Positions 1 to 64,000 of a stretch of 64,000 bases of DNA are shown here, in pieces; positions within the stretch are counted from its first letter, which is position 1, and every line of letters starts with the position of its first letter. The DNA is from an uncultured Granulosicoccaceae bacterium (GTDB lineage Bacteria; Pseudomonadota; Gammaproteobacteria; Granulosicoccales; Granulosicoccaceae). Location of the stretch: positions 220,920 through 284,919 of the forward strand of contig CALGLE010000004.1 in NCBI GenBank assembly GCA_937930305.1, read 5' to 3'. Both the position numbers and the translations under genes were made by a program. The notes beneath the pieces are model-generated. The model worked only from the letters and a program-made list of their open reading frames with translations, did no database searches and was not told where the DNA came from.

Positions 1-1
1 G

Positions 2-400
2 GTGAGCGGTGAGGCCTGGACCATTCGTACGGTAGTCCCTGAAAACCGAGCTGCGCAATTAAATGCTGGAGTTCGTTCCGCATCGGTGCGTTTAGCCGAA
101 TCCTTAGGAGCGGAAATACCAGCCGAACTCTTGCGTGAAACCCCCGCGATGACGCGAGAATTACCCAGCGCCGCCTTATCCCGGTTTGGAGGAGGTGCCA
201 TCGTCACGGATCCATTTGATGAGTCAAACAAAACGTCGATTAAGAATTTATTTGAATTAGAGTTGGCGCTGCCTGGCGATGTCAAAGTGGCTGGCCTGGG
301 CCAACGGGCGCTGGTGCGTCTTGAACACCCCTCTGAAGCTCTGTTGACTCGAATTTGGCGGGCAACCCGTTCCGTTTGGTTAACTCGCGCACGTTCTTGA
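2..400 (+). CDS. C-terminal part of a HlyD / site-2 protease (M50)-type membrane protein (5' partial)
   Basis: The reading frame is open from the first bases of the window, so the true start almost certainly lies upstream and only the last 132 codons are seen. The segment has the pattern I associate with the C-terminal end of large HlyD/M50-type proteins of Gammaproteobacteria: an 'LLRETPA..ELPSAAL' stretch, a 'GGG' turn, a 'FELELALP' beta strand, and an ending of the form 'GQRALVRLEHPSE..LTRIWRATR'. In that family this part would be the beta-barrel end of a periplasmic adaptor. No catalytic motif is included in the visible part. The assignment rests on recalled family resemblance rather than a diagnostic motif and could be wrong. 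Confidence 0.45.
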   Translation: MSGEAWTIRTVVPENRAAQLNAGVRSASVRLAESLGAEIPAELLRETPAMTRELPSAALSRFGGGAIVTDPFDESNKTSIKNLFELELALPGDVKVAGLGQRALVRLEHPSEALLTRIWRATRSVWLTRARS

Positions 401-509
401 TAGACGGTTTTGTACCAGATCACAGCCTGAAGCTTGGAACCTAGGTGAGTTATTAACGTTTAAATCTATCCGCCGATATTAAGAAAATTGTGCTGTGGCG
501 GGAATTACG

Positions 510-1268
510 ATGAAGTCTTTCACTGGGATCATGCTTGCGCTAACCGCTGCGGCGATCTTATCGACGCCCACACCGGTTGAAGCGAAGATATACAAATGCG
601 TTGCCGCTGACGGTAGTACGTCTTATACACAGCGTCCTTGCGCGACGAGTGAGAAGACCAGCAAAGTGCTAGAAGGTCGTTCGACTCGTGAAAAATTTGA
701 TTGTCGCGTAGCCCGCTCGTTCTCAACGCATGTTGCGGTTCAAATGAAATCAGGTCGAACCGCTGATGATATGTTTTCAGAATATGGTGGCTTAAACGCT
801 ATTTCCCCAACCAGTGTCTCCGTCATCAACTATGTGTTCAGCCATAAAACCAATACAGATACCAGCGTAAATCGCATTTCTGCGCTATCGGGCGCGCGCT
901 GTGAGTCAGGTTCTTATTCGCGGAACATTGAATGCCAAGATTTTCCACCCTCATTTATTACTGACATGGGTGGCTGTAGTGTAGTGAAAGGTGAGAGCTC
1001 AAGGCAGCAAGAGCCTAATGCTCAGTATGCGCGACCTACCTCTGATGAAGATAGAGAAGAATATCAAGGCGCATCGGCTGCTGCCAGAAATCAAAACTAC
1101 AACGTATTGGAAGAATCTGCGGCTGATCGTCAAACAGCCTGTCGCGAGAGTTTGAATCAAAAAATTCGTGATATCCAAACGCAAATGCGTGGGCGGCTGG
1201 ACGTTGAGGCGCACAATCAACTCAATGCCGAGCGCAATACGCTGCGGGATGCTTACGAATCCTGTTAG
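510..1268 (+). CDS. DUF4124-type secreted protein
   Basis: The product begins with a signal peptide (MKSFTGIMLALTAAAILSTPTPVEA) followed by 'KIYKCVAADGSTSYTQRPC', the characteristic short N-terminal DUF4124 unit found in many gammaproteobacterial periplasmic proteins. The rest, about 200 residues, is polar and unrecognised, with several cysteines and a C-terminal helical stretch (QKIRDIQTQMRGRL..LNAERNTLRDAYESC) that may be coiled coil. The ORF track starts at a GTG at 495, but the ATG at 510 puts the signal peptide at the N-terminus and has a GGG run about 7 bases upstream, so it is preferred. The end overlaps the convergent small gene by 4 bases. The function is unknown. Confidence 0.6.
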   Translation: MKSFTGIMLALTAAAILSTPTPVEAKIYKCVAADGSTSYTQRPCATSEKTSKVLEGRSTREKFDCRVARSFSTHVAVQMKSGRTADDMFSEYGGLNAISPTSVSVINYVFSHKTNTDTSVNRISALSGARCESGSYSRNIECQDFPPSFITDMGGCSVVKGESSRQQEPNAQYARPTSDEDREEYQGASAAARNQNYNVLEESAADRQTACRESLNQKIRDIQTQMRGRLDVEAHNQLNAERNTLRDAYESC

Positions 1269-1447
1269 GTTGCGCGCACCCGGCGTTTATCGCAATGAGC
1301 ACAGCGTTCCACGGTCACTAATTTCCCTGCCTTCACATCGAATTGCGACTGCTTCTCCACCACCCATTTATGGTGGTTGTTCTCACACAGGGTGTTGCGT
1401 TTACGAGGCTTTTTGGCTCGCGGTTTAAACGGCAATATATTCGACAT
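1265..1447 (-). CDS. Small conserved zinc-ribbon-like protein
   Basis: This short basic protein of about 60 residues starts MSNILPFKPRAKKPRKRNTLC and contains a Cys/His-rich pattern, C-x3-H(H)...C-x2-C ('CENNHHKW' and 'CAHCDKRR'), that could bind a single zinc ion. The ATG at 1447 is chosen because the sequence from there matches the usual form of such proteins; the ORF track extends 8 codons further. It is convergent with the DUF4124 gene and overlaps its stop. No function is known to me. The basic N-terminus would suit nucleic-acid binding, but that is inference only. Confidence 0.5.
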   Translation of the reverse strand: MSNILPFKPRAKKPRKRNTLCENNHHKWVVEKQSQFDVKAGKLVTVERCAHCDKRRVRAT

Positions 1448-1601
1448 AGAAAAGAGCTCTGCAGTCGTCATTGGTTTGACAGAATAGCGATTCTAGCCCT
1501 TTGGCGATAGTTATTTCGCATGGCTCGCCTACTTCTGCATGACAATCACCTGCAAAACGCGGTTAAATGCACCTCCCTAAACACGAGTGGCGGTGCAGAG
1601 T

Positions 1602-1949
1602 ATGGAGTACTGGGAAGCGTTTCAGCAGTTCGAATTTTCGAATGAAACCCTGATGGTCATCGGTGGCTTGCTAGTGGTCATCGCGATGTTGCAGATTCTA
1701 AAAAGCAGCATGAAGCTGGTGTTCTGGGTGATATTAGCCATCATCGGTGGCTTTGGTGCGTTGTACGGTTACGATCGATCGGCCGTGCGTTTACCGGATA
1801 ACCTGGTGGATGAAGCGAGAAACATTGCAGGCCCAGGTGGGCTAACAGACAACATGATGCAAGCCTTATGTTTGAAAGTGCTCAGTGAAGAGAGCGCATC
1901 GGTTTCTGAACAATGGCCGGCATTTGAATTATTGTCGAGGGTGAATTAG
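1602..1949 (+). CDS. Small membrane protein, unknown function
   Basis: The product is about 115 residues. Two hydrophobic helices can be seen at roughly residues 15-33 (TLMVIGGLLVVIAMLQIL) and 38-58 (MKLVFWVILAIIGGFGALYGY), followed by a soluble tail of about 55 residues. The start is uncertain: the ORF track uses the GTG at 1587, whereas the ATG at 1602 gives MEYWEAFQQF; neither has a convincing ribosome binding site. I recognise no family. It stands alone between two oppositely oriented genes. Confidence 0.45.
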   Translation: MEYWEAFQQFEFSNETLMVIGGLLVVIAMLQILKSSMKLVFWVILAIIGGFGALYGYDRSAVRLPDNLVDEARNIAGPGGLTDNMMQALCLKVLSEESASVSEQWPAFELLSRVN

Positions 1950-1960
1950 CTTTCGTGTGA

Positions 1961-2680
1961 TTACTCGGTTCGTTCTTTTGTCAGCCGCATTTGTAGGTAA
2001 TCGACTTCAATATCGACCGTAACCGCGATCATGAAGTCAAATACCGATACCACGGATTCAGCAGGGAGGTTGTAGGTATTGGCGAGTTGAGTGGCCATAT
2101 CTCTAACAGCCTGTTCGCGATCTTTACGCACAATAAATTCCAACATGGCGCTGCGTTCACCACCTGTGGCTCTAAACGCATCGGGTTGACTTTGAAACTT
2201 TGATTCAGCCACAAGTTTCCCTAAATTCACTCGCTCCATAATGGCGAGTAAGCACACCACATCGCTGGTTACCGTTTCACCAAAAGATTTCTCATCGGTG
2301 TGTGCCTCGCACACTTGATTCACCCAGTCTGCATAGAACGCCTTGATTCGATCCCCTGCGCGGCTGGGCATGATTTCAACGGGGTTGTCTGGCGGTTCGC
2401 GTTGCATGATGAGGGAGACATCGGATACATCGGTGAACGCATCTTGTTCTGCAAACGCAAAGCGCCCCAGTTCTGCGTGCTGGCGTTCGACCAAACCCAA
2501 TTCGTAATCCAGCAACGACAAGTCCGGATGTGATGGCAGTAGGCCTGGTTGGTAGACTTCCGAATTCACCGGAAATCGACTGCGTTTTTTTAGCGAGATA
2601 ACGATTTCGTTGGCCAAGATATCCAGACCGGGTCGAATGGATCCTGCGAGATCTAAGCTGGGATGTTTGGCTGAATTCAT
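1961..2680 (-). CDS. Chorismate mutase (AroQ)-like protein
   Basis: The C-terminal two thirds resemble the all-helical AroQ chorismate mutase fold. 'ERVNLGKLVAESKFQSQP' matches the helix carrying the catalytic Lys (VAxxK) in chorismate mutases, and 'VVSVFDFMIAVTVDIEVDYLQ' matches the last helix of the secreted-type family. Such enzymes convert chorismate to prephenate in Phe/Tyr synthesis. The protein is longer (about 239 residues) than a minimal mutase and has no signal peptide from the chosen start, unlike periplasmic AroQ. The ATG at 2680 is chosen because the ORF-track start at 2761 would run into the divergent slyD gene; 2680 leaves a 59-base divergent promoter region. This is a tentative family call, and a hypothetical protein remains possible. 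Confidence 0.4.
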   Translation of the reverse strand: MNSAKHPSLDLAGSIRPGLDILANEIVISLKKRSRFPVNSEVYQPGLLPSHPDLSLLDYELGLVERQHAELGRFAFAEQDAFTDVSDVSLIMQREPPDNPVEIMPSRAGDRIKAFYADWVNQVCEAHTDEKSFGETVTSDVVCLLAIMERVNLGKLVAESKFQSQPDAFRATGGERSAMLEFIVRKDREQAVRDMATQLANTYNLPAESVVSVFDFMIAVTVDIEVDYLQMRLTKERTE

Positions 2681-2739
2681 GGTTAAGCAGTGTAGCAAAG
2701 CACTGCCGCAGGTGGCGCTGTGGATGTTATTCTGCGCGT

Positions 2740-3285
2740 ATGAGCACGAATAACGATTCACAGGCGGAAAATCTCATCATAGACGAACACCGCATCGTCT
2801 TAATGCACTACCAACTCGACAATGGCTTCGGGGAAATGGTGGACAGCTCTCTCGGTGGCCTGCCTATGACCTATATGCACAATACCGGCGCTTTGCTGCC
2901 CAGCCTTGAACGTGAGTTAACCGGTCGCCAAAAAGGCGATGAATTTGAAATCGCGATCTACCCAGAAGATGGCTATGGATACCGGGACGATGAGCTGATT
3001 ACCAAAATACCGCGCACAGCCTTTGCCGAATTGGGCGAATTGCATGTGGGCATGCGAGTTAAGGATAAACGTTCGGACAATGAAGACAGCTTATTCACGG
3101 TCATCGTCATTGAGGACGAGGAAGTGACAGTGGATGCCAATCATCCTTTAGCCGGGCAAGTGTTGCACTTTCGAATCGCCGTTGTGGACGTACGGGAGCC
3201 CAGTGAAAAAGAATTGGCTGAGTATTTAGGCGAAGCGGCTGTCTGGACACCACCTTGGTTGGAAGATTCGTCAGCGTCTATATAA
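2740..3285 (+). CDS. slyD: FKBP-type peptidyl-prolyl isomerase, SlyD family
   Basis: SlyD-family proteins catalyse prolyl cis-trans isomerisation and act as cytoplasmic chaperones. The order is typical: an N-terminal half FKBP strand (HRIVLMHYQLDNGFGEMVDSS), 'GALLPSLERELTGRQKGDEFEIAIYPEDGYGYRDDELI', the insert-in-flap chaperone domain (about residues 85-135, 'VTVDANHPLAGQVLHF', a hallmark of SlyD), then the closing strand 'RIAVVDVREPSEKEL'. At 181 residues it is similar in length to E. coli SlyD, but the C-terminal His/Cys-rich nickel-binding tail is missing; the protein ends in WTPPWLEDSSASI. It is divergent from the chorismate-mutase-like gene and overlaps the convergent BASS gene by 15 bases. 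Confidence 0.85.
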   Translation: MSTNNDSQAENLIIDEHRIVLMHYQLDNGFGEMVDSSLGGLPMTYMHNTGALLPSLERELTGRQKGDEFEIAIYPEDGYGYRDDELITKIPRTAFAELGELHVGMRVKDKRSDNEDSLFTVIVIEDEEVTVDANHPLAGQVLHFRIAVVDVREPSEKELAEYLGEAAVWTPPWLEDSSASI

Positions 3286-4206
3286 CTTTGCAGCGATTAG
3301 TGGTGTTAGATACATCGGTATTTGATAGCAGGCAAGAAACAACAAATGCGGTTCAATGGCTGCCAGCGGAAGTGCTGTGAGGAGTAACGCCACGTTCCGA
3401 TTACCCGTCATAATGCCTGCGGTTACAGGCGTTAAGGCCAACGAATTTGCATAGCGCTGGGTAAGTTTGGCAAAGCGTAACCCCAACCAATGCAGGCCGG
3501 CGTTGAGTAGACACACAAACACCAGCATACTAATGAGGGTTTTTGCGGTGACATTCGGTGCATGAAACCCGCTCATTAAACCCAAAACTATAACGGCCAA
3601 TAAGCAGGCTGCGATTAAATTTAACGACGCCTTGCGCTGCACGGTCACGGTTCGCCGAAACGCCATTCGCTGAATGACAAGCGCTGCAGCAACTGCCAGC
3701 GCAATGGTTAGGATCAAACGGCCCACGATGGGCAGCACCGATAAGTCAGAGGCGACAGATTGCAACGACCACAGCATAGGCAGTGCGGTCAGTGGCAGAG
3801 CGGCTGTGCCGATGAGCAAGGTGGCCAAAGCGTGTTGCGGTGAGCCATTCAACATGGCCACCATGTTAGGGCTACCCGTCACGGGGGCTGCGGCCAGCAC
3901 AAATAAGATCGGGATGCGCCAATGCATGGCTAGGTTCAGATAGGCCAGTGCAATCGCTGCAATCGTGGGTAATAAAAATTGCAGCATCAGCACCCAAAAC
4001 AGTGCAGGGCTTATTGCCTGTTTTACTTGGGTGGTTTGCCAATCAATGGATAAACACGCAACAAATAACAACAACCCAATTAACCACGGGATCCATTGGC
4101 TAACGAAGTGCCCCACCTGTGGCAACAGAACACCGCCGATCAAGCCCAGCGGCAGCAGCCACCTTGCCCATGATGGATTGGTCCAGTGGGGTACGTTAAG
4201 CGCCAT
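3271..4206 (-). CDS. BASS (bile acid:Na+ symporter)-like membrane transporter
   Basis: The product is a 311-residue, very hydrophobic protein with about nine or ten predicted membrane helices. The organisation and motifs such as 'APVTGSPNMVAMLNG' and 'LTPVTAGIMTGNRNVALLLTALP' resemble the two inverted halves of the bile acid:sodium symporter superfamily, in which discontinuous helices bind sodium. The substrate cannot be read from the sequence. It is divergent from the HpaI-type aldolase gene (56 bases between starts), so possible co-regulation with pyruvate or keto-acid metabolism is only a suggestion. It overlaps slyD tail to tail. Confidence 0.6.
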   Translation of the reverse strand: MALNVPHWTNPSWARWLLPLGLIGGVLLPQVGHFVSQWIPWLIGLLLFVACLSIDWQTTQVKQAISPALFWVLMLQFLLPTIAAIALAYLNLAMHWRIPILFVLAAAPVTGSPNMVAMLNGSPQHALATLLIGTAALPLTALPMLWSLQSVASDLSVLPIVGRLILTIALAVAAALVIQRMAFRRTVTVQRKASLNLIAACLLAVIVLGLMSGFHAPNVTAKTLISMLVFVCLLNAGLHWLGLRFAKLTQRYANSLALTPVTAGIMTGNRNVALLLTALPLAAIEPHLLFLACYQIPMYLTPLIAAKLYRR

Positions 4207-4262
4207 TGGGGTGTATCATCAGTTTCTGTTACCTACGCACGAATTACTAGGGTGTTATCAGT

Positions 4263-5018
4263 ATGTCATTGAAGCAGAGAATGGCGGACGGCGAGCGATT
4301 AGTCGGCACGTTTATCAAAACGCCGGCTTATGAGGTGATTGAAGTGCTGGCCAAATCCGGGCTGGATTTCATGATTCTAGACGCCGAACATGCGCCGTTT
4401 GATCGCGCCCGGCTCGATCAGTGTTTGGCCATGGGGCGTGCGCTGAATTTTCCGCTTTTGGTTAGAATCCCAAATTCGGAACCATCATCCATTCTACAAG
4501 CTCTAGACTCTGGCGCGGTGGGCATCGTGGTGCCGCATGTAGACACTGTGGCGAAAGCCGCGCACATCGCTAAAAGTGCCCGATTTGGTCACGGTGGACG
4601 AGGCTTTGCAGGCTCAACACGCTGGGCAGGCTTTGCCACGCGATCTGCCGATGAAGTTTTTGCGCAAAGTGCGGCAGAAACCGTGGTGGTGGTGCAAATA
4701 GAGGAGCCAGAAGGGGTTGACGCATCGGAGGCAATTGCCGGCATTGATGGCGTCGATGCGCTGTTTGCAGGTCCTGCCGACCTAGGTATTTGTTATGGCA
4801 CCACCGACCCGAATTCTGACGTGGTTAGAAAAGCGATTGGCGTGGTGGGCGAGGCGTGTAAAACGCATGGCAAATCCTACATGACCTTTGCAGCTAATGC
4901 CGGTCCAACCCAGGAGTTGGCGGCCTTGGGCGTGAACATGTTTTGTATCGCGTCCGAGCATGGGTTTATGTTGCAAACGGCTCGAAGTGTGACTGCCGAG
5001 GTAAAAGCGGCTAAGTAA
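4263..5018 (+). CDS. HpcH/HpaI family class II pyruvate aldolase
   Basis: This 251-residue protein matches HpaI/GarL-type aldolases, metal-dependent cytoplasmic enzymes that cleave 2-keto-3-deoxy or 4-hydroxy-2-keto acids to pyruvate and an aldehyde. Diagnostic stretches are 'VGTFIKTPAYEVIEVLAKSGLDFMILDAEHAPF' at the N-terminus, 'PLLVRIPNSEPSSILQALDSGAVGIVVPHV' in the middle, 'RGFAGSTRWAGF' and 'VVVQIEEPEGV' with the metal-binding Glu, and 'VDALFAGPADLGICYG' with the metal-binding Asp. The exact substrate is unknown. It faces coaA convergently and starts close to the divergent BASS transporter. Confidence 0.85.
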   Translation: MSLKQRMADGERLVGTFIKTPAYEVIEVLAKSGLDFMILDAEHAPFDRARLDQCLAMGRALNFPLLVRIPNSEPSSILQALDSGAVGIVVPHVDTVAKAAHIAKSARFGHGGRGFAGSTRWAGFATRSADEVFAQSAAETVVVVQIEEPEGVDASEAIAGIDGVDALFAGPADLGICYGTTDPNSDVVRKAIGVVGEACKTHGKSYMTFAANAGPTQELAALGVNMFCIASEHGFMLQTARSVTAEVKAAK

Positions 5019-5039
5019 TTTTCCCTTCGGATGGGTTGG

Positions 5040-5969
5040 TTATAGCTTTCTTAGCTGCACACAGTCGATCATGTGATTTTCGCTTTTTCGCAGTATCAAC
5101 TTTGCACGATTTCGGCTGGGCTGAATATTTTCGGTTAAGTTCACCAGGTTGATGGTTCGCCAAATACGCTTCGCCGTTTCTGTGGCTTCTTGCTCATTGA
5201 GTTCTGCGTAGTGTTTAAAGTAGGCATCGGGTTGTTTAAACACGGTGTGGCGAAGCGTGAGAAATCGATCCACATACCATTTTTCTAAGTGCCCTTCATC
5301 GGCGTCGATGTAAATAGAGAAATCGAAATAGTCCGAGACGAACACTTGATCTTCACCCAATTTAGGGCGCCCAGTTTGTAAAACGTTTAAGCCTTCCACA
5401 ATCAATATATCGGGCTGGTTAACGGTGATAAATTCATTGGGCACAATGTCGTAATGTAAATGCGAATACACCGGTGCTTTTAAATCGGTTGCGCCACTTT
5501 TTACCGCTTCTAAAAAGGTCAGCAGCGCACCTCGATCAAAGCTTTCCGGAAAGCCTTTACGATGCATTAATTCTCGCTCTTCAAGTACGGCGGTAGGGTG
5601 CAGGAAACCGTCGGTGGAGATGACCTCCACCTTGGGGTGAACTTCGGGCCAACGTTTCAGCAGCGATTGCAGCACGCGCGATACGGTGCTCTTGCCAACG
5701 GCGACCGAACCTGCCACGCCAATAATGAAGGGCACCTTGTCAGCGCCGGTGCCTAGATACTGTCGGGTGCCCAGCCAAAGTTGTTGCAACGAGGCCACAT
5801 GAAAACTCAACAAACGTGAGATGGGCAGGTAGACTTGGGCAACTTCTTCCAACGAGACGCGCTCATTGATACCACGCAACTCGGCCAGTTCTTGTTCATT
5901 AAGCGGCTGAGGTGTTGAGAGCCCAAGTTCGGCCCACTCTTCGATGCTGAATTGACGATAAGGGCTCAC
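5040..5969 (-). CDS. coaA: Type I pantothenate kinase
   Basis: CoaA phosphorylates pantothenate with ATP, the first and regulated step of coenzyme A synthesis. The 309-residue length is normal for type I enzymes. The N-terminus '[13 protein letters not shown]' and the Walker A loop '[17 protein letters not shown]' (about residues 91-107) are diagnostic, followed by '[12 protein letters not shown]', 'RKGFPESFD', '[10 protein letters not shown]' and '[12 protein letters not shown]'. It lies alone on the minus strand, divergent from an SDR gene. Confidence 0.95.
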
Positions 5970-6069
5970 GGCTTACAGGTCTTTTAGTGTCGCGGGTTAG
6001 AAGGGGTTATTTTAACTCACAGCGGTTAGGGATAGGTCCAAAAGCGCGCCGCATCCTATGAAGGTCGTC

Positions 6070-6900
6070 ATGAAATCGAACAGTATATTGATCACCGGAT
6101 GCTCATCAGGCATCGGGTACGATGCGGCTCATACTCTGAAAAGGCGCGGCTGGCAGGTGTTTGCCAGTTGCCGATCGTCTGATGACGTGAAAAGCCTGCA
6201 GGCGGAAGGCTTGCAAAGCTTAGTATTGGATTTGGCCTCATCTGACTCTATCGATAGCGCTGTGGGAGAGGTTTTGGAAGCCACTGGCGGTACCTTGGAC
6301 GCTGTGTTTAACAATGGGGCGTTTGGCACACCCGGACTGGTGGAGGATTTAAGCCGTGCTGCACTGCAAGATATTTTCAATACGAACGTGTTTGGTCAGG
6401 TTGAATTAACCAATAAATTACTGCCCGCCATGCGAGCCCAAGGCCATGGGCGCATCGTGATGTGTTCATCCGTTTTGGGGTTTGCCGCAGCGCCCTTTCG
6501 CGGGGCTTATATTTCCTCTAAGTTTGCCTTAGAGGGTATAAGCGATACCTTGCGGCTAGAATTACGGCATGAAAACATTGACGTTGTGCTTATTGAACCA
6601 GGCCCGATAAAAACAAAGATTCGGGAAAATTCGATTCCTCACTTTGAGCGTTGGATTGATGTGCAAGCATCGGCACAAACGCAGCGGTATGAGTCGGTGT
6701 TAAAACCTCGCTTATACACCCCGTCAGAAAAGAAAGATCGCTTTGAACTACCGCCATCAGCTGTAACTAAAAAATTGATTCATGCGCTGGAACATCCTCG
6801 GCCGAAGCCGCGTTATTTTGTTACTGTGCCAACCTACTTGGCAGGCATTTTTAAACGCTTGACCACCAGCCGGATGTTTGATTCTTTATGCAGTCGTTGA
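6070..6900 (+). CDS. SDR family oxidoreductase
   Basis: This is a classical short-chain dehydrogenase/reductase using NAD(P). It has the TGxxxGxG cofactor motif ('TGCSSGIG'), the structural 'NNGAFG' in place of the common NNAG, the Ser in 'CSSVLG' and the catalytic 'Y-x3-K' in 'YISSKFALEG', followed by 'IEPGPIKT'. It is longer than the 250-residue norm because of a C-terminal extension with a hydrophobic patch (KPRYFVTVPTYLAGIFKRL), as in 17beta-hydroxysteroid-dehydrogenase-like SDRs. The ATG at 6070 is preferred over 6058 because AAGG lies about 6 bases upstream of it. It may be co-transcribed with the MATE gene 27 bases downstream. The substrate is unknown. Confidence 0.8.
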   Translation: MKSNSILITGCSSGIGYDAAHTLKRRGWQVFASCRSSDDVKSLQAEGLQSLVLDLASSDSIDSAVGEVLEATGGTLDAVFNNGAFGTPGLVEDLSRAALQDIFNTNVFGQVELTNKLLPAMRAQGHGRIVMCSSVLGFAAAPFRGAYISSKFALEGISDTLRLELRHENIDVVLIEPGPIKTKIRENSIPHFERWIDVQASAQTQRYESVLKPRLYTPSEKKDRFELPPSAVTKKLIHALEHPRPKPRYFVTVPTYLAGIFKRLTTSRMFDSLCSR

Positions 6901-6927
6901 TGGTTTAACCTTAAAAGCACTTTTCCC

Positions 6928-8280
6928 TTGAACATAAACAAAGCTATCCTTCGTGACGCCCAGCGTACGCTGCACGTTGCGCTACCCTTGATGGGTGCGC
7001 AGGTGTTACAGGTGTCCAATGGATTAGTCGACGCCTTGGTCGCTGGACGCTTAGGGCGCGCAGAACTGGCTGCTGGTGGGATGGGGGCTGGGCTGTGGTT
7101 TTTTGTGTCCATGTCGTGCATTGGTCTGATGGCCGGACTGTCTCCCACCTTAGCGAATATGATTGGCGCCTCTCGACGGGCCGCGGTGGGTGCGCAGTTT
7201 CGTCAAGGCTTATGGTTCGCTGTTTTTGTCGGCATACTCGCCTTGATTGCCATACGTGTGTGTATGGCCACATTGTCTTCATGGGGGTTTCACCCAGAAA
7301 TCCCGCCGTTGATGTTGGAATATTTATCCTCAGCGGGTTGGAGCTTACCCGCGTTTGCCTTATTGATGGCTTGTCGCAATTTGTACGAAGCCACCGGTAT
7401 TTCCACACCGATTTTGGTTATGCAATTGGTTGGTCTTGTGGTCAACATCATTTTCAGTTTTGGGCTGGGCTTAGGCTTGTGGGGTTTACCCAAGCTAGGG
7501 CTCTTTGGTGTCGGCTTATCCACCTCCTTGGTGGCTATTGTCATGGCGTGCTTGTTGTTTTATTGGTTGCGCGGACGTAAGTTCCAACGTTATAAATTGT
7601 TTGAAAGCTTCGATCGGCCGGATCTGGTTTGCATAGGCGCCATGCTGAGTCTGGCATTACCTATCTACATTGGAATGGTGTTCGAAGGCGGGATCTTTTT
7701 TTATACGAACGTGCAGATGGCAACCATCGGCACCATCGAATCGGCTTCGCACAACATCGCCATCAGTGTGGCCGCACTGTGTTACATGTTGCCGTTGGGT
7801 TTGTCATTGGCCTTAACAGCTCGTATTGGCAAAGCGTATGGGCGGGGCAGCAAAGGGCTTACCCAACGTCGCATTGTCAGTGGTATTTTGGTGACCTTCT
7901 TATTGATTGCTGCAACTATTACTGGGCTGGTGCTACTTCGCAATTGGGTGGGTACGCTTTACACGGATGATGTGGAAGTATTGGCGCTTACTTCCACGTT
8001 GCTAATCTTTGCCGCTTTTTTCCAATTATCGGATAGCTTTCAAGTGGTATTAATTGGGCTGTTGCGAGGCTTGCAAGACACGCGCATGCCGATGCTTATT
8101 AACGCGTTTTCTTACTGGGTCGTGGCAGCCCCGGTGGGCTACTATTTGGCGCATCATACGACGATGGGTGCGCCGGGTTTGTGGATGGGCCTTATCATCG
8201 GGCTGACTCTGGCGTCGCTGTTATTGGCTTGGCGATTAAGAAACCAACTGCACGCAAAATTTGAGAATAGACTTTCATGA
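6928..8280 (+). CDS. MATE family multidrug/Na+(H+) antiporter (NorM-like)
   Basis: The 450-residue protein has about twelve predicted helices in two halves and begins with the MATE pattern 'ALPLMGAQVLQVSNGLVDALVAGRLG..ELAAGGMG'. The second half contains 'HNIAISVAALCYMLPLGLSLALTARIG', also typical of NorM/DinF-type MATE exporters, which expel cationic compounds in exchange for Na+ or H+. The start is a TTG with no strong ribosome binding site; the next in-frame ATG (residue 22) would cut into helix 1, so the TTG is kept. The last four bases overlap the M32 carboxypeptidase start (ATGA), which indicates translational coupling. Confidence 0.85.
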   Translation: MNINKAILRDAQRTLHVALPLMGAQVLQVSNGLVDALVAGRLGRAELAAGGMGAGLWFFVSMSCIGLMAGLSPTLANMIGASRRAAVGAQFRQGLWFAVFVGILALIAIRVCMATLSSWGFHPEIPPLMLEYLSSAGWSLPAFALLMACRNLYEATGISTPILVMQLVGLVVNIIFSFGLGLGLWGLPKLGLFGVGLSTSLVAIVMACLLFYWLRGRKFQRYKLFESFDRPDLVCIGAMLSLALPIYIGMVFEGGIFFYTNVQMATIGTIESASHNIAISVAALCYMLPLGLSLALTARIGKAYGRGSKGLTQRRIVSGILVTFLLIAATITGLVLLRNWVGTLYTDDVEVLALTSTLLIFAAFFQLSDSFQVVLIGLLRGLQDTRMPMLINAFSYWVVAAPVGYYLAHHTTMGAPGLWMGLIIGLTLASLLLAWRLRNQLHAKFENRLS

Positions 8281-9794
8281 CTGCACAAGACCGGTATCAA
8301 TTCCTGTTAGACACCTTCAAACGCTTGAACCGCATTGATCACGCCATCACCATGCTGAGCTGGGATCAAATGGTCATGATGCCCAGCGGCGGCGTTACCT
8401 CACGATCTGAAACCCTAGCTGAACTGACGGTCATGCGTCATGAGCTACTGAGTGCGGATTCGGTGGGTGATGCTATTGCAGTTTGTGAAGATGGCTTGGA
8501 GGGTTTTCCCGCGGGTGAACGCCGAAGTGTTCAAGAGATGAGAAACGCCTATCAAGACGTTAATTGTGTGCCGTCGGATTTGGTTAAAGCACAAGTGATG
8601 GCAGGTTCTCAATGTGAACACAGTTGGCGTACCCAGCGCGAAGCTAACGATTGGCCTGGATTTCTAGTTAACTTTAAGCCTGTTGTGGAATTAGCTCGAG
8701 AAGAGGCGCAAGTCAGGCAGTCGGCATCGCAAACGCCCACACCCTACGATGCGTTACTCGATCTTCATTGCCGAGGGGATTCCAGCGAGCTTATCGACCA
8801 AGTTTTTGGTGAGTTAAAAGCGGCGCTACCGTCACTGATTGATGCGGTCATTGAGCAGCAGGGGAAATCATTTGATAGCATGCTGGCCGAAAACTCAAAC
8901 GACGCTAAGTATCCTGTCAGTGAGCAAACCCAACTGAGTAAGGCGTTAATGGCGTCATTGGGTTTTGATTTTAATGCCGGTCGATTGGACGTGAGTGCAC
9001 ACCCGTTTAGCACCGGTGTTGCAGGAGACCAGCGCATTACCACACGATATGATGAATCTACGTTTTTGGATGCCTTGCTAGCCACCGCTCATGAAACAGG
9101 CCATGCCAGCTATGAAGCTGGGCTTCCTGAAGATTGGTTGGGTTTGCCGGTGGGGGATTCTCGTAATATGTGCATTCACGAGAGTCAAAGTTTGCTGTTT
9201 GAAAAAATGGTGACCTTATCGCCAGCGTTTTTGAAGCATTTACATCGTCTGATTCAACAACATTTAAGTGCGGGTAAAGCGGTCAGTTACCAAGCGTTAG
9301 AACAGAACGCTCGGCGAGTGGTGAAAAGCTACATTCGGGTGGAAGCTGATGAACTCACGTACCCCATTCATGTGGCCTTACGTTATGACATTGAACGAGA
9401 TTTAATCAACAACCAGATGGAAGCAGAACACATACCCGAAGCTTGGGATGCGGCGATGCAAGTCGGCCTGGGTTTATCGACCAAAGACAATTATCGACAC
9501 GGTTGTTTGCAAGACATTCATTGGACTGATGGTACTTTCGGGTATTTCCCGTCTTACACGATGGGGGCTGTGAACAGCGCGCAGCTATTTCAGTCGCTCA
9601 CAAAGGCCCATCCCGATTGGGCGTCACGATTCGAAACGGGCGACATCACGTTTGTGCGGAACTGGTTGTCCGAAAATATCTGGCAGCATGGGTCGCATCT
9701 ATCGTCTCAAGAGTTGATGCAGCAGGCCACGGGTGAGGGCACGAATGCCGCCAGCTTGCTGGCTCATCTGAAAGCACGATATATAAACGCCTAA
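8277..9794 (+). CDS. M32 family metallocarboxypeptidase
   Basis: This 505-residue protein matches thermostable-carboxypeptidase-1-type M32 peptidases, cytoplasmic zinc enzymes that trim C-terminal residues from peptides. The zinc site is complete: 'HETGH' (HExxH) in 'ATAHETGHASYEAGLP', and the third ligand Glu in 'CIHESQSLLFEKMV'. Further family blocks are 'MMPSGGVTSRSE', 'HPFSTGVAGDQRITTRYDE' and 'GTFGYFPSYTMGAVNSAQLF'. It overlaps the MATE gene by four bases and is followed after 19 bases by the ProX-type gene, so the three are probably one transcript. No signal peptide is present. Confidence 0.92.
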   Translation: MTAQDRYQFLLDTFKRLNRIDHAITMLSWDQMVMMPSGGVTSRSETLAELTVMRHELLSADSVGDAIAVCEDGLEGFPAGERRSVQEMRNAYQDVNCVPSDLVKAQVMAGSQCEHSWRTQREANDWPGFLVNFKPVVELAREEAQVRQSASQTPTPYDALLDLHCRGDSSELIDQVFGELKAALPSLIDAVIEQQGKSFDSMLAENSNDAKYPVSEQTQLSKALMASLGFDFNAGRLDVSAHPFSTGVAGDQRITTRYDESTFLDALLATAHETGHASYEAGLPEDWLGLPVGDSRNMCIHESQSLLFEKMVTLSPAFLKHLHRLIQQHLSAGKAVSYQALEQNARRVVKSYIRVEADELTYPIHVALRYDIERDLINNQMEAEHIPEAWDAAMQVGLGLSTKDNYRHGCLQDIHWTDGTFGYFPSYTMGAVNSAQLFQSLTKAHPDWASRFETGDITFVRNWLSENIWQHGSHLSSQELMQQATGEGTNAASLLAHLKARYINA

Positions 9795-9813
9795 GAATAG
9801 GACACGCTAAGTC

Positions 9814-10368
9814 ATGAGTCACAGCGATCGGCCTGACCCTGAGTCGGTGGTGTTAGACAATGGAAGATTGTCCGCTACACCGGAGTTGGTATTTCAAGAA
9901 TTTGATCGCTTGAACATTGTTCATGAAACCATTGAGCACGTGCCGTTGTACACGGTGGAAGAGGCCAAAACGGTTAAATATAATCTCGACGGTGCTCATA
10001 CTAAAAACTTGTTTTTAAGAAACAAGAAGGGCCGTATGTTTTTACTGGTGGTAGAACAAAACCGCCGAGTGGATTTAAAAGCGCTGCGCACCCAGATTAA
10101 TGTGCCTGGCGGGCAATTGGCGTTTGCCAGCACGGAGCGATTGGGTAAGTTCTTGGGCGTGGTGCCAGGTTCTGTTTCACCCTTGGCTGTGATCAATGAT
10201 ACATCCGGCAAGGTGAGTGTTTATATAGAACAATCACTGTTGGAGCATGAGGCCATTTATTTGCATCCCTGCCGTAATACTCACAGCACACGTTTGGCCA
10301 CACAAGATTTACTTAAAGTGTTAGAAGCTTGGGACCATCCGCCAACGATTTTGTCCTTTGATGATTGA
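9814..10368 (+). CDS. ProX/YbaK-type Ala-tRNA(Pro) deacylase
   Basis: The protein (184 residues) is a free-standing prolyl-tRNA editing domain. 'LNIVHETIEHVPLYTVEEAKTVKYNLDGAHTKNLFLRNKKGRMFLLVVEQNRRVDLKAL' matches ProX/PrdX, including the 'KNLFL+nkk' strand with the conserved Lys. 'GKFLGVVPGSVSPLAVIND' matches the conserved G-x-x-P-G-x-x-x-P loop. Such enzymes hydrolyse alanine mis-attached to tRNA(Pro) in the cytoplasm. It follows the M32 gene closely and precedes the ADP-ribosylglycohydrolase gene by 18 bases. A YbaK-type Cys-tRNA specificity is less likely given the motif pattern. Confidence 0.85.
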   Translation: MSHSDRPDPESVVLDNGRLSATPELVFQEFDRLNIVHETIEHVPLYTVEEAKTVKYNLDGAHTKNLFLRNKKGRMFLLVVEQNRRVDLKALRTQINVPGGQLAFASTERLGKFLGVVPGSVSPLAVINDTSGKVSVYIEQSLLEHEAIYLHPCRNTHSTRLATQDLLKVLEAWDHPPTILSFDD

Positions 10369-10386
10369 TTACATAAAGCACAACTT

Positions 10387-11493
10387 ATGACGTTAGATAC
10401 AGAATCGGCTAAAGCCTCGTTGTGTAATTTGTTTGTAGGCGATGCCTTGTCCATGCCGGTGCATTGGTACTACAACCCCGATGACATCGTGCGTCAATAT
10501 GGCAACCATGGCGTGCAAGCGATGCATGCAGCACCCGAGGTACACCCCAGTTCTATTATGTCGTTACATTCCACCAAAGCCGGTGGACGCCAAGCGGTTG
10601 AGGGGCGCGGTGCACAAAAGGAAATCATCGGCGACGTTATCCTAAAAGGCAAACGTGCACTTTGGGGAAAGCAGGGTACGCATTACCACCATGGCATGCC
10701 GGCCGGTGAAAACACCTTGAATGCTTGGTGGGCGCGTGAACTGATGCAGTACTTACTAGATGAAGACGGATACCAAATTGATCATTGGGTACAGCGCTAC
10801 ATTGAATTTATGACAGCAGACCCCGCTAGGCATCCAGACACCTATGCAGAGAGTTGCCATCGCGGTTTCTTTGCAAACTGGTCAGCTGGCATGGACCCGA
10901 TGAAGTGTGGTGCCGTAACGCACGATACGCCGTCAATGGGGGCATTGGTAACGATTGCGCCTCTGGTGATTGCTTTGCATCGTGATCATGAGCTCAGTGA
11001 AATCAAACGCATCACTCGAGCGTATATTCATTTAACGCACCCTGATGATCAGTTGATGCAGGTTGTGGATGCGTATGTGAGTTTACTAATTAACCTAATG
11101 ACTACATCGACGCAGGAAAATTCAGAAGGTGATGTCGTGTCATTAATCGATCGCTCAGCCAACGTGACGGGAAAAATGGATCTCTCACAATTGGTTCATC
11201 AAAAACGCGGAGATGCCGCTGTGGTGGGTGGCCGATATTCATTGGCTTGTTACATCGACGACTCCTGGCCAAGCGTGTGTTACTTAGCCGCAAAATATTA
11301 TGCAACGCCGGCTAAAGCGTTAATCGTAAACACGAACTTGGGTGGCGAGAACGCGCATCGAGGGGCCGTATTAGGTACCGTTGTGGGGGCGGCCAGTTCG
11401 GAAGTCGCTGATGCGCTGTTTGAACAGCTGGTGCATCGGGAGGCCTTGGTGGCTTTGGTGGATGAATTTTTGGAACGGTTTGTTGGTCGCTAG
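10387..11493 (+). CDS. ADP-ribosylglycohydrolase (DraG-like) family protein
   Basis: The fold is indicated by 'NLFVGDALSMPVHWYYN' near the N-terminus, the family's metal/ADP-ribose entry segment with the GDALG-like motif. The 'CGAVTHDTPSMGALVTIAPLVIAL' and 'AYIHLTHPDDQLMQVVDAYV' helices, and 'NTNLGGENAHRGAVLGTVVGAA', which aligns with the C-terminal GGDxDTxGAxxGAixGA motif, support it. In that last motif the usual D-x-D-T is replaced by E-N-A-H, so catalytic competence or metal number may differ from classical DraG. It removes ADP-ribose from a target in the general family; the target here is unknown. It is convergent with nadE. Confidence 0.7.
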   Translation: MTLDTESAKASLCNLFVGDALSMPVHWYYNPDDIVRQYGNHGVQAMHAAPEVHPSSIMSLHSTKAGGRQAVEGRGAQKEIIGDVILKGKRALWGKQGTHYHHGMPAGENTLNAWWARELMQYLLDEDGYQIDHWVQRYIEFMTADPARHPDTYAESCHRGFFANWSAGMDPMKCGAVTHDTPSMGALVTIAPLVIALHRDHELSEIKRITRAYIHLTHPDDQLMQVVDAYVSLLINLMTTSTQENSEGDVVSLIDRSANVTGKMDLSQLVHQKRGDAAVVGGRYSLACYIDDSWPSVCYLAAKYYATPAKALIVNTNLGGENAHRGAVLGTVVGAASSEVADALFEQLVHREALVALVDEFLERFVGR

Positions 11494-11507
11494 GCTAGCT
11501 GCTAGCC
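11493..11507. other. Perfect inverted repeat between convergent genes
   Basis: GGCTAGC-T-GCTAGCC forms a 7-bp perfect palindrome one base beyond the stop codon of the ADP-ribosylglycohydrolase gene and ahead of the nadE stop on the other strand. It could be a short hairpin limiting convergent read-through. No U-run follows on either strand, so it is not a canonical intrinsic terminator. Confidence 0.4.
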
Positions 11508-11518
11508 ACCATCAACAA

Positions 11519-13582
11519 TCACTGCAACGTCCGAATCCAAGCCGCCACTGAAGCATCCGACGGCATGCGCCAATCCCCTCGCGGGGATAAACTGATTGAA
11601 CCCACTTTTGGCCCATTCGGCACGTTTTCACGTTTGTATTGTTGGCTAAACGCACGTTTTAAGTTCACGGTTAGCCAGTGCTTAATTTCATCGGCGCTGT
11701 AGTCTTTCGACCATTCAGATGCGTGCTGAGCTAGGTATAGAACTTTCGCGGGTGAGAAGCCGTAACGTACTAAGTTGAACATGAAAAAATCGTGCAGCTC
11801 GTAAGGGCCCACGGTTTCTTCGGTGCTTTGGCGAATGTCACCATTCTCATCCGGGGGGAGCAGTTCAGGAGAGATTTCGGTGTCGGCTACTGAAAATAGG
11901 GTGTCTTTTGCGGCACCTTCGAACTGGTGTTCGGCCACATAGCGAACCAGGAACTTCACTAAGGTTTTGGGCACTGAGCAATTTACGTTATACATGCTTT
12001 GATGATCTGCATTGTAGGTGCACCAACCCAACCAAATTTCAGACATATCACCGGTTCCAAGCACAAACCCCATGTTCATCAGTAGCTCTGTACGGCGACG
12101 CGCCTGAACATTTTCAAAAGTTAAATCCTTTTGTTGTTCAGCCGGCACGGCATTGATTGCTTTGTTGAAGGCTTTTAATGAAAGCTGGTTGGAACTTTTC
12201 TTTTTCAACGATTCGTCGTTAATTAAATCAATGCTATCGAACGGTTGGTAACCGGTGGCTATGGCTAAATCTTGGAACTCATCTAAACAGGCTTGACGAA
12301 TATCAATTTCTGTTTGTGTAATACCCAGCTCTGTCATCAGAGTTCGAGCATTGGTTAAGGTGTGATCGGTGGTACCAAACCCGGGCATGGTTACGCCACG
12401 TATCAGCGTGCGGGGTAAGCCGAGTAAATCGTATGTCTTTACAGCGACCAGTAACGCCAAGGTGGAATCCAAACCACCGGAAATGCCAATCACCGATTTC
12501 GGTTCGCTGCCAAGCAGTTCCAATCGTTTCGCTAAAGCGCACGTTTGTATGCCGAAAACATCGGCACAACGTTCGGCTAAGGCGTGGCTTGCTTTTGGAA
12601 CAAAGGGTGTAGCGGGTACGGGAAACAATAAATGTTCGCTGTTGTGATCTTTTACTTCAAATGCGATGCGTTGATAGGTTCGGTTATCTAGAAACCGATC
12701 ATTGTCTGGAAAGGTGGTGGTGTTTCTACGTTCGGTTTGTAAGCGTTCAATATCGATATCGCTGGTGATAGAGTGCGAACTTCTAATTGTAGGCGCGGTA
12801 TCGCCGACACGATTGCTTTCAACTAACAGGTGCCCACCTTCGGCAATTAGCGAGTGGCCTCCAAACACTAGATCGGCCGTACTCTCGGTCGGACCACAAC
12901 CGGCGTAGGCATAGCCTGCAATGCAGCGCCCACTTTGGCTGGTGACTAAGTCGCGTCGATATCCGGCCTTGCCCACGGTTTCTGGAGAGGCGGATAAGTT
13001 ACAGATGAGATTCGCGCCTGCCACGGCCGCTAAACTGGATGGGGGGATAGGCATCCAGATGGCTTCACAAATTTCTACTGACAGAACAAGTTCATCTTTG
13101 CCAATCATCGATGTAAACAGCAGTTGAGTGCCGAAGGGCACGGTGTGTCCTGCGTATTCTATGGTGGCGGGTAAGTCGTTGTTGGCAGATGCAAACCAGC
13201 GAGCTTCATAGAATTCGTTGTAGTTGGGTAGAAACTGCTTCGGCACTATACCGATGACTTTCTCACCATGAATGAGCGCTGCACAATTGTATAAAGCGCT
13301 GCCGACTTTGACAGGCACACCCACGATGACCAATTGTTTTTTGTTAGGTGCTTGTTCGCACAGCCGTTGAATTTGTTGTTCGCACTCATCCAACAAAGCT
13401 CGTTGGTGGAACAAGCGTGCGCAGCTGTAAGCACTGACAGAGAGCTCAGGGAACAGAACCACATCGGATTCTGGCAAGCCCCGTAACATGGTCAATGCCG
13501 TGTTAACGTTTTCCATGGGGTCGGCCACGCTCACTTCAGGTGAAGCAGCCGTGACGCGGACAAAGCCGTGTTGGTGGGACAT
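11519..13582 (-). CDS. nadE: Glutamine-dependent NAD+ synthetase
   Basis: NadE makes NAD+ from deamido-NAD+, ATP and glutamine in the cytoplasm. The protein is of the two-domain type, about 687 residues. An N-terminal nitrilase-fold glutaminase has the Glu in 'LFPELSVSAYSC', the Lys in 'IVPKQFLPNYNEFYEARWF' and the Cys in 'LSVEICEAIWMP', giving a complete E-K-C triad. The C-terminal ATP pyrophosphatase synthetase domain has the 'SGGLDSTLAL' P-loop. The order and length match the large Mycobacterium-type enzyme rather than the short ammonia-dependent E. coli form. The start at 13582 (MSHQHGFVRV) fits homologues; the track begins 4 codons earlier. It lies downstream of DUF3726 on the same strand. 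Confidence 0.93.
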   Translation of the reverse strand: MSHQHGFVRVTAASPEVSVADPMENVNTALTMLRGLPESDVVLFPELSVSAYSCARLFHQRALLDECEQQIQRLCEQAPNKKQLVIVGVPVKVGSALYNCAALIHGEKVIGIVPKQFLPNYNEFYEARWFASANNDLPATIEYAGHTVPFGTQLLFTSMIGKDELVLSVEICEAIWMPIPPSSLAAVAGANLICNLSASPETVGKAGYRRDLVTSQSGRCIAGYAYAGCGPTESTADLVFGGHSLIAEGGHLLVESNRVGDTAPTIRSSHSITSDIDIERLQTERRNTTTFPDNDRFLDNRTYQRIAFEVKDHNSEHLLFPVPATPFVPKASHALAERCADVFGIQTCALAKRLELLGSEPKSVIGISGGLDSTLALLVAVKTYDLLGLPRTLIRGVTMPGFGTTDHTLTNARTLMTELGITQTEIDIRQACLDEFQDLAIATGYQPFDSIDLINDESLKKKSSNQLSLKAFNKAINAVPAEQQKDLTFENVQARRRTELLMNMGFVLGTGDMSEIWLGWCTYNADHQSMYNVNCSVPKTLVKFLVRYVAEHQFEGAAKDTLFSVADTEISPELLPPDENGDIRQSTEETVGPYELHDFFMFNLVRYGFSPAKVLYLAQHASEWSKDYSADEIKHWLTVNLKRAFSQQYKRENVPNGPKVGSISLSPRGDWRMPSDASVAAWIRTLQ

Positions 13583-13612
13583 AGGCGTTCTCAAAGCTTA
13601 GCGGCCAGTTAG

Positions 13613-13627
13613 GGTCTTTCAAAGACC
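13613..13627. other. Palindrome upstream of nadE
   Basis: GGTCTTT-C-AAAGACC is a perfect 7-bp inverted repeat 31 bases upstream of the nadE start, in the 108-base gap after DUF3726. A second inverted pair, GGCCAGTT (13602-13609) and AACTGGCC (13684-13691), brackets it. It could be an operator for nadE or an RNA hairpin; there is no T-tract, so a terminator is unlikely. Confidence 0.35.
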
Positions 13628-13690
13628 TGCTTTGCCGCGGTATGTCTTAAGTCTAGCAATCAGTGCACCGACTTTGGCCTGAAAACTGGC

Positions 13691-14302
13691 CTAAGGGCTG
13701 GAAGAACTGTTATCGCTGGTATCAGCCCCGTCTAGCGGTTCTCTGGGCGGTAATGTCCCCGCGTAATGCTGCACGGTTTTGACGTATACCAGCTCTCGTG
13801 AGGGGATTTCGGTCAAATACCGAGATTCGTCATAAGTTTGAGAATTCGCCAATGGGCTCCATCTCACATCGGCTTTTTCTACCAAGAGGGTGCGCAGTGT
13901 TTTTCGATCCGGGTCGATGTCCATCAGGCCACGATGAATGGGCAGTTGGGTGTCGTTCCAATTCACATGGCCACTGCCGCCTGCATCCACCAGCGCCGGA
14001 ACGAGGAGTAACGGTTGCCTTACGGCAGCGAATGTGTGAGGAATGTTTTCCTTTGCCATGCCCTTAATTGATTCAGCTACCAAAATAGGGCAGCTTGCGT
14101 CATCTTGTTCATCGTCATTCGGGGTGAGCTTGTAAGCGGATAAAAAATCCATATGCTGCGCAATGGCAGCCACCCCGGGTGCGTTACGTTGTTGCAGCGT
14201 GGTCACTGATTGGGACCCAATGTTCGCCTGGTTCTCTGAATAACCCAACCGCAACAAGGCGGTTTTAACCCATTCTTCAACCGTGTCTAATGGCCAACTC
14301 AT
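13691..14302 (-). CDS. DUF3726 family protein
   Basis: The 203-residue protein begins 'MSWPLDTVEEWVKTALLRLGYSENQANIGSQSV..LQQRNAPGVAAIAQHM', which follows the DUF3726 N-terminal pattern (MxWSLNEVExxxxKAARGAGxxxxxAEExGxAxRWLexrgxpGxxxLaxxL). The middle carries two short sheets with 'ILVAESIKGMAKE' and 'PLLLVPALVDAG'. The function of DUF3726 is not established; members commonly sit beside Ldh-family dehydrogenases or sugar-acid enzymes, as here. It lies 24 bases after the dehydratase gene, so it is probably in the same transcript. Confidence 0.5.
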   Translation of the reverse strand: MSWPLDTVEEWVKTALLRLGYSENQANIGSQSVTTLQQRNAPGVAAIAQHMDFLSAYKLTPNDDEQDDASCPILVAESIKGMAKENIPHTFAAVRQPLLLVPALVDAGGSGHVNWNDTQLPIHRGLMDIDPDRKTLRTLLVEKADVRWSPLANSQTYDESRYLTEIPSRELVYVKTVQHYAGTLPPREPLDGADTSDNSSSSP

Positions 14303-14326
14303 GTCACGTGAATGCTCTGTTGCCGA

Positions 14327-16114
14327 TTAGTGGTTATCGCGAGGCAGGTTTTGCCCAACTTTTTGATACGCGGTGGCCAATTCCAAACATCCTCCTTCAG
14401 CCAATTGCCCAACGTGCATTCGATACATTTCTTGCCAGGGTGTTTGGTGTTCTAAATTCGGTGCAACCCAGTCGGCTTTTCGTTGTGCCCAAGTCGATTC
14501 ATCAACAGTTGCGTTTAAGGTGGACGCGTTTAAATCCAAACGCACCGAGTCACCAGTTTGCAGTAACGCTAAGCCACCACCGATGACGGACTCTGGGGAG
14601 GCGTTTAATATGGAGGGGCTTTCAGAGGTACCTGACTGGCGACCATCACCGACTGTTGGTAGGTGATTGATGCCTGCTTTTATTAAGGCATCGGGCGGCT
14701 GCATGTTAACCACCTCTGCTGAGCCGGGGTATCCCACACAACCCACACCACGAATGAACAACATGCACGTTTCGTCGATGTTTAAACTCGCATCGTTAAT
14801 TCTGGCGTGATAATCCTCAGGCCCTTCAAACACAATGGCACGTGCGTTAAACACGCCTTCGTTGCCAGGTTCACTTAAAAAACGGGCGCGAAAGTCATCG
14901 GATATGACGCTAGTTTTCATCAGTGCTGAGTCGAACAAGTTGCCGGACAGAACCAAAAAACCGGCGTTTTTTCGCAAGGGTGACGCGACCGTGCTGATCA
15001 CGTCGTGATTACAGCTTTTAGCCGCGCCGATATCGTCACCCAGTGTTTTTCCAGACACCGTTTTTGCCGACGTTTTTAATAGGTTTGCAGCGATGAGTTC
15101 GCCCATGATGCCGGGTACACCACCGGCACGGTAAAACGCTTCCCCTAAAAAGTGACCGGCAGGTTGCATGTTTAATAAAAGTGGCACATCAAACCCGATG
15201 GTCTCCCAGTCTTTCACGTTAAGTTCGACGCCAGCGTGACGGGCAACCGCTTGCAAGTGGGGCGGTGCGTTGGTGGAACCACCAATGGCCGTATTCACAA
15301 CGATGGCGTTTTCAAACGAGTCACGTGTCATGATGTCGGACGGCTTTAGATCTTCATGCACCATTTCAACAATCCGTTTGCCAGTTTCATAGGCCATGGC
15401 CATGCGTTCACGATAGGGTGCGGGTATAGCCGAACAACCCGGTAGGCTCATGCCTAAGGATTCTGCCATGGCGTTCATGGTGCTGGCAGTGCCCATGGTA
15501 TTGCAGTGCCCTAACGACGGTGCCGAAGAACACACTCGATGCATAAATTCTTCTTCATCAATTGTGCCTTCTGCTAACAAACGACGACTCTCCCACATCA
15601 CAGTGCCCGAACCTGCCAGTTTGCCGTTCCACCAACCGTCTAACATTGGCCCGCCGGACAATACGATGGCGGGTAAGTCTACGGTGGCCGCTCCCATAAG
15701 CATCGCAGGCGTAGTTTTATCGCAACCCGTGGTGAGCACGACGCCGTCTATCGGGTAGCCATGCAGCACTTCTACCAGAGACAGATAAGCTAAGTTTCTG
15801 TCTAAAGCGGCGGTTGGGCGTTTACCGGTCTCTTGAATCGGGTGCACCGGAAACTCCATGGGCACACCACCCGCGTCGCGAATGCCAGCCTTAACGCGGT
15901 CGGCTAGAAACACATGAATCTTGTTGCAAGGCGCTAAGTCGGAACCGGTTTGCGCAAGTCCGATAACCGGTCGTCCACCTTGCAATTCACCACGTGTGTA
16001 CTCTTGATTTAAATAGCGTTCAAGATACAACGATGTCATGCCTGGGTTGTTTGGATTATCAAACCATTCTTGCGAACGGAAAGTCAGTGGCTTGTCATCT
16101 TTATCTTGGCTCAT
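14327..16114 (-). CDS. IlvD/Edd family sugar-acid dehydratase
   Basis: IlvD/Edd enzymes use an iron-sulfur cluster and Mg2+ to dehydrate 2,3-dihydroxy acids. All three cluster cysteines are visible: 'LAPCNKIHVFLADRVKAGIRDAGG', 'LTTGCDKTTPAMLMG' and 'LGHCNTMGTASTMNAMAESLGM'. The active-site Ser lies in 'GDGRQSGTSESPSILNASPES'. The N-terminus 'FRSQEWFDNPNNPGMTSLYLERYLNQEYTRGELQGGRPVIGLAQTGSDLAPCN' is characteristic of L-arabinonate / D-xylonate dehydratases rather than of dihydroxy-acid dehydratase in branched-chain synthesis. The product would be a 2-keto-3-deoxy sugar acid. The FAH-family gene lies 6 bases upstream and DUF3726 downstream, so the three are probably one catabolic operon. The exact sugar acid is unresolved. 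Confidence 0.88.
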   Translation of the reverse strand: MSQDKDDKPLTFRSQEWFDNPNNPGMTSLYLERYLNQEYTRGELQGGRPVIGLAQTGSDLAPCNKIHVFLADRVKAGIRDAGGVPMEFPVHPIQETGKRPTAALDRNLAYLSLVEVLHGYPIDGVVLTTGCDKTTPAMLMGAATVDLPAIVLSGGPMLDGWWNGKLAGSGTVMWESRRLLAEGTIDEEEFMHRVCSSAPSLGHCNTMGTASTMNAMAESLGMSLPGCSAIPAPYRERMAMAYETGKRIVEMVHEDLKPSDIMTRDSFENAIVVNTAIGGSTNAPPHLQAVARHAGVELNVKDWETIGFDVPLLLNMQPAGHFLGEAFYRAGGVPGIMGELIAANLLKTSAKTVSGKTLGDDIGAAKSCNHDVISTVASPLRKNAGFLVLSGNLFDSALMKTSVISDDFRARFLSEPGNEGVFNARAIVFEGPEDYHARINDASLNIDETCMLFIRGVGCVGYPGSAEVVNMQPPDALIKAGINHLPTVGDGRQSGTSESPSILNASPESVIGGGLALLQTGDSVRLDLNASTLNATVDESTWAQRKADWVAPNLEHQTPWQEMYRMHVGQLAEGGCLELATAYQKVGQNLPRDNH

Positions 16115-16120
16115 AGCAGT

Positions 16121-16969
16121 TTAACTATCCGCAACGACTTGCTGAGTTTGGGTGCCTAAGTTTTGTATACCTAAGGACATGGATTGCCCCGCTTTCAAAA
16201 ACACCGGCTCAGGTTTTATACCCATGCCAACGCCAGGTGGGGTGCCGGTGGAAATGCAGTCACCTGGATGCAGTGTGAAGAACTGGCTTAAATAAGACAC
16301 CAGATGGGCTACACCGAACACCATGGTTTTGGTATTGCCCGTTTGCATGCGCTGGCCGTCAACGTCTAACCACATGTCTAAATTTTGCGGGTCGCCCACT
16401 TCATCGGGGGTGACTAACCACGGACCGGTTGGGCCGAAGGTGTCGCAGCTTTTGCCTTTTGTCCATTGGCCAGAACGTTCGGTTTGAAATTCGCGTTCAG
16501 AGACATCATTCATTAAACAATAACCTGCCACGTGTTCTAACGCGTTCGCTTCAGATACGTACTTGGCTGGCTTGCCAATCACCACACCCAATTCCACTTC
16601 CCAATCCGTTTTAACTGACCCGCGAGGAATTACCACGTCATCGTTTGGGCCCACCACAGCACTTGTGGCTTTGGCAAACAAAATCGGTTCATTTGGCACC
16701 TTGGCACCGGTTTCCGCTGCATGATCGGAATAATTCAAGCCGATACACAGAAATTTGCCAATGCTGCCTACACAAGCACCTAATCTCGGGTTTCCCGATA
16801 CAGCGGGTAGGGAGGCGGTATCTAAGCCCTTTAAGCGGTCTATTTCAGCCGGCATGAGCGTGCCGCCAGCGATATCGTCCACAGTGCCTGAGAGGTCCCT
16901 GATGACCCCGTCCGCATCCAATAGTCCAGGTTTTTCTTGACCGATGGGCCCATAACGCAGCAGCTTCAT
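16121..16969 (-). CDS. Fumarylacetoacetate hydrolase (FAH) family protein
   Basis: The 282-residue protein has the FAH fold. Metal ligands are visible as the E-x-E pair in 'DWEVELGVVIGKPA' and the Asp in 'YCLMNDVSEREFQTERSGQWTKGKSCDTFGPTGPWLV', a block typical of the 2,4-diketo-3-deoxy-L-fuconate hydrolase / ureidoglycolate-lyase-like subgroup. 'FCIGLNYSDHAAETG' and 'ISTGTPPGVGMGI' are also conserved family blocks. Next to an IlvD/Edd dehydratase the likely role is cleavage or further conversion of a keto-deoxy or diketo sugar acid, though family members have several reactions. It is first in the minus-strand set; DUF2797 lies upstream. Confidence 0.85.
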   Translation of the reverse strand: MKLLRYGPIGQEKPGLLDADGVIRDLSGTVDDIAGGTLMPAEIDRLKGLDTASLPAVSGNPRLGACVGSIGKFLCIGLNYSDHAAETGAKVPNEPILFAKATSAVVGPNDDVVIPRGSVKTDWEVELGVVIGKPAKYVSEANALEHVAGYCLMNDVSEREFQTERSGQWTKGKSCDTFGPTGPWLVTPDEVGDPQNLDMWLDVDGQRMQTGNTKTMVFGVAHLVSYLSQFFTLHPGDCISTGTPPGVGMGIKPEPVFLKAGQSMSLGIQNLGTQTQQVVADS

Positions 16970-17033
16970 AAATGTGGCTCTTTATAAAATGTTGAAAATG
17001 ATGGGGTTGATCTGAATCGTATCAGCTTTTGGC

Positions 17034-17873
17034 TCAATGCCCGAGTGTGGCAGTGACCTCATACCCGGTGTACTTGCGTAGGTTGATAACACCGGTATCG
17101 AGTATCAGATATTGACCCTTTATGCCTCGCAATTTCCCGCTCACGGTGGGGGTTTTATCTAAATTATGTGACTTTACTTTGGTCGGGTGCTCAATGACGG
17201 GAAAGGTGATGTCGACGACTTCAGGGGAAGCAATGATTTCTATCGCGTCCGCGTCATGTTCTGCAGCCAATGCATTGATTTCATCGCACACTTTGTCGTA
17301 CAAGGTTTCCCATTCGGCGATTAAATCCAGCACCTCCACATCCCCTTTTAACATCGCTTGCCAACGGGTTCTGTCCGTTACGTGTTGGCGAATGATGGCT
17401 TCAACAAAACCGGCTAACTGACGGGTGCTGACTTTACAAATGGCCATGGCTTGTATCGCACCTTGGTCCATCCAGCGCGTGGGGATTTGATTTTGTCGCG
17501 TGATGCCTACTTTCACCCCACTGGAATTAGCCAGGTACACATAGTGAGTTTGCATACACCATTGTTCACCCCATTCAGGGTCTCGACAGGTGCCTTGATG
17601 AAAGTGGCATTTCTCAGGGCTCATGATGCAGGTATCGCATTCGGGCAAGGCGCGAAAACACGGGTAGCAATAGCCTTGGCTAAAACTTTTATTGGTTATG
17701 CGCCCACAATGAATACAGCTGATTTTTCCACTGTATTCCAGGCTCACCGTGGGTTGTGTGGCGGGGTCGATCGCTAAGGTGCCAGAATCAAACACCAGTT
17801 CGTAGCGCACCGGTGTTTCCAAGGTGGTGCCCATTTTTTTTAAATGCCCGGTGTGTGATGTTTGCTCACTCAT
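17034..17873 (-). CDS. DUF2797 family zinc-ribbon protein
   Basis: The 279-residue protein matches DUF2797 throughout: a strand-rich start 'KMGTTLETPVRYEL', a cysteine-rich centre with 'CIHCGR', 'GYCYPCF', 'CDTCIMSPEKCHFHQGTC' and 'WC', then 'HYVYLANSSGVKVGITRQNQIPTRWMDQGA', which is the family signature. About ten cysteines could hold two zinc ions. The 'VYLANSSGVKVGIT' piece resembles GIY-YIG-like beginnings, but no nuclease activity is established. It is divergent from the Ldh-family gene. Confidence 0.85.
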   Translation of the reverse strand: MSEQTSHTGHLKKMGTTLETPVRYELVFDSGTLAIDPATQPTVSLEYSGKISCIHCGRITNKSFSQGYCYPCFRALPECDTCIMSPEKCHFHQGTCRDPEWGEQWCMQTHYVYLANSSGVKVGITRQNQIPTRWMDQGAIQAMAICKVSTRQLAGFVEAIIRQHVTDRTRWQAMLKGDVEVLDLIAEWETLYDKVCDEINALAAEHDADAIEIIASPEVVDITFPVIEHPTKVKSHNLDKTPTVSGKLRGIKGQYLILDTGVINLRKYTGYEVTATLGH

Positions 17874-17925
17874 GGTTCAGTAGCGCTCCGGCGTTTCTTA
17901 GTCGCCTGAGTATACGTGTTGCCGA

Positions 17926-17953
17926 TTGTACTCGGCTAGAAAACGCTTACACT
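17926..17953 (+). promoter_or_regulatory. Possible sigma-70 promoter for the Ldh-family gene
   Basis: TTGTAC (17926-17931) and TACACT (17948-17953) are separated by 16 bases and sit about 35 bases ahead of the Ldh-family start, in the divergent gap with DUF2797. Both boxes are imperfect matches. Confidence 0.3.
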
Positions 17954-17988
17954 GACTAATCTGTTGCAGACGAAAATGTGAGGGTGTG

Positions 17989-18990
17989 ATGTCGGATAAG
18001 CAAAATTTAAGCGTTGCTGAGGTACATGAACGGGCTTTGTCGCAACTGGTGTCAAAAGGGTTTTCTCACGTTCAGGCGGATGCGATAGCTGCCACTGTGA
18101 CGGCAGGAGAACGCGATGGGTGTTTGTCTCACGGGCTTTTTCGCATACCGTTTTATATTGGGGCTTTACGCAACGAACGAGTCAACCCTAAGGCAAACCC
18201 TGAGGTCATAGAAAAAGCCGCCTCGTCAGTGGTGCATGTGAATGGGCACGACGGTTTTTGCCCAGCCGCCTTACGTGTGGGCTACGAGCCGGTTATGGCG
18301 AAAGCCAAGGAGCGAGGCATCGCCGCATTAGCCATACATAATGTGTACAACATTGCCGCTTTATGGCCAGAAGTAGAATTTTTAGCGCAGCAAGGGTTTG
18401 TGGCTTTTGCGTTTACTGGGGCTAATGCCTTTGTGGCACCTGCAGGTGGCACGCAACCGTTGTTTGGCACCAACCCCATGGCCTTTGGTTGGCCGCGCGG
18501 GGACAAACCACCCTTGGTGTTTGATCAAGCCTCCAGTGTGTGCGCGCGTGGCGAAATTCAGTTGATGAAACAGGAAGGTAAGCGTTTACCGGATGGATTA
18601 GCGATTGACGCCGATGGGCAACCTACGAATGATCCTGATGCAGCTTTGGCGGGTGCGCAGTTACCTTTTGGTGGTCATAAAGGGTCTTCCATTGCGCTGA
18701 TGATTGAATTATTAGCCGGTGCCTTAATCGGGGATGCATTCAGTTTCGAATCCACCGAAATGGATGTGAACAAGATCGGTGCGCCTTTTGGTGGTGAATT
18801 TTTAATGGTCATCGATCCTTCGCATGGCGCTTTGCCCGGTGCACAAGCCAATCATCAAGCGAGAGCGGAACAACTATTCGGGAAAATACTGGAACAAGAG
18901 GGCACCCGTTTGCCGTCAGAACGTCGGTACCAAATGCGAGAAAAATCCTTAGCGGAAGGTCTTTGGGTGTCAGAGTTTTCTGATTCTTAG
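17989..18990 (+). CDS. Ldh family oxidoreductase (malate/L-lactate dehydrogenase type II; DpkA-like)
   Basis: This NAD(P)-dependent family includes malate/L-sulfolactate dehydrogenases and delta1-piperideine-2-carboxylate reductase (DpkA). Family blocks are 'ERDGCLSHGLFRIPFYIGAL' with the catalytic His, 'AIHNVYNIAALWPEVEFLAQQGFVAFAFTGANAFVAPAGGTQPLFGTNPMAFGWP' for cofactor binding, and 'PFGGHKGSSIALMIELLAGALIGDAF'. The SHGLFRIPFY and GGHKGSS versions are nearer DpkA than lactate dehydrogenase, so a cyclic imino-acid or keto-acid reductase is likely. GTG at 17986 is immediately followed by ATG at 17989, which is better spaced from TGAGGG. Divergent to DUF2797 and the sugar-acid genes. Confidence 0.82.
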   Translation: MSDKQNLSVAEVHERALSQLVSKGFSHVQADAIAATVTAGERDGCLSHGLFRIPFYIGALRNERVNPKANPEVIEKAASSVVHVNGHDGFCPAALRVGYEPVMAKAKERGIAALAIHNVYNIAALWPEVEFLAQQGFVAFAFTGANAFVAPAGGTQPLFGTNPMAFGWPRGDKPPLVFDQASSVCARGEIQLMKQEGKRLPDGLAIDADGQPTNDPDAALAGAQLPFGGHKGSSIALMIELLAGALIGDAFSFESTEMDVNKIGAPFGGEFLMVIDPSHGALPGAQANHQARAEQLFGKILEQEGTRLPSERRYQMREKSLAEGLWVSEFSDS

Positions 18991-19082
18991 GTTTTTTGTG
19001 TGTTTGGCGGTGTTGATTAGCAGAAGTTACTTTATGGGGTGTGGTAATTTCCAGTTCGCGATAACAGTCCAAGGAGAGGACA

Positions 19083-19802
19083 ATGACGCAATTGGTACAC
19101 CCCTTTGTGCCGGGAAATATTTGGTTGCTTCGGCACTGTTGTTTTAACAACCAAGCGTTTTTTTATAATCGGGTGGAACGTCGCCGCTATTTATATTGGT
19201 TGTTTCAAGCGCGCCGACGTTTCGGTTTGTCCATTCTTAACTACAGCGTGCACATTAATGAAGTGCATTTGATGTGCATGGACAAAGGCCGTGGTGAAAT
19301 TCCTTGCAGTATGCACATGCTGGCAGAAGCGATGGCCGATGACCTGAATACGCGTAAACAAACCACGGGTCAGGTTTGGGAGAATCATTACCAAGCGGCG
19401 GTTATCACATCCACTCACGAAATACCCCAAGCGTTAGCCCGAATGGATTTAAGTACGGTTAACGCAGGCTATGTCAATCATCCCATTCACTGGCGTCACT
19501 CAGGTTATTTTGAAGTTCAGAACCCTCCAGCTAGGGCTCGGCGAATCGATTTCAATGCGATGCAGCGGCTACTTCATCCACTGGACTTTAAGCACTTGCA
19601 AACGTTACGACGAACGTGGGCAGAACGTCAATTAATTCGTGATGATGTGAATCCGGGCGGTAACACAACGCTGCATGGGACGATGGCAAAGTCGTGCCAA
19701 ACTCCTTTCACAGTTAATCGCGCTTATAGAACCAGCTCGGCTATGCTACTGCCGGCCAAACAAGCCGTGCCGGCACTGGTGCCAAAACGTTTCAACACCT
19801 AG
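19083..19802 (+). CDS. RAYT / IS200-like (Y1) transposase relative with altered HUH motif
   Basis: The protein (239 residues) has the layout of REP-associated tyrosine transposases: 'ERRRYLYWLFQARRRFGLSILNYSVHINEVHLMCMDKG' aligns with the usual 'rryGlsvLNYvVtsNHiHLLv' block, 'GQVWENHYQAAVI' with the tyrosine block, and 'ARMDLSTVNAGYVNHPIHWRHSGYFEVQNPPAR' with the 'YIDLNMVRAGvV.HP.eW..sGY' block. The catalytic Tyr candidate (ENHYQ) is kept, but the HUH pair is changed from H-x-H to E-V-H and the NMVRAG motif to STVNAG. A strong ribosome binding site (GGAGAGG) precedes the ATG. It is probably a domesticated or inactive relative. No REP-like repeats were noticed in the flanking gaps. Confidence 0.7.
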   Translation: MTQLVHPFVPGNIWLLRHCCFNNQAFFYNRVERRRYLYWLFQARRRFGLSILNYSVHINEVHLMCMDKGRGEIPCSMHMLAEAMADDLNTRKQTTGQVWENHYQAAVITSTHEIPQALARMDLSTVNAGYVNHPIHWRHSGYFEVQNPPARARRIDFNAMQRLLHPLDFKHLQTLRRTWAERQLIRDDVNPGGNTTLHGTMAKSCQTPFTVNRAYRTSSAMLLPAKQAVPALVPKRFNT

Positions 19803-19839
19803 CCCAATAGAACTTGGTTTGGCTGTGTACAGTGCAGTC

Positions 19840-20763
19840 ATGAATGGGTTTATCTCTGCAGCCAATTTGACTCGCATTGCACCTTGGTTGTTCTTGGTGC
19901 TTTGGTGTGGCGGCTTTACGGTTGCGAAAATTGGCTTCACCGGGGCTGATCCGTTTACCTTGCTCACGATTCGCTATGGCGCGGTGGTGCTGTTGTTGTT
20001 GCCGTTTTACTTTTTCATTCGCCCGGCGTTACCTGCCAAACCGATGGATTGGTTGCATGTCGCTTGGGTGGGTTTCTTAATTCAAGTGGTGTATTTTGGG
20101 GCCGCCTGGGTGGCGATGAATAATGGCGGATCGGCAGCCAGTGTTGCACTGATCACCAGCTTACAACCGATTTTAGTGGCACTGAGTGTTCCGTACCTAG
20201 CCGGTGAACGGGTTTCCGTCGTGCGTTGGTTGGGGCTTGGCCTGGGCCTATTTGGTTGTGTTTGGGTCATCGTGGCGAACAATGAAATTAAGTTAGTTAG
20301 CGCAACCGTCTTTGGTTTTGCTTTCCTGGCTTTAATCGGAATGACCACAGCCACGGTGTGGGAAAAACGCTTTGGCTTATCCCATCATGTGATCGTGAGT
20401 AGCCTGATTCAATACACCGTAGGTTTTCTGTGCACCTTGCCCATTGCGTTTCTTACAGAATCGATGCAGGTTAACTTCACCCCAGCGTTTGTGTTTTCTT
20501 TAACCTACTTGGTGGTGGGGAATTCCATCCTGGCCATTAGCTTGTTGTTGATGATGATTCGCCAAGGTGAAGTCACTCGGGTGACATCGTTGTTTTTCTT
20601 AGTCCCACCAGGCTCTGCCATTATTGCATTGTGGGTGTTGAAAGAACCGATGGCACCTTTAGCCTGGGTAGGGATGGTGGTGGCTATATTCGGTGTTTGG
20701 TTGGTGAGTAAAACCACGACCGCAAAAACCATGAAGCCTGAAGCCAGCGACATCAAAAACTAA
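19840..20763 (+). CDS. EamA/DMT family transporter
   Basis: The product has ten predicted membrane helices in two EamA repeats: the first starts 'APWLFLVLWCGGFTVAKIGFTGADPFTLLTIRYGAV' and the second 'FGFAFLALIGMTTATVWEKRF'. Repeat-end signatures are 'GGSAASVALITSLQPILVALSVPYLAGERVSVVRWLGLGLGLFGCVWV' and 'GEVTRVTSLFFLVPPGSAIIALWVLKEPMAPLAWVGMVVAIFGVWLV'. DMT exporters usually expel amino acids or metabolites; the substrate is unknown. The ORF track begins at 19675 inside the RAYT-like gene; the ATG at 19840 removes the non-homologous N-terminus and follows the upstream stop by 37 bases. Confidence 0.85.
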   Translation: MNGFISAANLTRIAPWLFLVLWCGGFTVAKIGFTGADPFTLLTIRYGAVVLLLLPFYFFIRPALPAKPMDWLHVAWVGFLIQVVYFGAAWVAMNNGGSAASVALITSLQPILVALSVPYLAGERVSVVRWLGLGLGLFGCVWVIVANNEIKLVSATVFGFAFLALIGMTTATVWEKRFGLSHHVIVSSLIQYTVGFLCTLPIAFLTESMQVNFTPAFVFSLTYLVVGNSILAISLLLMMIRQGEVTRVTSLFFLVPPGSAIIALWVLKEPMAPLAWVGMVVAIFGVWLVSKTTTAKTMKPEASDIKN

Positions 20764-20777
20764 GCTTACGCTGGTGT

Positions 20778-21857
20778 TCACTCACCCCAAGTTCTCTCCA
20801 AGGCATCTAGCCAATTGTTGTGGCAGAGTTTTCGCTGCAGTTCATCGCTGTAGCCGTGTTCTGTAAATGCGTCACGTAAAGCATCTAGGCCGGCAACATC
20901 GCCAATGGCTCTGGGCACAACGGCCCCATCGAAATCAGATCCCAACCCAACACGATTTTCGCCCACTCGCTCCATAGTGTATTCAATGTGTTGAATGAAT
21001 TGCTTAAGGTCCGTATCGGCGGTCATTTTTCCATCGCTGCGTATAAAGCAAGTGGCGAGGTTCATGCCTACCATGCCGTCACTGTCTCGAATGGCGTCCA
21101 GCTGCTGGTCGGTTAAGTTTCGTGCGCTGTTACTGATACTCCAAGCATTGGAATGGGTCGCAACCAATGGCGCTTTGCTGAGCTTAGCCACATCCCAAAA
21201 GCCGGCTTCATTCAGGTGTGATAAATCGATAAGTATGCGTTTTTCGTTGCAAGCGGCCACCAGATTTTTTCCAGCGGCGGTAAGCCCGCCACCGATGTCA
21301 GGGGACGCTGGGAAGGCGAGCGGGACTCCCTCGCCAAACAGGGTATTCCGACTCCACACCGGCCCGAGTGATTTTAAGCCAACTGCCGCAAAAACATCTA
21401 AGGCGTCAAGATTCTTGTCAATCGCTTCAGCGCCCTCCATATGCAAAACAACTGAGATAACTTTATCTTGTATACAGGCATCAATTTCACGCCGAGAGAT
21501 ACATAAACGTATAGCCCCGTCACTGTTTGCGATGAGTTTGAGGAGCAGAGATATTTGCTGCAAAGCAACCGGTATTGCATCTTGGAACTCAATCGGGGGA
21601 GGCATGGGAATGCGATAGCCACCGCCATCCATTGCCTCGAAGTTCAATGAGCCGTCTTGTGGCGGTATAAAAATCGCGAACAGCCCACCTGCGAATCCAC
21701 CCGCTTGCATACGCGGTAAGTCGATATGACCCTGCTTTGACCCTACAATGCATTGGCGAGTAATCGCATCGGCGCTGGAGTTTTGATCGGCATTCGTGCA
21801 GCGCTGCATTAGACGCAGTGGCAGGTCATTGTGACCATCGAAAATTGTGTGTCGCAT
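20778..21857 (-). CDS. M19 family dipeptidase (membrane/renal dipeptidase type)
   Basis: M19 enzymes are binuclear zinc hydrolases that cleave dipeptides, including those with a D-residue. The ligands are all visible: 'FDGHNDLPLR' (H-x-D), the bridging Glu in 'VVLHMEGAEAI', His in 'ILIDLSHLNEAGFWDV' and His in 'APLVATHSNAWSISNSARNLTDQQLDAIRDSDGMVGMN', plus 'VGLGSDFDGA'. No signal peptide is seen, so it is cytoplasmic. It stands alone on the minus strand and diverges from the SnoaL-like pair, sharing a promoter gap with a direct repeat. Confidence 0.9.
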   Translation of the reverse strand: MRHTIFDGHNDLPLRLMQRCTNADQNSSADAITRQCIVGSKQGHIDLPRMQAGGFAGGLFAIFIPPQDGSLNFEAMDGGGYRIPMPPPIEFQDAIPVALQQISLLLKLIANSDGAIRLCISRREIDACIQDKVISVVLHMEGAEAIDKNLDALDVFAAVGLKSLGPVWSRNTLFGEGVPLAFPASPDIGGGLTAAGKNLVAACNEKRILIDLSHLNEAGFWDVAKLSKAPLVATHSNAWSISNSARNLTDQQLDAIRDSDGMVGMNLATCFIRSDGKMTADTDLKQFIQHIEYTMERVGENRVGLGSDFDGAVVPRAIGDVAGLDALRDAFTEHGYSDELQRKLCHNNWLDALERTWGE

Positions 21858-21926
21858 GAAACTCCATCCGGTTATATGGCTTAACAGAGACGCTAGCCAT
21901 TATTTCATCGGGCTAGTGACTGTTAT

Positions 21927-21949
21927 TTAGACATAGTCTATTAGACATA
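21927..21949. promoter_or_regulatory. Direct repeat TTAGACATA x2, putative operator
   Basis: TTAGACATA occurs at 21927-21935 and again at 21941-21949, a 14-base period, in the 158-base gap between the divergent dipeptidase and SnoaL-like genes. Overlapping it is a short inverted repeat, AGAC-ATA-GTCT. A second short inverted repeat, AACC-TTTC-GGTT, follows nearer the plus-strand gene. Such spacing suits a dimeric activator or repressor; no regulator gene for it is adjacent. Confidence 0.35.
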
Positions 21950-22015
21950 TGCTGGAATAAACCCGATTATGTTGTTCTAACCTTTCGGTTCACTTAACCA
22001 CGGATAAATGGATTC

Positions 22016-22555
22016 ATGACAAACGCCAATTCCCCAGAACAGGGCGCTCTGACAAAAGACAACGATTTAAGTAAAACCGCTGAAACTCAGCAAGTCATTG
22101 AGTCCATGGTGGATGGCTTGAATGATCACCAAATTAATGGCATGAGTAAATTTTTTGCAGAAACCTTTCGCTGGATGGGCAATACCGGCTGTGGCACAAA
22201 GACCGGATTAAGCGAATTCCAGCGCAATTGGCAAAAACCCTTTCAAGCGGCGTTCAGTGACAAGGTGTGTGTGGATGAGGCGCGCATGTTTCAAGGTGAG
22301 TGGGGGGCGGCATTTGGGCGCCAAGAGGCGGTTCACTCGGGGGAGTTCATGGGCATCGCTCCCACTGGAAAACGGGTAGAAATCCGCTATATGGATTTTT
22401 GGCAGGTGAAGGATGGGAAAATTGTTGATAACTACGTCATGGTCGATTTTCCGCACGTTCTGGCGCAGTTAGGAAAGGATGTATTTGACGGTGAAGGCTG
22501 GGAAAAATACGATACCGGTCGTGCCACGCCGCCGGATGTGGATCATGAAAAATAA
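22016..22555 (+). CDS. SnoaL/NTF2-like ester cyclase family protein
   Basis: This is a 179-residue single-domain NTF2-like fold protein. The N-terminal helix 'QVIESMVDGLNDHQINGMSKFFAETFRWMGNTG', the central 'FQRNWQKPFQAAFSDKVCVDEARMFQGEWGAAFGRQEAVHSGEFMGIAPTGKRVEIRYMDFWQVKDGKIVDNYVMVDFPHVLAQLG' is the standard SnoaL-like arrangement, including 'W.V.DGKI' and 'D...L..QLG'. The family includes polyketide cyclases but most members have unknown functions. It is followed after 82 bases by a two-domain relative. The pair converges on the glycoside operon. Confidence 0.75.
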   Translation: MTNANSPEQGALTKDNDLSKTAETQQVIESMVDGLNDHQINGMSKFFAETFRWMGNTGCGTKTGLSEFQRNWQKPFQAAFSDKVCVDEARMFQGEWGAAFGRQEAVHSGEFMGIAPTGKRVEIRYMDFWQVKDGKIVDNYVMVDFPHVLAQLGKDVFDGEGWEKYDTGRATPPDVDHEK

Positions 22556-22637
22556 CCCGGTGCGCTCAAGCCATGGCAAACTGATTTCTTAATAAATTTT
22601 CATTGGCCCAAGTGAGGCCTTACCTGGCGTTAACCCC

Positions 22638-23618
22638 ATGACTGATCTACCTGGATTCGATTCGCGTTGGAAGGATTTTCCCGACTACATCATTGGCATC
22701 ACCCATGAAATTTGGGAACAGCGACAAATTCATACTTTGCACCACTACTACAGTGACGACATCATTGTTCGTTCGCCTGCCTCTGTGGTAACCGGTAATC
22801 AAGGGGTCATTGGGGCAACGATGTCGACACTGTCTGAATTTCCTGATAGAACCTTATTGGGCGAGGACGTCATCTGGTGTGGTAACCCAGACGATGCGTG
22901 GTTGTCTTCCCACCGGATCTACTCCACGGCCACGCATTCCAATGTGGGTGTTTATGGTGCGCCCACAGGCAAGAAATTAGGCTATCGCATCATTGCCGAT
23001 TGTGCAGCTCGCGATAACCAAATATTTGATGAATGGTTAATCAGAGATCAAGGCGCTATTGTTCGTCAGCTCGGCATAGACCCCATTGACTATGCGCGAG
23101 ATGCCATTGAAGCAGAAGGCGGCCCCGAGTCGTGCGTAAAACCTTTAACACCGCACAATGACATTCAAGGCCCCTACGTATCCAGCGGTAATGATCACCC
23201 TGTGGGTGAACGCTATGCCGACATACTCACGCGCATCATGAATGCTGAAGTATCGGCCGTATCCACCGAATACGATCGCGGGTGCCAATTGGAATTGCCT
23301 GGTGGTGTAACCGGGCACAGTCACGGTGACGCCGATCAATTTTGGATGGGGCTTCGAGCCTCGTTTCCAACGGCCACCTTTAAGATTCACCACACCATTG
23401 GTCGGGATGATTCGGGCATGGCAGACAGAGCCGCGTTGCGTTGGTCGCTGCACGGCAAGCACGAAGGGTGGGGTGCGTTTGGTCGGCCCACCCAAGCTGA
23501 GGTGTATGTGTTGGGTATCTCACACGCCGAGTTTGGTCCTTGGGGCCTGCGCAGAGAATACGTATTGTTCGATGAAACCGCCGTTTGGAAACAAATCCTG
23601 TTGCACCAAGGCGGTTAA
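22638..23618 (+). CDS. Two-domain SnoaL/NTF2-like protein
   Basis: The 326-residue protein appears to hold two NTF2-like domains in tandem. Domain 1 (about residues 15-155) runs from 'DYIIGITHEIWEQRQIHTLHHYYSDDIIVRSPASVVTGNQGVIGATMSTLSEFPDRTLLGEDVIW' to 'DEWLIRDQGAIVRQLGIDP'. Domain 2 (about 190-325) runs from 'GERYADILTRIMNAEVSAVSTEYDRGCQLELPGGVTGHSHGDADQFWMGLRASFPTATFKIHHTIGRDD' to 'WKQILLHQ'. Both carry the helix-helix-strand layout of SnoaL-like ester cyclases. No substrate can be assigned. It probably forms a transcriptional unit with the preceding single-domain protein. Confidence 0.7.
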   Translation: MTDLPGFDSRWKDFPDYIIGITHEIWEQRQIHTLHHYYSDDIIVRSPASVVTGNQGVIGATMSTLSEFPDRTLLGEDVIWCGNPDDAWLSSHRIYSTATHSNVGVYGAPTGKKLGYRIIADCAARDNQIFDEWLIRDQGAIVRQLGIDPIDYARDAIEAEGGPESCVKPLTPHNDIQGPYVSSGNDHPVGERYADILTRIMNAEVSAVSTEYDRGCQLELPGGVTGHSHGDADQFWMGLRASFPTATFKIHHTIGRDDSGMADRAALRWSLHGKHEGWGAFGRPTQAEVYVLGISHAEFGPWGLRREYVLFDETAVWKQILLHQGG

Positions 23619-23632
23619 AACGTCAAACGATT

Positions 23633-24922
23633 TTAAGCCGTGCGTGGCAGCTGACAAAATTCCATGACCATCGCAGCCGTCCAAGTAAAGCTGGCACCCC
23701 CACACGGTTCGCCCGTTATCGGATCATAGTATTCAGCGAATCCAGATGTCTCAATTAAGCTAAGGCTTTGGGCTTCAATTTCATCGGCTAAGGCATGCTC
23801 GTTCGATGTTCTTAAACCGGAAGTAATTAAATAATTAACGATGAGCCAACTTGGGCCACGCCAGTAGCGTTTGCCATCAAATTCTGAATCTTCGGGGTCA
23901 TGGCTGGGGACCAAGTAGTTCACCGAGGCGTTCAGTTTTTGAATGCGCGCCACGATCGCTTTCGCACGATGCACGGGCAGCTCGGCTAATATGGGCAAAA
24001 TGCCACCGATGGATGGGCTGTCTGACAACGTTTTTTCCACGCGGTCGTAACAAGCATACTGTCCGTTGCCTTCATGCCACAACAATTCTAATGCTTCGCG
24101 GCCTTTGCTGGCCATGGCACGATTACGTTCGGCAATGTCAGCATGACCTAAAGCGTCAGCCACGTGAGCGATGTCGTCGCAGGATCGAATTAAAATTGCA
24201 TTAAAGCCTGGGTCAACAATTTGAAAGGGCGATGCATTGTGTAATTTGGTGTTGTCCCAATTTAATGAGCGAAAATGCTCCACCAGCCATAAATAGCGGT
24301 CGTATTGCGCTTTAGTGGGTCGGTGATCCGCATCGGCGTGTTGCAGGTCGCGGCGCACATAAGGGGTTATGCCTTCTACGGGTACGCGCTCGAACGGGGT
24401 GTCCCAATCCACGGAGTTGTCACGACCCGATTCCCACGGATGAATTAACGCAACTAAGCCTGTGCTCTCTGGGTCTCGGTGGTTAAAGAACCATTGATGC
24501 CAACGATCAACCATGGGGAGTAGTTGTGCGGCACATTCTTTCGCTAGCGTTTTATCAATGGCGTCATCAAATAAACGGCGAATGGCAAAGCCTGCCACGG
24601 GCGGTTGAGTAATGCCCGTGGTTGGAATAGCCCGACCGGTTGCCCAAACATCGGGGCCAGGAAAATACCCATCATCGGGTTCATGAAACACGATGTGAGG
24701 CACCATGCCATCATCCCACTGATGTTCGAATAGGGTTTGCAATTCTAACCAAGCCCGTGGCTCGTTAGAATGGCGTTGTCCTAAAGCGACTAAACACGAG
24801 TCCCAATTCCACTGAAACGGATAAAGACCGTGCGTGGGCACCGTGTAAGCGCCCCGATCATTCAAGGCCATAATATCTTCAGCTTGTTGCATCAACGCGG
24901 CTGGACCTGATGATTGACTCAT
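23633..24922 (-). CDS. GH63-like glycosidase (mannosyl-/glucosylglycerate hydrolase type, MGH1-like)
   Basis: The 429-residue protein has an (alpha/alpha)6-barrel pattern. Useful blocks are 'THGLYPFQWNWDSCLVALG', 'DDGMVPHIVFHEPDDGYFPGPDVWATG', 'IHPWESGRDNSVDWDTPFERV' containing the likely acid Asp (ESGRDNS), and 'GFAEYYDPITGEPCGGASFTWTAAM' containing the likely base Glu. These match GH63 mannosylglycerate/glucosylglycerate hydrolases, cytoplasmic enzymes acting on small glycosides used as compatible solutes. No signal peptide is seen, so it acts on substrate already imported. It overlaps the ATPase gene by 4 bases and ends the ABC operon. The precise substrate is inferred only. Confidence 0.75.
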   Translation of the reverse strand: MSQSSGPAALMQQAEDIMALNDRGAYTVPTHGLYPFQWNWDSCLVALGQRHSNEPRAWLELQTLFEHQWDDGMVPHIVFHEPDDGYFPGPDVWATGRAIPTTGITQPPVAGFAIRRLFDDAIDKTLAKECAAQLLPMVDRWHQWFFNHRDPESTGLVALIHPWESGRDNSVDWDTPFERVPVEGITPYVRRDLQHADADHRPTKAQYDRYLWLVEHFRSLNWDNTKLHNASPFQIVDPGFNAILIRSCDDIAHVADALGHADIAERNRAMASKGREALELLWHEGNGQYACYDRVEKTLSDSPSIGGILPILAELPVHRAKAIVARIQKLNASVNYLVPSHDPEDSEFDGKRYWRGPSWLIVNYLITSGLRTSNEHALADEIEAQSLSLIETSGFAEYYDPITGEPCGGASFTWTAAMVMEFCQLPRTA

Positions 24923-25983
24923 AGTACGTGTTCCGATTTAGCATCAAACCAACGGATGCGATCCATCATCGGTTTGATATACAGAGAATCGCCAGAGGTG
25001 ATCGGATGATCGCTATCTAGCACGACTCGAAACAGTTGTTCATCAACTAAACAACTGGCAAGTAAATGTGAACCCAAGGGTTCCACGACCCGAACTTTTA
25101 CGTGCATTGCGCCTTCAGTCGTGGCATCTCCCACGGTTAAGTCTTCTGGGCGAATGGCAAATTCAATTTGGCTATCCGTGGCGTTGCTCGGGTGCGCAGG
25201 GCCGGGTAGTTGCAGATTAGCCACGGACCACATAGAACCTTCAAGCGGTTTTGCAGGTAAGAAATTCATAGGTGGGTTGCCAATGAAGGACCCAACAAAC
25301 CGATGGCTTGGGTTACGGTAAATGTCTACCGCATCTGAGGCTTGAACAATCTCGCCTTTATTCATGATGGCAATGCGATCCGCCATACTCATGGCTTCCA
25401 CTTGATCGTGGGTAACGTAAATCGTTGTTGTTTTGCTTTCCGCCAACACCGATTTTAATTCCGCACGCATCTCCATTCTCAAAAGCGCATCTAAATTGGA
25501 TAATGGCTCGTCCATTAACAGCACTTCAGGTTCCATGGCTAAAGCTCTGGCCACAGCCACACGCTGGCGCTGCCCACCACTAAGCTGGCCTGAGTAGCGT
25601 TCCAGTAAGGGATCAATGTGCATCAATTCTGCAGTTCGCTTGACGCGTTTATCCACCGTGTTTTGATCTAGCTTCGCCATGCGCAATCCGAAGGCGATAT
25701 TTTCGAATACGGTTAAATGCGGGAACACGGCGTAGTTTTGAAACACCATCGCAATTTTCCGATCGCGGGGTGGCAGCCTGTCAACGCGTTCATCGCCAAT
25801 CCAAACTTCACCCTCACTGGCGGTTTCTAAACCCGCAACAATTCGAAGTAGGGTTGTTTTTCCGCAACCCGACGCACCAAGTAACACTAAGAACTCTTGA
25901 TCTGCGACGGTTAGGTCAATGGACTTTAAGGCTTCAACTTTGCCGAAGCGTCGGGCAACCGATTTTATTTTTATTTCAGCCAT
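24919..25983 (-). CDS. Carbohydrate ABC transporter ATP-binding protein (MalK/UgpC family)
   Basis: The ATPase powers import of a carbohydrate. Walker A 'LLGASGCGKTTLLR' is at about residue 35, Q-loop 'MVFQNYAVFPHLTVFENI', ABC signature 'LSGGQRQRVAVARAL', Walker B 'VLLMDEPLSNLD' and H-loop 'IYVTHDQVEAMSMADRIAIM'. The C-terminal 120 residues hold the MalK-type TOBE/OB domain ('FIGNPPMNF' and 'EFAIRPEDLTVGD'). At 354 residues the length is normal. It lies between the permease and glycosidase genes in the operon. Confidence 0.92.
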   Translation of the reverse strand: MAEIKIKSVARRFGKVEALKSIDLTVADQEFLVLLGASGCGKTTLLRIVAGLETASEGEVWIGDERVDRLPPRDRKIAMVFQNYAVFPHLTVFENIAFGLRMAKLDQNTVDKRVKRTAELMHIDPLLERYSGQLSGGQRQRVAVARALAMEPEVLLMDEPLSNLDALLRMEMRAELKSVLAESKTTTIYVTHDQVEAMSMADRIAIMNKGEIVQASDAVDIYRNPSHRFVGSFIGNPPMNFLPAKPLEGSMWSVANLQLPGPAHPSNATDSQIEFAIRPEDLTVGDATTEGAMHVKVRVVEPLGSHLLASCLVDEQLFRVVLDSDHPITSGDSLYIKPMMDRIRWFDAKSEHVL

Positions 25984-26019
25984 GCGGTGCTCCAGTGTTC
26001 AATAGGCGAATTTGAATTT

Positions 26020-26838
26020 TCATCGATTAGCAATGCCCCACATAGAGAATAAGTACTTTCTAACTAAAAAGATGAACAGCAGTGCCGGTGCGACCAACAC
26101 CGCGCCGCCAGCAAACTTTAAGTGCAGCGGTGCTTGATCAAGCCCTTGCAGTAAAAAAGCGGGCAAGGTGCGATGCTCAATGGTGAGAACCGCGGCCCCA
26201 AATACTTCATTCCAAGATATGACAAATGCAAAAATTGCAGACGCGGTAAGCCCTGGCAGCACTAAGGGAAAAATGACTTTGTAAAACGCTTGAAAGCGGT
26301 TACAACCCAGTGTCCATGCCGCTTCCTCTAATTCCACTGGAATGCCAGAGAAAAGCGAATAAGTGATGAGCACAGCAAATGGCAAAGCCAGCATGGTGTG
26401 CAACAACGCTAAGCCTAATATGGTGTCGTCTAAGCCAATACGAATGTAAAGCACCGCCAGAGGTAGAGCGAGCAGTGGCAATGGAAAGGCGCGTGTCATG
26501 AGAATCAAGACTCGATAGAACGACTTGCCGCGAAAATCAAAGCGAGACAACGCATAGCCTGCAGGCGCGCCTGCACTGATAGAAAACACCATGGTGACGC
26601 AGGCGACCAAAACCGAATTCCACAGCGCTTGCCCCACACCCGCAAAATTGATGAAGAATGAAATACTCTCCAAATTAAACGAAGGCCATACTTTTTTAGG
26701 GAAGCTCACCACTTCTTCCGGCGAAGAAAGGGTATTGGTAATTAATAAATAGATGGGCACTAACACCCAAGCGCAAAGCACCAAGATGGACACTCGGAAC
26801 GTCCACCGCATGGCTGAACTGGTACCGTCTACGTTCAT
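26020..26838 (-). CDS. Carbohydrate ABC transporter permease, MalG type
   Basis: This inner-membrane subunit has six predicted helices. The cytoplasmic EAA loop that docks on the ATPase is 'VELEEAAWTLGCNRFQAFYKVIFPLVLPGLTASAIFAFVISWNEVFGAAVL', a form typical of MalG-type permeases (with 'SWNE' after it). The N-terminus 'WTFRVSILVLCAWVLVPIYLLITNTLS' is the first helix. It overlaps the MalF-type gene by four bases, so the two are translated together; the ATPase gene follows after 36 bases. Confidence 0.9.
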   Translation of the reverse strand: MNVDGTSSAMRWTFRVSILVLCAWVLVPIYLLITNTLSSPEEVVSFPKKVWPSFNLESISFFINFAGVGQALWNSVLVACVTMVFSISAGAPAGYALSRFDFRGKSFYRVLILMTRAFPLPLLALPLAVLYIRIGLDDTILGLALLHTMLALPFAVLITYSLFSGIPVELEEAAWTLGCNRFQAFYKVIFPLVLPGLTASAIFAFVISWNEVFGAAVLTIEHRTLPAFLLQGLDQAPLHLKFAGGAVLVAPALLFIFLVRKYLFSMWGIANR

Positions 26839-27683
26839 ATGGTTGCGCCTTTAGGAGTTCTTAAAAACCACATAATGACTAGTGTGCAAAGAATGGAAAT
26901 ACCGAGTATCACGAGAGCAAACGCGGCTGCCACATTCGGGTCTCTTAATACAAATTGCCATTGATAAACTTCACCCATTAATATGGGTAGATTGGTACCA
27001 CCTAAGGCTGCTACAACAGCAAATACTTCAAACGCTAAGATGACTCGCAATATAAGCGCGGTCTGCAAACTGGGTTTGAGTAACGGTAGGGTGACTTTGG
27101 TGAAGCGCTGCCAGCGTGATGCGCCAAACACCTCGGCTGCCTCTTGATATTCTTTTGGAATTAACCCCATACCCGCAACTAGAATAACCAATACTATTGC
27201 GGTTGCTCGCCAAATTTCGGCCAAGGCGATTGCGAGAAAAATGGTGCCTTTGTTCTGATACCCGAGAAACGTTTCGGGTTGCTCGTTTATCCCGAAGGTC
27301 ACCAGAAAACTGTTTAAAAAACCGGACTGTTCAAAAATAGATAACCAAATGATTCCCGCGGCTAAGTCCGATATACCTAGAGGAATTGTCCATATATACA
27401 GAAACGCATCACGCCCGCGTTTCATACCGGTCACCAACGAGGCCATGTATAGCGCTAGGACCATTTGAATCGGTACAACGGCCAACGTTAAGTACAGAGT
27501 ATTTTTAAACGCGGTGTTGAATTTCCAATGCCCCAACATTTCAGAAAAATGGGCCGATGTGAGTTGGCCTGCATCATCGGAAATGGCTTGCCATGCCACT
27601 AAGACAAAGGGGTAAAGAAACAACACCCCGAGTAAAATCACCGAAGGCAGTAGCAATAGATAAGGTAAGGCACGAGTTTGCAT
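26835..27683 (-). CDS. Carbohydrate ABC transporter permease, MalF type
   Basis: The 282-residue protein starts 'ALPYLLLLPSVILLGVLFLYPFVLVAWQAISDD', the usual first helix of MalF/UgpA-type permeases, and has an EAA loop 'IPKEYQEAAEVFGASRWQRFTKVTLPLLKPSLQTALILR'. It would form the channel with the MalG-type partner encoded directly downstream. It follows the solute-binding protein gene after a 153-base gap that carries a strong hairpin. Confidence 0.9.
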   Translation of the reverse strand: MQTRALPYLLLLPSVILLGVLFLYPFVLVAWQAISDDAGQLTSAHFSEMLGHWKFNTAFKNTLYLTLAVVPIQMVLALYMASLVTGMKRGRDAFLYIWTIPLGISDLAAGIIWLSIFEQSGFLNSFLVTFGINEQPETFLGYQNKGTIFLAIALAEIWRATAIVLVILVAGMGLIPKEYQEAAEVFGASRWQRFTKVTLPLLKPSLQTALILRVILAFEVFAVVAALGGTNLPILMGEVYQWQFVLRDPNVAAAFALVILGISILCTLVIMWFLRTPKGATI

Positions 27684-27745
27684 GTTAGGTGTGTTGCAAC
27701 AGGTTGGCCGCGAGGAAATTACAGCATGCGTTTTTATTTTTTAAA

Positions 27746-27774
27746 GTTCGGGCGCACACCATCTGCGCCCGAAC
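27746..27774 (-). other. Intercistronic stem-loop between solute-binding protein and permease genes
   Basis: GTTCGGGCGCA-CACCATC-TGCGCCCGAAC is a perfect 11-bp, GC-rich inverted repeat with a 7-base loop. On the minus strand it lies after the solute-binding protein stop and before the permease start, and it is followed by TTTAAAAAATAAAAA rather than a clean U-tract. That looks less like a full terminator than like an RNA-stabilising or partial-termination hairpin, of the kind that raises binding-protein levels over permeases in maltose-type operons. Confidence 0.65.
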
Positions 27775-27836
27775 AGTTTCTAACGATCTAAGCAATCAAA
27801 TTAGATTGTCGAAGATACTTCCTTCAAATGCAGAAC

Positions 27837-29102
27837 TTAATCAACTGGGCAAGCACCGTCGGATGCTGCGTCTGGTGCCCAGCAAGGTGCGTTGGCTTCT
27901 TCCATAATCTTTCGAAGCGAATCGGCTTGGTCATCCAGTACTTCACGAACATCTTGGCCACCCAGTACGATGCGCTCAAACGCATCCACGTAGACAGCGT
28001 TGAATTTCCCGCCTAAGTCACCCAAACCGACGGGTAAAAGACCGGGGTTCGCATCATCGGATCCTGACATGGCAGCGATAGCAGCACCTGACAGTTGAAC
28101 CGATGCTGGCATGTCATCTGGCAGTTCAACATCAACCACAGGGAAGAAGCTGGTTGCGCGCAAGGTTTCAATTTGCGTTTCTGGTTTAGTCATGTAAGCC
28201 AACAACGCCTTCGCTTCATCCATATCTGGAGCGGTGTTAGGTATGGCAACACCGACAACCACGGGCATGAAGCCTCGTCCCGTTGGGCCAGCAGGCGCTG
28301 GGAAACCAATGAAGTCATCCGGGCGCTGGTTAAAAGCGTCTGCTAAACGAGCTGTGTGATCAAACGCCACCCAAACTTCTTCAGTCAGCAGTTGCTCTTG
28401 CATGAATGAGAACCCGGTTGAACCTGGGTTGGTGTATTGCCACAAATCTTTAAAAGCATTCCAAGCGCCTTCAGCTTCCGCTGAACGGAACTTCGTTACC
28501 ATGGAATTGGTGTAGGACGGGTAGAGATAGCCTTGGAAGAAACGGTGCTTTAGCCCTTTGGGTCCAGCTGGAAAACCGAACTTAGGTGAACCAGTAGCAT
28601 CGGCCATGTTTTTGGCCCAAGCAATGAGTTCATCATAAGACAATGACATCACGTCAGCGCCTTCGGGTAAGTGCTCCAGCGCTTTTTTGTTTGCTGCCAT
28701 AATGTAAGTGGCTTGCATCCAAGGGATGTATTTCTGCTGATCCGTGCCCAGCTTGCCGAGCTCTAAAAATGTGCCGTTAACACCAGTGGTATCGATGTCT
28801 GAAAGATCAGCCAAGTTGTCTGAAAGATCAATCATGTTGCCGTGCAAACTACCAATCAATCCGATTTTGCCACTGCCTGCGGTGGCTTCTGCTTGAATAC
28901 GGGTTATCCAAGGACCGGTTTCACTCGGTTGAAAGTCAACCTCGCCTTCGAACCCAGAAAGAACTTTTTCGCGCATCGCCTGCGCTTCTTCAATCGGGGC
29001 CGCCTGAGTGGACCAGAACAGGACTTCAGCGTTCGCGGTTTGAATGCCAGTGACAGCAGTGCCCAAAGTCAGGGCTGCGGCCAGAGCGGTTTTCTTCATC
29101 AT
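27837..29102 (-). CDS. Carbohydrate ABC transporter solute-binding protein
   Basis: The protein of about 421 residues begins with a signal peptide (MMKKTALAAALTLGTAVTGIQTANA) followed by 'EVLFWSTQAAPIEEAQAMREKVL', the beginning of a family 1 (MalE-like) extracellular binding protein. Blocks such as 'WMQATYIMAANKKALEHLPEG' and 'FPAPAGPTGRGFMPVVVGVAIPNTAPDMDEAKALLAYMTKPETQ' are also typical. It captures the sugar in the periplasm. The ORF track extends to 29165, but the ATG at 29102 has GGAGAGAG just upstream and begins the signal peptide, so it is preferred. The LacI gene is 59 bases upstream and the permeases downstream. Confidence 0.9.
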   Translation of the reverse strand: MMKKTALAAALTLGTAVTGIQTANAEVLFWSTQAAPIEEAQAMREKVLSGFEGEVDFQPSETGPWITRIQAEATAGSGKIGLIGSLHGNMIDLSDNLADLSDIDTTGVNGTFLELGKLGTDQQKYIPWMQATYIMAANKKALEHLPEGADVMSLSYDELIAWAKNMADATGSPKFGFPAGPKGLKHRFFQGYLYPSYTNSMVTKFRSAEAEGAWNAFKDLWQYTNPGSTGFSFMQEQLLTEEVWVAFDHTARLADAFNQRPDDFIGFPAPAGPTGRGFMPVVVGVAIPNTAPDMDEAKALLAYMTKPETQIETLRATSFFPVVDVELPDDMPASVQLSGAAIAAMSGSDDANPGLLPVGLGDLGGKFNAVYVDAFERIVLGGQDVREVLDDQADSLRKIMEEANAPCWAPDAASDGACPVD

Positions 29103-29130
29103 TGTAACTCTCTCCAATGGGAACATAAGG

Positions 29131-29144
29131 GCTGCTTGCGCAGC
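29131..29144 (-). other. Small inverted repeat between lacI-type and binding-protein genes
   Basis: GCTGC-TTGC-GCAGC lies in the short gap between the regulator stop and the start of the solute-binding protein gene. It could form a hairpin in the polycistronic RNA or be a second operator; it does not match the operator seen upstream of the regulator. Confidence 0.25.
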
Positions 29145-29161
29145 GTTTGCTTGCATGCGAT

Positions 29162-30217
29162 TCATGCCGAAGTGATGTGGCTAGGTACTTCGGCGTGAGA
29201 ACCACGTGATACTAAGAACGGCCTAATCAGCTGTTGTTGTGACACTGTTTTGCCGCCAATAGAATTCAGTAGCACTTCGCCGATTTGGCTTGCCGTATCG
29301 CGAGTGCTTTGATCAAATGTGGTGAGCCCAGGGGGCACCACCGCAGCTTGTGGGATGTTGCCAAATCCGATAACCGATAGATCTTCGGGAATGGACAAAT
29401 TGAGTTCGGACGCCACCTGCAACACGTGCAGCGCGATTTCGTCCGTCAGCGCAAGACACGCAGTTGGGCGTTTCTTACTTGTTAATAGTTTTCGTATAAC
29501 CGATAAATAACCTTCGCTATCGAATCGATTGCAGTGTTTGGTGGTTAGCGAAACATCGGCGACGTTCGCATTGGCGATTGCCGTGGCCACGCCTTGTTCT
29601 CGCACTTGTCGAAACATCATGTGCTCGTTGATAGAAAGAAGTGCCAAGCGGCGATGACCCAGTGCCAGCAACAACTGCGTGGCATGTGAAAAAGCATGTT
29701 CGCCATCGGTGTCGATCCAGCTGTATTGGGATTGATCTTCTAAAGTGCGGCCGTGAGTGATGAACGGTATTTGTCTGGCACGAAGGAAATCAACGCGTTC
29801 GTCAGTTTCGGTGATGCGCGTTAAGACAATACCATCCACACGGCCAGATTCAACGGTGCGTTGCAGCACTTGCATCTCGGTTTGAGAGGGCGCAACGGTA
29901 TTGATCAGCAAATCATAGCCGCGCTCTGCCAGCGACTCACTTAATCCAGCAATAAAGTCACCCAAAAACGGGTCTCGGAATGGCTCATCCATGAGGGGTA
30001 GGGTTAGGCCAATAAACCCGCTGCGACCGGTTACCAGCATTTTGCCGGCGGAATTGGGCACGTAGTTTATGCGGGCGGCCGCCTCAATCACACGCTTTTG
30101 CGTGGCTGCAGCAACATCTGAGTACCCCGCCAGCGCACGAGACACTGTCGTGATGGATAAATCGAGCTCTTGGGCCAGAGCTTTCAAGGATCCTTTTCTG
30201 TGCTTATTGGGAATCAT
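29162..30217 (-). CDS. LacI family transcriptional regulator
   Basis: The N-terminal helix-turn-helix is 'SLKALAQELDLSITTVSRALAGYSDVAAATQKRVIEAAARINYVPNSAGKMLVTGRSG', with the LacI hinge helix, followed by a periplasmic-binding-protein-like effector domain (from about residue 65: 'FIGLTLPLMDEPFRDPFLGDFIAGLSESLAERGYDLLI'). It is likely to repress the downstream sugar uptake operon and to be relieved by the imported or processed glycoside. It is transcribed first in the operon, so it is probably autoregulated through the palindrome at 30280-30293. Confidence 0.9.
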   Translation of the reverse strand: MIPNKHRKGSLKALAQELDLSITTVSRALAGYSDVAAATQKRVIEAAARINYVPNSAGKMLVTGRSGFIGLTLPLMDEPFRDPFLGDFIAGLSESLAERGYDLLINTVAPSQTEMQVLQRTVESGRVDGIVLTRITETDERVDFLRARQIPFITHGRTLEDQSQYSWIDTDGEHAFSHATQLLLALGHRRLALLSINEHMMFRQVREQGVATAIANANVADVSLTTKHCNRFDSEGYLSVIRKLLTSKKRPTACLALTDEIALHVLQVASELNLSIPEDLSVIGFGNIPQAAVVPPGLTTFDQSTRDTASQIGEVLLNSIGGKTVSQQQLIRPFLVSRGSHAEVPSHITSA

Positions 30218-30279
30218 GCGTTGGCATTCACTCGGAAATTCACGGTCAGCTGCGTTGAAAAACAGCTTAATTTACCTAT

Positions 30280-30293
30280 CCAAAACGTTTCGG
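30280..30293. promoter_or_regulatory. Putative LacI-family operator
   Basis: CCAAAACGTTTCGG is a 14-bp inverted repeat (one mismatch) centred on CG, the standard form of LacI-family operators. It lies about 63 bases upstream of the regulator start and just downstream of a promoter-like pair, so binding would block transcription start. Confidence 0.6.
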
Positions 30294-30303
30294 ATGGGTG
30301 GAT

Positions 30304-30331
30304 ATTAAACCATTTAATTTCGTGAGTACAA
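30304..30331 (-). promoter_or_regulatory. Putative sigma-70 promoter of the LacI-sugar ABC operon
   Basis: Reading the minus strand, TTGTAC (30331-30326) and TTTAAT (30309-30304) are separated by 16 bases. TTTAAT matches the -10 consensus at five of six positions. The predicted transcription start, near 30297, is followed at once by the operator-like palindrome. Confidence 0.45.
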
Positions 30332-30382
30332 GTGTTTTATTGGTTCAATATTGGCTCTCAGTAAATTCGCTATGGTAGCGGC

Positions 30383-30940
30383 ATGAAAATTAAACATAAA
30401 TTGCGCTTTCTCAAATTCTTCCTGCTCAGTTGCCTAATAGGGCTGGTTGGATGTGCCACGGTGACGGTGCCCGCTGGCATCACGCCGGTGTCTGGCTTTG
30501 ACGCTGAGCGCTATCTGGGTACGTGGTATGAGATCGCTCGAATCGATAGCCGCTTTGAGCGTGGGCTGTATAACGTCACTGCAACTTACACAGAAAATTC
30601 AGACGGCAGCATCAAAGTCGAGAACCGAGGTTACAAAATCAGTGATGAGAAATGGAAAGTTGCTGCGGGTAAAGCGAAGTTTGTTGGTGATAGCGATGTA
30701 GGTCACTTGAAGGTCTCGTTTTTCGGACCCTTTTACGCCTCTTATGTGGTGTACGAATTGGACGAAGACTACGGGCACGCGTTTGTTACTGGTCAGGATA
30801 AAGATTTTTTGTGGTTACTTGCCAGAGAGCCCAAGGTATCGGATGAGGTCATGACTCAATTTAAAGAACAGGCCGCAGCCAATGGCTATGACTTGGACAA
30901 GGTGGTGTTTGATGTGCAACGAGATGAACTGCCCCGATGA
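30383..30940 (+). CDS. blc: Outer-membrane lipoprotein lipocalin (Blc-type)
   Basis: The protein (185 residues) has a lipoprotein signal peptide ending in the lipobox 'LVGC', then the lipocalin signature 'VSGFDAERYLGTWYEIARIDSRFERGLYNVTATYTENSDGSIKVENRG' with the conserved G-x-W, followed by 'GHLKVSFFGPFYASYVVYELDEDYGHAFVTGQDKDFLWLLARE'. Blc lipocalins bind lysophospholipids or fatty acids at the outer membrane and are often stress-induced. The ATGA overlap with the downstream SDR gene indicates coupled translation. Confidence 0.9.
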   Translation: MKIKHKLRFLKFFLLSCLIGLVGCATVTVPAGITPVSGFDAERYLGTWYEIARIDSRFERGLYNVTATYTENSDGSIKVENRGYKISDEKWKVAAGKAKFVGDSDVGHLKVSFFGPFYASYVVYELDEDYGHAFVTGQDKDFLWLLAREPKVSDEVMTQFKEQAAANGYDLDKVVFDVQRDELPR

Positions 30941-31614
30941 CTAAAAACGTTTTGATTACTGGCGTAAGCCGCGGCTTAGGCAGGGCATTGGCTGCAGGGA
31001 TTAACAGCACCGGCCACCGAGTGGCAGGCTGTGCTCGTCAAGTTGAGCAGCTGCAGGCAGGGGTATCAACGGCTTCAAGTGATTATCGTGTTGACTCGGT
31101 TGATTTAAGCGATGATCAGGCGGTGGGTTTGTGGATTGCAGACGTGGTCGCTAACTGGGGAGTACCCGATTTAGTGATAAACAACGCGGGCATCATTAAC
31201 GCCAATCAACCCTTGTGGGAAGTGCCCTATGCTGATTTTCAGCAAATTATGCGGGTGAATATTCAAGGGGTGTTTTCCGTTATACGCCATGTGGTGCCGC
31301 ACATGATTCAAGGCAACGGTGGCGTGATTGCAAACTTAAGCAGCGGGTGGGGGCGTTCTGTGTCGGCTGATGTTGCGCCCTATTGTTGCAGCAAGTGGGG
31401 CATTGAAGGATTAACCCTAGCCTTAGCTGAAGACTTTCCATCGAGTATGGCAGCGGTGCCGGTTAATCCTGGGGTGATTAACACAGAGATGTTGCAATCT
31501 TGTTTTGGTGAGGGAGCGAAAAACGCACCCACGCCCGATCAATGGGCTGTGCAGGCGGTGCCGTTTTTCTTAGGCTTATCGCAACGTGACAACGGTCGGT
31601 CTTTAAGCGTTTGA
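30937..31614 (+). CDS. SDR family oxidoreductase
   Basis: This short (225-residue) classical SDR has 'VLITGVSRGLGRALA' (TGxxxGxG), 'VINNAGI' (NNAG), 'IANLSSGWGRS' with the catalytic Ser and 'YCCSKWGIEGL' with Y-x3-K, so all catalytic residues are present. 'VPVNPGVINTEML' is the post-catalytic loop. The specific reaction is unknown. It overlaps the lipocalin gene by four bases. Confidence 0.85.
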   Translation: MTKNVLITGVSRGLGRALAAGINSTGHRVAGCARQVEQLQAGVSTASSDYRVDSVDLSDDQAVGLWIADVVANWGVPDLVINNAGIINANQPLWEVPYADFQQIMRVNIQGVFSVIRHVVPHMIQGNGGVIANLSSGWGRSVSADVAPYCCSKWGIEGLTLALAEDFPSSMAAVPVNPGVINTEMLQSCFGEGAKNAPTPDQWAVQAVPFFLGLSQRDNGRSLSV

Positions 31615-31639
31615 TCGCAATTTGTTCAATCGCCATTTG

Positions 31640-32353
31640 TTAATTAGAAACCAGCTGATTGATGTGCCAACTCATGGCAGAGTTGCTCGATAAAACGGGG
31701 GTTCCAAGATCGGTGGTGAAATCGTCCAGCCAACTCATGGTGCGTAGGTTGGTGCAGGATGCAAATACGGCGTCACAGGGCGCTTGTTGGTGCAGTGTTT
31801 GAATGGCTTGCTTTAACGAGGCTTCATCAATTCTGCACACGTTCGTATCTAGCGGTTCATTGAACGACCCGAACGACACGATCTCATACCCTTGTTCACT
31901 TAAATGATTGTATATCGCTTGCGATACGTGCGGCTCATAGGGGGTGAGGAGGGCAAGCTTTTTAACATTTAAGTGTTTTAAATTCGCTTTCAACGCCGTC
32001 AATGGGTTGGTGACCGCAACCCCTGGAAAACACTCATGCACCAAGCTTTCCACCCGCGCTTCTCCGATAACCGTTGTTCCCGATGTACAGCCATAGGCCA
32101 CAGCGGCTAAGGGGGCTTTGCGAGGCAGCAGTTGCAATGAGGCTGGTAGTGCGTTCTCCATAGCGCCTAAGGTGTCGGCATTGACTGTGGTGTCGTTAGG
32201 AATTCGGGTGTGCAATACGCGTGTATTGGGATGAAGCCAATACCGCAATTCGTCTTCTAATACTTCATCGGTTTGTAGCACCACAACACCCACGGTGGGC
32301 GCTGCAGGTAAGTTCAACGAATAGTCCAGCGTGGTGCAGGTGGTTGTGCTCAT
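31640..32353 (-). CDS. Aspartate/glutamate racemase superfamily protein (maleate isomerase/EutA-like)
   Basis: The 237-residue protein has the two-lobed Asp/Glu-racemase fold with both catalytic cysteines visible: 'AVAYGCTSGTTVIGEA' and 'DAVFASCTNLRTMSWLDDF'. 'VTNPLTALKANLKHLNVKKLALLTPYEPHVSQAIYNHLSEQGYEIVSFGSF' is typical of the maleate cis-trans isomerase / arylmalonate decarboxylase / EutA subgroup rather than of true racemases. The ORF track extends upstream to 32464, but the ATG at 32353 overlaps the M24 stop in an ATGA arrangement and is preferred. It ends the six-gene minus-strand directon. Confidence 0.75.
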   Translation of the reverse strand: MSTTTCTTLDYSLNLPAAPTVGVVVLQTDEVLEDELRYWLHPNTRVLHTRIPNDTTVNADTLGAMENALPASLQLLPRKAPLAAVAYGCTSGTTVIGEARVESLVHECFPGVAVTNPLTALKANLKHLNVKKLALLTPYEPHVSQAIYNHLSEQGYEIVSFGSFNEPLDTNVCRIDEASLKQAIQTLHQQAPCDAVFASCTNLRTMSWLDDFTTDLGTPVLSSNSAMSWHINQLVSN

Positions 32354-33543
32354 GCGGGAATGCTCATGATGTCGCGCGGTGCGCGTGTCGTAAGAAGTTC
32401 GTAACCGGTGTCGGTTACCACAAGATTTTCTTCGTGCACCATGACTTGTCCGTCGCCATAGCAATAGCCAGGTTCAAGAGTGAGTACCATCCCAGGCTTT
32501 AACACAGTGTTGTCGTAAGCTGTGAACGAAGGTGTTTCGGTCAGCTGCATGCCCAGTCCATGTCCCAGTCTTCCCACATCCCCAGACGCAGAGTCGGACG
32601 TATAGGGTTGCATCACCGCTTGCATGGCATGGAACACGTCTTGACAGGTGACCCCCGGTTTCACCGTTTGTAACCCAGCTTCAGTGGCATCCCAAGTAAC
32701 GTGGTGAGCTTGTGCCACTCGCGTCGACGCTTTGCCCACACTGTAGTTTCGGTCGAAGTCACAGTAATACCCATCGCGTGTGCAACCGGTGTCGAGTATG
32801 AGCACGTCTCCTGCGGTTAACTTGCGCGTACTAGGGGGGCCAATAATATCGCGATACCCGTCTGCATCGGCACCACCGACTAAAAACGCAACATCATCCA
32901 CTCCAGCGATTAAAGCAAGTTGCTTGAATGTTTTAAACACCTGTATTTCATTCATACCCGGTGATAGCGCGTCGGGCAGCTGTGCGTAAACGTTAGATGC
33001 GCACTGCGCCACGAAGCGAATGATGTCGACTTCTTGAGTTGATTTTATTTGTTGCACGCTTTGAACAACATGTGTGGCATCCACGAAATCCATCTCGTCG
33101 CCAGTGGATTGCAATGCGTGCCAATCGGCTAATGGCATGCGCAGGGTTGTTTCCGCACCCATGGGAACGCCGATTTGAAAGCGCTTTTTGTGTTCAGATT
33201 CAGAACGCAATTGTTGCAACACGCTCTGCAGTGTTCGGCGCGCATCGTCAGCTGGGTGAGGGGAGGAATAGGTGACGATGTGTTTGATGGGCGTGGTGCG
33301 CATCAAGGGTTCCCCGATGGTGGCAATCACGGCAATTGGCTCACCTGACGCGGGTAGGATCACGGTCCAGGTGCGAGTGGGGCTTTGCCAAAACGGCGTT
33401 AAGTAACCGCTGACATAGCGCACATCGGGTTCGGTTGTGAGCATCAAGGCATCCATGCCAGCTGTTTGCATGGCGTGCTGCAGTGCCGCCCAGCGGGCAT
33501 GAATGTCAGCGGCTTTAAAGCCGCGTGTTGGCTCAGTCGTCAT
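32350..33543 (-). CDS. M24 family metallopeptidase (Xaa-Pro aminopeptidase/creatinase-like)
   Basis: The protein of about 397 residues has a creatinase-type N-terminal domain ('GFKAADIHARWAALQHAMQTAGMDALMLTTEPDVRYVSGYLTPFWQSPTRTW') and a pita-bread C-terminal domain with all five metal ligands: D and D in 'VLILDTGCTRDGYYCDFDRNY', H in 'GRLGHGLGMQLTETPS', E in 'LTLEPGYCYGDGQ' and E in 'VHEENLVVTDTG'. Members hydrolyse Xaa-Pro peptides or cleave C-N bonds in creatine- and ectoine-like compounds. The start at 33543 keeps the conserved N-terminus; an ATG at 33585 abuts the stop of the upstream gene and could be used instead. It is coupled by an overlap to the downstream gene. Confidence 0.82.
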   Translation of the reverse strand: MTTEPTRGFKAADIHARWAALQHAMQTAGMDALMLTTEPDVRYVSGYLTPFWQSPTRTWTVILPASGEPIAVIATIGEPLMRTTPIKHIVTYSSPHPADDARRTLQSVLQQLRSESEHKKRFQIGVPMGAETTLRMPLADWHALQSTGDEMDFVDATHVVQSVQQIKSTQEVDIIRFVAQCASNVYAQLPDALSPGMNEIQVFKTFKQLALIAGVDDVAFLVGGADADGYRDIIGPPSTRKLTAGDVLILDTGCTRDGYYCDFDRNYSVGKASTRVAQAHHVTWDATEAGLQTVKPGVTCQDVFHAMQAVMQPYTSDSASGDVGRLGHGLGMQLTETPSFTAYDNTVLKPGMVLTLEPGYCYGDGQVMVHEENLVVTDTGYELLTTRAPRDIMSIPA

Positions 33544-33585
33544 GCGCGGCAGTGTATCTGCGTGAAACGCTGCCGACAAGAACAT

Positions 33586-34881
33586 TTATTCTGAACGAAC
33601 TCGCCACAACACATTGCCCACATCGTCGGCAACCAGCAAGCTGGAATCGGGGCCCACGGCGACACCGACGGGTCGCCCATAGGAGCGCTTTTCATCATCG
33701 GATAGAAAACCCCACAAAATGTCTCGGTGTGGCCCGCTGGGTTGCCCATTTTCAAACGGTACAAAAATGACTTTATAACCGCTTAATTGGCTGCGATTCC
33801 AAGAACCGTGTTGGCCAATCACCATGCCGTCGGTGTCAAAGCCTTTTAATGTTCCTGCAGGCAGCCAGCACAAACCCAAGGACGCGGTATGGCCACCTAA
33901 GGCGTAGTCTGGCTTAATTGCTTTAGCGACCATTTCGGGATCTTGCGGTACGCGATCATCAACGGTTTGCCCCCAATAACAAAAGGGCCAGCCATAGAAA
34001 CCGCCATCAACCACAGAGGTTAAGTAGTCCGGTGGCACTTCATCACCTAATCCATCGCGTTCGTTAACCACAGTCCAAAGCGTTTGTGTGTTGGGTTCGA
34101 ACGCTGTGCCGACAGGGTTTCGTAATCCGGTGGCAAACAATCGCTGCTCACCGGTGGCTAAATCAATTTCGTGAATGGCGGCGCGACCTTGTTCGGCTTC
34201 CATGCCGTTATCGGCGATATTGGTGTCTGAGCCGACACCGGCATACAACTTGGTTTTATCCGCGTTGAGTATCAGGCTACGCGTCCAATGCCCACCGGGT
34301 TTAAAGTCGCAGATGCGGCGGCCTTCGCCGCTTAACTGATTCGCCCCCGTTTGGTATTCGAAAGCAACAATGCCATCGGTGTTGCCGACATAGAAAACAT
34401 CATTCACTAACGCCATACCGAAAGGTTGGTTTTGGCGATCAATAAACACATGCCGTTCTTCACCGATACCTGTATTGTTTGGGTCACGAAATAGGGTAAT
34501 TCGGTTAGCGGACTTCCCCACTGCTGCGGCGCGGCGCATGGTGGAGAGCTGTGCGTACTCAAACGCTGATTTAACCGCCCAAGGCGTGGGGATGGCTTCC
34601 GCCACCAAGACATCTTGATTCGGTAAGACTTCAATCCAGCGTGGGTGAATGAGATCAGTGGCGTAGGCGTTCACCACTAAACCGGGTGCAGCCGTCGGCG
34701 TGTGCCCGTTTTTCCAACCGTAGGCTGTGGGCATTTTTAGTGTGGGGATGGATTGCGCGTTCGCTTCTGGGATATGCGGTGCTCCGCCAACGGCAGGCAT
34801 TTCATCGGTTTTGCCCCATCGTCGCAATAAAATCATAAATGCGCCAATGACGGCAACAATACGTGAAAAAAGATTCGACAT
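33586..34881 (-). CDS. PQQ-dependent sugar dehydrogenase / sorbosone dehydrogenase family protein
   Basis: The 431-residue protein has a short N-terminal hydrophobic anchor (FSRIVAVIGAFMILL) and then a six-bladed propeller as in soluble quinoprotein glucose dehydrogenases and sorbosone dehydrogenases. Blocks include 'LIHPRWIEVLPNQDVLVAEA', 'RSLILNADKTKLYAGVGSD', 'LFATGLRNPVGTAFEPNTQTLWTVVNERDGLGDEVPPDYLTSVVDGGFYGWPFCYWG' and 'HGSWNRSQLSGYKVIFVPFENGQPSG', all typical. It would oxidise a sugar or alcohol in the periplasm with PQQ, although PQQ use is not proved for all members. No pqq biosynthesis genes are in this window. Confidence 0.82.
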   Translation of the reverse strand: MSNLFSRIVAVIGAFMILLRRWGKTDEMPAVGGAPHIPEANAQSIPTLKMPTAYGWKNGHTPTAAPGLVVNAYATDLIHPRWIEVLPNQDVLVAEAIPTPWAVKSAFEYAQLSTMRRAAAVGKSANRITLFRDPNNTGIGEERHVFIDRQNQPFGMALVNDVFYVGNTDGIVAFEYQTGANQLSGEGRRICDFKPGGHWTRSLILNADKTKLYAGVGSDTNIADNGMEAEQGRAAIHEIDLATGEQRLFATGLRNPVGTAFEPNTQTLWTVVNERDGLGDEVPPDYLTSVVDGGFYGWPFCYWGQTVDDRVPQDPEMVAKAIKPDYALGGHTASLGLCWLPAGTLKGFDTDGMVIGQHGSWNRSQLSGYKVIFVPFENGQPSGPHRDILWGFLSDDEKRSYGRPVGVAVGPDSSLLVADDVGNVLWRVRSE

Positions 34882-34917
34882 GATTGGGGTTAGTTTCTTA
34901 GAGTTAAAAAAATCCGA

Positions 34918-36108
34918 CTACTTTAGAAACAGCTCATCAAAACGTTGCATGACATAGTCTAAGTCGGGGTTGTAAGTGGTTCGCGCTACCGGCACCTCAT
35001 CAGGCGATGGGGTGTGTTGTGCACCATACCAATGATCGCCTTGGTAATACAAACACGCACTGAACACAGGCCAATCATTACCGTTACATACCAGCACATC
35101 ACCGGCTTGTCCGTACAAGGGGTTGTCTTCGGCAATCAGCACACTTTGATGCGATTGATTTAACAGTCGTTGTTCAGGATAGAAACTGGATCGGTACTCC
35201 ACAGAGCCAGCCGCTGTCTGCTCTTCACTTAGCAAGGGTGATTCGGTATACAAAACTAGTCGCTTGTCTCCAGTGAACCCTGCGTTAAATCGTTTTTGCA
35301 TAGCGCTGATGTCCACGACGGAATCGTTTTCTGAGGCCACCATCAGCACGGGGATATTTAACGGTTTTCTTGGCCAGTGACGTCTTAAGGCTTGAGTCGT
35401 TTTGTAATACTGGGCGGCTCCGTTGATTGGGATGGAGTTGTATTTGGCCGGGTTGTCTTCAATGATCATTCCACCGAACACCCAAGGTTTAAACACCGAA
35501 TACGCTTTGGCCCAGCGCAGCATATGATGCATCTGGCTTTTGTAGGCGGGTGAAAAAAGCAGCAGCCCATCAACATCAGAATTCTCACTGGCCAGCAAGG
35601 TGGCAATCACGCCACCCATAGAAAACCCGCCGATAAAGAAGTCTTTATCCGATTCTTGATATAAGTTTTTATGTTGGCGAGCGGCTTTGAGCCAGTCCTT
35701 ATAAGAGATATTCAGTTGAGCTTCGGGTGTGTTGCCGTGTCCGGGCAGAAGAATCGCACGCACATCAAATCCGCGCAGGGCGAGCCGTTGTGCCATATCG
35801 CGCCATATGTAAGGTGAATCGTTTAATCCATGAATTAAAAGAAATTTGCCACGGTAGAGTGCATCGTTGTTGGCGGCAATTTCAAACGGTAAGTTCACAT
35901 CCACTGCGCTGCTGCCGCGCTGAGGCATTTGGGTGGCCAATAGGTAGTTTCTGACCTGGTTGATGTGTTCGTTAAAATCTTCGCTGGGTTTTGGGAATTC
36001 AGAAGGTGCGAGTGCTGGATTTTTTGAGTTCGCAACACCGAGCACGGCAAAACTTAAGGCCGCGACCAAAGCGCTTAGCAGTAAGATCACACGCAACCAC
36101 TTCATCAA
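34918..36108 (-). CDS. Alpha/beta hydrolase, membrane-anchored or secreted
   Basis: A strongly hydrophobic N-terminus (MMKWLRVILLLSALVAALSFAVLGVA) acts as a signal anchor or signal peptide. The fold follows: oxyanion block 'FLLIHGLNDSPYIWRDMAQRLALRGFDVRAILLPGHGNTPE', nucleophile elbow 'GGFSMGGVIATLLA' with the Ser, acid 'ASENDSVVD', and a His in 'NQSHQSVLIAEDNPLYG'. It resembles monoacylglycerol-lipase or esterase-type hydrolases. The substrate is unknown. The neighbouring genes on both sides are 36-43 bases away on the same strand. Confidence 0.78.
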   Translation of the reverse strand: MMKWLRVILLLSALVAALSFAVLGVANSKNPALAPSEFPKPSEDFNEHINQVRNYLLATQMPQRGSSAVDVNLPFEIAANNDALYRGKFLLIHGLNDSPYIWRDMAQRLALRGFDVRAILLPGHGNTPEAQLNISYKDWLKAARQHKNLYQESDKDFFIGGFSMGGVIATLLASENSDVDGLLLFSPAYKSQMHHMLRWAKAYSVFKPWVFGGMIIEDNPAKYNSIPINGAAQYYKTTQALRRHWPRKPLNIPVLMVASENDSVVDISAMQKRFNAGFTGDKRLVLYTESPLLSEEQTAAGSVEYRSSFYPEQRLLNQSHQSVLIAEDNPLYGQAGDVLVCNGNDWPVFSACLYYQGDHWYGAQHTPSPDEVPVARTTYNPDLDYVMQRFDELFLK

Positions 36109-36151
36109 TATTTCCTCTTTGCCCTGGACCTTGAAAGCGGCTTGTTGACGG

Positions 36152-37354
36152 CTAGGTTGTTTGTTTCAGCAGTTCGTTATAAATAGCGGGATCGGTTGCC
36201 CCTTCGCAACCAAAGAGTTGTACACGTGAATTGGCGTTCAGCCCGCATTGCAGTCTTAACTGGTCATTTTTCATAATGCCGGCCAAGGCAATAACACCGG
36301 GTACGCCGCATTCCCCGGCTTCGATGGCTTGTGCACTGACTTCCGAATTAGCGAAACACTGCATCGCCAAGGGAACTAAGTCATCCGAGATGGTGACCGC
36401 AGCGGTTACAGCCCGTTCCAATATAGGCCAAGCCAATTGGGAAATTTCACCACAGGATAAACCCGCCATTAAGGTTTCTTCTTGTATTTCAACCGCGGTG
36501 GCCGAACCGGCTAACAAACTTTGGTGAATGCAATCGGCTCGATCCGATTCCACAATAATAAATTTTGGTGCGTTCTTACCCAAGGCATTCCACCAGGCGG
36601 ACATAACCCCTGCGGCGAGACCGCCAACCCCAGCCTGAACAATGACATGCGTGGGCGGGGTGTCTTGTTGCTGCAACATTTCATCGACCATGACGGTATA
36701 GCCAGCCATCACCGCACGAGGGATATCGGTATAACCTGGCCACGAGGTGTCGGAAATAATTTGCCATTGATGCTGGCTGGAATTGGTTGCGCATTGACGC
36801 ACCGATTCATCGTAGTCCCCATCGATTCGGGTAACCGTTGCACCAAATTCAGCCATGGCCTGCTCGCGTCCCACGCTGACATCGCGATGGATATAAATTT
36901 GGCACGCGCATCCTGCCAGTTGGGCACCCCATGCCACGGATCGACCATGATTACCATCGGTGGCTGTTGCCACGGTTAATGACTGCATGTGTTCTCGGTA
37001 GTCACCGTTACGTACCGCTTCGATGGAAACGGGCTGGCCCAGTTGTTCAGTGAGTGTTTTTGCGGCCCAATCCAAAATGGCGAACGCACCTCCCAAGGCC
37101 TTAAAGCTGCCTAAACCGAAGCGCCCACTTTCATCTTTGTACACTACCGACTGTACCTGGCAGGCATTTGCGACAGGGTCCAATGAGTGTAAGGGTGTGG
37201 GTTGATAACCAGGCCAGGCCGTTACCGTATCGATCGCTTTGCGCATCAGTTCGGGGCTGAGTGGTGGATTCGTTAGCGATTGATATTCGCTGGCTTCAAC
37301 GGCTTGCGCCCAGGCCTGCGTGAGAGCCGATTGTTCTATGAGTAGGTTTAACAT
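36152..37354 (-). CDS. dpaL: Diaminopropionate ammonia-lyase
   Basis: DpaL is a PLP enzyme that converts 2,3-diaminopropionate to pyruvate and two ammonia in the cytoplasm. The PLP-binding lysine lies in 'KDESGRFGLGSFKALGGAFA', and the family blocks 'TATDGNHGRSVAWGAQLAGC', 'YDESVRQC', 'SDTSWPGYTDIPRAVMAGYTVMVDEM', 'VGGLAAGV' and 'LSCGEISQLAWPIL' all match diaminopropionate ammonia-lyase rather than threonine dehydratase. The start at 37354 (MLNLLIEQ) overlaps the Gfo/Idh stop by 7 bases; the ORF track begins 8 codons further up. The length of about 400 is normal. Confidence 0.85.
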   Translation of the reverse strand: MLNLLIEQSALTQAWAQAVEASEYQSLTNPPLSPELMRKAIDTVTAWPGYQPTPLHSLDPVANACQVQSVVYKDESGRFGLGSFKALGGAFAILDWAAKTLTEQLGQPVSIEAVRNGDYREHMQSLTVATATDGNHGRSVAWGAQLAGCACQIYIHRDVSVGREQAMAEFGATVTRIDGDYDESVRQCATNSSQHQWQIISDTSWPGYTDIPRAVMAGYTVMVDEMLQQQDTPPTHVIVQAGVGGLAAGVMSAWWNALGKNAPKFIIVESDRADCIHQSLLAGSATAVEIQEETLMAGLSCGEISQLAWPILERAVTAAVTISDDLVPLAMQCFANSEVSAQAIEAGECGVPGVIALAGIMKNDQLRLQCGLNANSRVQLFGCEGATDPAIYNELLKQTT

Positions 37355-38301
37355 GAGGTCGCCGTCGCTAAGTTCCACTTAGCTTCAATTTGTAGTGCGG
37401 TTCGAATCGCGTTAAGGCCATCGTCGCCGGTGACTAATGGTGGTGTGCCCGATTGAATAGCATGAAGAAAAGCCGCAATTTCTGCTCGTATGGCATCACC
37501 ACCAGCGTGATTGAAGTCATCGCAATGAACAACGGGCATGCCATCTTCCGATTTTTTTGTTTCGTCCACATGACACACTCGTGCGGTGTTGTCTTGAAAA
37601 TCAATCGCTACATAGGATTGGTTTTGAAATATTCGCATGCGCCGCTCGGTTTTACCACTCACGCGGCTGGCGGTCACGTTTGCCACGCAGCCATTAGCAA
37701 ATTCTAATCTCACATTCGCTATGTCGGCACCGTCATTTGATACGACTTTAATCGCACTAGCTCGAAAGTCCTCCACTGGGGACTTCACTAAATGCGAAAT
37801 GATGTCGATGTCATGAATCATCAAATCTAAAACCACGTTGACGTCACTGCCGCGTTTATTAAACGGCGCTAAGCGGTGTGACTCAATAAACAAAGGTGCG
37901 ACGATTTCTTTTTCTACGGCCACCAGCGCGGGGTTGAATCTTTCTAAATGCCCGACCTGCAAGACTGCGTTGTTTGCTGCTGCCACGTCAATAAGCGTTT
38001 GCGCTTGTTGCACGGTTGACGTCATCGGCTTCTCCAATAGCACATGAATGCCAGCGGATAATAAATCTTTGGCCACGGCAAAATGTGTGAGAGTAGGGGA
38101 AGCCACGCTAACCGCATCGACTTTGCCAATCAATTCGTTGTGATCATTCACCGCTTTTGCACCGACTTCTGCAGCCACCTCTTCGGCTCGGGCCACGTCA
38201 ACATCCACAATAGCGATGAGTTCACTGTCCGGCAGATCGCGATATTTTTGCGCGTGAAAACGCCCGAGATAACCGGTACCGACTACGGCTGTTCTTAACA
38301 C
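37348..38301 (-). CDS. Gfo/Idh/MocA family oxidoreductase, lpx-cluster (GnnA-like) subgroup
   Basis: The N-terminal Rossmann domain carries '[30 protein letters not shown]', and '[15 protein letters not shown]' is the E-K-P motif of the family. The C-terminal half has '[14 protein letters not shown]', '[39 protein letters not shown]' and '[35 protein letters not shown]', which I associate with the oxidoreductases that sit in lpxA/lpxI/lpxB clusters, including the UDP-GlcNAc 3-dehydrogenase GnnA. The lpx genes are not in this window, but rnhB, normally beside lpxB, is divergent. The substrate may therefore be a UDP-sugar, though membership in the following catabolic directon (7-base overlap with dpaL) leaves this open. 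Confidence 0.75.
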
Positions 38302-38400
38302 GTCAGAGTTTCGTTTTGGTCATGGCTGGCATTGCAGTGTACTTGGGAATTCACGGTTGCCGAAGGGTTCAGTGCGCGTATCATGACGCTCATGAGCAGA

Positions 38401-39009
38401 ATGATTCAGTGTCCGTTTGTAATTGCTGGGGTCGATGAAGTCGGTCGCGGGCCATTGGCAGGCTCTGTGGTGGCCGCAGCCGTGGTGTTGGACCCTCAGC
38501 GGCCAATTGCAGGGCTGCTGGATTCTAAAAAGCTCACCGAGGCGAAGCGCGAAGCGCTGGATGTTGTGATTCGAGAGCAGGCGTTGGCCTGGGCCATTGC
38601 AGAGTGTTCACCGGCCGAAATTGATGACATCAATATCTTGCACGCCAGCCTATTGGCAATGAAACGGGCTGTTGAAAAATTGAACACTCCGATTGACTTG
38701 GTGTTGGTGGATGGCAACAAAGCCCCCCCCATTGACTTACCCTGCCAACCGATTGTGAAAGGCGATCAGCACGCGCAGTGCATCAGTGCGGCATCCATCA
38801 TTGCGAAAGTCTCGCGCGATAAGGCCATGTTGGATTTGCATCAAGAATTTCCTCAGTTTGGCTTTGATCGTCATAAAGGTTACCCAACACCGGTGCACCG
38901 AGATGCAATAATGAAGCATGGGGTGCTGCCACAACATCGGCGCAGTTTCGGGCCGGTGAAAGTGGCGCTGGAAACGTCCGGGCCCTTTAAAACGTTTGAT
39001 CTTGCGTAA
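38401..39009 (+). CDS. rnhB: Ribonuclease HII
   Basis: RNase HII cleaves RNA in RNA-DNA hybrids, including single ribonucleotides in DNA. The D-E-D-D active site is seen: '[23 protein letters not shown]', 'LVDGNKAP' and the last Asp in '[11 protein letters not shown]', with '[21 protein letters not shown]' and 'HRRSFGPVK' at the end. Several ATGs (38383, 38392, 38401) follow the unlikely far-upstream start of the track; 38401 gives 202 residues, close to the E. coli length, but the choice is uncertain. It opens the rnhB-dnaE-accA-tilS block. Confidence 0.93.
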
Positions 39010-39042
39010 TTTCCTCACAACCTCAATGAGCCTCTTTCACTT

Positions 39043-42000
39043 ATGACGCCATCGTTTGTCCATCTGTCCGTTCACAGTGAATTTTCATTGGTGGATAGCA
39101 TGGTGCGGGTTAAGCCTTTGGTGAGCGCCTGCACGAACACCATGCCCGCGATTGCTGTTACCGATCGCCACAACTTATTTGCGTTGGTGAAGTTTTATAA
39201 GTCAGCACACGATGCCGGCATCAAACCCATCGCCGGATCAGAGCTCATCATTGCCGGAGAAGGTGAGGAAGAAGCGTTTCGGGCAATCTTTTTGGTTGTC
39301 GATTCGGTGGGTTATAAAAATCTTACGCAGCTTATTTCTCGGGGTTATCAAGAAGGGCAATCGAGTGGTCATCCACAAGTGGAACGCAGCTGGGTCGAGG
39401 CCAGCGCGGATGGATTAATCATGTTGTCGGGAGGCATCAGCGGGGATGTGGCCCACGCGGTTGCTCGTGGCCGAGAAAGCGATGCGGAAAAATTAGCCTT
39501 ACGTTGGCAATCGGTGTTTGGGGACCGCTACTACCACGCGTTAACTCGCACCGATAAAAACGGCGAAGAGGCGTATATCCGATGCGCGTGTTCCTTGGCG
39601 CAAACACACGGTATCCCGGTGGTCGCGGTGAACGATGTGTGCTTTTTAGAAGCCGATGACTTCAGTGCGCATGAAGCGCGTTTATGTGTGCAAGGCGGTT
39701 ACGTGTTGGCTGACCCTAAGCGTCCGGTAACCGTAACCAATCAACAATATTTCAAGTCGCCAGAGGCCATGGCTGAGTTATTTCATGACATTCCTTCAGC
39801 GATTGAAAACAGCGTTGAAATTGCTAAGCGTTGTAACGTCACCTTAGATTTAGGAACGCCGGTTTTACCTGATTTTCCGATTCCCGACGGCATGACCGAA
39901 AGCGAATACTTTGTAAAGATTTCGGAAGAGGGTTTGGATGTCCGCTTAGCACAGCTGTACGACGTCAACGCTGAGAATTTTGCCGACATTCGAAAACCCT
40001 ATGACGAGCGTTTAAAGTTTGAACTGGACGTTATCGTTCAAATGGGTTTTCCTGGCTACTTTTTAATCGTGGCTGACTTTATTCGTTGGTCCAGAGAAAA
40101 CGACATTCCGGTGGGCCCCGGTCGAGGTTCGGGTGCCGGTTCTTTGGTGGCTTATTCGCTCACCATCACAGACCTTGACCCCCTGGCCTATGACTTACTG
40201 TTCGAACGTTTTTTGAATCCTGAACGCGTATCCATGCCAGATTTCGATATTGACTTTTGCATGGACGGTCGCGACCGCGTCATCCAATACGTGGCCGAAA
40301 AATACGGTGTGCACCGAGTCTCGCAAATCATCACCTACGGAACCATGGCCGCAAAAGCGGTGGTGCGCGATGTGGGGCGTGTGATGAGCCAGCCTTACGG
40401 TTTCGTTGATCGCCTGGCCAAGATGGTGCCTTTTGAAGTGGGCATGACGCTTGAAAAAGCGATGAAGGAATCGGAAGACTTACAAAAGGCCTACGACACC
40501 GAGGAAGAGGTACGTGAAATTCTTGACTTGGCTTTCTCATTGGAAGGTTTATCAAGAAACTGCGGCAAGCACGCCGGTGGTGTGGTTATCGCGCCAACGG
40601 CGTTAACCGACTTTGCCCCGTTGTACTGTGAGCCCGATGGTTCCAGCTTGGTGACGCAGTACGACAAAGACGATGCCGAAGCCGTGGGCTTGGTAAAGTT
40701 CGATTTTCTGGGTCTTCGAACGCTCACCATTATTGACAATGCCTTGGCCAACATCGAACAACAAATCGGTGAGCGCATTGATTTAATGGCCTTACCATTA
40801 ACCGATCAACCCACTTACGATTTATTGCAACGTGCCTCTACCACAGCGGTATTCCAGTTGGAATCTGCGGGCATGAAGCGTTTGATTGAGCGCCTATTAC
40901 CCAATACTTTTGAAGACATCATCGCTTTGGTGGCGTTGTATCGACCTGGTCCGTTGCAATCGGGCATGGTGGATGATTTTGTTGATCGTAAGCACGGCCG
41001 TAAATTAATGGCGTGGCCACACGAAGATTATCAACTGGAAATTCTCAAGCCGATTCTTGAACCCACGTATGGGGTTATTTTGTATCAAGAGCAGGTCATG
41101 CAGATTGCGCAGGTGATGGCGGGATACTCTCTGGGTCGCGCCGATATTTTGCGTAAAGCGATGGGTAAAAAGAATCCGGAAGTGATGGCGATGCAACGGG
41201 ATGGATTTGTTGAAGGCTGCGTTGCTAACGGTATTGATGGCGAACTGGCTTCTAATATTTTTGCGCTGGTCGAAAAGTTTGCCGGTTACGGGTTTAACAA
41301 ATCTCACTCTGCCGCTTATGCGATGTTGTCTTATCAAACGGCTTGGTTGAAAACTCATCACCCGGCAGCGTTTATGGCATCGGTGTTGTCAGCGGATATG
41401 GACAACACCGAAAAAGTGGTCACGCTAATAGAAGAGTGCAACACCATTGGGTTAACCGTTATCCCACCGGATATTAATCAATCAACCGTACGATTCAGCG
41501 TACCGGATGATAAGACCATTCTGTATGGCTTAGGTGCAATAAAAGGCGTTGGTGAATCGGCATTGTCGAGCGTGCTCAGAGAACGCGATGAACATGGGCC
41601 ATTTATAGATTTGGATGAACTGTGCCGACGGGCCGATCCTGGTAGTGTAAATAAACGGGTGTTGGAAGCCTTGATTCGTTCGGGGGCTGCGGATTCCTTG
41701 GGCTCGAATCGACCCAGCTTAATGTCTCAGCTTGATGGTGCGATTCACGGCGCGCAGCAATACCATCGAGACCAAGAGGCGGGTCAAGTGGATCTGTTTG
41801 GTTTGGGCGCACCGGCCGATAACGCCGACACCCAAAGTGGAAATGCACCCAAACCGGTAATCGCCTTGCCCGATTGGACTGATCGTGAACGCCTACAAAA
41901 CGAGAAGGCAACCTTAGGCCTGTATTTAAGCGGTCATCCCATCAACGAACACTTAAAAGAACTGGAACACTTTACTCACGGTCGATTGCAAGCCCTGTGC

Positions 42001-42555
42001 GATAAAACCGGCGCCGGCGGTGGCAATATGCCCAGCTATCGCCAACGCGGAACACCGGTTATGGCGGCTGGGTTAATTTTTGGGACCCGCTTTCGCGACA
42101 CCAGCTCAGGCAAGATGGCGTTTGTGACCTTGGATGATCGAAGCGCTCGCGTGGAGGTGGTACTGCGTGGCGACATTCTAGACACCAGCGCTCATTTATT
42201 GGTGAAAGACGAAGTGCTGATAGTGGACGGGGAAATGAGCCCGGATGAATTTAATGGCGGTTACAAAATACGCGCTAAGGAAATTCATGATTTGGCCTCC
42301 GCCAGGGCCCGTTTTGCCAGGCGTTTGGTGTTGAAGCTTCGGCACGAGCATATTCAAGACAACGGCTTGGATGCCTTACTGGCCACCTTGGCCGAATATA
42401 ACTCCGGTACCACCCCACTGTGCATTGAGTACCAAAATGAGGCAGCGTCTGCCGAGGTGCGGGCTGGACACAGTTGGCGTGTGCAGCCACAACCCGAGCT
42501 GATTCGTTCCTTAGAACGACTCACTGATGAATCCAGTGTCGAGCTGGTCTACTGA
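39043..42555 (+). CDS. dnaE: DNA polymerase III alpha subunit
   Basis: This is the replicative polymerase subunit, 1170 residues, the normal length. An N-terminal PHP domain starts '[23 protein letters not shown]' and is followed by the palm with catalytic Asp residues in '[19 protein letters not shown]' (about residues 400-415) and '[16 protein letters not shown]', fingers with '[22 protein letters not shown]' and '[30 protein letters not shown]', and a C-terminal OB domain near '[13 protein letters not shown]'. PHP metal-binding residues look partly lost, as in E. coli. rnhB precedes it by 33 bases and accA follows. Confidence 0.97.
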   Translation: [1170 protein letters not shown]

Positions 42556-42586
42556 CTACGAACGCTATCGGCGTTAAACTTGCCCC

Positions 42587-43546
42587 ATGAACCCGAACTT
42601 TCTCGATTTTGAACAACCCATCGCTGAGCTGGAAGCTAAAATTCGTGAGCTTCAGTACGCCACCGAAGATGCGGAAATTAACATTTCCGAAGAAGTGGCC
42701 ACTTTGCAGAAAAAATGCGAGGCCATGACGCAAAGCATTTTCTCCTCGCTCACCCCGTGGCAAACCGCTCAAATGGCGCGTCATCCGCAACGACCTTACA
42801 CGCAATTTTATATTGATCAAATTTTTACCGATTTTGATGAATTACACGGTGATCGCTTGTACGCAGACGACTCAGCCATCATTGGCGGAATCGCTCGATT
42901 AAACGACAAACCTGTGATGGTCATTGGGCACGAGAAGGGGCGGGATACCAAAGAGAAAATCAAGCGAAATTTCGGTATGCCACGCCCGGAAGGCTATCGC
43001 AAAGCGAAACGTCTGATGGAAATGGCGGAACGTTTTGATATGCCCATTCTGACCTTCATCGACACCCCGGGAGCCTATCCTGGCATCGGTGCTGAGGAGC
43101 GTGGTCAAAGTGAAGCGATTGCCCGCAATTTATTTGTCATGGCCGACATCAAGGTACCGACCATCTGCACGGTCATCGGTGAGGGTGGCTCGGGCGGTGC
43201 CTTGGCCATTGGCTTGGGGGATCGAGTCATGATGATGCAATACAGTGTGTACTCCGTCATCAGCCCAGAAGGTTGTGCTTCAATTTTGTACAAAAGCGCT
43301 GACCGTGCTGCGGATGCGGCAGATGCGATGGGAATCACCTCAGAACGTTTGCTGGAACTTGGCCTGATTGATCGAATTGTGGAAGAACCTTTGGGTGGTG
43401 CACACCGAAGTCCGGAAGAAGCCGCAAAATCTTTGCGCAAAGCGCTGGAAGATGAGCTATCTAACTTAACAAAGAAGCCCATTGATACTTTGCAGCGCGA
43501 TCGAGATGCAAAGTGGCGAGCTTATGGTGAATTCCGGGAGAGCTAA
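42587..43546 (+). CDS. accA: Acetyl-CoA carboxylase carboxyltransferase subunit alpha
   Basis: AccA pairs with AccD to transfer the carboxyl group from biotin to acetyl-CoA, the first step of fatty acid synthesis. The 319-residue length is the family norm. It begins '[20 protein letters not shown]' and contains '[37 protein letters not shown]', '[21 protein letters not shown]' and '[27 protein letters not shown]' and '[21 protein letters not shown]', all near-identical to the E. coli pattern. No zinc finger is present, as expected for the alpha subunit. Confidence 0.97.
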
Positions 43547-43587
43547 GTGCCAAGCAGGGACGTAACTCGCAGTCGAGCCAGAGGGTT

Positions 43588-44907
43588 ATGAGTCACCCTT
43601 TGCAGCCAGCTGAAGCACTGGCCGAATTTCTTAACACACAGCCCGATTTAACTCAGTTAACCGTTGCTTATAGCGGTGGCTTAGATTCTCATGTGTTGCT
43701 GCATTTGGTGGCGGGCCTTGCTGAATTGCACCCGGATATTGCCACTCGAGCACTCCACATCAATCATCGATTACAAATCCAAAGCGATGATTGGGCTGTG
43801 CACGCAGAAGCGGTAGCCAATCAGCTGAATGTGCCCCTCACCGTGGTGCCGGTGGAGGTGGATGCCTCGCATGCCGATGGGCCGGAAGCGGCTGCCCGAT
43901 TGGCCCGCTATGCGGCTTTCTCCGATCATTTGCAACCAGGCGAACACATGTTGCTGGCCCAGCATGCAGATGATCAAGCGGAAACCTTTCTGTTGCAGGC
44001 GTTGCGAGGCAGTGGCCCGGATGGGCTCGCGTCTATTCCTAAAAAGCGCACCTTTGCATTGGGTTATATGTCCCGTCCTCTGTTGTCTTGCACCCGCGAG
44101 CAGCTGCAAGCCTATGCCCTAGCGCATGAGCTTGAGTATATTCATGATCCCAGCAACGACGATACGCGTTTCGATCGAAACTACTTGCGGCATGAAATCA
44201 TGCCGTTGTTAAAGGCTCGTTGGCCGGCGGCGAATCGCACCCTGACACGCTCAGCCAATCGTTGTTCTGCCGCCAGCCAAACATTGCTGGGTTTAGCTCA
44301 AGAAGACTTGCGCCAGGTTCGACTGCGCGGGGTAGCGCAATTGTCGGTGTCAGAAATAAAAACGCTGCCGCGGGAGAGGGCTTATAACGTGTTGCGCCTC
44401 TGGGTTCGTCAGTCGGGGCTTCGCATGCCGCGCCTGCAGGATTTAGCGGAAGTGTATCGCCAGCTGGTGACTTCACGATCGGATTCACAAGGCATTGTGA
44501 ATGTGCGCGACTATGAGTTTCGACGCCATAAAGATCGGCTCTATTTGCTGCCGCCACAAAAACAACCGGTGGCGTTTCATTACGATTGGTCAGCTCCTTT
44601 CTTGCCGCTGCACATTCCTGAAATTGACCAAACTTTGACCCGCGAAGACTGTGTGCGCCAGGGTATTCGATTGCCCGAGCAGGGTGTCATGACGGTTCGT
44701 AGCCGCGTGGGCAGCGAATTGATCAAACTCGGCGAGCCTGCGTTTCACAAGGCGGTGAAAAAATTACTGCAAGAGGCTTCCGTGCCGCCGTGGCTGCGCG
44801 ATGTCACCCCGCTGGTGTACATCGAAGGGCGATTGGCGGCGGTGTGGGAAATTGCCGTAGCGGTAGATTTTAGACAAGGTTCCATAAGCCCCACCGAAGT
44901 GGTTTGA
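43588..44907 (+). CDS. tilS: tRNA(Ile)-lysidine synthetase
   Basis: TilS modifies the wobble cytidine of tRNA(Ile2) with lysine, using ATP. The P-loop is 'VAYSGGLDSHVLLHLVAGL' (SGGxDS). 'HINHRLQIQSDDWAVHAEAVANQLNVPLTV', 'AARLARYAAF', 'LAQHADDQAETFLLQALRGSGPDGLASIPKKR' and 'YIHDPSNDDTRFDRNYLRHEIMPLLKARWP' follow. The C-terminal third is the tRNA-binding TilS-C domain (PEQGVMTVRSRVGSELI and KKLLQEASVPPWLRDVTPLVY). SD-like AGAGGG lies just upstream of the ATG. It is followed by a 171-base gap before pyrG. Confidence 0.95.
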   Translation: MSHPLQPAEALAEFLNTQPDLTQLTVAYSGGLDSHVLLHLVAGLAELHPDIATRALHINHRLQIQSDDWAVHAEAVANQLNVPLTVVPVEVDASHADGPEAAARLARYAAFSDHLQPGEHMLLAQHADDQAETFLLQALRGSGPDGLASIPKKRTFALGYMSRPLLSCTREQLQAYALAHELEYIHDPSNDDTRFDRNYLRHEIMPLLKARWPAANRTLTRSANRCSAASQTLLGLAQEDLRQVRLRGVAQLSVSEIKTLPRERAYNVLRLWVRQSGLRMPRLQDLAEVYRQLVTSRSDSQGIVNVRDYEFRRHKDRLYLLPPQKQPVAFHYDWSAPFLPLHIPEIDQTLTREDCVRQGIRLPEQGVMTVRSRVGSELIKLGEPAFHKAVKKLLQEASVPPWLRDVTPLVYIEGRLAAVWEIAVAVDFRQGSISPTEVV

Positions 44908-44932
44908 ATCGCCTCTGATTAGCTGTCAGATC

Positions 44933-44941
44933 TGGTATGAT
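44933..44941 (+). promoter_or_regulatory. Possible extended -10 promoter for pyrG
   Basis: TGG-TATGAT is an extended -10 element (TGn plus TATGAT, five of six matches). It lies in the tilS-pyrG gap and would start transcription near 44948, giving a leader of about 130 bases before pyrG. No good -35 box is present, as is common with extended -10 promoters. Confidence 0.35.
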
Positions 44942-44954
44942 TTGAGTCCGTTCT

Positions 44955-44993
44955 GAGGTGATTCTCCGCCTCGATCGCGGGCGACTTGCCCGC
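44955..44993 (+). other. Two tandem hairpins in the pyrG leader
   Basis: GAGGTG-ATTCTC-CGCCTC (44955-44972, one G-U pair) and GCGGGC-GACTT-GCCCGC (44977-44993) form two GC-rich stems four bases apart. They lie just after the predicted start of the pyrG transcript and are followed by TAACTTTCG. They could act as a weak terminator for tilS or as leader structures. No peptide-coding leader was recognised. Confidence 0.4.
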
Positions 44994-45069
44994 TAACTTT
45001 CGTCATTCACTTTGCGTTTGTCGGCGCTCGCCTTTTGCGAACCGCTCCCACGCATCTTTATTTAGCTGA

Positions 45070-46746
<1,677 letters not shown>

Positions 46747-46753
46747 AACAATA

Positions 46754-47593
46754 ATGCAATTGTGTGGTTTTGAAGTTGGCATCGATCAACCGCTGTTCCT
46801 AATTGCCGGTCCTTGCGCCATTGAATCGGAAAGCCTAGCGATGAGCACGGCAACCGATCTAAAGGCCATGACTGAGCGATTGGCAATTCCTTTTATTTAC
46901 AAATCCTCTTTTGACAAGGCCAATCGATCTTCAGGTAGCAGCTATCGGGGGAAGGGTATGGAGGAGGGCTTACGCATATTGCAGAAAGTGCGTGATGAGG
47001 TGGGTGTGCCCGTTATCACTGATGTGCATGAAGACACCCCCATGGATGAAGTGGCCTCAGTGGTGGATGTGCTACAAACCCCCGCATTTTTGTGCCGGCA
47101 AACGAATTTTATTGAGCGTGTGGCCAAAGCTGGAAAGCCTGTGAACCTAAAAAAAGGTCAGTTTTTAGCTCCAGGTGATATGGCTAATGTGGTGGAGAAA
47201 GCGCGCGACTTTGGCAATGATCAGGTCATGATTTGCGAACGTGGTGTCTCTTTCGGCTACAACACCCTAATTTCTGACATGCGTGGCTTAGCCAGTATGC
47301 GCAGTAATGCCTGCCCGATTGTGTTTGACGCCACACACTCTGTGCAACAACCGGGAGGTTTGGGCCAAACTTCTGGCGGGCAGCGTGAATTTGTACCGGT
47401 GTTAGCGCGCGCCGCCGTTGCCGCTGGCGTGGCGGGGGTCTTTATGGAAACCCACCCGGATCCGGATAATGCGTTAAGCGATGGGCCAAACGCTTGGCCA
47501 TTGCCTAAACTAGAGAATCTGTTGTCTCTACTTAAAACCATCGACAGCACCGTGAAAGCACAACCATTTGCAGAAAGTGAATATTTGACCTAG
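46754..47593 (+). CDS. kdsA: 3-deoxy-8-phosphooctulonate (Kdo-8-P) synthase
   Basis: KdsA condenses phosphoenolpyruvate and arabinose-5-phosphate to Kdo-8-phosphate for LPS inner core. The 279-residue protein contains '[62 protein letters not shown]', '[11 protein letters not shown]', '[37 protein letters not shown]' and '[32 protein letters not shown]', a complete family signature. The ORF-track start at 46580 lies inside pyrG; the ATG at 46754 is used. Confidence 0.97.
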
Positions 47594-47615
47594 CCAGTTG
47601 TTGGCTTAAGTTTTT
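47592..47615 (+). terminator. Possible weak intrinsic terminator after kdsA
   Basis: AGCCA-GTTGT-TGGCT forms a 5-bp stem overlapping the kdsA stop codon, followed by TAAG and a run of five T. The stem is short, so partial read-through into eno is likely. Confidence 0.35.
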
Positions 47616-47660
47616 ATATGCCCTAGCTTGATTAAATGCTCACAAACCAAACGCAGTTAA

Positions 47661-48989
<1,329 letters not shown>

Positions 48990-49018
48990 CGATTCACGCA
49001 ACTTAAGACGCTAATTTC

Positions 49019-49453
49019 GTGAAATGGCTCATCGGTGCATTGGTGGTTTTGCTGCTGATATTGCAATACCGCTTATGGTTTGGCGACGGCAGTACGCAAC
49101 AGTATTTTGCGCTTCGTGAAGAATCGCGAGAAACTCACGCGGAACTGTTAAAACTGCGCAGCCGTAACCAAGCATTGGAGGCCGAGGTGGCGGATTTAAA
49201 AAGCGGTTTAGACGCCATTGAAGAGCGTGCTCGAACGGAATTGGGAATGATTGATGAAAATGAAACTTTCTATCAATTTGTTAAGAAGCGCGGTGCAAAA
49301 GGGAGCAGCCCTGATGATCAAACAGCTGGCTTAGATGATGAATCAGTGCCGGTGCAACCGATTGACGCGGATGGTTCTGCGGCTGGTCGCCCAGAAGGCC
49401 CCGACGGTGAGCAGTTATCGCCGCCGGGAGAAGAATCAACGAGCGGTAATTAA
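49019..49453 (+). CDS. ftsB: Cell division protein FtsB, with C-terminal extension
   Basis: FtsB is a bitopic inner-membrane divisome protein that forms a complex with FtsL and FtsQ. The hydrophobic helix is 'WLIGALVVLLLILQYRLWFGDGS', followed by the coiled coil 'EESRETHAELLKLRSRNQALEAEVADLKSG' and the conserved 'LDAIEERARTELGMIDENETFYQFV' at the end of the usual domain. Normal FtsB is about 90-105 residues; here about 45 extra residues (from KKRGAKGSSPDDQ onward), acidic and rich in Pro, Gly and Ser, form a low-complexity tail. The start codon is GTG. Position between eno and ispD is the standard gammaproteobacterial context. Confidence 0.9.
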   Translation: MKWLIGALVVLLLILQYRLWFGDGSTQQYFALREESRETHAELLKLRSRNQALEAEVADLKSGLDAIEERARTELGMIDENETFYQFVKKRGAKGSSPDDQTAGLDDESVPVQPIDADGSAAGRPEGPDGEQLSPPGEESTSGN

Positions 49454-49459
49454 AAGCGC

Positions 49460-50164
49460 ATGGGCATTTGGGGTGTCATTCCCGCGGCAGGTTATGGCAC
49501 GCGCATGTCGTCAGAAAAACCTAAGCAATACCTATCGCTGCACGGGGAAACCATTCTTCAACGATCCTGCAGCAGCTTACTTGACCATCCTGATGTGGAT
49601 GGTGTGATCGTTGTTTTAGCCTCTGACGATTCCAACTTTGCGACACTGCCAACCGATTTAACTTCGCGCATGATCACAGCCGTTGGCGGAACCTCAAGAT
49701 CCGAGTCGGTTGCCTCAGGGGTGAAAAAGGTGATAGACCGGGCGGATGAACAAACCTGGGCCCTGGTGCACGACGCGGCCAGGCCCTTATTAAGTGCGCG
49801 AGATCTGGGTAATTTAATCTCAACTGTTACTCAATCTAGCGCACCAGGGGGAATATTGGCCACACCCGTGCAGGACACACTGAAGCGATCAACAACGGAT
49901 CAACGTATCGATGCCACGGTAGATCGCACCACGCTATGGCAGGCGCAAACTCCGCAAATGTTCCGAGCCAGCGCTTTGTTGCATGCGCTAAGGTATGCGG
50001 AGCAATCGGGTGTTATCGTTACCGATGAGGCATCTGCGATGGAGCAGATGGGTGAGCAACCGTTGTTAGTGCCAGCGACAGATCCCAATTTTAAGATAAC
50101 CCGTGATTCAGACTTTGACTTGGCCAATGCTTTGCTCTCGTCACATCACGCGCCGAGGGCGTAA
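49460..50164 (+). CDS. ispD: 2-C-methyl-D-erythritol 4-phosphate cytidylyltransferase
   Basis: IspD transfers CMP to MEP in the non-mevalonate isoprenoid pathway. The N-terminal nucleotide loop is 'GVIPAAGYGTRMSSEKPKQYLSLHGETILQRSCSSLLDHPDVDGVIVVL', and 'TWALVHDAARPLLSARDLGNLI', 'GGILATPVQDTLKRS', 'VDRTTLWQAQTPQMFRASALLHAL' and 'VTDEASAMEQMG..PLLVPATDPNFKITRDSDFDLANALL' complete the family pattern. It starts 7 bases after ftsB and is followed by ispF. Confidence 0.96.
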   Translation: MGIWGVIPAAGYGTRMSSEKPKQYLSLHGETILQRSCSSLLDHPDVDGVIVVLASDDSNFATLPTDLTSRMITAVGGTSRSESVASGVKKVIDRADEQTWALVHDAARPLLSARDLGNLISTVTQSSAPGGILATPVQDTLKRSTTDQRIDATVDRTTLWQAQTPQMFRASALLHALRYAEQSGVIVTDEASAMEQMGEQPLLVPATDPNFKITRDSDFDLANALLSSHHAPRA

Positions 50165-50179
50165 CGCTAGGTGAATAAC

Positions 50180-50653
50180 ATGCGAGTGGGAACAGGTTTC
50201 GATGTGCACGCGTTTGAACCCGGCGATCATTTGATGTTAGGTGGCGTGCGTGTCCCGTTTAGTCAGCAATTTAAAGCGCACTCGGACGGTGATGTGTTAC
50301 TGCACGCAATAGCAGATGCCCTACTGGGGGCCGCTGCTATGGGAGACATCGGACAACATTTTCCTGATACCGATGCAGCGTTTAAGGGCATGGATAGCCG
50401 CGACCTGTTACGTCAGGTGGTGCAAAAGGTTCGTGAAAAAGGGTTTCAGTGCGTCAATATCGATGCAACCATTATCGCGCAGGCCCCAAAAATGCAACCG
50501 TATTTGCCTGCAATGATTCAGCACATTGCTCAAGATGTGGGGCTATCGGCTGATGCAGTCAATGTGAAAGCCACCACCACAGAGCACTTAGGTTTTTGCG
50601 GACGCGGTGAAGGCATTGCGTCCATGGCATCCACGTTGTTGGTTGTTGCTTAG
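50180..50653 (+). CDS. ispF: 2-C-methyl-D-erythritol 2,4-cyclodiphosphate synthase
   Basis: IspF cyclises CDP-ME 2-phosphate, following IspD and IspE in the isoprenoid pathway. '[70 protein letters not shown]' contains the zinc-binding D-x-H and the conserved [12 protein letters not shown] helix. '[28 protein letters not shown]' is the C-terminal signature. The GTG at 50171 is listed in the track; the ATG at 50180 is preceded by AGGTG with good spacing and gives the usual MRVGxGFDVH start. Confidence 0.96.
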
Positions 50654-50689
50654 CATTCTCTTTTTATCGATCAATAGGATAAGTCTTAC

Positions 50690-51439
50690 ATGACCACACT
50701 TGCAATTATCGGCGGCACCGGTTTATCCCGCATGGAAGGCCTGAGCATTGATCGTCGCGAAATGATCAAGACACCTTTTGGTGCACCATCCTGTCCCATT
50801 TTGTTTGGTGAATTCGGTGGCGTATCCGTAGCATTTTTAGCACGTCATGGCAGCAAACACCAAATCCCTCCGCATCAGATCAACTACTGTGCGAATTTGT
50901 GGGCGTTAAATTCGGTTGGCATCAATCGGATCATTGCGGTGGGAGCGGTCGGTGGTATAGCTGATGATTGCAGCACTGGCTCAGTCGTTGTGCCCGATCA
51001 AATCATCGATTACACGCACGGACGAGAAAATTCGTTCTACGACGGCACCCACGGCTTAGAGGGTGTGACCGTGCGCGCCATCGATTTCACAGAACCCTAC
51101 GACGCCTCGTTACGTCAAGCGCTTATCGACGGTGGGCAAGCCAGCGGTGAAACGGTGGTTAGCAGCGGCACTTACGGTGTGAGTTCAGGCCCACGTTTAG
51201 AAACGGCTGCAGAGGTGCGTCGCATGGAACGCGATGGCTGCACTGTGGTGGGAATGACTGGCATGCCTGAAGCGGCGCTGGCGCGGGAGGTGGGCATTGC
51301 CTACGCCTGCTGTGCTGTCGTTGTGACCAAAGCCGCAGGCAAAGACGGCCCGGTGGACACAAACGCTTTGCCAGCCTCGGTTGAGGGCGGCATGAAAAAC
51401 GCCAGAAATATCTTAGAGTTAGCCATCGCCAAGCTTTAA
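50690..51439 (+). CDS. S-methyl-5'-thioinosine phosphorylase (MTAP/PNP family)
   Basis: The 249-residue protein belongs to the trimeric purine nucleoside phosphorylase / MTAP family: 'LAIIGGTGLSRMEGL', 'FLARHGSKHQIPPHQINYCANLWALNSVGINRIIAVGAVGGI', 'VVPDQIIDYTHGRENSFYDG', 'GTYGVSSGPRLETAAEVRRMERDGCTVVGMTGMPEAALAREVGIAYACCAVVVTKAAG'. The 'MTGMPEAALARE' version and short length agree with the methylthioinosine phosphorylase described from Pseudomonas, part of methionine salvage from polyamine synthesis. A true MTA phosphorylase is possible but less likely. It follows the ispF gene with the same orientation. Confidence 0.8.
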   Translation: MTTLAIIGGTGLSRMEGLSIDRREMIKTPFGAPSCPILFGEFGGVSVAFLARHGSKHQIPPHQINYCANLWALNSVGINRIIAVGAVGGIADDCSTGSVVVPDQIIDYTHGRENSFYDGTHGLEGVTVRAIDFTEPYDASLRQALIDGGQASGETVVSSGTYGVSSGPRLETAAEVRRMERDGCTVVGMTGMPEAALAREVGIAYACCAVVVTKAAGKDGPVDTNALPASVEGGMKNARNILELAIAKL

Positions 51440-51531
51440 AATGGATTTATTGTGCGTTTTATGGTGGAAAATGCAAATCAAACCACATTTCTTATCGACT
51501 AATGACCCGTCAATGTGGCTAGGTGACTGAG

Positions 51532-51548
51532 TCGGTACAGCGATTGCT
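51532..51548 (+). promoter_or_regulatory. Putative sigma-54 (RpoN) promoter for the Amt-histidine kinase gene
   Basis: TCGGTACAGCGATTGCT fits the -24/-12 consensus TGGCAC-N5-TTGCW: GG at 51534-51535 and GC at 51546-51547 are separated by exactly ten bases, and the TTGCT half is perfect. The predicted transcription start is about 51559, 22 bases before the start codon. A short GGTGGA segment further upstream (near 51463) only weakly resembles an NtrC half-site. Confidence 0.55.
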
Positions 51549-51580
51549 ATTGACAGCATTCCAACCTGGGATTTGTTGCT

Positions 51581-54500
51581 TTGATCGCTGTAAATTCATT
51601 AGATTATATTTGGCTACTCATCTGTAGCGTCTTAGTGATGATCATGCAGGTGGGTTTTTGCATGCTGGAATCTGGCTTTGTGCGGGCCAAGAACGTCATC
51701 AATGTGGCGTTCAAAAACATGATGGATTTCGTCACAGCGTGCCTGATGTTCTGGGCCTTGGGCTTTGGCCTCATGTATGGCGCCTCGGTGTACGGGTTGT
51801 TTGGCTCCTCATTATTCTTCGTGCAACACGGAAGCGTTAACGGCGCTTTTCTCATCTTTCAAATTATGTTTTGCGGCACAGCCGCCACCATTATCGGTGG
51901 TGCATTAGCTGAGCGCACTCGCTTCTCCGTATTCATCATTATCAGTGTCATTGTGGCCTCGCTAGTGTATCCCGTCGCAGGCCACTGGGCTTGGTCTGGA
52001 GCCGACACAGGGGACAGCACGGGTTGGTTGGGTCAACTGGGGTTTATCGATTTCGCAGGTGGGATGGTTGTCCATGGCGTCGGCGGATGGTTTGCGTTAG
52101 CCGCCGTCATTGTTATCGGTGCTCGCATCGGTCGCTTTGATCCGAATAAGCCGCCGATTCGTGGATGGAATTATCCGGTGTCAACTGCTGGCGTGTTAGT
52201 GCTGTGGTTTGGATGGTTTGGATTTAATGGCGGCAGTGGGTTAATTTTTGATAGCTCGGTAAGCGCTGTTTTACTTAACACCACGTTAGCGGCTGCCAGT
52301 GGAGGCATGACGTTAGTTGTTATTGCTTGGTTGCGTGATCACAGGCCAAACATCGCTGCCTCATTGAATGGTGTGTTGGCGGGATTGGTGGGTGTAACAG
52401 CGGGTTGTCATATTTTCTCCACTTTTGATGCCATCTTAGTGGGAATCATCTGTTCCATCGTTTGTGCCTATGTCACGGTTAAATTGGAAGATTTTGAAAT
52501 TGATGATGTCATCGGGGCCTTCCCGGTGCATGGGGCTGCAGGTGTTGCTGGCACCTTATTAGTCGCCTTATTAGGTGATGCTTCAGCGTTTCCGCAAGGC
52601 CACACGGTTCTTCAGCAATTTGGTGTGCAGGCATTAGGTGCTGCCGCCATTTCAGGCTGGGCATTTGGTGTCGGTTTCTTGCTGCTAGGGCTGTTAAACA
52701 AAGTGATGTCCTTGCGAGTGAGCCCAGAAAATGAAGTGCAGGGATTAAACATATCGGAACACGGTGCTTCAACTGAATTAGTTGATTTACTGGGCGATAT
52801 GCACGTAAAGGGAGATGATGGCGACTTCTCTGGGTCGGTGGAAGTTGAACCGCATACGGAAGTGGGGCAAATTGCATTTGAATACAACCGTGTGCTCGAG
52901 CGTGTTCGACGAGAAATCGAAACCCGTGAAGAAGCTTGGCGACAACTGAAAGAGGCATCACATTTTCAGTTTATTTTTGAAAATACGCACGAAGGTATTG
53001 TGCAGTTGTCGTTAAAAGGTGAAATTTTAGAATCTAATCCAGCGGCAGCGTCATTGTTGGGTTTTAACAATAGCGACCAGTTGGATGAAAAAGCGGGCGA
53101 TTGGCTCTGCCATTCCATATTCGCTGACTCGGAATTTAAAAACCAAATCATTGAAGAGTTGGATGCGTCCGGTGTTGTGCTGGAAAAAGAAATAGACTTC
53201 CGACGTTTTGTTGATGGTAAAGCAGGTTCCATCAGCGCCAGTTTACGATTAGTTGAAGGCAATGAAGATGAAGGCGCTTGTTATCTATTGAGCATGATCG
53301 ATATCAGTGATCGTCGTGATAATGAACGCTTGCGAGTGGCTAAAGATGCGGCTGAAGCTGCTAACGATGCAAAAAGCCTATTTTTAGCGAACATGAGCCA
53401 TGAAATTCGTACCCCTTTAAATGGGGTGACTGGCATGATCGAGTTATTAAGTCGCACGGAACTTTCATCTCAGCAATCTCGCTACACCGATATTGCGGCA
53501 ACTTCTGCTCAAGCCCTTTTAAGCGTTATCAATAACATTCTTGATGTGTCTAAAATTGAAGCCGGTAAGCTTGAACTTGAACACGACGAATTCGATTTAT
53601 ACGAAATATTGGCAGATGTTGCTGATATGTTCGCACCACAAGCCGCTGCTAAGCAACTAGAGATCATTAATGCCGTTTCACCTGATATTCCTGCACGTGT
53701 CATTGGAGATGGTGAACGGCTTCGACAGGTCATTATAAATCTGTTAAACAATGCCGTGAAATTTACAGAATCGGGCACCATTTCACTGGAAACATCGGTA
53801 AAGGCATCGCTGGAAGGCGCTGTGCATCTGCAATTTGCAGTTAAAGATACCGGCTGTGGCATTCCCGATAAAGCGTTGGTTTCATTGTTCGATGCATTTA
53901 CTCAAGCTGATATTTCCACAACTCGGGAATTCGGTGGAACTGGCCTTGGATTAACCATTTGCCGTCAACTCATTGAATTGATGCGTGGCCACATTCGAGT
54001 AGAAAGTGAGATGGGTGTGGGTACTCAATTCATCATCGATTTGGTGATGCCCGTTGGAAATTTAGCCGCCGATGCTCCATCGGGCAACCTAGATACTTCT
54101 CATGCAGGTAAACGGGTGTTGGCTGTTGATGATCATCCGGCCAATTTAACTTTGGTATGCGATCTTTTAAAGCCCTACGGTGTGAATGTAGCCACTGCCG
54201 AAGAAGGGTATTCCGCGCTTAAAGTGATTGAGAAAGCGCATGACATACGTCAGCCGTTTGATTTGATGTTACTGGATTTCCATATGCCCGGTATGGATGG
54301 GGGTGACTTAGCGCGAGCCGTACGAAGAAATCCTAACTTCAACTCGATGAAAATCATCATGCTGACATCAGTCGATCAAGCGATATCATCTGTTGAGCGT
54401 ACTGAATTAGGTATTGAAACCAGTATTACCAAGCCATTACGTGCGTCACGATTTTTCGAAGCTATTAACGCTGTGCTATCGAATTCGGTGGCGCCGAAAC

Positions 54501-54946
54501 GTGCTGCTGATAAAGCAAAAATTGCTGGCAATGCGGCTGTGGTAGACGAGCCCAAAAACAGTATAGGCAGTGTGTTGTTGGTCGAAGATAACCTGGTCAA
54601 TCAAATGGTGGCAGAAGGCATATTACAGGACATCGGATACGCCGTCACCGTTGTTTCAAACGGGCAAGAAGCGTTGGACGCGCTGCAGCAGCAGGTATTT
54701 GATGCGGTACTGATGGATTGTCAAATGCCAGTAATGGATGGTTTTGAAGCGACCCGTCGTTGGCGGGAACACGAACGTTCCCACAGCCAACCCGAGTTAC
54801 CCATTATTGCATTGACCGCCAATGCGGTTAAAGGCGATAGAGAGCGTTGCTTGGTGGCGGGTATGAACGAATACGTGACGAAACCGATTGATGTAAACAC
54901 CTTGTCGGGCGTATTGGCGCAATTGATACAGCAGCGAGCAGCTTAA
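51581..54946 (+). CDS. Ammonium transporter-hybrid histidine kinase fusion
   Basis: This 1121-residue protein combines a complete Amt domain with signalling modules. Residues 8-375: Amt fold with about 11 helices, including '[26 protein letters not shown]', twin-histidine positions H165 ('FAGGMVVH') and H317 ('[12 protein letters not shown]'), and '[12 protein letters not shown]'. Residues 376-460: linker '[33 protein letters not shown]'. Residues 460-580: PAS. Residues 598-670: HisKA with H607 ('[11 protein letters not shown]'). Residues 705-825: HATPase with N, G1 'DTGCGIP' and G2 'GGTGLGL' boxes. Residues 845-965: REC1, D899. Residues 996-1118: REC2, D1046. It probably senses or imports ammonium and signals by phosphorelay. 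It begins with TTG after a CTGGGA-like site. No GlnK, Hpt or output regulator gene is adjacent. Confidence 0.93.
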
Positions 54947-54956
54947 CAACGAAGCC

Positions 54957-56405
54957 CTAGGTTCCGCAGAATGTGGCCTGCACGCGCTGCGCCTGTTCAG
55001 GTGCTTGAGAGAAGTCGGCATGTTCAACAAACGGATTTCGTAACGCTGTTTCAAAGCGCTGAAACAAAGTCCAATCGCCTTGCACCGCTACTTCTATTGT
55101 GGCTTCAATCCAATGGTTTCTGGGAATAACCGCTGGATTGATTTGTTGCATGCGTGTTGTGTTGTGAGGCCCGTTCAAGCGTTGGTGCCAACGGTGAATC
55201 CACTCGCTGATCTTTTCTCTATCGGAGAATAAGGCTTCTAATTCATCGCTGTCCTCATCACACAAATGCCGAAAACATAGGGTAAAGTCAACCGAGTCGG
55301 CCTGCATTAAATCCAGAAAAGCATCCATTAATTCCATATCATCTGTTTGGGGGCTGTCGAATAAGCCAAATTTTTCACGCATGCGCTCGGTGTAAGCGTT
55401 AGCGTAGAGTTGCGGAAAATGATCTACTGCAGTTTGTGCGAATTGAATGGCTACTGGTTCATCGCCGGCCAAAACTGGCAACAAAGCTTGCGCCAGCATG
55501 GCCATATTCCAGTGCCCGATGCGAGGTTGGTTTTGATACGCATAGCGACCTTGTTGATCAATGGAACTGAAGACTTTACTTCGATTAAATTCATCCATAA
55601 AAGCACAGGGGCCGTAATCGATGGTTTCACCAGTAAGCGAGGCGTTATCGGTGTTCATCACGCCATGAATAAATCCCAGCGCTTGCCATCGCGCAATTAA
55701 GTTAGCCTGTTTCTCTATCACAGCATTCAACAAGGCAACGGCTGGGTTTTCGGAATTTTTTAGTTCTGGGTAATGGGTGTCAATCAATAAATCGATAACT
55801 GCTCGTGTGCCTTCCACATCTTGTTTAGCCGCCAGATATTCAAACGTACCCACCCGAATGTGGCTCTTTGCCACTCGGGTGAGAACGGCCCCGGGTAAGG
55901 GGCCTTGTTCGCGCAGAACGTATTCCCCTGTACTCACGGCAGCAAGTGCCAAGGTCGAGGGCACTTGGTATTTCGGCATGGCGTTGCTAACGAGATATTC
56001 GCGTATGACTGGGCCTAACCAGGCGCGACCATCGCCACCTCGGGAATAGGGTGTGGGGCCAGAGCCTTTAAGCTGAATATCCACGTGTTCGCCCGAGGCG
56101 CAGCTTATTTCGCCCAGTAGCACCGCACGCCCATCGCCCAACATGCCTGACCAATGGCCAAATTGGTGGCCGGCGTAGGCCGCGGCGAGTGGTTCTGAAC
56201 CAACCGGCACAGAGTTACCGGAAAAAATTTCAGCTAGGGTGGCGTCGCCGATGCGTTGTCTATCGATACCAAGCTGTGCGCCCAACTCATCATTAAAGGC
56301 GAACAGTGATGGTTCGGCCACCGGCGTTGGGCTAAGGCGCGTGAACAGCTGCTCAGGCAGGCGCGCAAAGCGGTTATCAAAAGCCAGGCTTGGGAAGGAG
56401 GACAT
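54957..56405 (-). CDS. selO: Protein adenylyltransferase SelO (YdiU/UPF0061 family)
   Basis: SelO is a pseudokinase-fold enzyme that AMPylates Ser/Thr/Tyr of proteins, linked to redox stress. The product of about 482 residues begins 'LAFDNRFARLPEQLFTRLSPTPV' and has 'AAYAGHQFGHWSGMLGDGRAVLLGEI', 'VDIQLKGSGPTPYSRGGDGRAWLGPVIREYLVSNAM', 'REQGPLPGAVLTRVAKSHIRVGTFEYLA', 'GFIHGVMNTDNASLTGETIDYGPCAFMDEF' and 'RIGHWNMAMLAQALLP'. The C-terminus 'VQATFCGT' keeps the bacterial Cys equivalent of the selenocysteine. The ATG at 56405 has GGAG at suitable spacing; the track starts upstream. Confidence 0.95.
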   Translation of the reverse strand: MSSFPSLAFDNRFARLPEQLFTRLSPTPVAEPSLFAFNDELGAQLGIDRQRIGDATLAEIFSGNSVPVGSEPLAAAYAGHQFGHWSGMLGDGRAVLLGEISCASGEHVDIQLKGSGPTPYSRGGDGRAWLGPVIREYLVSNAMPKYQVPSTLALAAVSTGEYVLREQGPLPGAVLTRVAKSHIRVGTFEYLAAKQDVEGTRAVIDLLIDTHYPELKNSENPAVALLNAVIEKQANLIARWQALGFIHGVMNTDNASLTGETIDYGPCAFMDEFNRSKVFSSIDQQGRYAYQNQPRIGHWNMAMLAQALLPVLAGDEPVAIQFAQTAVDHFPQLYANAYTERMREKFGLFDSPQTDDMELMDAFLDLMQADSVDFTLCFRHLCDEDSDELEALFSDREKISEWIHRWHQRLNGPHNTTRMQQINPAVIPRNHWIEATIEVAVQGDWTLFQRFETALRNPFVEHADFSQAPEQAQRVQATFCGT

Positions 56406-56425
56406 GACAAATCTCCGCTGCACAA

Positions 56426-56439
56426 GGGCTGTATAGCCC
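56426..56439. other. Small inverted repeat in the selO/M20 divergent gap
   Basis: GGGCT-GTAT-AGCCC lies between the divergent selO and M20 genes, 20 bases from the selO start. It may be an operator, or simply a chance palindrome in the 80-base promoter region. Confidence 0.25.
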
Positions 56440-56485
56440 CGTGCGGCTGTGTAAACTGAACGCATCAATTGATTGAGGATACCCC

Positions 56486-57664
56486 ATGCCCATCATTAAC
56501 CGATTTGCAGATTGGCACGACGATATTGCCCAGTGGCGTCAAACGATTCATGCGCAGCCTGAACTGCAATACGATGTGCACAAAACAGCGGCCTTTGTGT
56601 GCGAGCGATTGAACGAATTTGGGGTTGATGAGGTGATCTCTGGTATTGGTCAAACCGGCGTTGTCGGTTTAATTCATGGAAAGCTAGACAGTGCCGGTGA
56701 CGAGGCGACCAAAGTGGTTGGCCTACGCGCGGACATGGACGCTTTGCCCATTCAGGAGGTGCGGGAATTACCTTATAAATCCACCGTGGAAGGTAAGATG
56801 CACGCCTGTGGTCATGATGGGCATACCGCGATGTTGTTAGGCGCTGCACGATACTTGGCAGAAACGCGGCAGTTCAAGGGCACAGTTGCAGTGATATTTC
56901 AGCCTGCGGAAGAAGGCGGTGGCGGGGGGAAAGCCATGGTGGACGATGGCATGATGGAGCGTTTTGGCATCCAGCAAGTGTTTGGTATGCACAACATGCC
57001 AGGGTTGGACGTTGGAAAATTCGCTATCACGCCAGGGCCGATGATGGCAGCGGCCGATACCTTTCACATTGAAATCACCGGACGAGGTGGGCATGCGGCG
57101 AGGCCGCACGGATGTATTGATCCGGCCATGGTTACCGTTCAGCTGGTACAGGCCATTCAAACGATCGTGTCCAGAAATGCGGCACCGTTGGATAGCCTCG
57201 TTATTTCAGTCACTCAAATTCATTTGGGCGACACCGATAATGTCATCCCGCAAACGGCGATGCTTGGGGGCACCGTGCGAACCTTCAGCCCAGAGATGCG
57301 CGTGCTGGCGGAAAAACGTATAAAGGAGTTAGCCACACACATTAGCGCAGCTTTCGATGCGTCAATTGAAGTGACCTATGAATTAGGCTACCCCGTGACG
57401 GTCAACCATGTGGCTGAAACCGAAACGGCAGGGAACGTCGCCGCTGGCATTGTTAGCGAAGAACACTGTGATCGCAGCGCGACGCCAATGATGGGTGCTG
57501 AAGATTTTTCCTATATGTTGGAATCACGCCCTGGTGCCTTTATCTTTATTGGGCAAGGTGATTCGGCCGGGTTGCACCACCCCGAATATGATTTCAATGA
57601 TGAGATAATCCCGATTGGCTGCAGCTATTGGGTCAACCTGGCAGAAACCACACTAAATCAATGA
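56486..57664 (+). CDS. M20 family amidohydrolase (hippurate hydrolase-like)
   Basis: The 392-residue protein is a cytoplasmic M20D aminoacylase/carboxypeptidase. Metal and catalytic residues are visible in 'VVGLRADMDALPIQE', 'KMHACGHDGHTAMLLGAARYLAE' (with the C-G-H-D motif) and 'VIFQPAEEGGGGGKAMVDDGMMERF'. The dimerisation lid is 'DTFHIEITGRGGHAARPHGCIDPAMVTVQLVQAIQTIVSRN', and the last ligand His is in 'GDSAGLHHPEYDFNDEIIPIG'. Members remove N-acyl groups from amino acids, such as hippurate; the exact substrate is unknown. It is divergent from selO. Confidence 0.88.
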   Translation: MPIINRFADWHDDIAQWRQTIHAQPELQYDVHKTAAFVCERLNEFGVDEVISGIGQTGVVGLIHGKLDSAGDEATKVVGLRADMDALPIQEVRELPYKSTVEGKMHACGHDGHTAMLLGAARYLAETRQFKGTVAVIFQPAEEGGGGGKAMVDDGMMERFGIQQVFGMHNMPGLDVGKFAITPGPMMAAADTFHIEITGRGGHAARPHGCIDPAMVTVQLVQAIQTIVSRNAAPLDSLVISVTQIHLGDTDNVIPQTAMLGGTVRTFSPEMRVLAEKRIKELATHISAAFDASIEVTYELGYPVTVNHVAETETAGNVAAGIVSEEHCDRSATPMMGAEDFSYMLESRPGAFIFIGQGDSAGLHHPEYDFNDEIIPIGCSYWVNLAETTLNQ

Positions 57665-57725
57665 AAAACCGTCAGTACATAATTACTTTTACCCTGTTGC
57701 TTAACTTATAACCTTTGAAACGACT

Positions 57726-58100
57726 ATGAAAACATCAAAAGACTACTTAGACGAAGCGAACGCGTCAGTTCCTCGCATATCTGCTGAAGAAGCCATGCAA
57801 GCGCACGGCAAAGACAACGCGGTGTTTGTGGATGTGCGGGATTCGTCTGCCATCGCAGGCTCTGGAACAGTGGCTGGTGCGCAACGCATTCCACGCGGCA
57901 TGTTGGAATTCATGGCAGATGATGCGTCCCCATTACACAACGAAGCCATGAAAAAGGACGCGGATATTTATGTGCTGTGTGCCGTCGGTGGCCAGGCGGC
58001 ATTGGCCGGTAAAACCCTGCAAGACATGGGTTACAGCTCAGTGAAAAATATCGGCGGTTTTTCTGATTGGAAAGATGCCGGTGGTGCGACCGAAGCGTAA
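57726..58100 (+). CDS. Rhodanese-like domain protein
   Basis: This single-domain protein (124 residues) has the rhodanese fold: 'RISAEEAMQAHGKDNAVFVDVRDSSAIAGSGTVAGAQRIPRGMLEFMADDAS', then the active-site Cys loop 'IYVLCAVGGQAALAGKTLQDMGYSSVKNIGGFSDWKDAGG'. The Cys is in the expected position, so sulfur transfer is plausible. The loop sequence (C-A-V-G-G-Q) differs from the six-residue loops that give thiosulfate specificity. No signal peptide is visible. A 61-base gap separates it from the M20 gene. Confidence 0.85.
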   Translation: MKTSKDYLDEANASVPRISAEEAMQAHGKDNAVFVDVRDSSAIAGSGTVAGAQRIPRGMLEFMADDASPLHNEAMKKDADIYVLCAVGGQAALAGKTLQDMGYSSVKNIGGFSDWKDAGGATEA

Positions 58101-58107
58101 CAGCGAT

Positions 58108-58596
58108 TTAACTCAAGAGGCCACTGCAACGAATGGCGCGATCGTTGTGGATGGCCACTTGCTCAATGGTTACCACCATCACGGTGATGGGTAAGGTGTT
58201 CTGAAATTCAAATCGTTTCAGTAGTTCAGGGTCGGTTGAAAGTCTGGCCCGACCCAACACACGAACGGATTCTTGCCACCGCTCAGATAGAAACCACAAA
58301 GCTACGTGGCCGTTTTCGATCACGTTTAAGGCGGTGTCTAAACGATGGCTGCCCGGGCGATCGGGAATAGCTAAGGTGTTGGCGTCGAGTACCTGGACCA
58401 AGTTGCCAGCGGCGTCCCCTCGGGGTGAGCAATCCACACCCTCAGAACCCATCGAGGCGATAACACAGAAACATGAGGCGCTCAATTTATCGCGTAAGCG
58501 ATCATCCAAAGTCGTGACGCGTTTTTTCTCAGCTTTAGAAGAAGGCGCAGGATACAGCGACTTTAAGCTTTCTGCTGTTAGCACGTCATAACTCAA
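58108..58596 (-). CDS. Pyridoxamine 5'-phosphate oxidase (PPOX)-like flavoprotein
   Basis: The protein of 162 residues has the split-barrel FMN-binding layout. 'DKLSASCFCVIASMGSEGVDCSPRGDAAGNLVQVLDANTLAIPDRPGSHRLDTALNVIENGHVALWFL' is typical of the PPOX family, with 'SPRGD..G' and 'IPDRPGSHRLDTALNVIEN'. 'GRARLSTDPELLKRFE' follows. Many such proteins bind FMN or heme and their reactions are unknown. It comes 11 bases after the S-formylglutathione hydrolase stop, so it is likely part of the formaldehyde operon. Confidence 0.75.
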   Translation of the reverse strand: MSYDVLTAESLKSLYPAPSSKAEKKRVTTLDDRLRDKLSASCFCVIASMGSEGVDCSPRGDAAGNLVQVLDANTLAIPDRPGSHRLDTALNVIENGHVALWFLSERWQESVRVLGRARLSTDPELLKRFEFQNTLPITVMVVTIEQVAIHNDRAIRCSGLLS

Positions 58597-58607
58597 GAGT
58601 GCACCTC

Positions 58608-59462
58608 TTAGCGTGCGTTTAATACAGCGGCGTGATGTGCCAGGTGATCTTCGATGAAACTGGAGACGAAATAATACGAATGATCGTACCCAGGTTGCAT
58701 ACGATAGTTTACGGCTTGGCCTGCGCTTTCACAGGCGGCAACAAACGCTGCCGGTGTGAGTTGTTCTTCTAAAAACTGATCGGCGTCGCCGGTATCAATG
58801 AGCAAGGTTGCAGCGCTGGGTCGAGCGGCGACCAATTGCGCAGCATCGTAGTTGGCCCATGTGCTTTTATCATCACCTAAGTAGGCCGTGAACGCTTTTT
58901 GCCCCCAAGGAACCTGTGATGGGCAAGCGATGGGTGAAAAAGCTGATACCGATTGATAGTGTTTTGGGTTTTTTAAATGCAAGGTTAGAGCACCGTGCCC
59001 ACCCATGGAATGCCCGGTAATGCCTTGTCGATTTAAATCGGCTTTAAAGTGTTCGCCAATGATCGGGGGCAACTCATTCTGGATGTATTGATCCATCGCA
59101 AAGTGCGGCGCCCACGGTGATTCCGTGGCGGTTAAATAAAATCCAGCACCTTGGCCCAAGTCATAGGCTTCATCATCAGCGACTTGATCCCCGCGTGGGC
59201 TTGTGTCTGGAGCTACGATCAGAATGCCGTGTTTGGCTGCGGCGTGTTGAATGCCAGACTTCTCCATCACATTCGCCCACGAACAGGTCAGCCCAGACAA
59301 GTACCACAACACAGGCACTGGCCCTTTGGCAGCTTGGGGTGGAGTAAACACGGCGAAGCGCATTTCGCCACCGACCGTTTTACTGGCGTGGGTGTGAACA
59401 GACAGTGTGCCGCCAGCAACAGCCCAACTGGATTCGGTGGTTAGTTCGGTTGTTAAGCTCAT
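58608..59462 (-). CDS. fghA: S-formylglutathione hydrolase
   Basis: The enzyme releases formate and glutathione from S-formylglutathione in formaldehyde detoxification. The 284-residue protein has the esterase-D pattern: 'VLWYLSGLTCSWANVMEKSGIQHAAAKHGILIVAPDTSPRG', 'GFYLTATESPWAPHFAMDQYIQNELPPII', the nucleophile elbow 'GITGHSMGGHGALTLHLKNPKHYQSVSAFSPI', and the His in 'YDHSYYFVSSFIEDHLAHHA'. The upstream dehydrogenase stop is 3 bases away, so the two are certainly co-transcribed. Confidence 0.95.
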   Translation of the reverse strand: MSLTTELTTESSWAVAGGTLSVHTHASKTVGGEMRFAVFTPPQAAKGPVPVLWYLSGLTCSWANVMEKSGIQHAAAKHGILIVAPDTSPRGDQVADDEAYDLGQGAGFYLTATESPWAPHFAMDQYIQNELPPIIGEHFKADLNRQGITGHSMGGHGALTLHLKNPKHYQSVSAFSPIACPSQVPWGQKAFTAYLGDDKSTWANYDAAQLVAARPSAATLLIDTGDADQFLEEQLTPAAFVAACESAGQAVNYRMQPGYDHSYYFVSSFIEDHLAHHAAVLNAR

Positions 59463-59465
59463 GTT

Positions 59466-60575
59466 TTAATACACAACCACACTGCGAATGCTTTCACCCG
59501 CGTGCATCAAATCAAAGCCTTCGTTGATGTCTTCCAGTTTTAATTTGTGCGTGATCAAGCTATCGATATCTAAGCGGCCTTCCATGTACATATCAACAAT
59601 TTTTGGAACATCAGTTCGCCCACGCGCCCCACCAAAGGCGGTGCCGCGCCAGGATCGTCCGGTAACCAGCTGAAAAGGGCGTGTGGAGATTTCTTTCCCA
59701 GCCCCTGCCACGCCGATGATGATGCTCTCACCCCAGCCTTTGTGGCAACACTCCAAAGCCGCACGCATCACTTCAACGTTGCCAATGCATTCAAATGAAT
59801 AGTCCGCGCCACCGCCTGTGATGTCCACCAAGTGATCCACCAGTTGGTCACCATGGTCTTTTGGGTTAACAAAATCTGTCATGCCAAATTGTCGACCGAT
59901 GGCTTCTTTGCTGGGGTTTAAATCCACGCCAACAATTTGTTTTGCGCCCACCAGCTTTAAGCCTTGGATGACGTTTAAGCCAATGCCGCCTAAACCGAAA
60001 ACAACGCCCACGCAATTAGGCTCAGCTTTGGCTGTGAACATGACCGCGCCGACACCGGTTGTGACGCCACAGCCGATGTAACAAATTTTGTCGAACGGTG
60101 CATCTTTGCGTACCTTGGCTAACGCGATTTCTGGCAACACCGTGTGGTTGGCGAAGGTTGAGCAACCCATGTAGTGCAGTAAGCGTTCGCCTTTGTACGA
60201 AAAGCGCGAGGTGCCATCGGGCATCAAGCCTTGGCCTTGCGTACTTCGAATGGCTTGGCAAAGATTCGTTTTAGGGTGCAAGCAAAAGTCGCATTCGCGG
60301 CATTCAGGTGTGTACAGGGGAATGACGTGGTCACCTGGTTCAACGCTGGTTACGCCTTCGCCCACTTCCAACACAACGCCAGCACCTTCATGCCCTAAAA
60401 TGGTGGGAAATGCCCCTTCTGGGTCAGCACCGGACAATGTGAATTCATCGGTATGACAAATACCGGTGGCTTTTAATTCCACCAGCACTTCTCCGGCTTG
60501 TGGCCCGTCAAGGTCGACTTCGACCACTTCTAGAGGCTTTCCGGCGCCAAACGCCACAGCAGCTTGAGTTTTCAT
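59466..60575 (-). CDS. frmA: S-(hydroxymethyl)glutathione dehydrogenase (class III alcohol dehydrogenase)
   Basis: The enzyme oxidises the glutathione-formaldehyde adduct with NAD+. The 369-residue protein matches class III ADH. Catalytic zinc binding is in '[35 protein letters not shown]', the structural four-Cys site in '[36 protein letters not shown]', and '[19 protein letters not shown]' with '[29 protein letters not shown]' is the nucleotide domain. The ATG at 60575 gives the usual start MKTQAAVAF; the track start at 60659 would cross into the divergent dusA. It leads an operon with fghA and the PPOX gene. Confidence 0.96.
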
Positions 60576-60645
60576 GTCAGATGGTTCCAATACCTTAAAC
60601 GCATAGCTGCAGATATTACCGCATTCGCGCGCGTACAATGGGTCG

Positions 60646-61680
60646 ATGCACGACGCCACTCATCGATTATCAGTAGCCCCCATGATGGAGCTCACCGATC
60701 GCCATTATCGCTATCTCATGCGACGCCTAACCCGTTGCACGGTTTTGTACACCGAAATGCTCACTACCGCTGCGGTGCTCAATGGCGATAAAGAATATCT
60801 ACTCGGGAAAGATGCAGGCGACAACCCTGTGGTCTTGCAGCTGGGTGGTTCGGATCCCATCGCCCTCGCGGAAGCTGCCAGCATTGGCGAGGCCTGGCGC
60901 TACGATGCCATCAATCTTAATGTGGGTTGCCCGAGTGACCGAGTGAAATCGGGCCGCTTTGGTGCTTGCCTAATGGCAGAACCTGAATTGGTGGGCAACT
61001 GCGTACAAGCCATGCAAGCGGCTGTGAACATTCCGGTTACCGTCAAATGCCGTCTCGGTATTGATCGTGAGGACAGCTACGAGGCGTTGAGTTCGTTTGT
61101 CAATACGGTGGCATCGAAAGGCTGCCGGCATTTCATTGTGCACGCCCGCAAAGCGTGGTTGGATGGATTAAGTCCGAAAGAAAATCGCACCATCCCGCCG
61201 TTACGCTACGAATACGTCTACCGCCTAAAAGAAGAATTTCCCTCGCTGAAGATTGACATCAACGGCGGCATTGTGTCGTTGGATGAAACCACTGAACATT
61301 TGCGCCACGTCGATGGGGTCATGATTGGCCGCGAGGCTTACTACAACCCCAGCTGCCTGTTGCAGGCTGACTCGCTTGTGTACGGCCAAACTGGTCCACA
61401 CAATCAAGGCCATGAGCGATCAGAGACGGCAATGCTAGCCGATGTCGCCAGAGATTTTGCCCAATATATGCAATCCCAATATGAGTCCGGTGTTCGTATT
61501 AATGCCATGAGTCGCCACCTAGTGGCCTTATATCAATCCATACCTGGCGCACGACTTTGGCGCCGGCACTTAAGCGAGCACGCATCGGGTGCTCAAGACG
61601 CTATTGAGTTAGTGGATACCGCATTAAGCTATGTGTTTGATGCCAATCAATCGGTTACTGAGCGTCGCTATGCACCGTAG
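60646..61680 (+). CDS. dusA: tRNA-dihydrouridine(20/20a) synthase
   Basis: DusA reduces uridines at positions 20/20a of tRNA using FMN and NADPH. The 344-residue protein starts '[43 protein letters not shown]' (flavin/substrate motif), then '[12 protein letters not shown]', '[22 protein letters not shown]' with the catalytic Cys, '[10 protein letters not shown]', '[47 protein letters not shown]' and '[13 protein letters not shown]'. All DusA hallmarks are present. Its last 11 bases overlap the ABC exporter gene, so the two are translationally coupled. Confidence 0.96.
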
Positions 61681-63463
61681 GTTAGAAGCACCGCACAGCA
61701 ATCGGCGGGATTTACAAAACTTAGCCAAGCTAAGCACCTATCTTTGGGAATACCGAGGCCGCGTGCTTATCGCACTGGGTTTTTTACTGTTGGCGAAATT
61801 TGCAACGGTTGCGGTGCCGTTGGTTTTGAAAGAAATTATTAACACGCTGGATGCGGAAACCACCGAGCAAAAAGTACTCACCGTGGCCATCGGGTTTGTG
61901 GCAGCTTATGGCGCTTTGCGAATTGCCAGTGCAGCGTTTAAAGAGCTGCGAGATTCTTTATTCGCCCGTGTGCGTTACCGGGCCATGCACCGTTTATCCA
62001 CTAGTGTGCTCACGAAACTGCATCGCTTATCTCTGGCTTATCACCTGGAACGACGCACCGGCAGTATTTCCAGTGACCTAAACCGAGGCACCAATTCTTT
62101 AAGCTCCATAGTGAACCTATTGGTGTTTAACATCGTGCCGACTATCGCTGAATTTTTGTTGGTTGCGGTGATTTTATTTGGTGGTTACGGTTGGACTTAC
62201 AGTGTTGTTGTGGCAATCACAGTCGCAGTTTATGTGGTGTTTACCCTGCTGTTTTCTGGCTGGCGTATGCAATTTCGTCATGAGATGAATCGATTGGAAA
62301 GCCAGGCGAACGGACGTGCGGTAGATAGCTTATTGAATTATGAAACCGTTAAATATTTTAATAACGAACCCTTAGAGCAAAAAGCCTACGACGGTTATTT
62401 AAGTGATTGGTCGGATGCGGGTGTTAAAAGCCAGATTACGATGTCTAGCCTGAACTTTGGTCAAACCGCTATCGTGACCGTGGGCGTAACGCTGATCATG
62501 ATGATCGCTGCGAAAGAGGTGACAACCGATACCATCACGCTGGGTGACATCGTGCTAATTAACGCGTTAATGCTGCAACTGTTTGTACCGTTGAATGCAC
62601 TCGGTGTGGTTTATCGCGGCTTACAATACGCCCTGGCTGATATGGACCTCATTATCAAGCTGTTAGAAAAAACCCCTGAAATTCAGGATAAACCCAATGC
62701 CAAAGCCTTAAGCATTCAACAAGCGGGCTTAGTGTTTGATGATGTGCATTTTGCCTATCTTCCTGAACGCCCCATTTTAAAAGGGGTCAGTTTTCGGGTT
62801 GAACCAGGGCAAAAGGTTGCGGTTGTAGGGCCATCAGGATCCGGTAAATCCACGTTATCACGATTACTTTTTCGGTTCTACGATGTGGATGCTGGCAGCA
62901 TTCAAGTGGATGGGGTGGACATACGCGAATGCACTCAAGCGAGCTTGCGGGCGCAGTTGGGTGTGGTGCCTCAAGATACCGTCATGTTTAATGAGTCGTT
63001 GCAATACAACTTGCAGTACGCCAATACGGACGCGTCGCTGGATGATGTGAAAGCAGCCGCCAAAGCGGCTAATTTGGATCGCTTCATCGAACAACTACCA
63101 GGCGGGTACGACACCATAGTCGGTGAGCGAGGCCTAAAATTGTCGGGCGGAGAGAAACAGCGCGTGGCCATCGCTCGTGTCATGTTGAAAGCGCCACCCA
63201 TTATTGTGTTTGATGAGGCCACATCCAGTTTGGACACACAAACCGAGAAAGTGATACTGGATGGGCTGAATGCTGCAGCCGAGCGTGCCACGTCCTTGGT
63301 GATAGCGCATCGATTGTCCACCATCGTTGATGCGGATCAAATCTTGGTGCTGGACGAGGGTGTCATCGTAGAGCGTGGCGATCACGACAGCTTACTCAAT
63401 CAGCAGGGCTTGTACGCAAAGCTTTGGTTTATGCAGCAAGAGACCAACAACGACTCAGCGTAA
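61670..63463 (+). CDS. ABCB/ATM1-type ABC transporter (ATPase-permease)
   Basis: The product of about 597 residues is a half-size exporter: a six-helix membrane domain (residues about 25-310; 'LWEYRGRVLIALGFLLLAKFATVAVPLVLKEIINTLD' and 'YETVKYFNNEPLEQKAYDGYL', which matches the ATM1 family), then the ATPase with Walker A 'VVGPSGSGKSTLSRLLFRFYD', signature 'LSGGEKQRVAIARVML', Walker B 'IIVFDEATSSLD' and H-loop 'IAHRLSTI'. Bacterial ATM1 homologues export glutathione-linked metals or sulfur compounds. The ATG at 61670 is preferred over the track start inside dusA. It follows dusA with an 11-base overlap. Confidence 0.9.
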   Translation: MHRRLEAPHSNRRDLQNLAKLSTYLWEYRGRVLIALGFLLLAKFATVAVPLVLKEIINTLDAETTEQKVLTVAIGFVAAYGALRIASAAFKELRDSLFARVRYRAMHRLSTSVLTKLHRLSLAYHLERRTGSISSDLNRGTNSLSSIVNLLVFNIVPTIAEFLLVAVILFGGYGWTYSVVVAITVAVYVVFTLLFSGWRMQFRHEMNRLESQANGRAVDSLLNYETVKYFNNEPLEQKAYDGYLSDWSDAGVKSQITMSSLNFGQTAIVTVGVTLIMMIAAKEVTTDTITLGDIVLINALMLQLFVPLNALGVVYRGLQYALADMDLIIKLLEKTPEIQDKPNAKALSIQQAGLVFDDVHFAYLPERPILKGVSFRVEPGQKVAVVGPSGSGKSTLSRLLFRFYDVDAGSIQVDGVDIRECTQASLRAQLGVVPQDTVMFNESLQYNLQYANTDASLDDVKAAAKAANLDRFIEQLPGGYDTIVGERGLKLSGGEKQRVAIARVMLKAPPIIVFDEATSSLDTQTEKVILDGLNAAAERATSLVIAHRLSTIVDADQILVLDEGVIVERGDHDSLLNQQGLYAKLWFMQQETNNDSA

Positions 63464-63472
63464 AATTTAACG

Positions 63473-64000
63473 CTAGCCGCGGATGAGCTGGAGAAATTCG
63501 TTGCGAGTATTGATGTCGGATCGGAAGGTGCCCAGCATGGAAGAGGTGGTCATCATGGAATTTTGTTTTTGTACGCCACGCATCATCATGCACATGTGCT
63601 GACATTCAATAACAACCCCAACCCCCATACCATTAGTCACTTCACTGATGGCGCGAGCGATTTGTTGGGTGAGGTTCTCTTGGATCTGCAATCGACGAGC
63701 GTACATATCCACAATGCGCGCAATTTTCGATAGTCCAATGACTTTTTCGACCGGCAAATAGGCCACATGTGCCTTGCCTATAAACGGCAACATGTGGTGT
63801 TCACACAGGGAATACAGCTCGATATCTCGAACGATAACCATTTCTTCACTGTCACTTTCAAATACAGCACCGTTGACCACTTCTTCCAACGTTTGGTTGT
63901 AGCCATGGGTTAAATATTCCATGGCTTTTGCAGCCCGTTTGGGTGTGTCGAGTAGCCCATCTCGCTGCAGGTCTTCACCAACGCCTGTTAGGATGGCTGC
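63473..64000 (-). CDS. folE: GTP cyclohydrolase I (5' end beyond the window)
   Basis: FolE converts GTP to dihydroneopterin triphosphate for folate synthesis. The track gives 149 residues from an internal Met, but the frame stays open to the window edge ('[33 protein letters not shown]'), which is the normal FolE N-terminal region, so about 175 residues are visible and the start lies outside. Zinc ligands and catalytic residues are in '[21 protein letters not shown]' and '[15 protein letters not shown]'. '[29 protein letters not shown]' is also conserved. It converges on the ABC exporter gene. Confidence 0.95.

Follow-up and report, generated by a model that had tools for sequence, protein, structure and literature searches.

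A conserved candidate sigma-54 promoter precedes an Amt-histidine kinase gene in an uncultured Granulosicoccaceae bacterium

The window analysed here, a stretch of 64,000 nucleotides from an uncultured Granulosicoccaceae bacterium, carries on its plus strand (51581..54946) a gene for a protein of 1121 amino acids in which domain searches recognised, in order, an Amt domain, a PAS domain, HisKA and HATPase domains and two receiver domains. The fusion of an Amt domain to HisKA/HATPase is that of an Amt-histidine kinase sensor. The gene opens with TTG, and alignment of the orthologues places ATG in most of them at exactly the matching codon, ten codons ahead of a conserved tryptophan; TTG at 51581 is therefore very likely the true start codon, and the distance from the upstream element to the gene is likewise very likely right. 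The upstream neighbour is a phosphorylase superfamily gene (PNP_UDP_1, MTA-phosphorylase-like) at 50690..51439 on the same strand. In the gap between the two genes, at 51533..51548 (plus strand), lies the sigma-54 (-24/-12) promoter element CGGTACAGCGATTGCT, with GG at 51534-51535 and GC at 51546-51547 separated by exactly ten bases. Counting 12 bases past the C at -12, the predicted +1 is 51559, which would leave a 5' leader of 22 nt (51559..51580, plus strand) before the start codon. Sigma-54 promoters such as those of glnA and glnK follow the consensus TGGCACG-N4-TTGCW (PMC3844500, PMC12316311). The window element shares with them the GG-N10-GC arrangement, TGC at -12, an ordinary leader length, an RpoN encoded in the genome and conservation among orthologues, but it departs from the consensus at -26 (C) and at -23 (T), the latter position being T or A in all nine orthologous copies described below.

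The Amt domain of the window protein is closely related (E 1.9e-94) to that of Ks-Amt5 from Kuenenia, an Amt-histidine kinase ammonium sensor whose kinase responds to ammonium (PMC5764959; PDB 6eu6), and it is likewise fused to a HisKA kinase, although the window protein adds a PAS domain and two receiver domains. By analogy with the ammonium-dependent kinase activity shown for Ks-Amt5 (PMC5764959), the window protein is a predicted ammonium sensor. The closest solved Amt domain is found in the 'Ammonium transporter' chains of PDB 8qj3/8qpf (E 4.7e-105), but these are much shorter (644-661 aa), and the match spans the Amt domain and a short stretch beyond it, the kinase excluded. No description of the transcriptional control of Amt-kinase fusions was found in the literature searched, and the paper on Ks-Amt5 makes no mention of NtrC or of a promoter (PMC5764959). 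A second Amt-kinase, which has no sigma-54 element, stands in a row with a glutamine-synthetase-like gene and an Amt gene at G000:C1 ~129800-136800 (L198 5837-12790), and G010, G013 and G015 likewise contain Amt copies side by side. A 688-aa kinase at L186 2995-5059 (G010:C35) lacks an Amt domain; its homology to the Amt-kinase is confined to the cytoplasmic half.

Taken as a single match, the window site is not beyond chance. With at most one mismatch allowed, the 4.2 Mb genome contains 86 copies of the pattern TGGYACRNNNNTTGCW but 174 of a reversed control pattern, and for the exact core GGYACNNNNNTTGCW the corresponding counts are 13 and 46; there is thus no genome-wide enrichment of the sigma-54 pattern over the reversed control. 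Most of the 13 core matches fall in ORFs. Three of them, the window site included, lie outside any sense or large antisense ORF and are followed downstream by a gene start at no more than 70 bp; for the window site and one other this distance is at most 40 bp. A matrix built from 28 published intergenic Salmonella sigma-54 sites (PMC3844500) gives the window site 8.3 bits. No fewer than eight other positions in the window outscore it, as do most of the known sites and all eight orthologous copies in the relatives (8.8-13.4), which leaves it last among the nine. With a mixed matrix, in which the family's own glnA and glnK sites were added to those from Salmonella, the site reaches 10.7 bits and ranks sixth in the window. 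Two further matrices were set aside. One ranked the site first with a score of 14.7, but was too generous and, since the published-site matrix disagreed, was not used as proof; the other, derived from 30 glnA/glnK sites of the family, scored the site at 4.5 and was judged to be overfitted to those two genes. What does exceed chance for the window site is its position together with its conservation.

A set of 115 relatives supplied Amt-kinase orthologues, whose upstream regions were compared. Within the family, the element is present in nine genes, each from a different genome (the window gene and those of G025, G015, G021, G022, G032, G029, G039 and G040), held at a near-fixed distance from the gene with predicted leaders of 22-26 nt in all nine; in G032, GA replaces GC. 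Mean pairwise identity among the nine is 0.81 in the 11 constrained columns, compared with 0.34 in the spacer and -11 columns and 0.27, the random level, in the flanks, both over 100 columns upstream and on the downstream side. The window and its nearest orthologue, in G025, agree at 12 of the 16 site positions, against 23 of 100 upstream and 3 of 22 downstream. The columns that vary are largely those that are also free in the sigma-54 logo, and the sigma-54 columns form the only conserved block 5' of the start codon. After shuffling of the upstream sequences, the chance per gene of meeting the observed pattern at that distance was 0.3% (0.003); the figure is descriptive, since the nine-gene set was recognised only once the search had been made and the positions of the test pattern were taken from those same nine genes. 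The preliminary description had reported a -24/-12 match with exact GG-N10-GC spacing and a distance of 22 bases from predicted start to start codon, and had named a lack of conservation in relatives as grounds for refutation, a lack that is not seen in these nine genes; our analysis otherwise bears these points out, with the correction that the 16-mer occupies 51533-51548, the quoted start being off by one base.

In most of the nine element-bearing genomes the genes neighbouring the Amt-kinase are unrelated. The element is missing from 8 of the 17 family Amt-kinase genes for which upstream sequence is available: seven of these form one clade, several members of which adjoin a second Amt gene, and G038 supplies the remaining one. 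In the tree, the window gene and its G025 orthologue are sister to the motif-less clade, and the other seven motif-bearing genes form a separate, supported clade. Because the motif-bearing genes are split between two places in the tree, the element would either be ancestral and subsequently lost, or have been gained twice.

We therefore consider that 51533-51548 is probably a genuine sigma-54 promoter, from which transcription of the Amt-histidine kinase gene starts at about 51559 and which has been carried along with that gene through differing genomic neighbourhoods; we put the probability of this reading at roughly 0.83. The analysis shows the element itself with its spacing, a correct start codon and selective conservation, and the genome encodes one RpoN, which scores above the NCBIfam cut-off. 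RpoN polymerase would bind 51533-51548, an enhancer-binding protein would open the complex, and the cell would make more of the ammonium sensor only in the condition in which that protein is activated. A conserved sigma-54 promoter thus offers a direct, testable entry to the question of when the sensor is made. We judge it very unlikely that the -24/-12 match is incidental and that most transcription of the gene is instead the work of sigma-70 polymerase, whether from a promoter between the two genes or as read-through out of the phosphorylase gene. In favour of this view, the pattern is not enriched genome-wide, and the G000:C1 paralogue and its clade lack the element; read-through is also possible, since no terminator-like site was seen between the end of the phosphorylase gene at 51439 and the promoter. 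A TTGACA at 51550 was considered as a sigma-70 promoter and rejected, however, as the scan found no partner hexamer and no good -10 and the hexamer is not conserved among orthologues, in which the sigma-54 columns are the sole block kept upstream.

Granted a sigma-54 promoter, an activator is to be sought. The genome encodes NtrB and NtrC above their NCBIfam cut-offs (NtrC, TIGR01818, 649 bits against a cut-off of 558.6), together with three further sigma-54 activators: a FleQ-like protein (PF06490 domain), a receiver type adjoining a kinase and a PAS-domain type. NtrC and the FleQ-like protein are the only activator groups found in all nine element-bearing genomes, and G029, G039 and G040 have just two activators each (E <= 1e-50), orthologues of these two. 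Were the nine promoters to share a single activator, it should therefore be one of this pair, and the most likely activator of the window promoter is either NtrC, acting without a canonical box, or the FleQ-like protein, although the assemblies compared are 76-98% complete, so that an activator could be missed. A receiver-type sigma-54 activator gene lies about 3 kb downstream of the Amt-kinase at L188 8667-10271 (G015) and L283 (G022:C380 near 10291); it was rejected as the cognate activator, as no orthologue was found in the window's genome.

It is possible, though less likely than not, that NtrC activates the promoter through weak or degenerate enhancer sites, in which case the sensor would belong to the nitrogen-limitation regulon and be induced during nitrogen shortage. 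Besides NtrB and NtrC the genome has glnK-amtB (on C18), and glnA lies directly ahead of ntrBC on C9. In the glnA and glnK promoters of the family and genus, NtrC boxes precede -26 by about 80 and 111 bp, and in this genome the boxes CGCACCAACTTAGTGCA (glnA) and CGCACTAATACAGTGCA (glnK) each lie 81 bp upstream of -26. By contrast, a matrix made from 49 glnA/glnK boxes, on which known sites score 12.8-24.9 and the glnA/glnK controls were positive, found no NtrC enhancer in the 250 bp that precede the window promoter (51283..51532, plus strand), the best score being 0.6; neither the family's usual 80 and 111 bp positions nor the region about 100-140 bp upstream of +1, where boxes of the NtrC regulon are expected, holds one. 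The orthologues are divided. The closest, in G025, has a good NtrC-like box, GGCACCAAAGTGGCGCG, which scores 12.6 and lies exactly 80 bp upstream of -26, as in glnA and glnK, and G015 has a weaker one (8.7) at 70 bp, but the other six of the eight orthologous promoters yielded nothing convincing. Likewise, an unsupervised enhancer search run on nine glnA promoters recovered the NtrC box with 123 bits (36 at most after shuffling), whereas the nine Amt-kinase promoters gave 41 bits (39.6 at most after shuffling), which is not convincing. FleQ acts close to promoters, and activation by the FleQ-like protein from sites near or within the promoter would agree with the missing distant enhancer; the ammonium sensor would then belong to a motility or surface-lifestyle regulon, a reading that we regard as rather doubtful despite the presence of such a protein in all nine genomes. 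A count of TGAC/GTCA repeats ahead of the window site showed no significant enrichment and gave no convincing FleQ site, and the argument from shared activators is weakened by the incomplete assemblies. Because no FlhA-family match was found in G029 or G040, the FleQ-like protein there may serve something other than flagella. It is unlikely, as a more specific proposal, that sigma-54 sets sensor kinase expression through a FleQ-type activator and not NtrC, tying ammonium sensing to the motile/attached decision, a theme that the fusion of Amt domains to c-di-GMP enzymes in other bacteria (L029, L020) would fit.

The reading given in the preliminary description thus stands for the sigma-54 promoter of the Amt-kinase gene, upheld by the conserved motif, RpoN and the start codon, and is unsupported at the step 'via NtrC': the NtrC sites that it suggested looking for upstream are clear at glnA and glnK but missing from the 250 bp examined here and from most of the orthologous promoters. 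It had also taken the promoter as independent support for nitrogen sensing, which is more than the promoter can bear; sigma-54 serves many functions, so its involvement is no independent proof, nor does sigma-54 control alone show membership of the nitrogen regulon. Such membership is possible, but its expected hallmark is absent at the window promoter itself. The difference from glnA and glnK, whose NtrC boxes are clear within these same genomes, cautions against equating 'sigma-54' with 'nitrogen regulon'. Better support for nitrogen sensing comes from the close relation of the Amt domain to that of Ks-Amt5 (PMC5764959), a similarity at the sequence level.

Several further loci touch on these subjects. 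FleQ-like, FleN-like and FliA-like genes are grouped at L289 7894-11321 (G000:C52), with no other flagellar genes nearby, assignments made by eye apart from the FleQ domain. A sigma-54-like site, CGGCACATGCGTTGCA, lies 36 bp ahead of an HlyD-type adaptor gene at G000:C4:159350-159365 (L010 1500-1515), with no exact NtrC box upstream of it. In other gammaproteobacteria, Amt domains are fused to GGDEF or PAS-GGDEF-EAL (L029 3965-5911, L020 3935-7069), and in L029 a sigma-54-like site, TGGTGCGCTATTTGCT, is found about 56 bp ahead of the Amt-fusion gene.

Follow-up and report, generated by a model that had tools for sequence, protein, structure and literature searches.

The solved structures closest to the protein analyzed here are those of two receptors, Sd-Amt1 of Shewanella denitrificans and Ks-Amt5 of Candidatus Kuenenia stuttgartiensis. 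The output of Sd-Amt1, in the structure paper of 2024, is reportedly a diguanylate cyclase behind a HAMP domain. A counterpart for the signaling half is the ShkA-ShpA system of Caulobacter. ShkA is an HK-REC-REC chain without an Hpt domain and relies on a separate Hpt protein; it lacks an Amt, and c-di-GMP binds to its REC1, which is a pseudo-receiver. Ks-Amt5 binds NH4+ but barely translocates it, and the phosphorylation of its kinase responds to ammonium (PMC5764959). The question of how a strictly trimeric sensor is matched with histidine kinases, most of which are dimeric, was raised for this protein (PMC5764959).

The window, a stretch of 64,000 nucleotides (C4:220920-284919) from the 4.2-Mb, 55-contig genome of an uncultured Granulosicoccaceae bacterium, contains an Amt-hybrid histidine kinase gene in mid-contig (51581..54946, forward strand, as are all domains below). 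The gene starts with TTG, has no internal stop and encodes 1121 aa. A sequence-only reading had proposed that an intact-looking Amt, a kinase and two receivers lie in one chain, and the Pfam domains were found as it described within the single open frame. In order, the chain consists of a sensor-type Amt domain (residues 10-397; 51608..52771; Ammonium_transp, E 1e-108), a HAMP-like linker (399-457; 52775..52951), a PAS domain (461-575; 52961..53305), the HisKA dimerization and phosphoacceptor domain (597-662; 53369..53566), the HATPase_c catalytic domain (709-821; 53705..54043), receiver 1 (about 846-962; 54116..54466) and receiver 2 (998-1109; 54572..54907), the last being the better of the two Pfam Response_reg matches. 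The five residues named by that reading (H165, H317, H607, D899 and D1046) are all present. Further, all hallmarks of a hybrid kinase were found, namely the phosphoacceptor H607 within a 12-residue motif, intact N and G boxes (22 residues), and the receiver Asp and Lys (D899 and K951; D1046 and K1101). When 23 hybrids were aligned (16 from Granulosicoccaceae and 7 others), H607, D899 and D1046 were invariant, as were the receiver helper residues D850, K951, D1003 and K1101. Because D899 is kept, REC1 is, judged by its residues, not a pseudo-receiver. Pfam detected neither an Hpt nor a DNA-binding domain in the 1121-aa chain, and no further receiver or Hpt was found within the 64-kb window. As had been noted earlier, no glnK adjoins the gene; two amtB-glnK pairs are present in the genome, both on contigs other than C4.

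The segment between Amt and PAS had previously been called a conserved linker. The linker is there, but its HAMP-like character had been missed. It is composed of a helix, a connector and a long helix with a 10-residue motif, and it carries the HAMP second-half motif (21 residues). An AlphaFold model (mean pLDDT 80; pTM 0.46, at which the domain arrangement is not reliable) predicted helices at 399-413 and 427-457 joined by the connector. The Pfam HAMP match, obtained by searching the linker alone, was below the cut-off (E 0.006). The linker thus described looks like a HAMP domain.

We compared the Amt module with solved structures. Sd-Amt1 was the closest both by sequence (45-46% identity) and by predicted fold (TMt 0.93-0.94), and its alignment extended across the linker up to residue 443. 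Identity to Ks-Amt5 was 40%, and AmtB and AfAmt1 (26-30%) were behind both receptors. The twin histidines H165/H317 matched H171 and H326 of Ks-Amt5 and are not misaligned; the Phe gate F97/F215 and the vestibule residues W138/S219 aligned with F103/F223 and W144/S227, respectively. From the same alignment, the ammonium site is predicted to comprise Q23, E30, N46, D49 and T103, equivalent to Q24, E31, N47, D50 and T109 of Ks-Amt5, so that both acidic residues of the putative intramembrane site (E30 and D49) are kept. Two ligands of Ks-Amt5 differ here: F50, which is F in Sd-Amt1 too, stands in place of T51, and G106, a position occupied by S in almost all other fusions, in place of T112. Because both threonines are replaced and the T112 hydroxyl is lost, the two-ion ammonium site may be altered. 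Each of the 18 hybrids from Granulosicoccaceae in the tree has Q23, E30, N46, D49 and T103, and F50 and G106 belong to the same common set.

In the family tree, the sensor-type Amts, including that of the window protein, are apart from the canonical Amts. Their outputs vary among kinase, GGDEF and GGDEF-EAL, the latter two listed from profiles built on few sequences and therefore approximate outside the Pfam-checked loci. Of the sensor-type Amts sampled, 92 of 93 had both Q23 and D49, versus 0 of 17 canonical Amts, a control set that does not include the stub L156. The earlier view of the Amt module was right about the pore residues but had overlooked this signature of a sensor rather than a transporter. 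The pair provides a simple sequence test for distinguishing sensor Amts from transporters in genomes and can be used in annotation.

We consider that the window protein is probably an ammonium receptor like Ks-Amt5 and Sd-Amt1, with a kinase that relays through a separate Hpt protein (probability about 0.7). The proposal that a transporter has been turned into an ammonium-sensing kinase, made before any search, is likewise favored by the comparison, the nearest solved relatives being receptors and the ammonium site being mostly kept. The Amt vestibule would select external NH4+, which would then be bound at the intramembrane site around Q23, E30, N46, D49 and T103. Binding would shift the last Amt helix, and the HAMP-like linker, followed by PAS, would pass the change to the HisKA/HATPase core. 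H607 would then be phosphorylated and the phosphate passed on to the fused receivers, from these to a separate Hpt protein, and from there to a response regulator encoded at another locus. For the window protein, we infer both the dependence on ammonium and the direction of the response.

It is unlikely, but deserves weighing, that the Amt still imports ammonium and that the kinase reads the transport flux, which would combine transporter and sensor in one protein. All residues of the twin His pair, the Phe gate and the vestibule are intact, and the pore plug of Ks-Amt5 is only partly retained, with bulky aromatics at two of its three pore-blocking positions (F26 and F33 are kept; Y30 is replaced by L29). 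However, by analogy an intact pore does not imply transport, because Ks-Amt5, which has the same pore residues, does not translocate efficiently (PMC5764959). Further, Q23 and D49 fit the sensor pattern, and the two amtB-glnK pairs of the genome already serve uptake. As a receptor kinase, the window protein would transport little or no ammonium.

Less probable still is that the Amt was inherited as a membrane anchor and that the true input is another signal read by PAS. This would suit the position of the PAS domain between Amt and kinase. It would also suit a PAS-HisKA-HATPase-REC-REC gene without an Amt part (L147:2999-5059, contig C35 of genome G040), whose neighbors, a methylase-like gene and a receiver protein, are of the same type as those of the Amt-kinase fusions of G028 and G042 (L130 and L132); the L147 gene looks like a natural loss of the sensor. 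However, an anchor needs none of the ammonium-site residues, which are invariant in the 18 Granulosicoccaceae hybrids and kept in distant phyla. That assembly or annotation had joined separate amt and kinase genes, as they do occur in Colwellia (L128), finds no support at the window locus and is practically dismissed by the single open frame in mid-contig and by the recurrence of the fusion, which lies on independent contigs in 16 family genomes and is also present in several phyla.

The distribution was determined by searching 48 family genomes with a profile built on the linker and PAS. Full-length matches with the same order from Amt to REC-REC were obtained in 16 of the 48, in agreement with the earlier claim of a true fusion, and the order was also found in Planctomycetota, Nitrospirota and Chloroflexota. 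The window gene is therefore genuine, but it is not the only one of its receptor family, which has been little studied. Amt fusions whose output is GGDEF or GGDEF-EAL (L036, L037, L038, L051 and L057) form a second clade on a long branch; they are common in Granulosicoccaceae and absent from the window genome. Further, tandem pairs of Amt-hybrid kinases, in which two sensor-Amt genes adjoin, were observed in Chloroflexota (L100:1461-8142 and L108:1482-8169).

The window gene is located between mtnP and selO. In ten congeneric genomes (G038, G045, G044, G021, G043, G036, G026, G020, G027 and G031), mtnP and selO are neighbors without an intervening Amt-kinase, and in G038 an isochorismatase-like stretch, read by eye, occupies the junction. 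Because these ten genomes have mtnP-selO without the Amt-kinase, the window gene is most likely a lineage-specific insertion, as judged from gene order. We found no orthologue of it in the other genomes. The tree places it among the Granulosicoccaceae hybrids, a clade with support 100/100, within which its nearest branch is unsure. The junction itself (window:51440-54956) varies in the genus; it is short in many genomes and holds 6.6 kb of other DNA in G023.

The sequence-only reading had regarded a hybrid form with two receivers and no Hpt or DNA-binding output as unusual. The architecture was as described, but not its rarity, given the 16 of 48 family genomes, a paralogue in the same genome and four other REC-REC kinases without Hpt encoded there. 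Three further kinases of this genome end in REC-REC-Hpt (counts are from domain-match positions in shared open frames). The REC-REC tail is thus of an ordinary type in this genome, and several kinases may share a single Hpt. Pfam detected a C-terminal Hpt within the chain of the homologues L070, L071, L073, L075 and L077. Among the 23 aligned hybrids, five had Hpt matches (L070, L071 and L077 by Pfam; L072 and L078 by home-made profiles), and none of the 16 Granulosicoccaceae sequences did. Because a C-terminal Hpt is found in homologues from other phyla, the simplest reading is that it was probably lost in the Granulosicoccaceae line.

A relay through a separate Hpt is favored by this distribution, with Hpt in the chain of homologues and apparently not in Granulosicoccaceae, and by an orphan Hpt gene on contig C47 (L017:7021-7380, 119 aa), directly followed by a REC-GGDEF-EAL gene (L017:7380-9584). 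The Hpt step of the window protein would presumably be of this kind, and the C47 protein is a candidate for a shared phosphotransfer hub. It is unlikely to be a dedicated partner: a search for orphan Hpt proteins co-occurring with the fusion had been suggested, and homologues of the C47 Hpt were present in 42 of the 48 family genomes, whether the fusion was present or absent, and its closest orthologues were in G023 and G030, both of which lack the hybrid. The receiver protein encoded two genes downstream of the L130 and L132 fusions was not assigned as a partner, since a sensor-like gene of its own comes after it. Gene neighborhood indicated no partner among the other Granulosicoccaceae fusions, whose neighbors differ between genomes.

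The paralogue in the window genome is a second hybrid of 1156 aa (L014:9837-13307, contig C1), 54% identical to the window protein. On the same strand, 229 bases upstream of it, is a gene for a kinase-less sensor-type Amt of 468 aa (L014:13537-14943, reverse strand), which ends after the HAMP output coil. We found three further such stubs (L133:4825-6276, L129:4524-5879 and L134:9524-10831), so that a stub lies directly upstream of an Amt-hybrid kinase in four genomes, namely the window genome, G039, G028 and G040. All four stubs retain every ammonium-site residue of the hybrids and end soon after DRVRREIEAR or a close variant. Their Amt part is under strong purifying selection (dN 0.07-0.18, with dS saturated). 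Because the stubs nest inside the Amt-kinase clade, they probably arose by kinase loss, as far as the tree indicates; a single origin was not rejected (p-AU 0.35).

Our preferred reading of the stub, put forward tentatively and at a low probability, is that it co-assembles with Amt-hybrid kinase chains as mixed trimers, for example of two kinase chains and one stub. The stub on C1 is paired with the paralogue and might form mixed trimers with the window protein as well. If true, mixed trimers would explain how an obligate Amt trimer can work with kinase dimers, and they would tune the ammonium response. We regard this stub partner, which is located outside the window, as the most interesting lead.

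An unfused arrangement was observed in Colwellia sp. 12G3, in which a sensor-type Amt gene (L128:4864-6171) precedes, by 28 bases, a separate gene (L128:6200-9766) for a hybrid kinase with PAS, HisKA, HATPase and two receivers. This arrangement fits an action of the Amt in trans.

The genus thus offers natural hybrid-kinase versions together with a conserved stub, a possible natural solution, which makes the trimer/dimer question directly testable. Further, the finding points to ammonium sensing in Granulosicoccus-type marine bacteria; judged by its named relatives, the window genome most likely belongs to Granulosicoccus. The genus is abundant on kelp, and nitrogen exchange with the host has been discussed (PMC9238374).

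Among known systems, GrtK/GrtR of Burkholderia glumae shares with the window protein a two-component response to external ammonia, but GrtK has no Amt module (PMC12918730). The AmtB-GlnK uptake system has the Amt fold and pore in common with it, whereas the window protein has a fused kinase and no glnK, and has Q23 and D49 where AmtB-GlnK has A or T and L or I, respectively. Tripartite hybrid kinases of the ArcB/BarA type carry a C-terminal Hpt in the chain, which the window protein lacks. The kinase half gave a fold match to ShkA (6QRJ); in contrast to ShkA, the window protein keeps the REC1 aspartate and has an Amt as its input. With Sd-Amt1 (8QJ3/8QJ4/8QPF), it shares Q, E, N, D, T and F50 but has lost the S at the position of G106, and, unlike Sd-Amt1, its output is a hybrid kinase. 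With Ks-Amt5 (6EU6; PMC5764959), it shares the combination of Amt and HisKA/HATPase, the pore residues, the site residues Q24/E31/N47/D50/T109 and the lack of a nearby glnK, and differs in having F, G and L for T51, T112 and Y30. Ks-Amt5 itself has 679 aa without PAS, HAMP or receivers, to which the window protein adds PAS, the HAMP-like linker and two receivers. We conclude that the window protein is probably an Amt receptor kinase of a known type in a hybrid form with PAS and two receivers.
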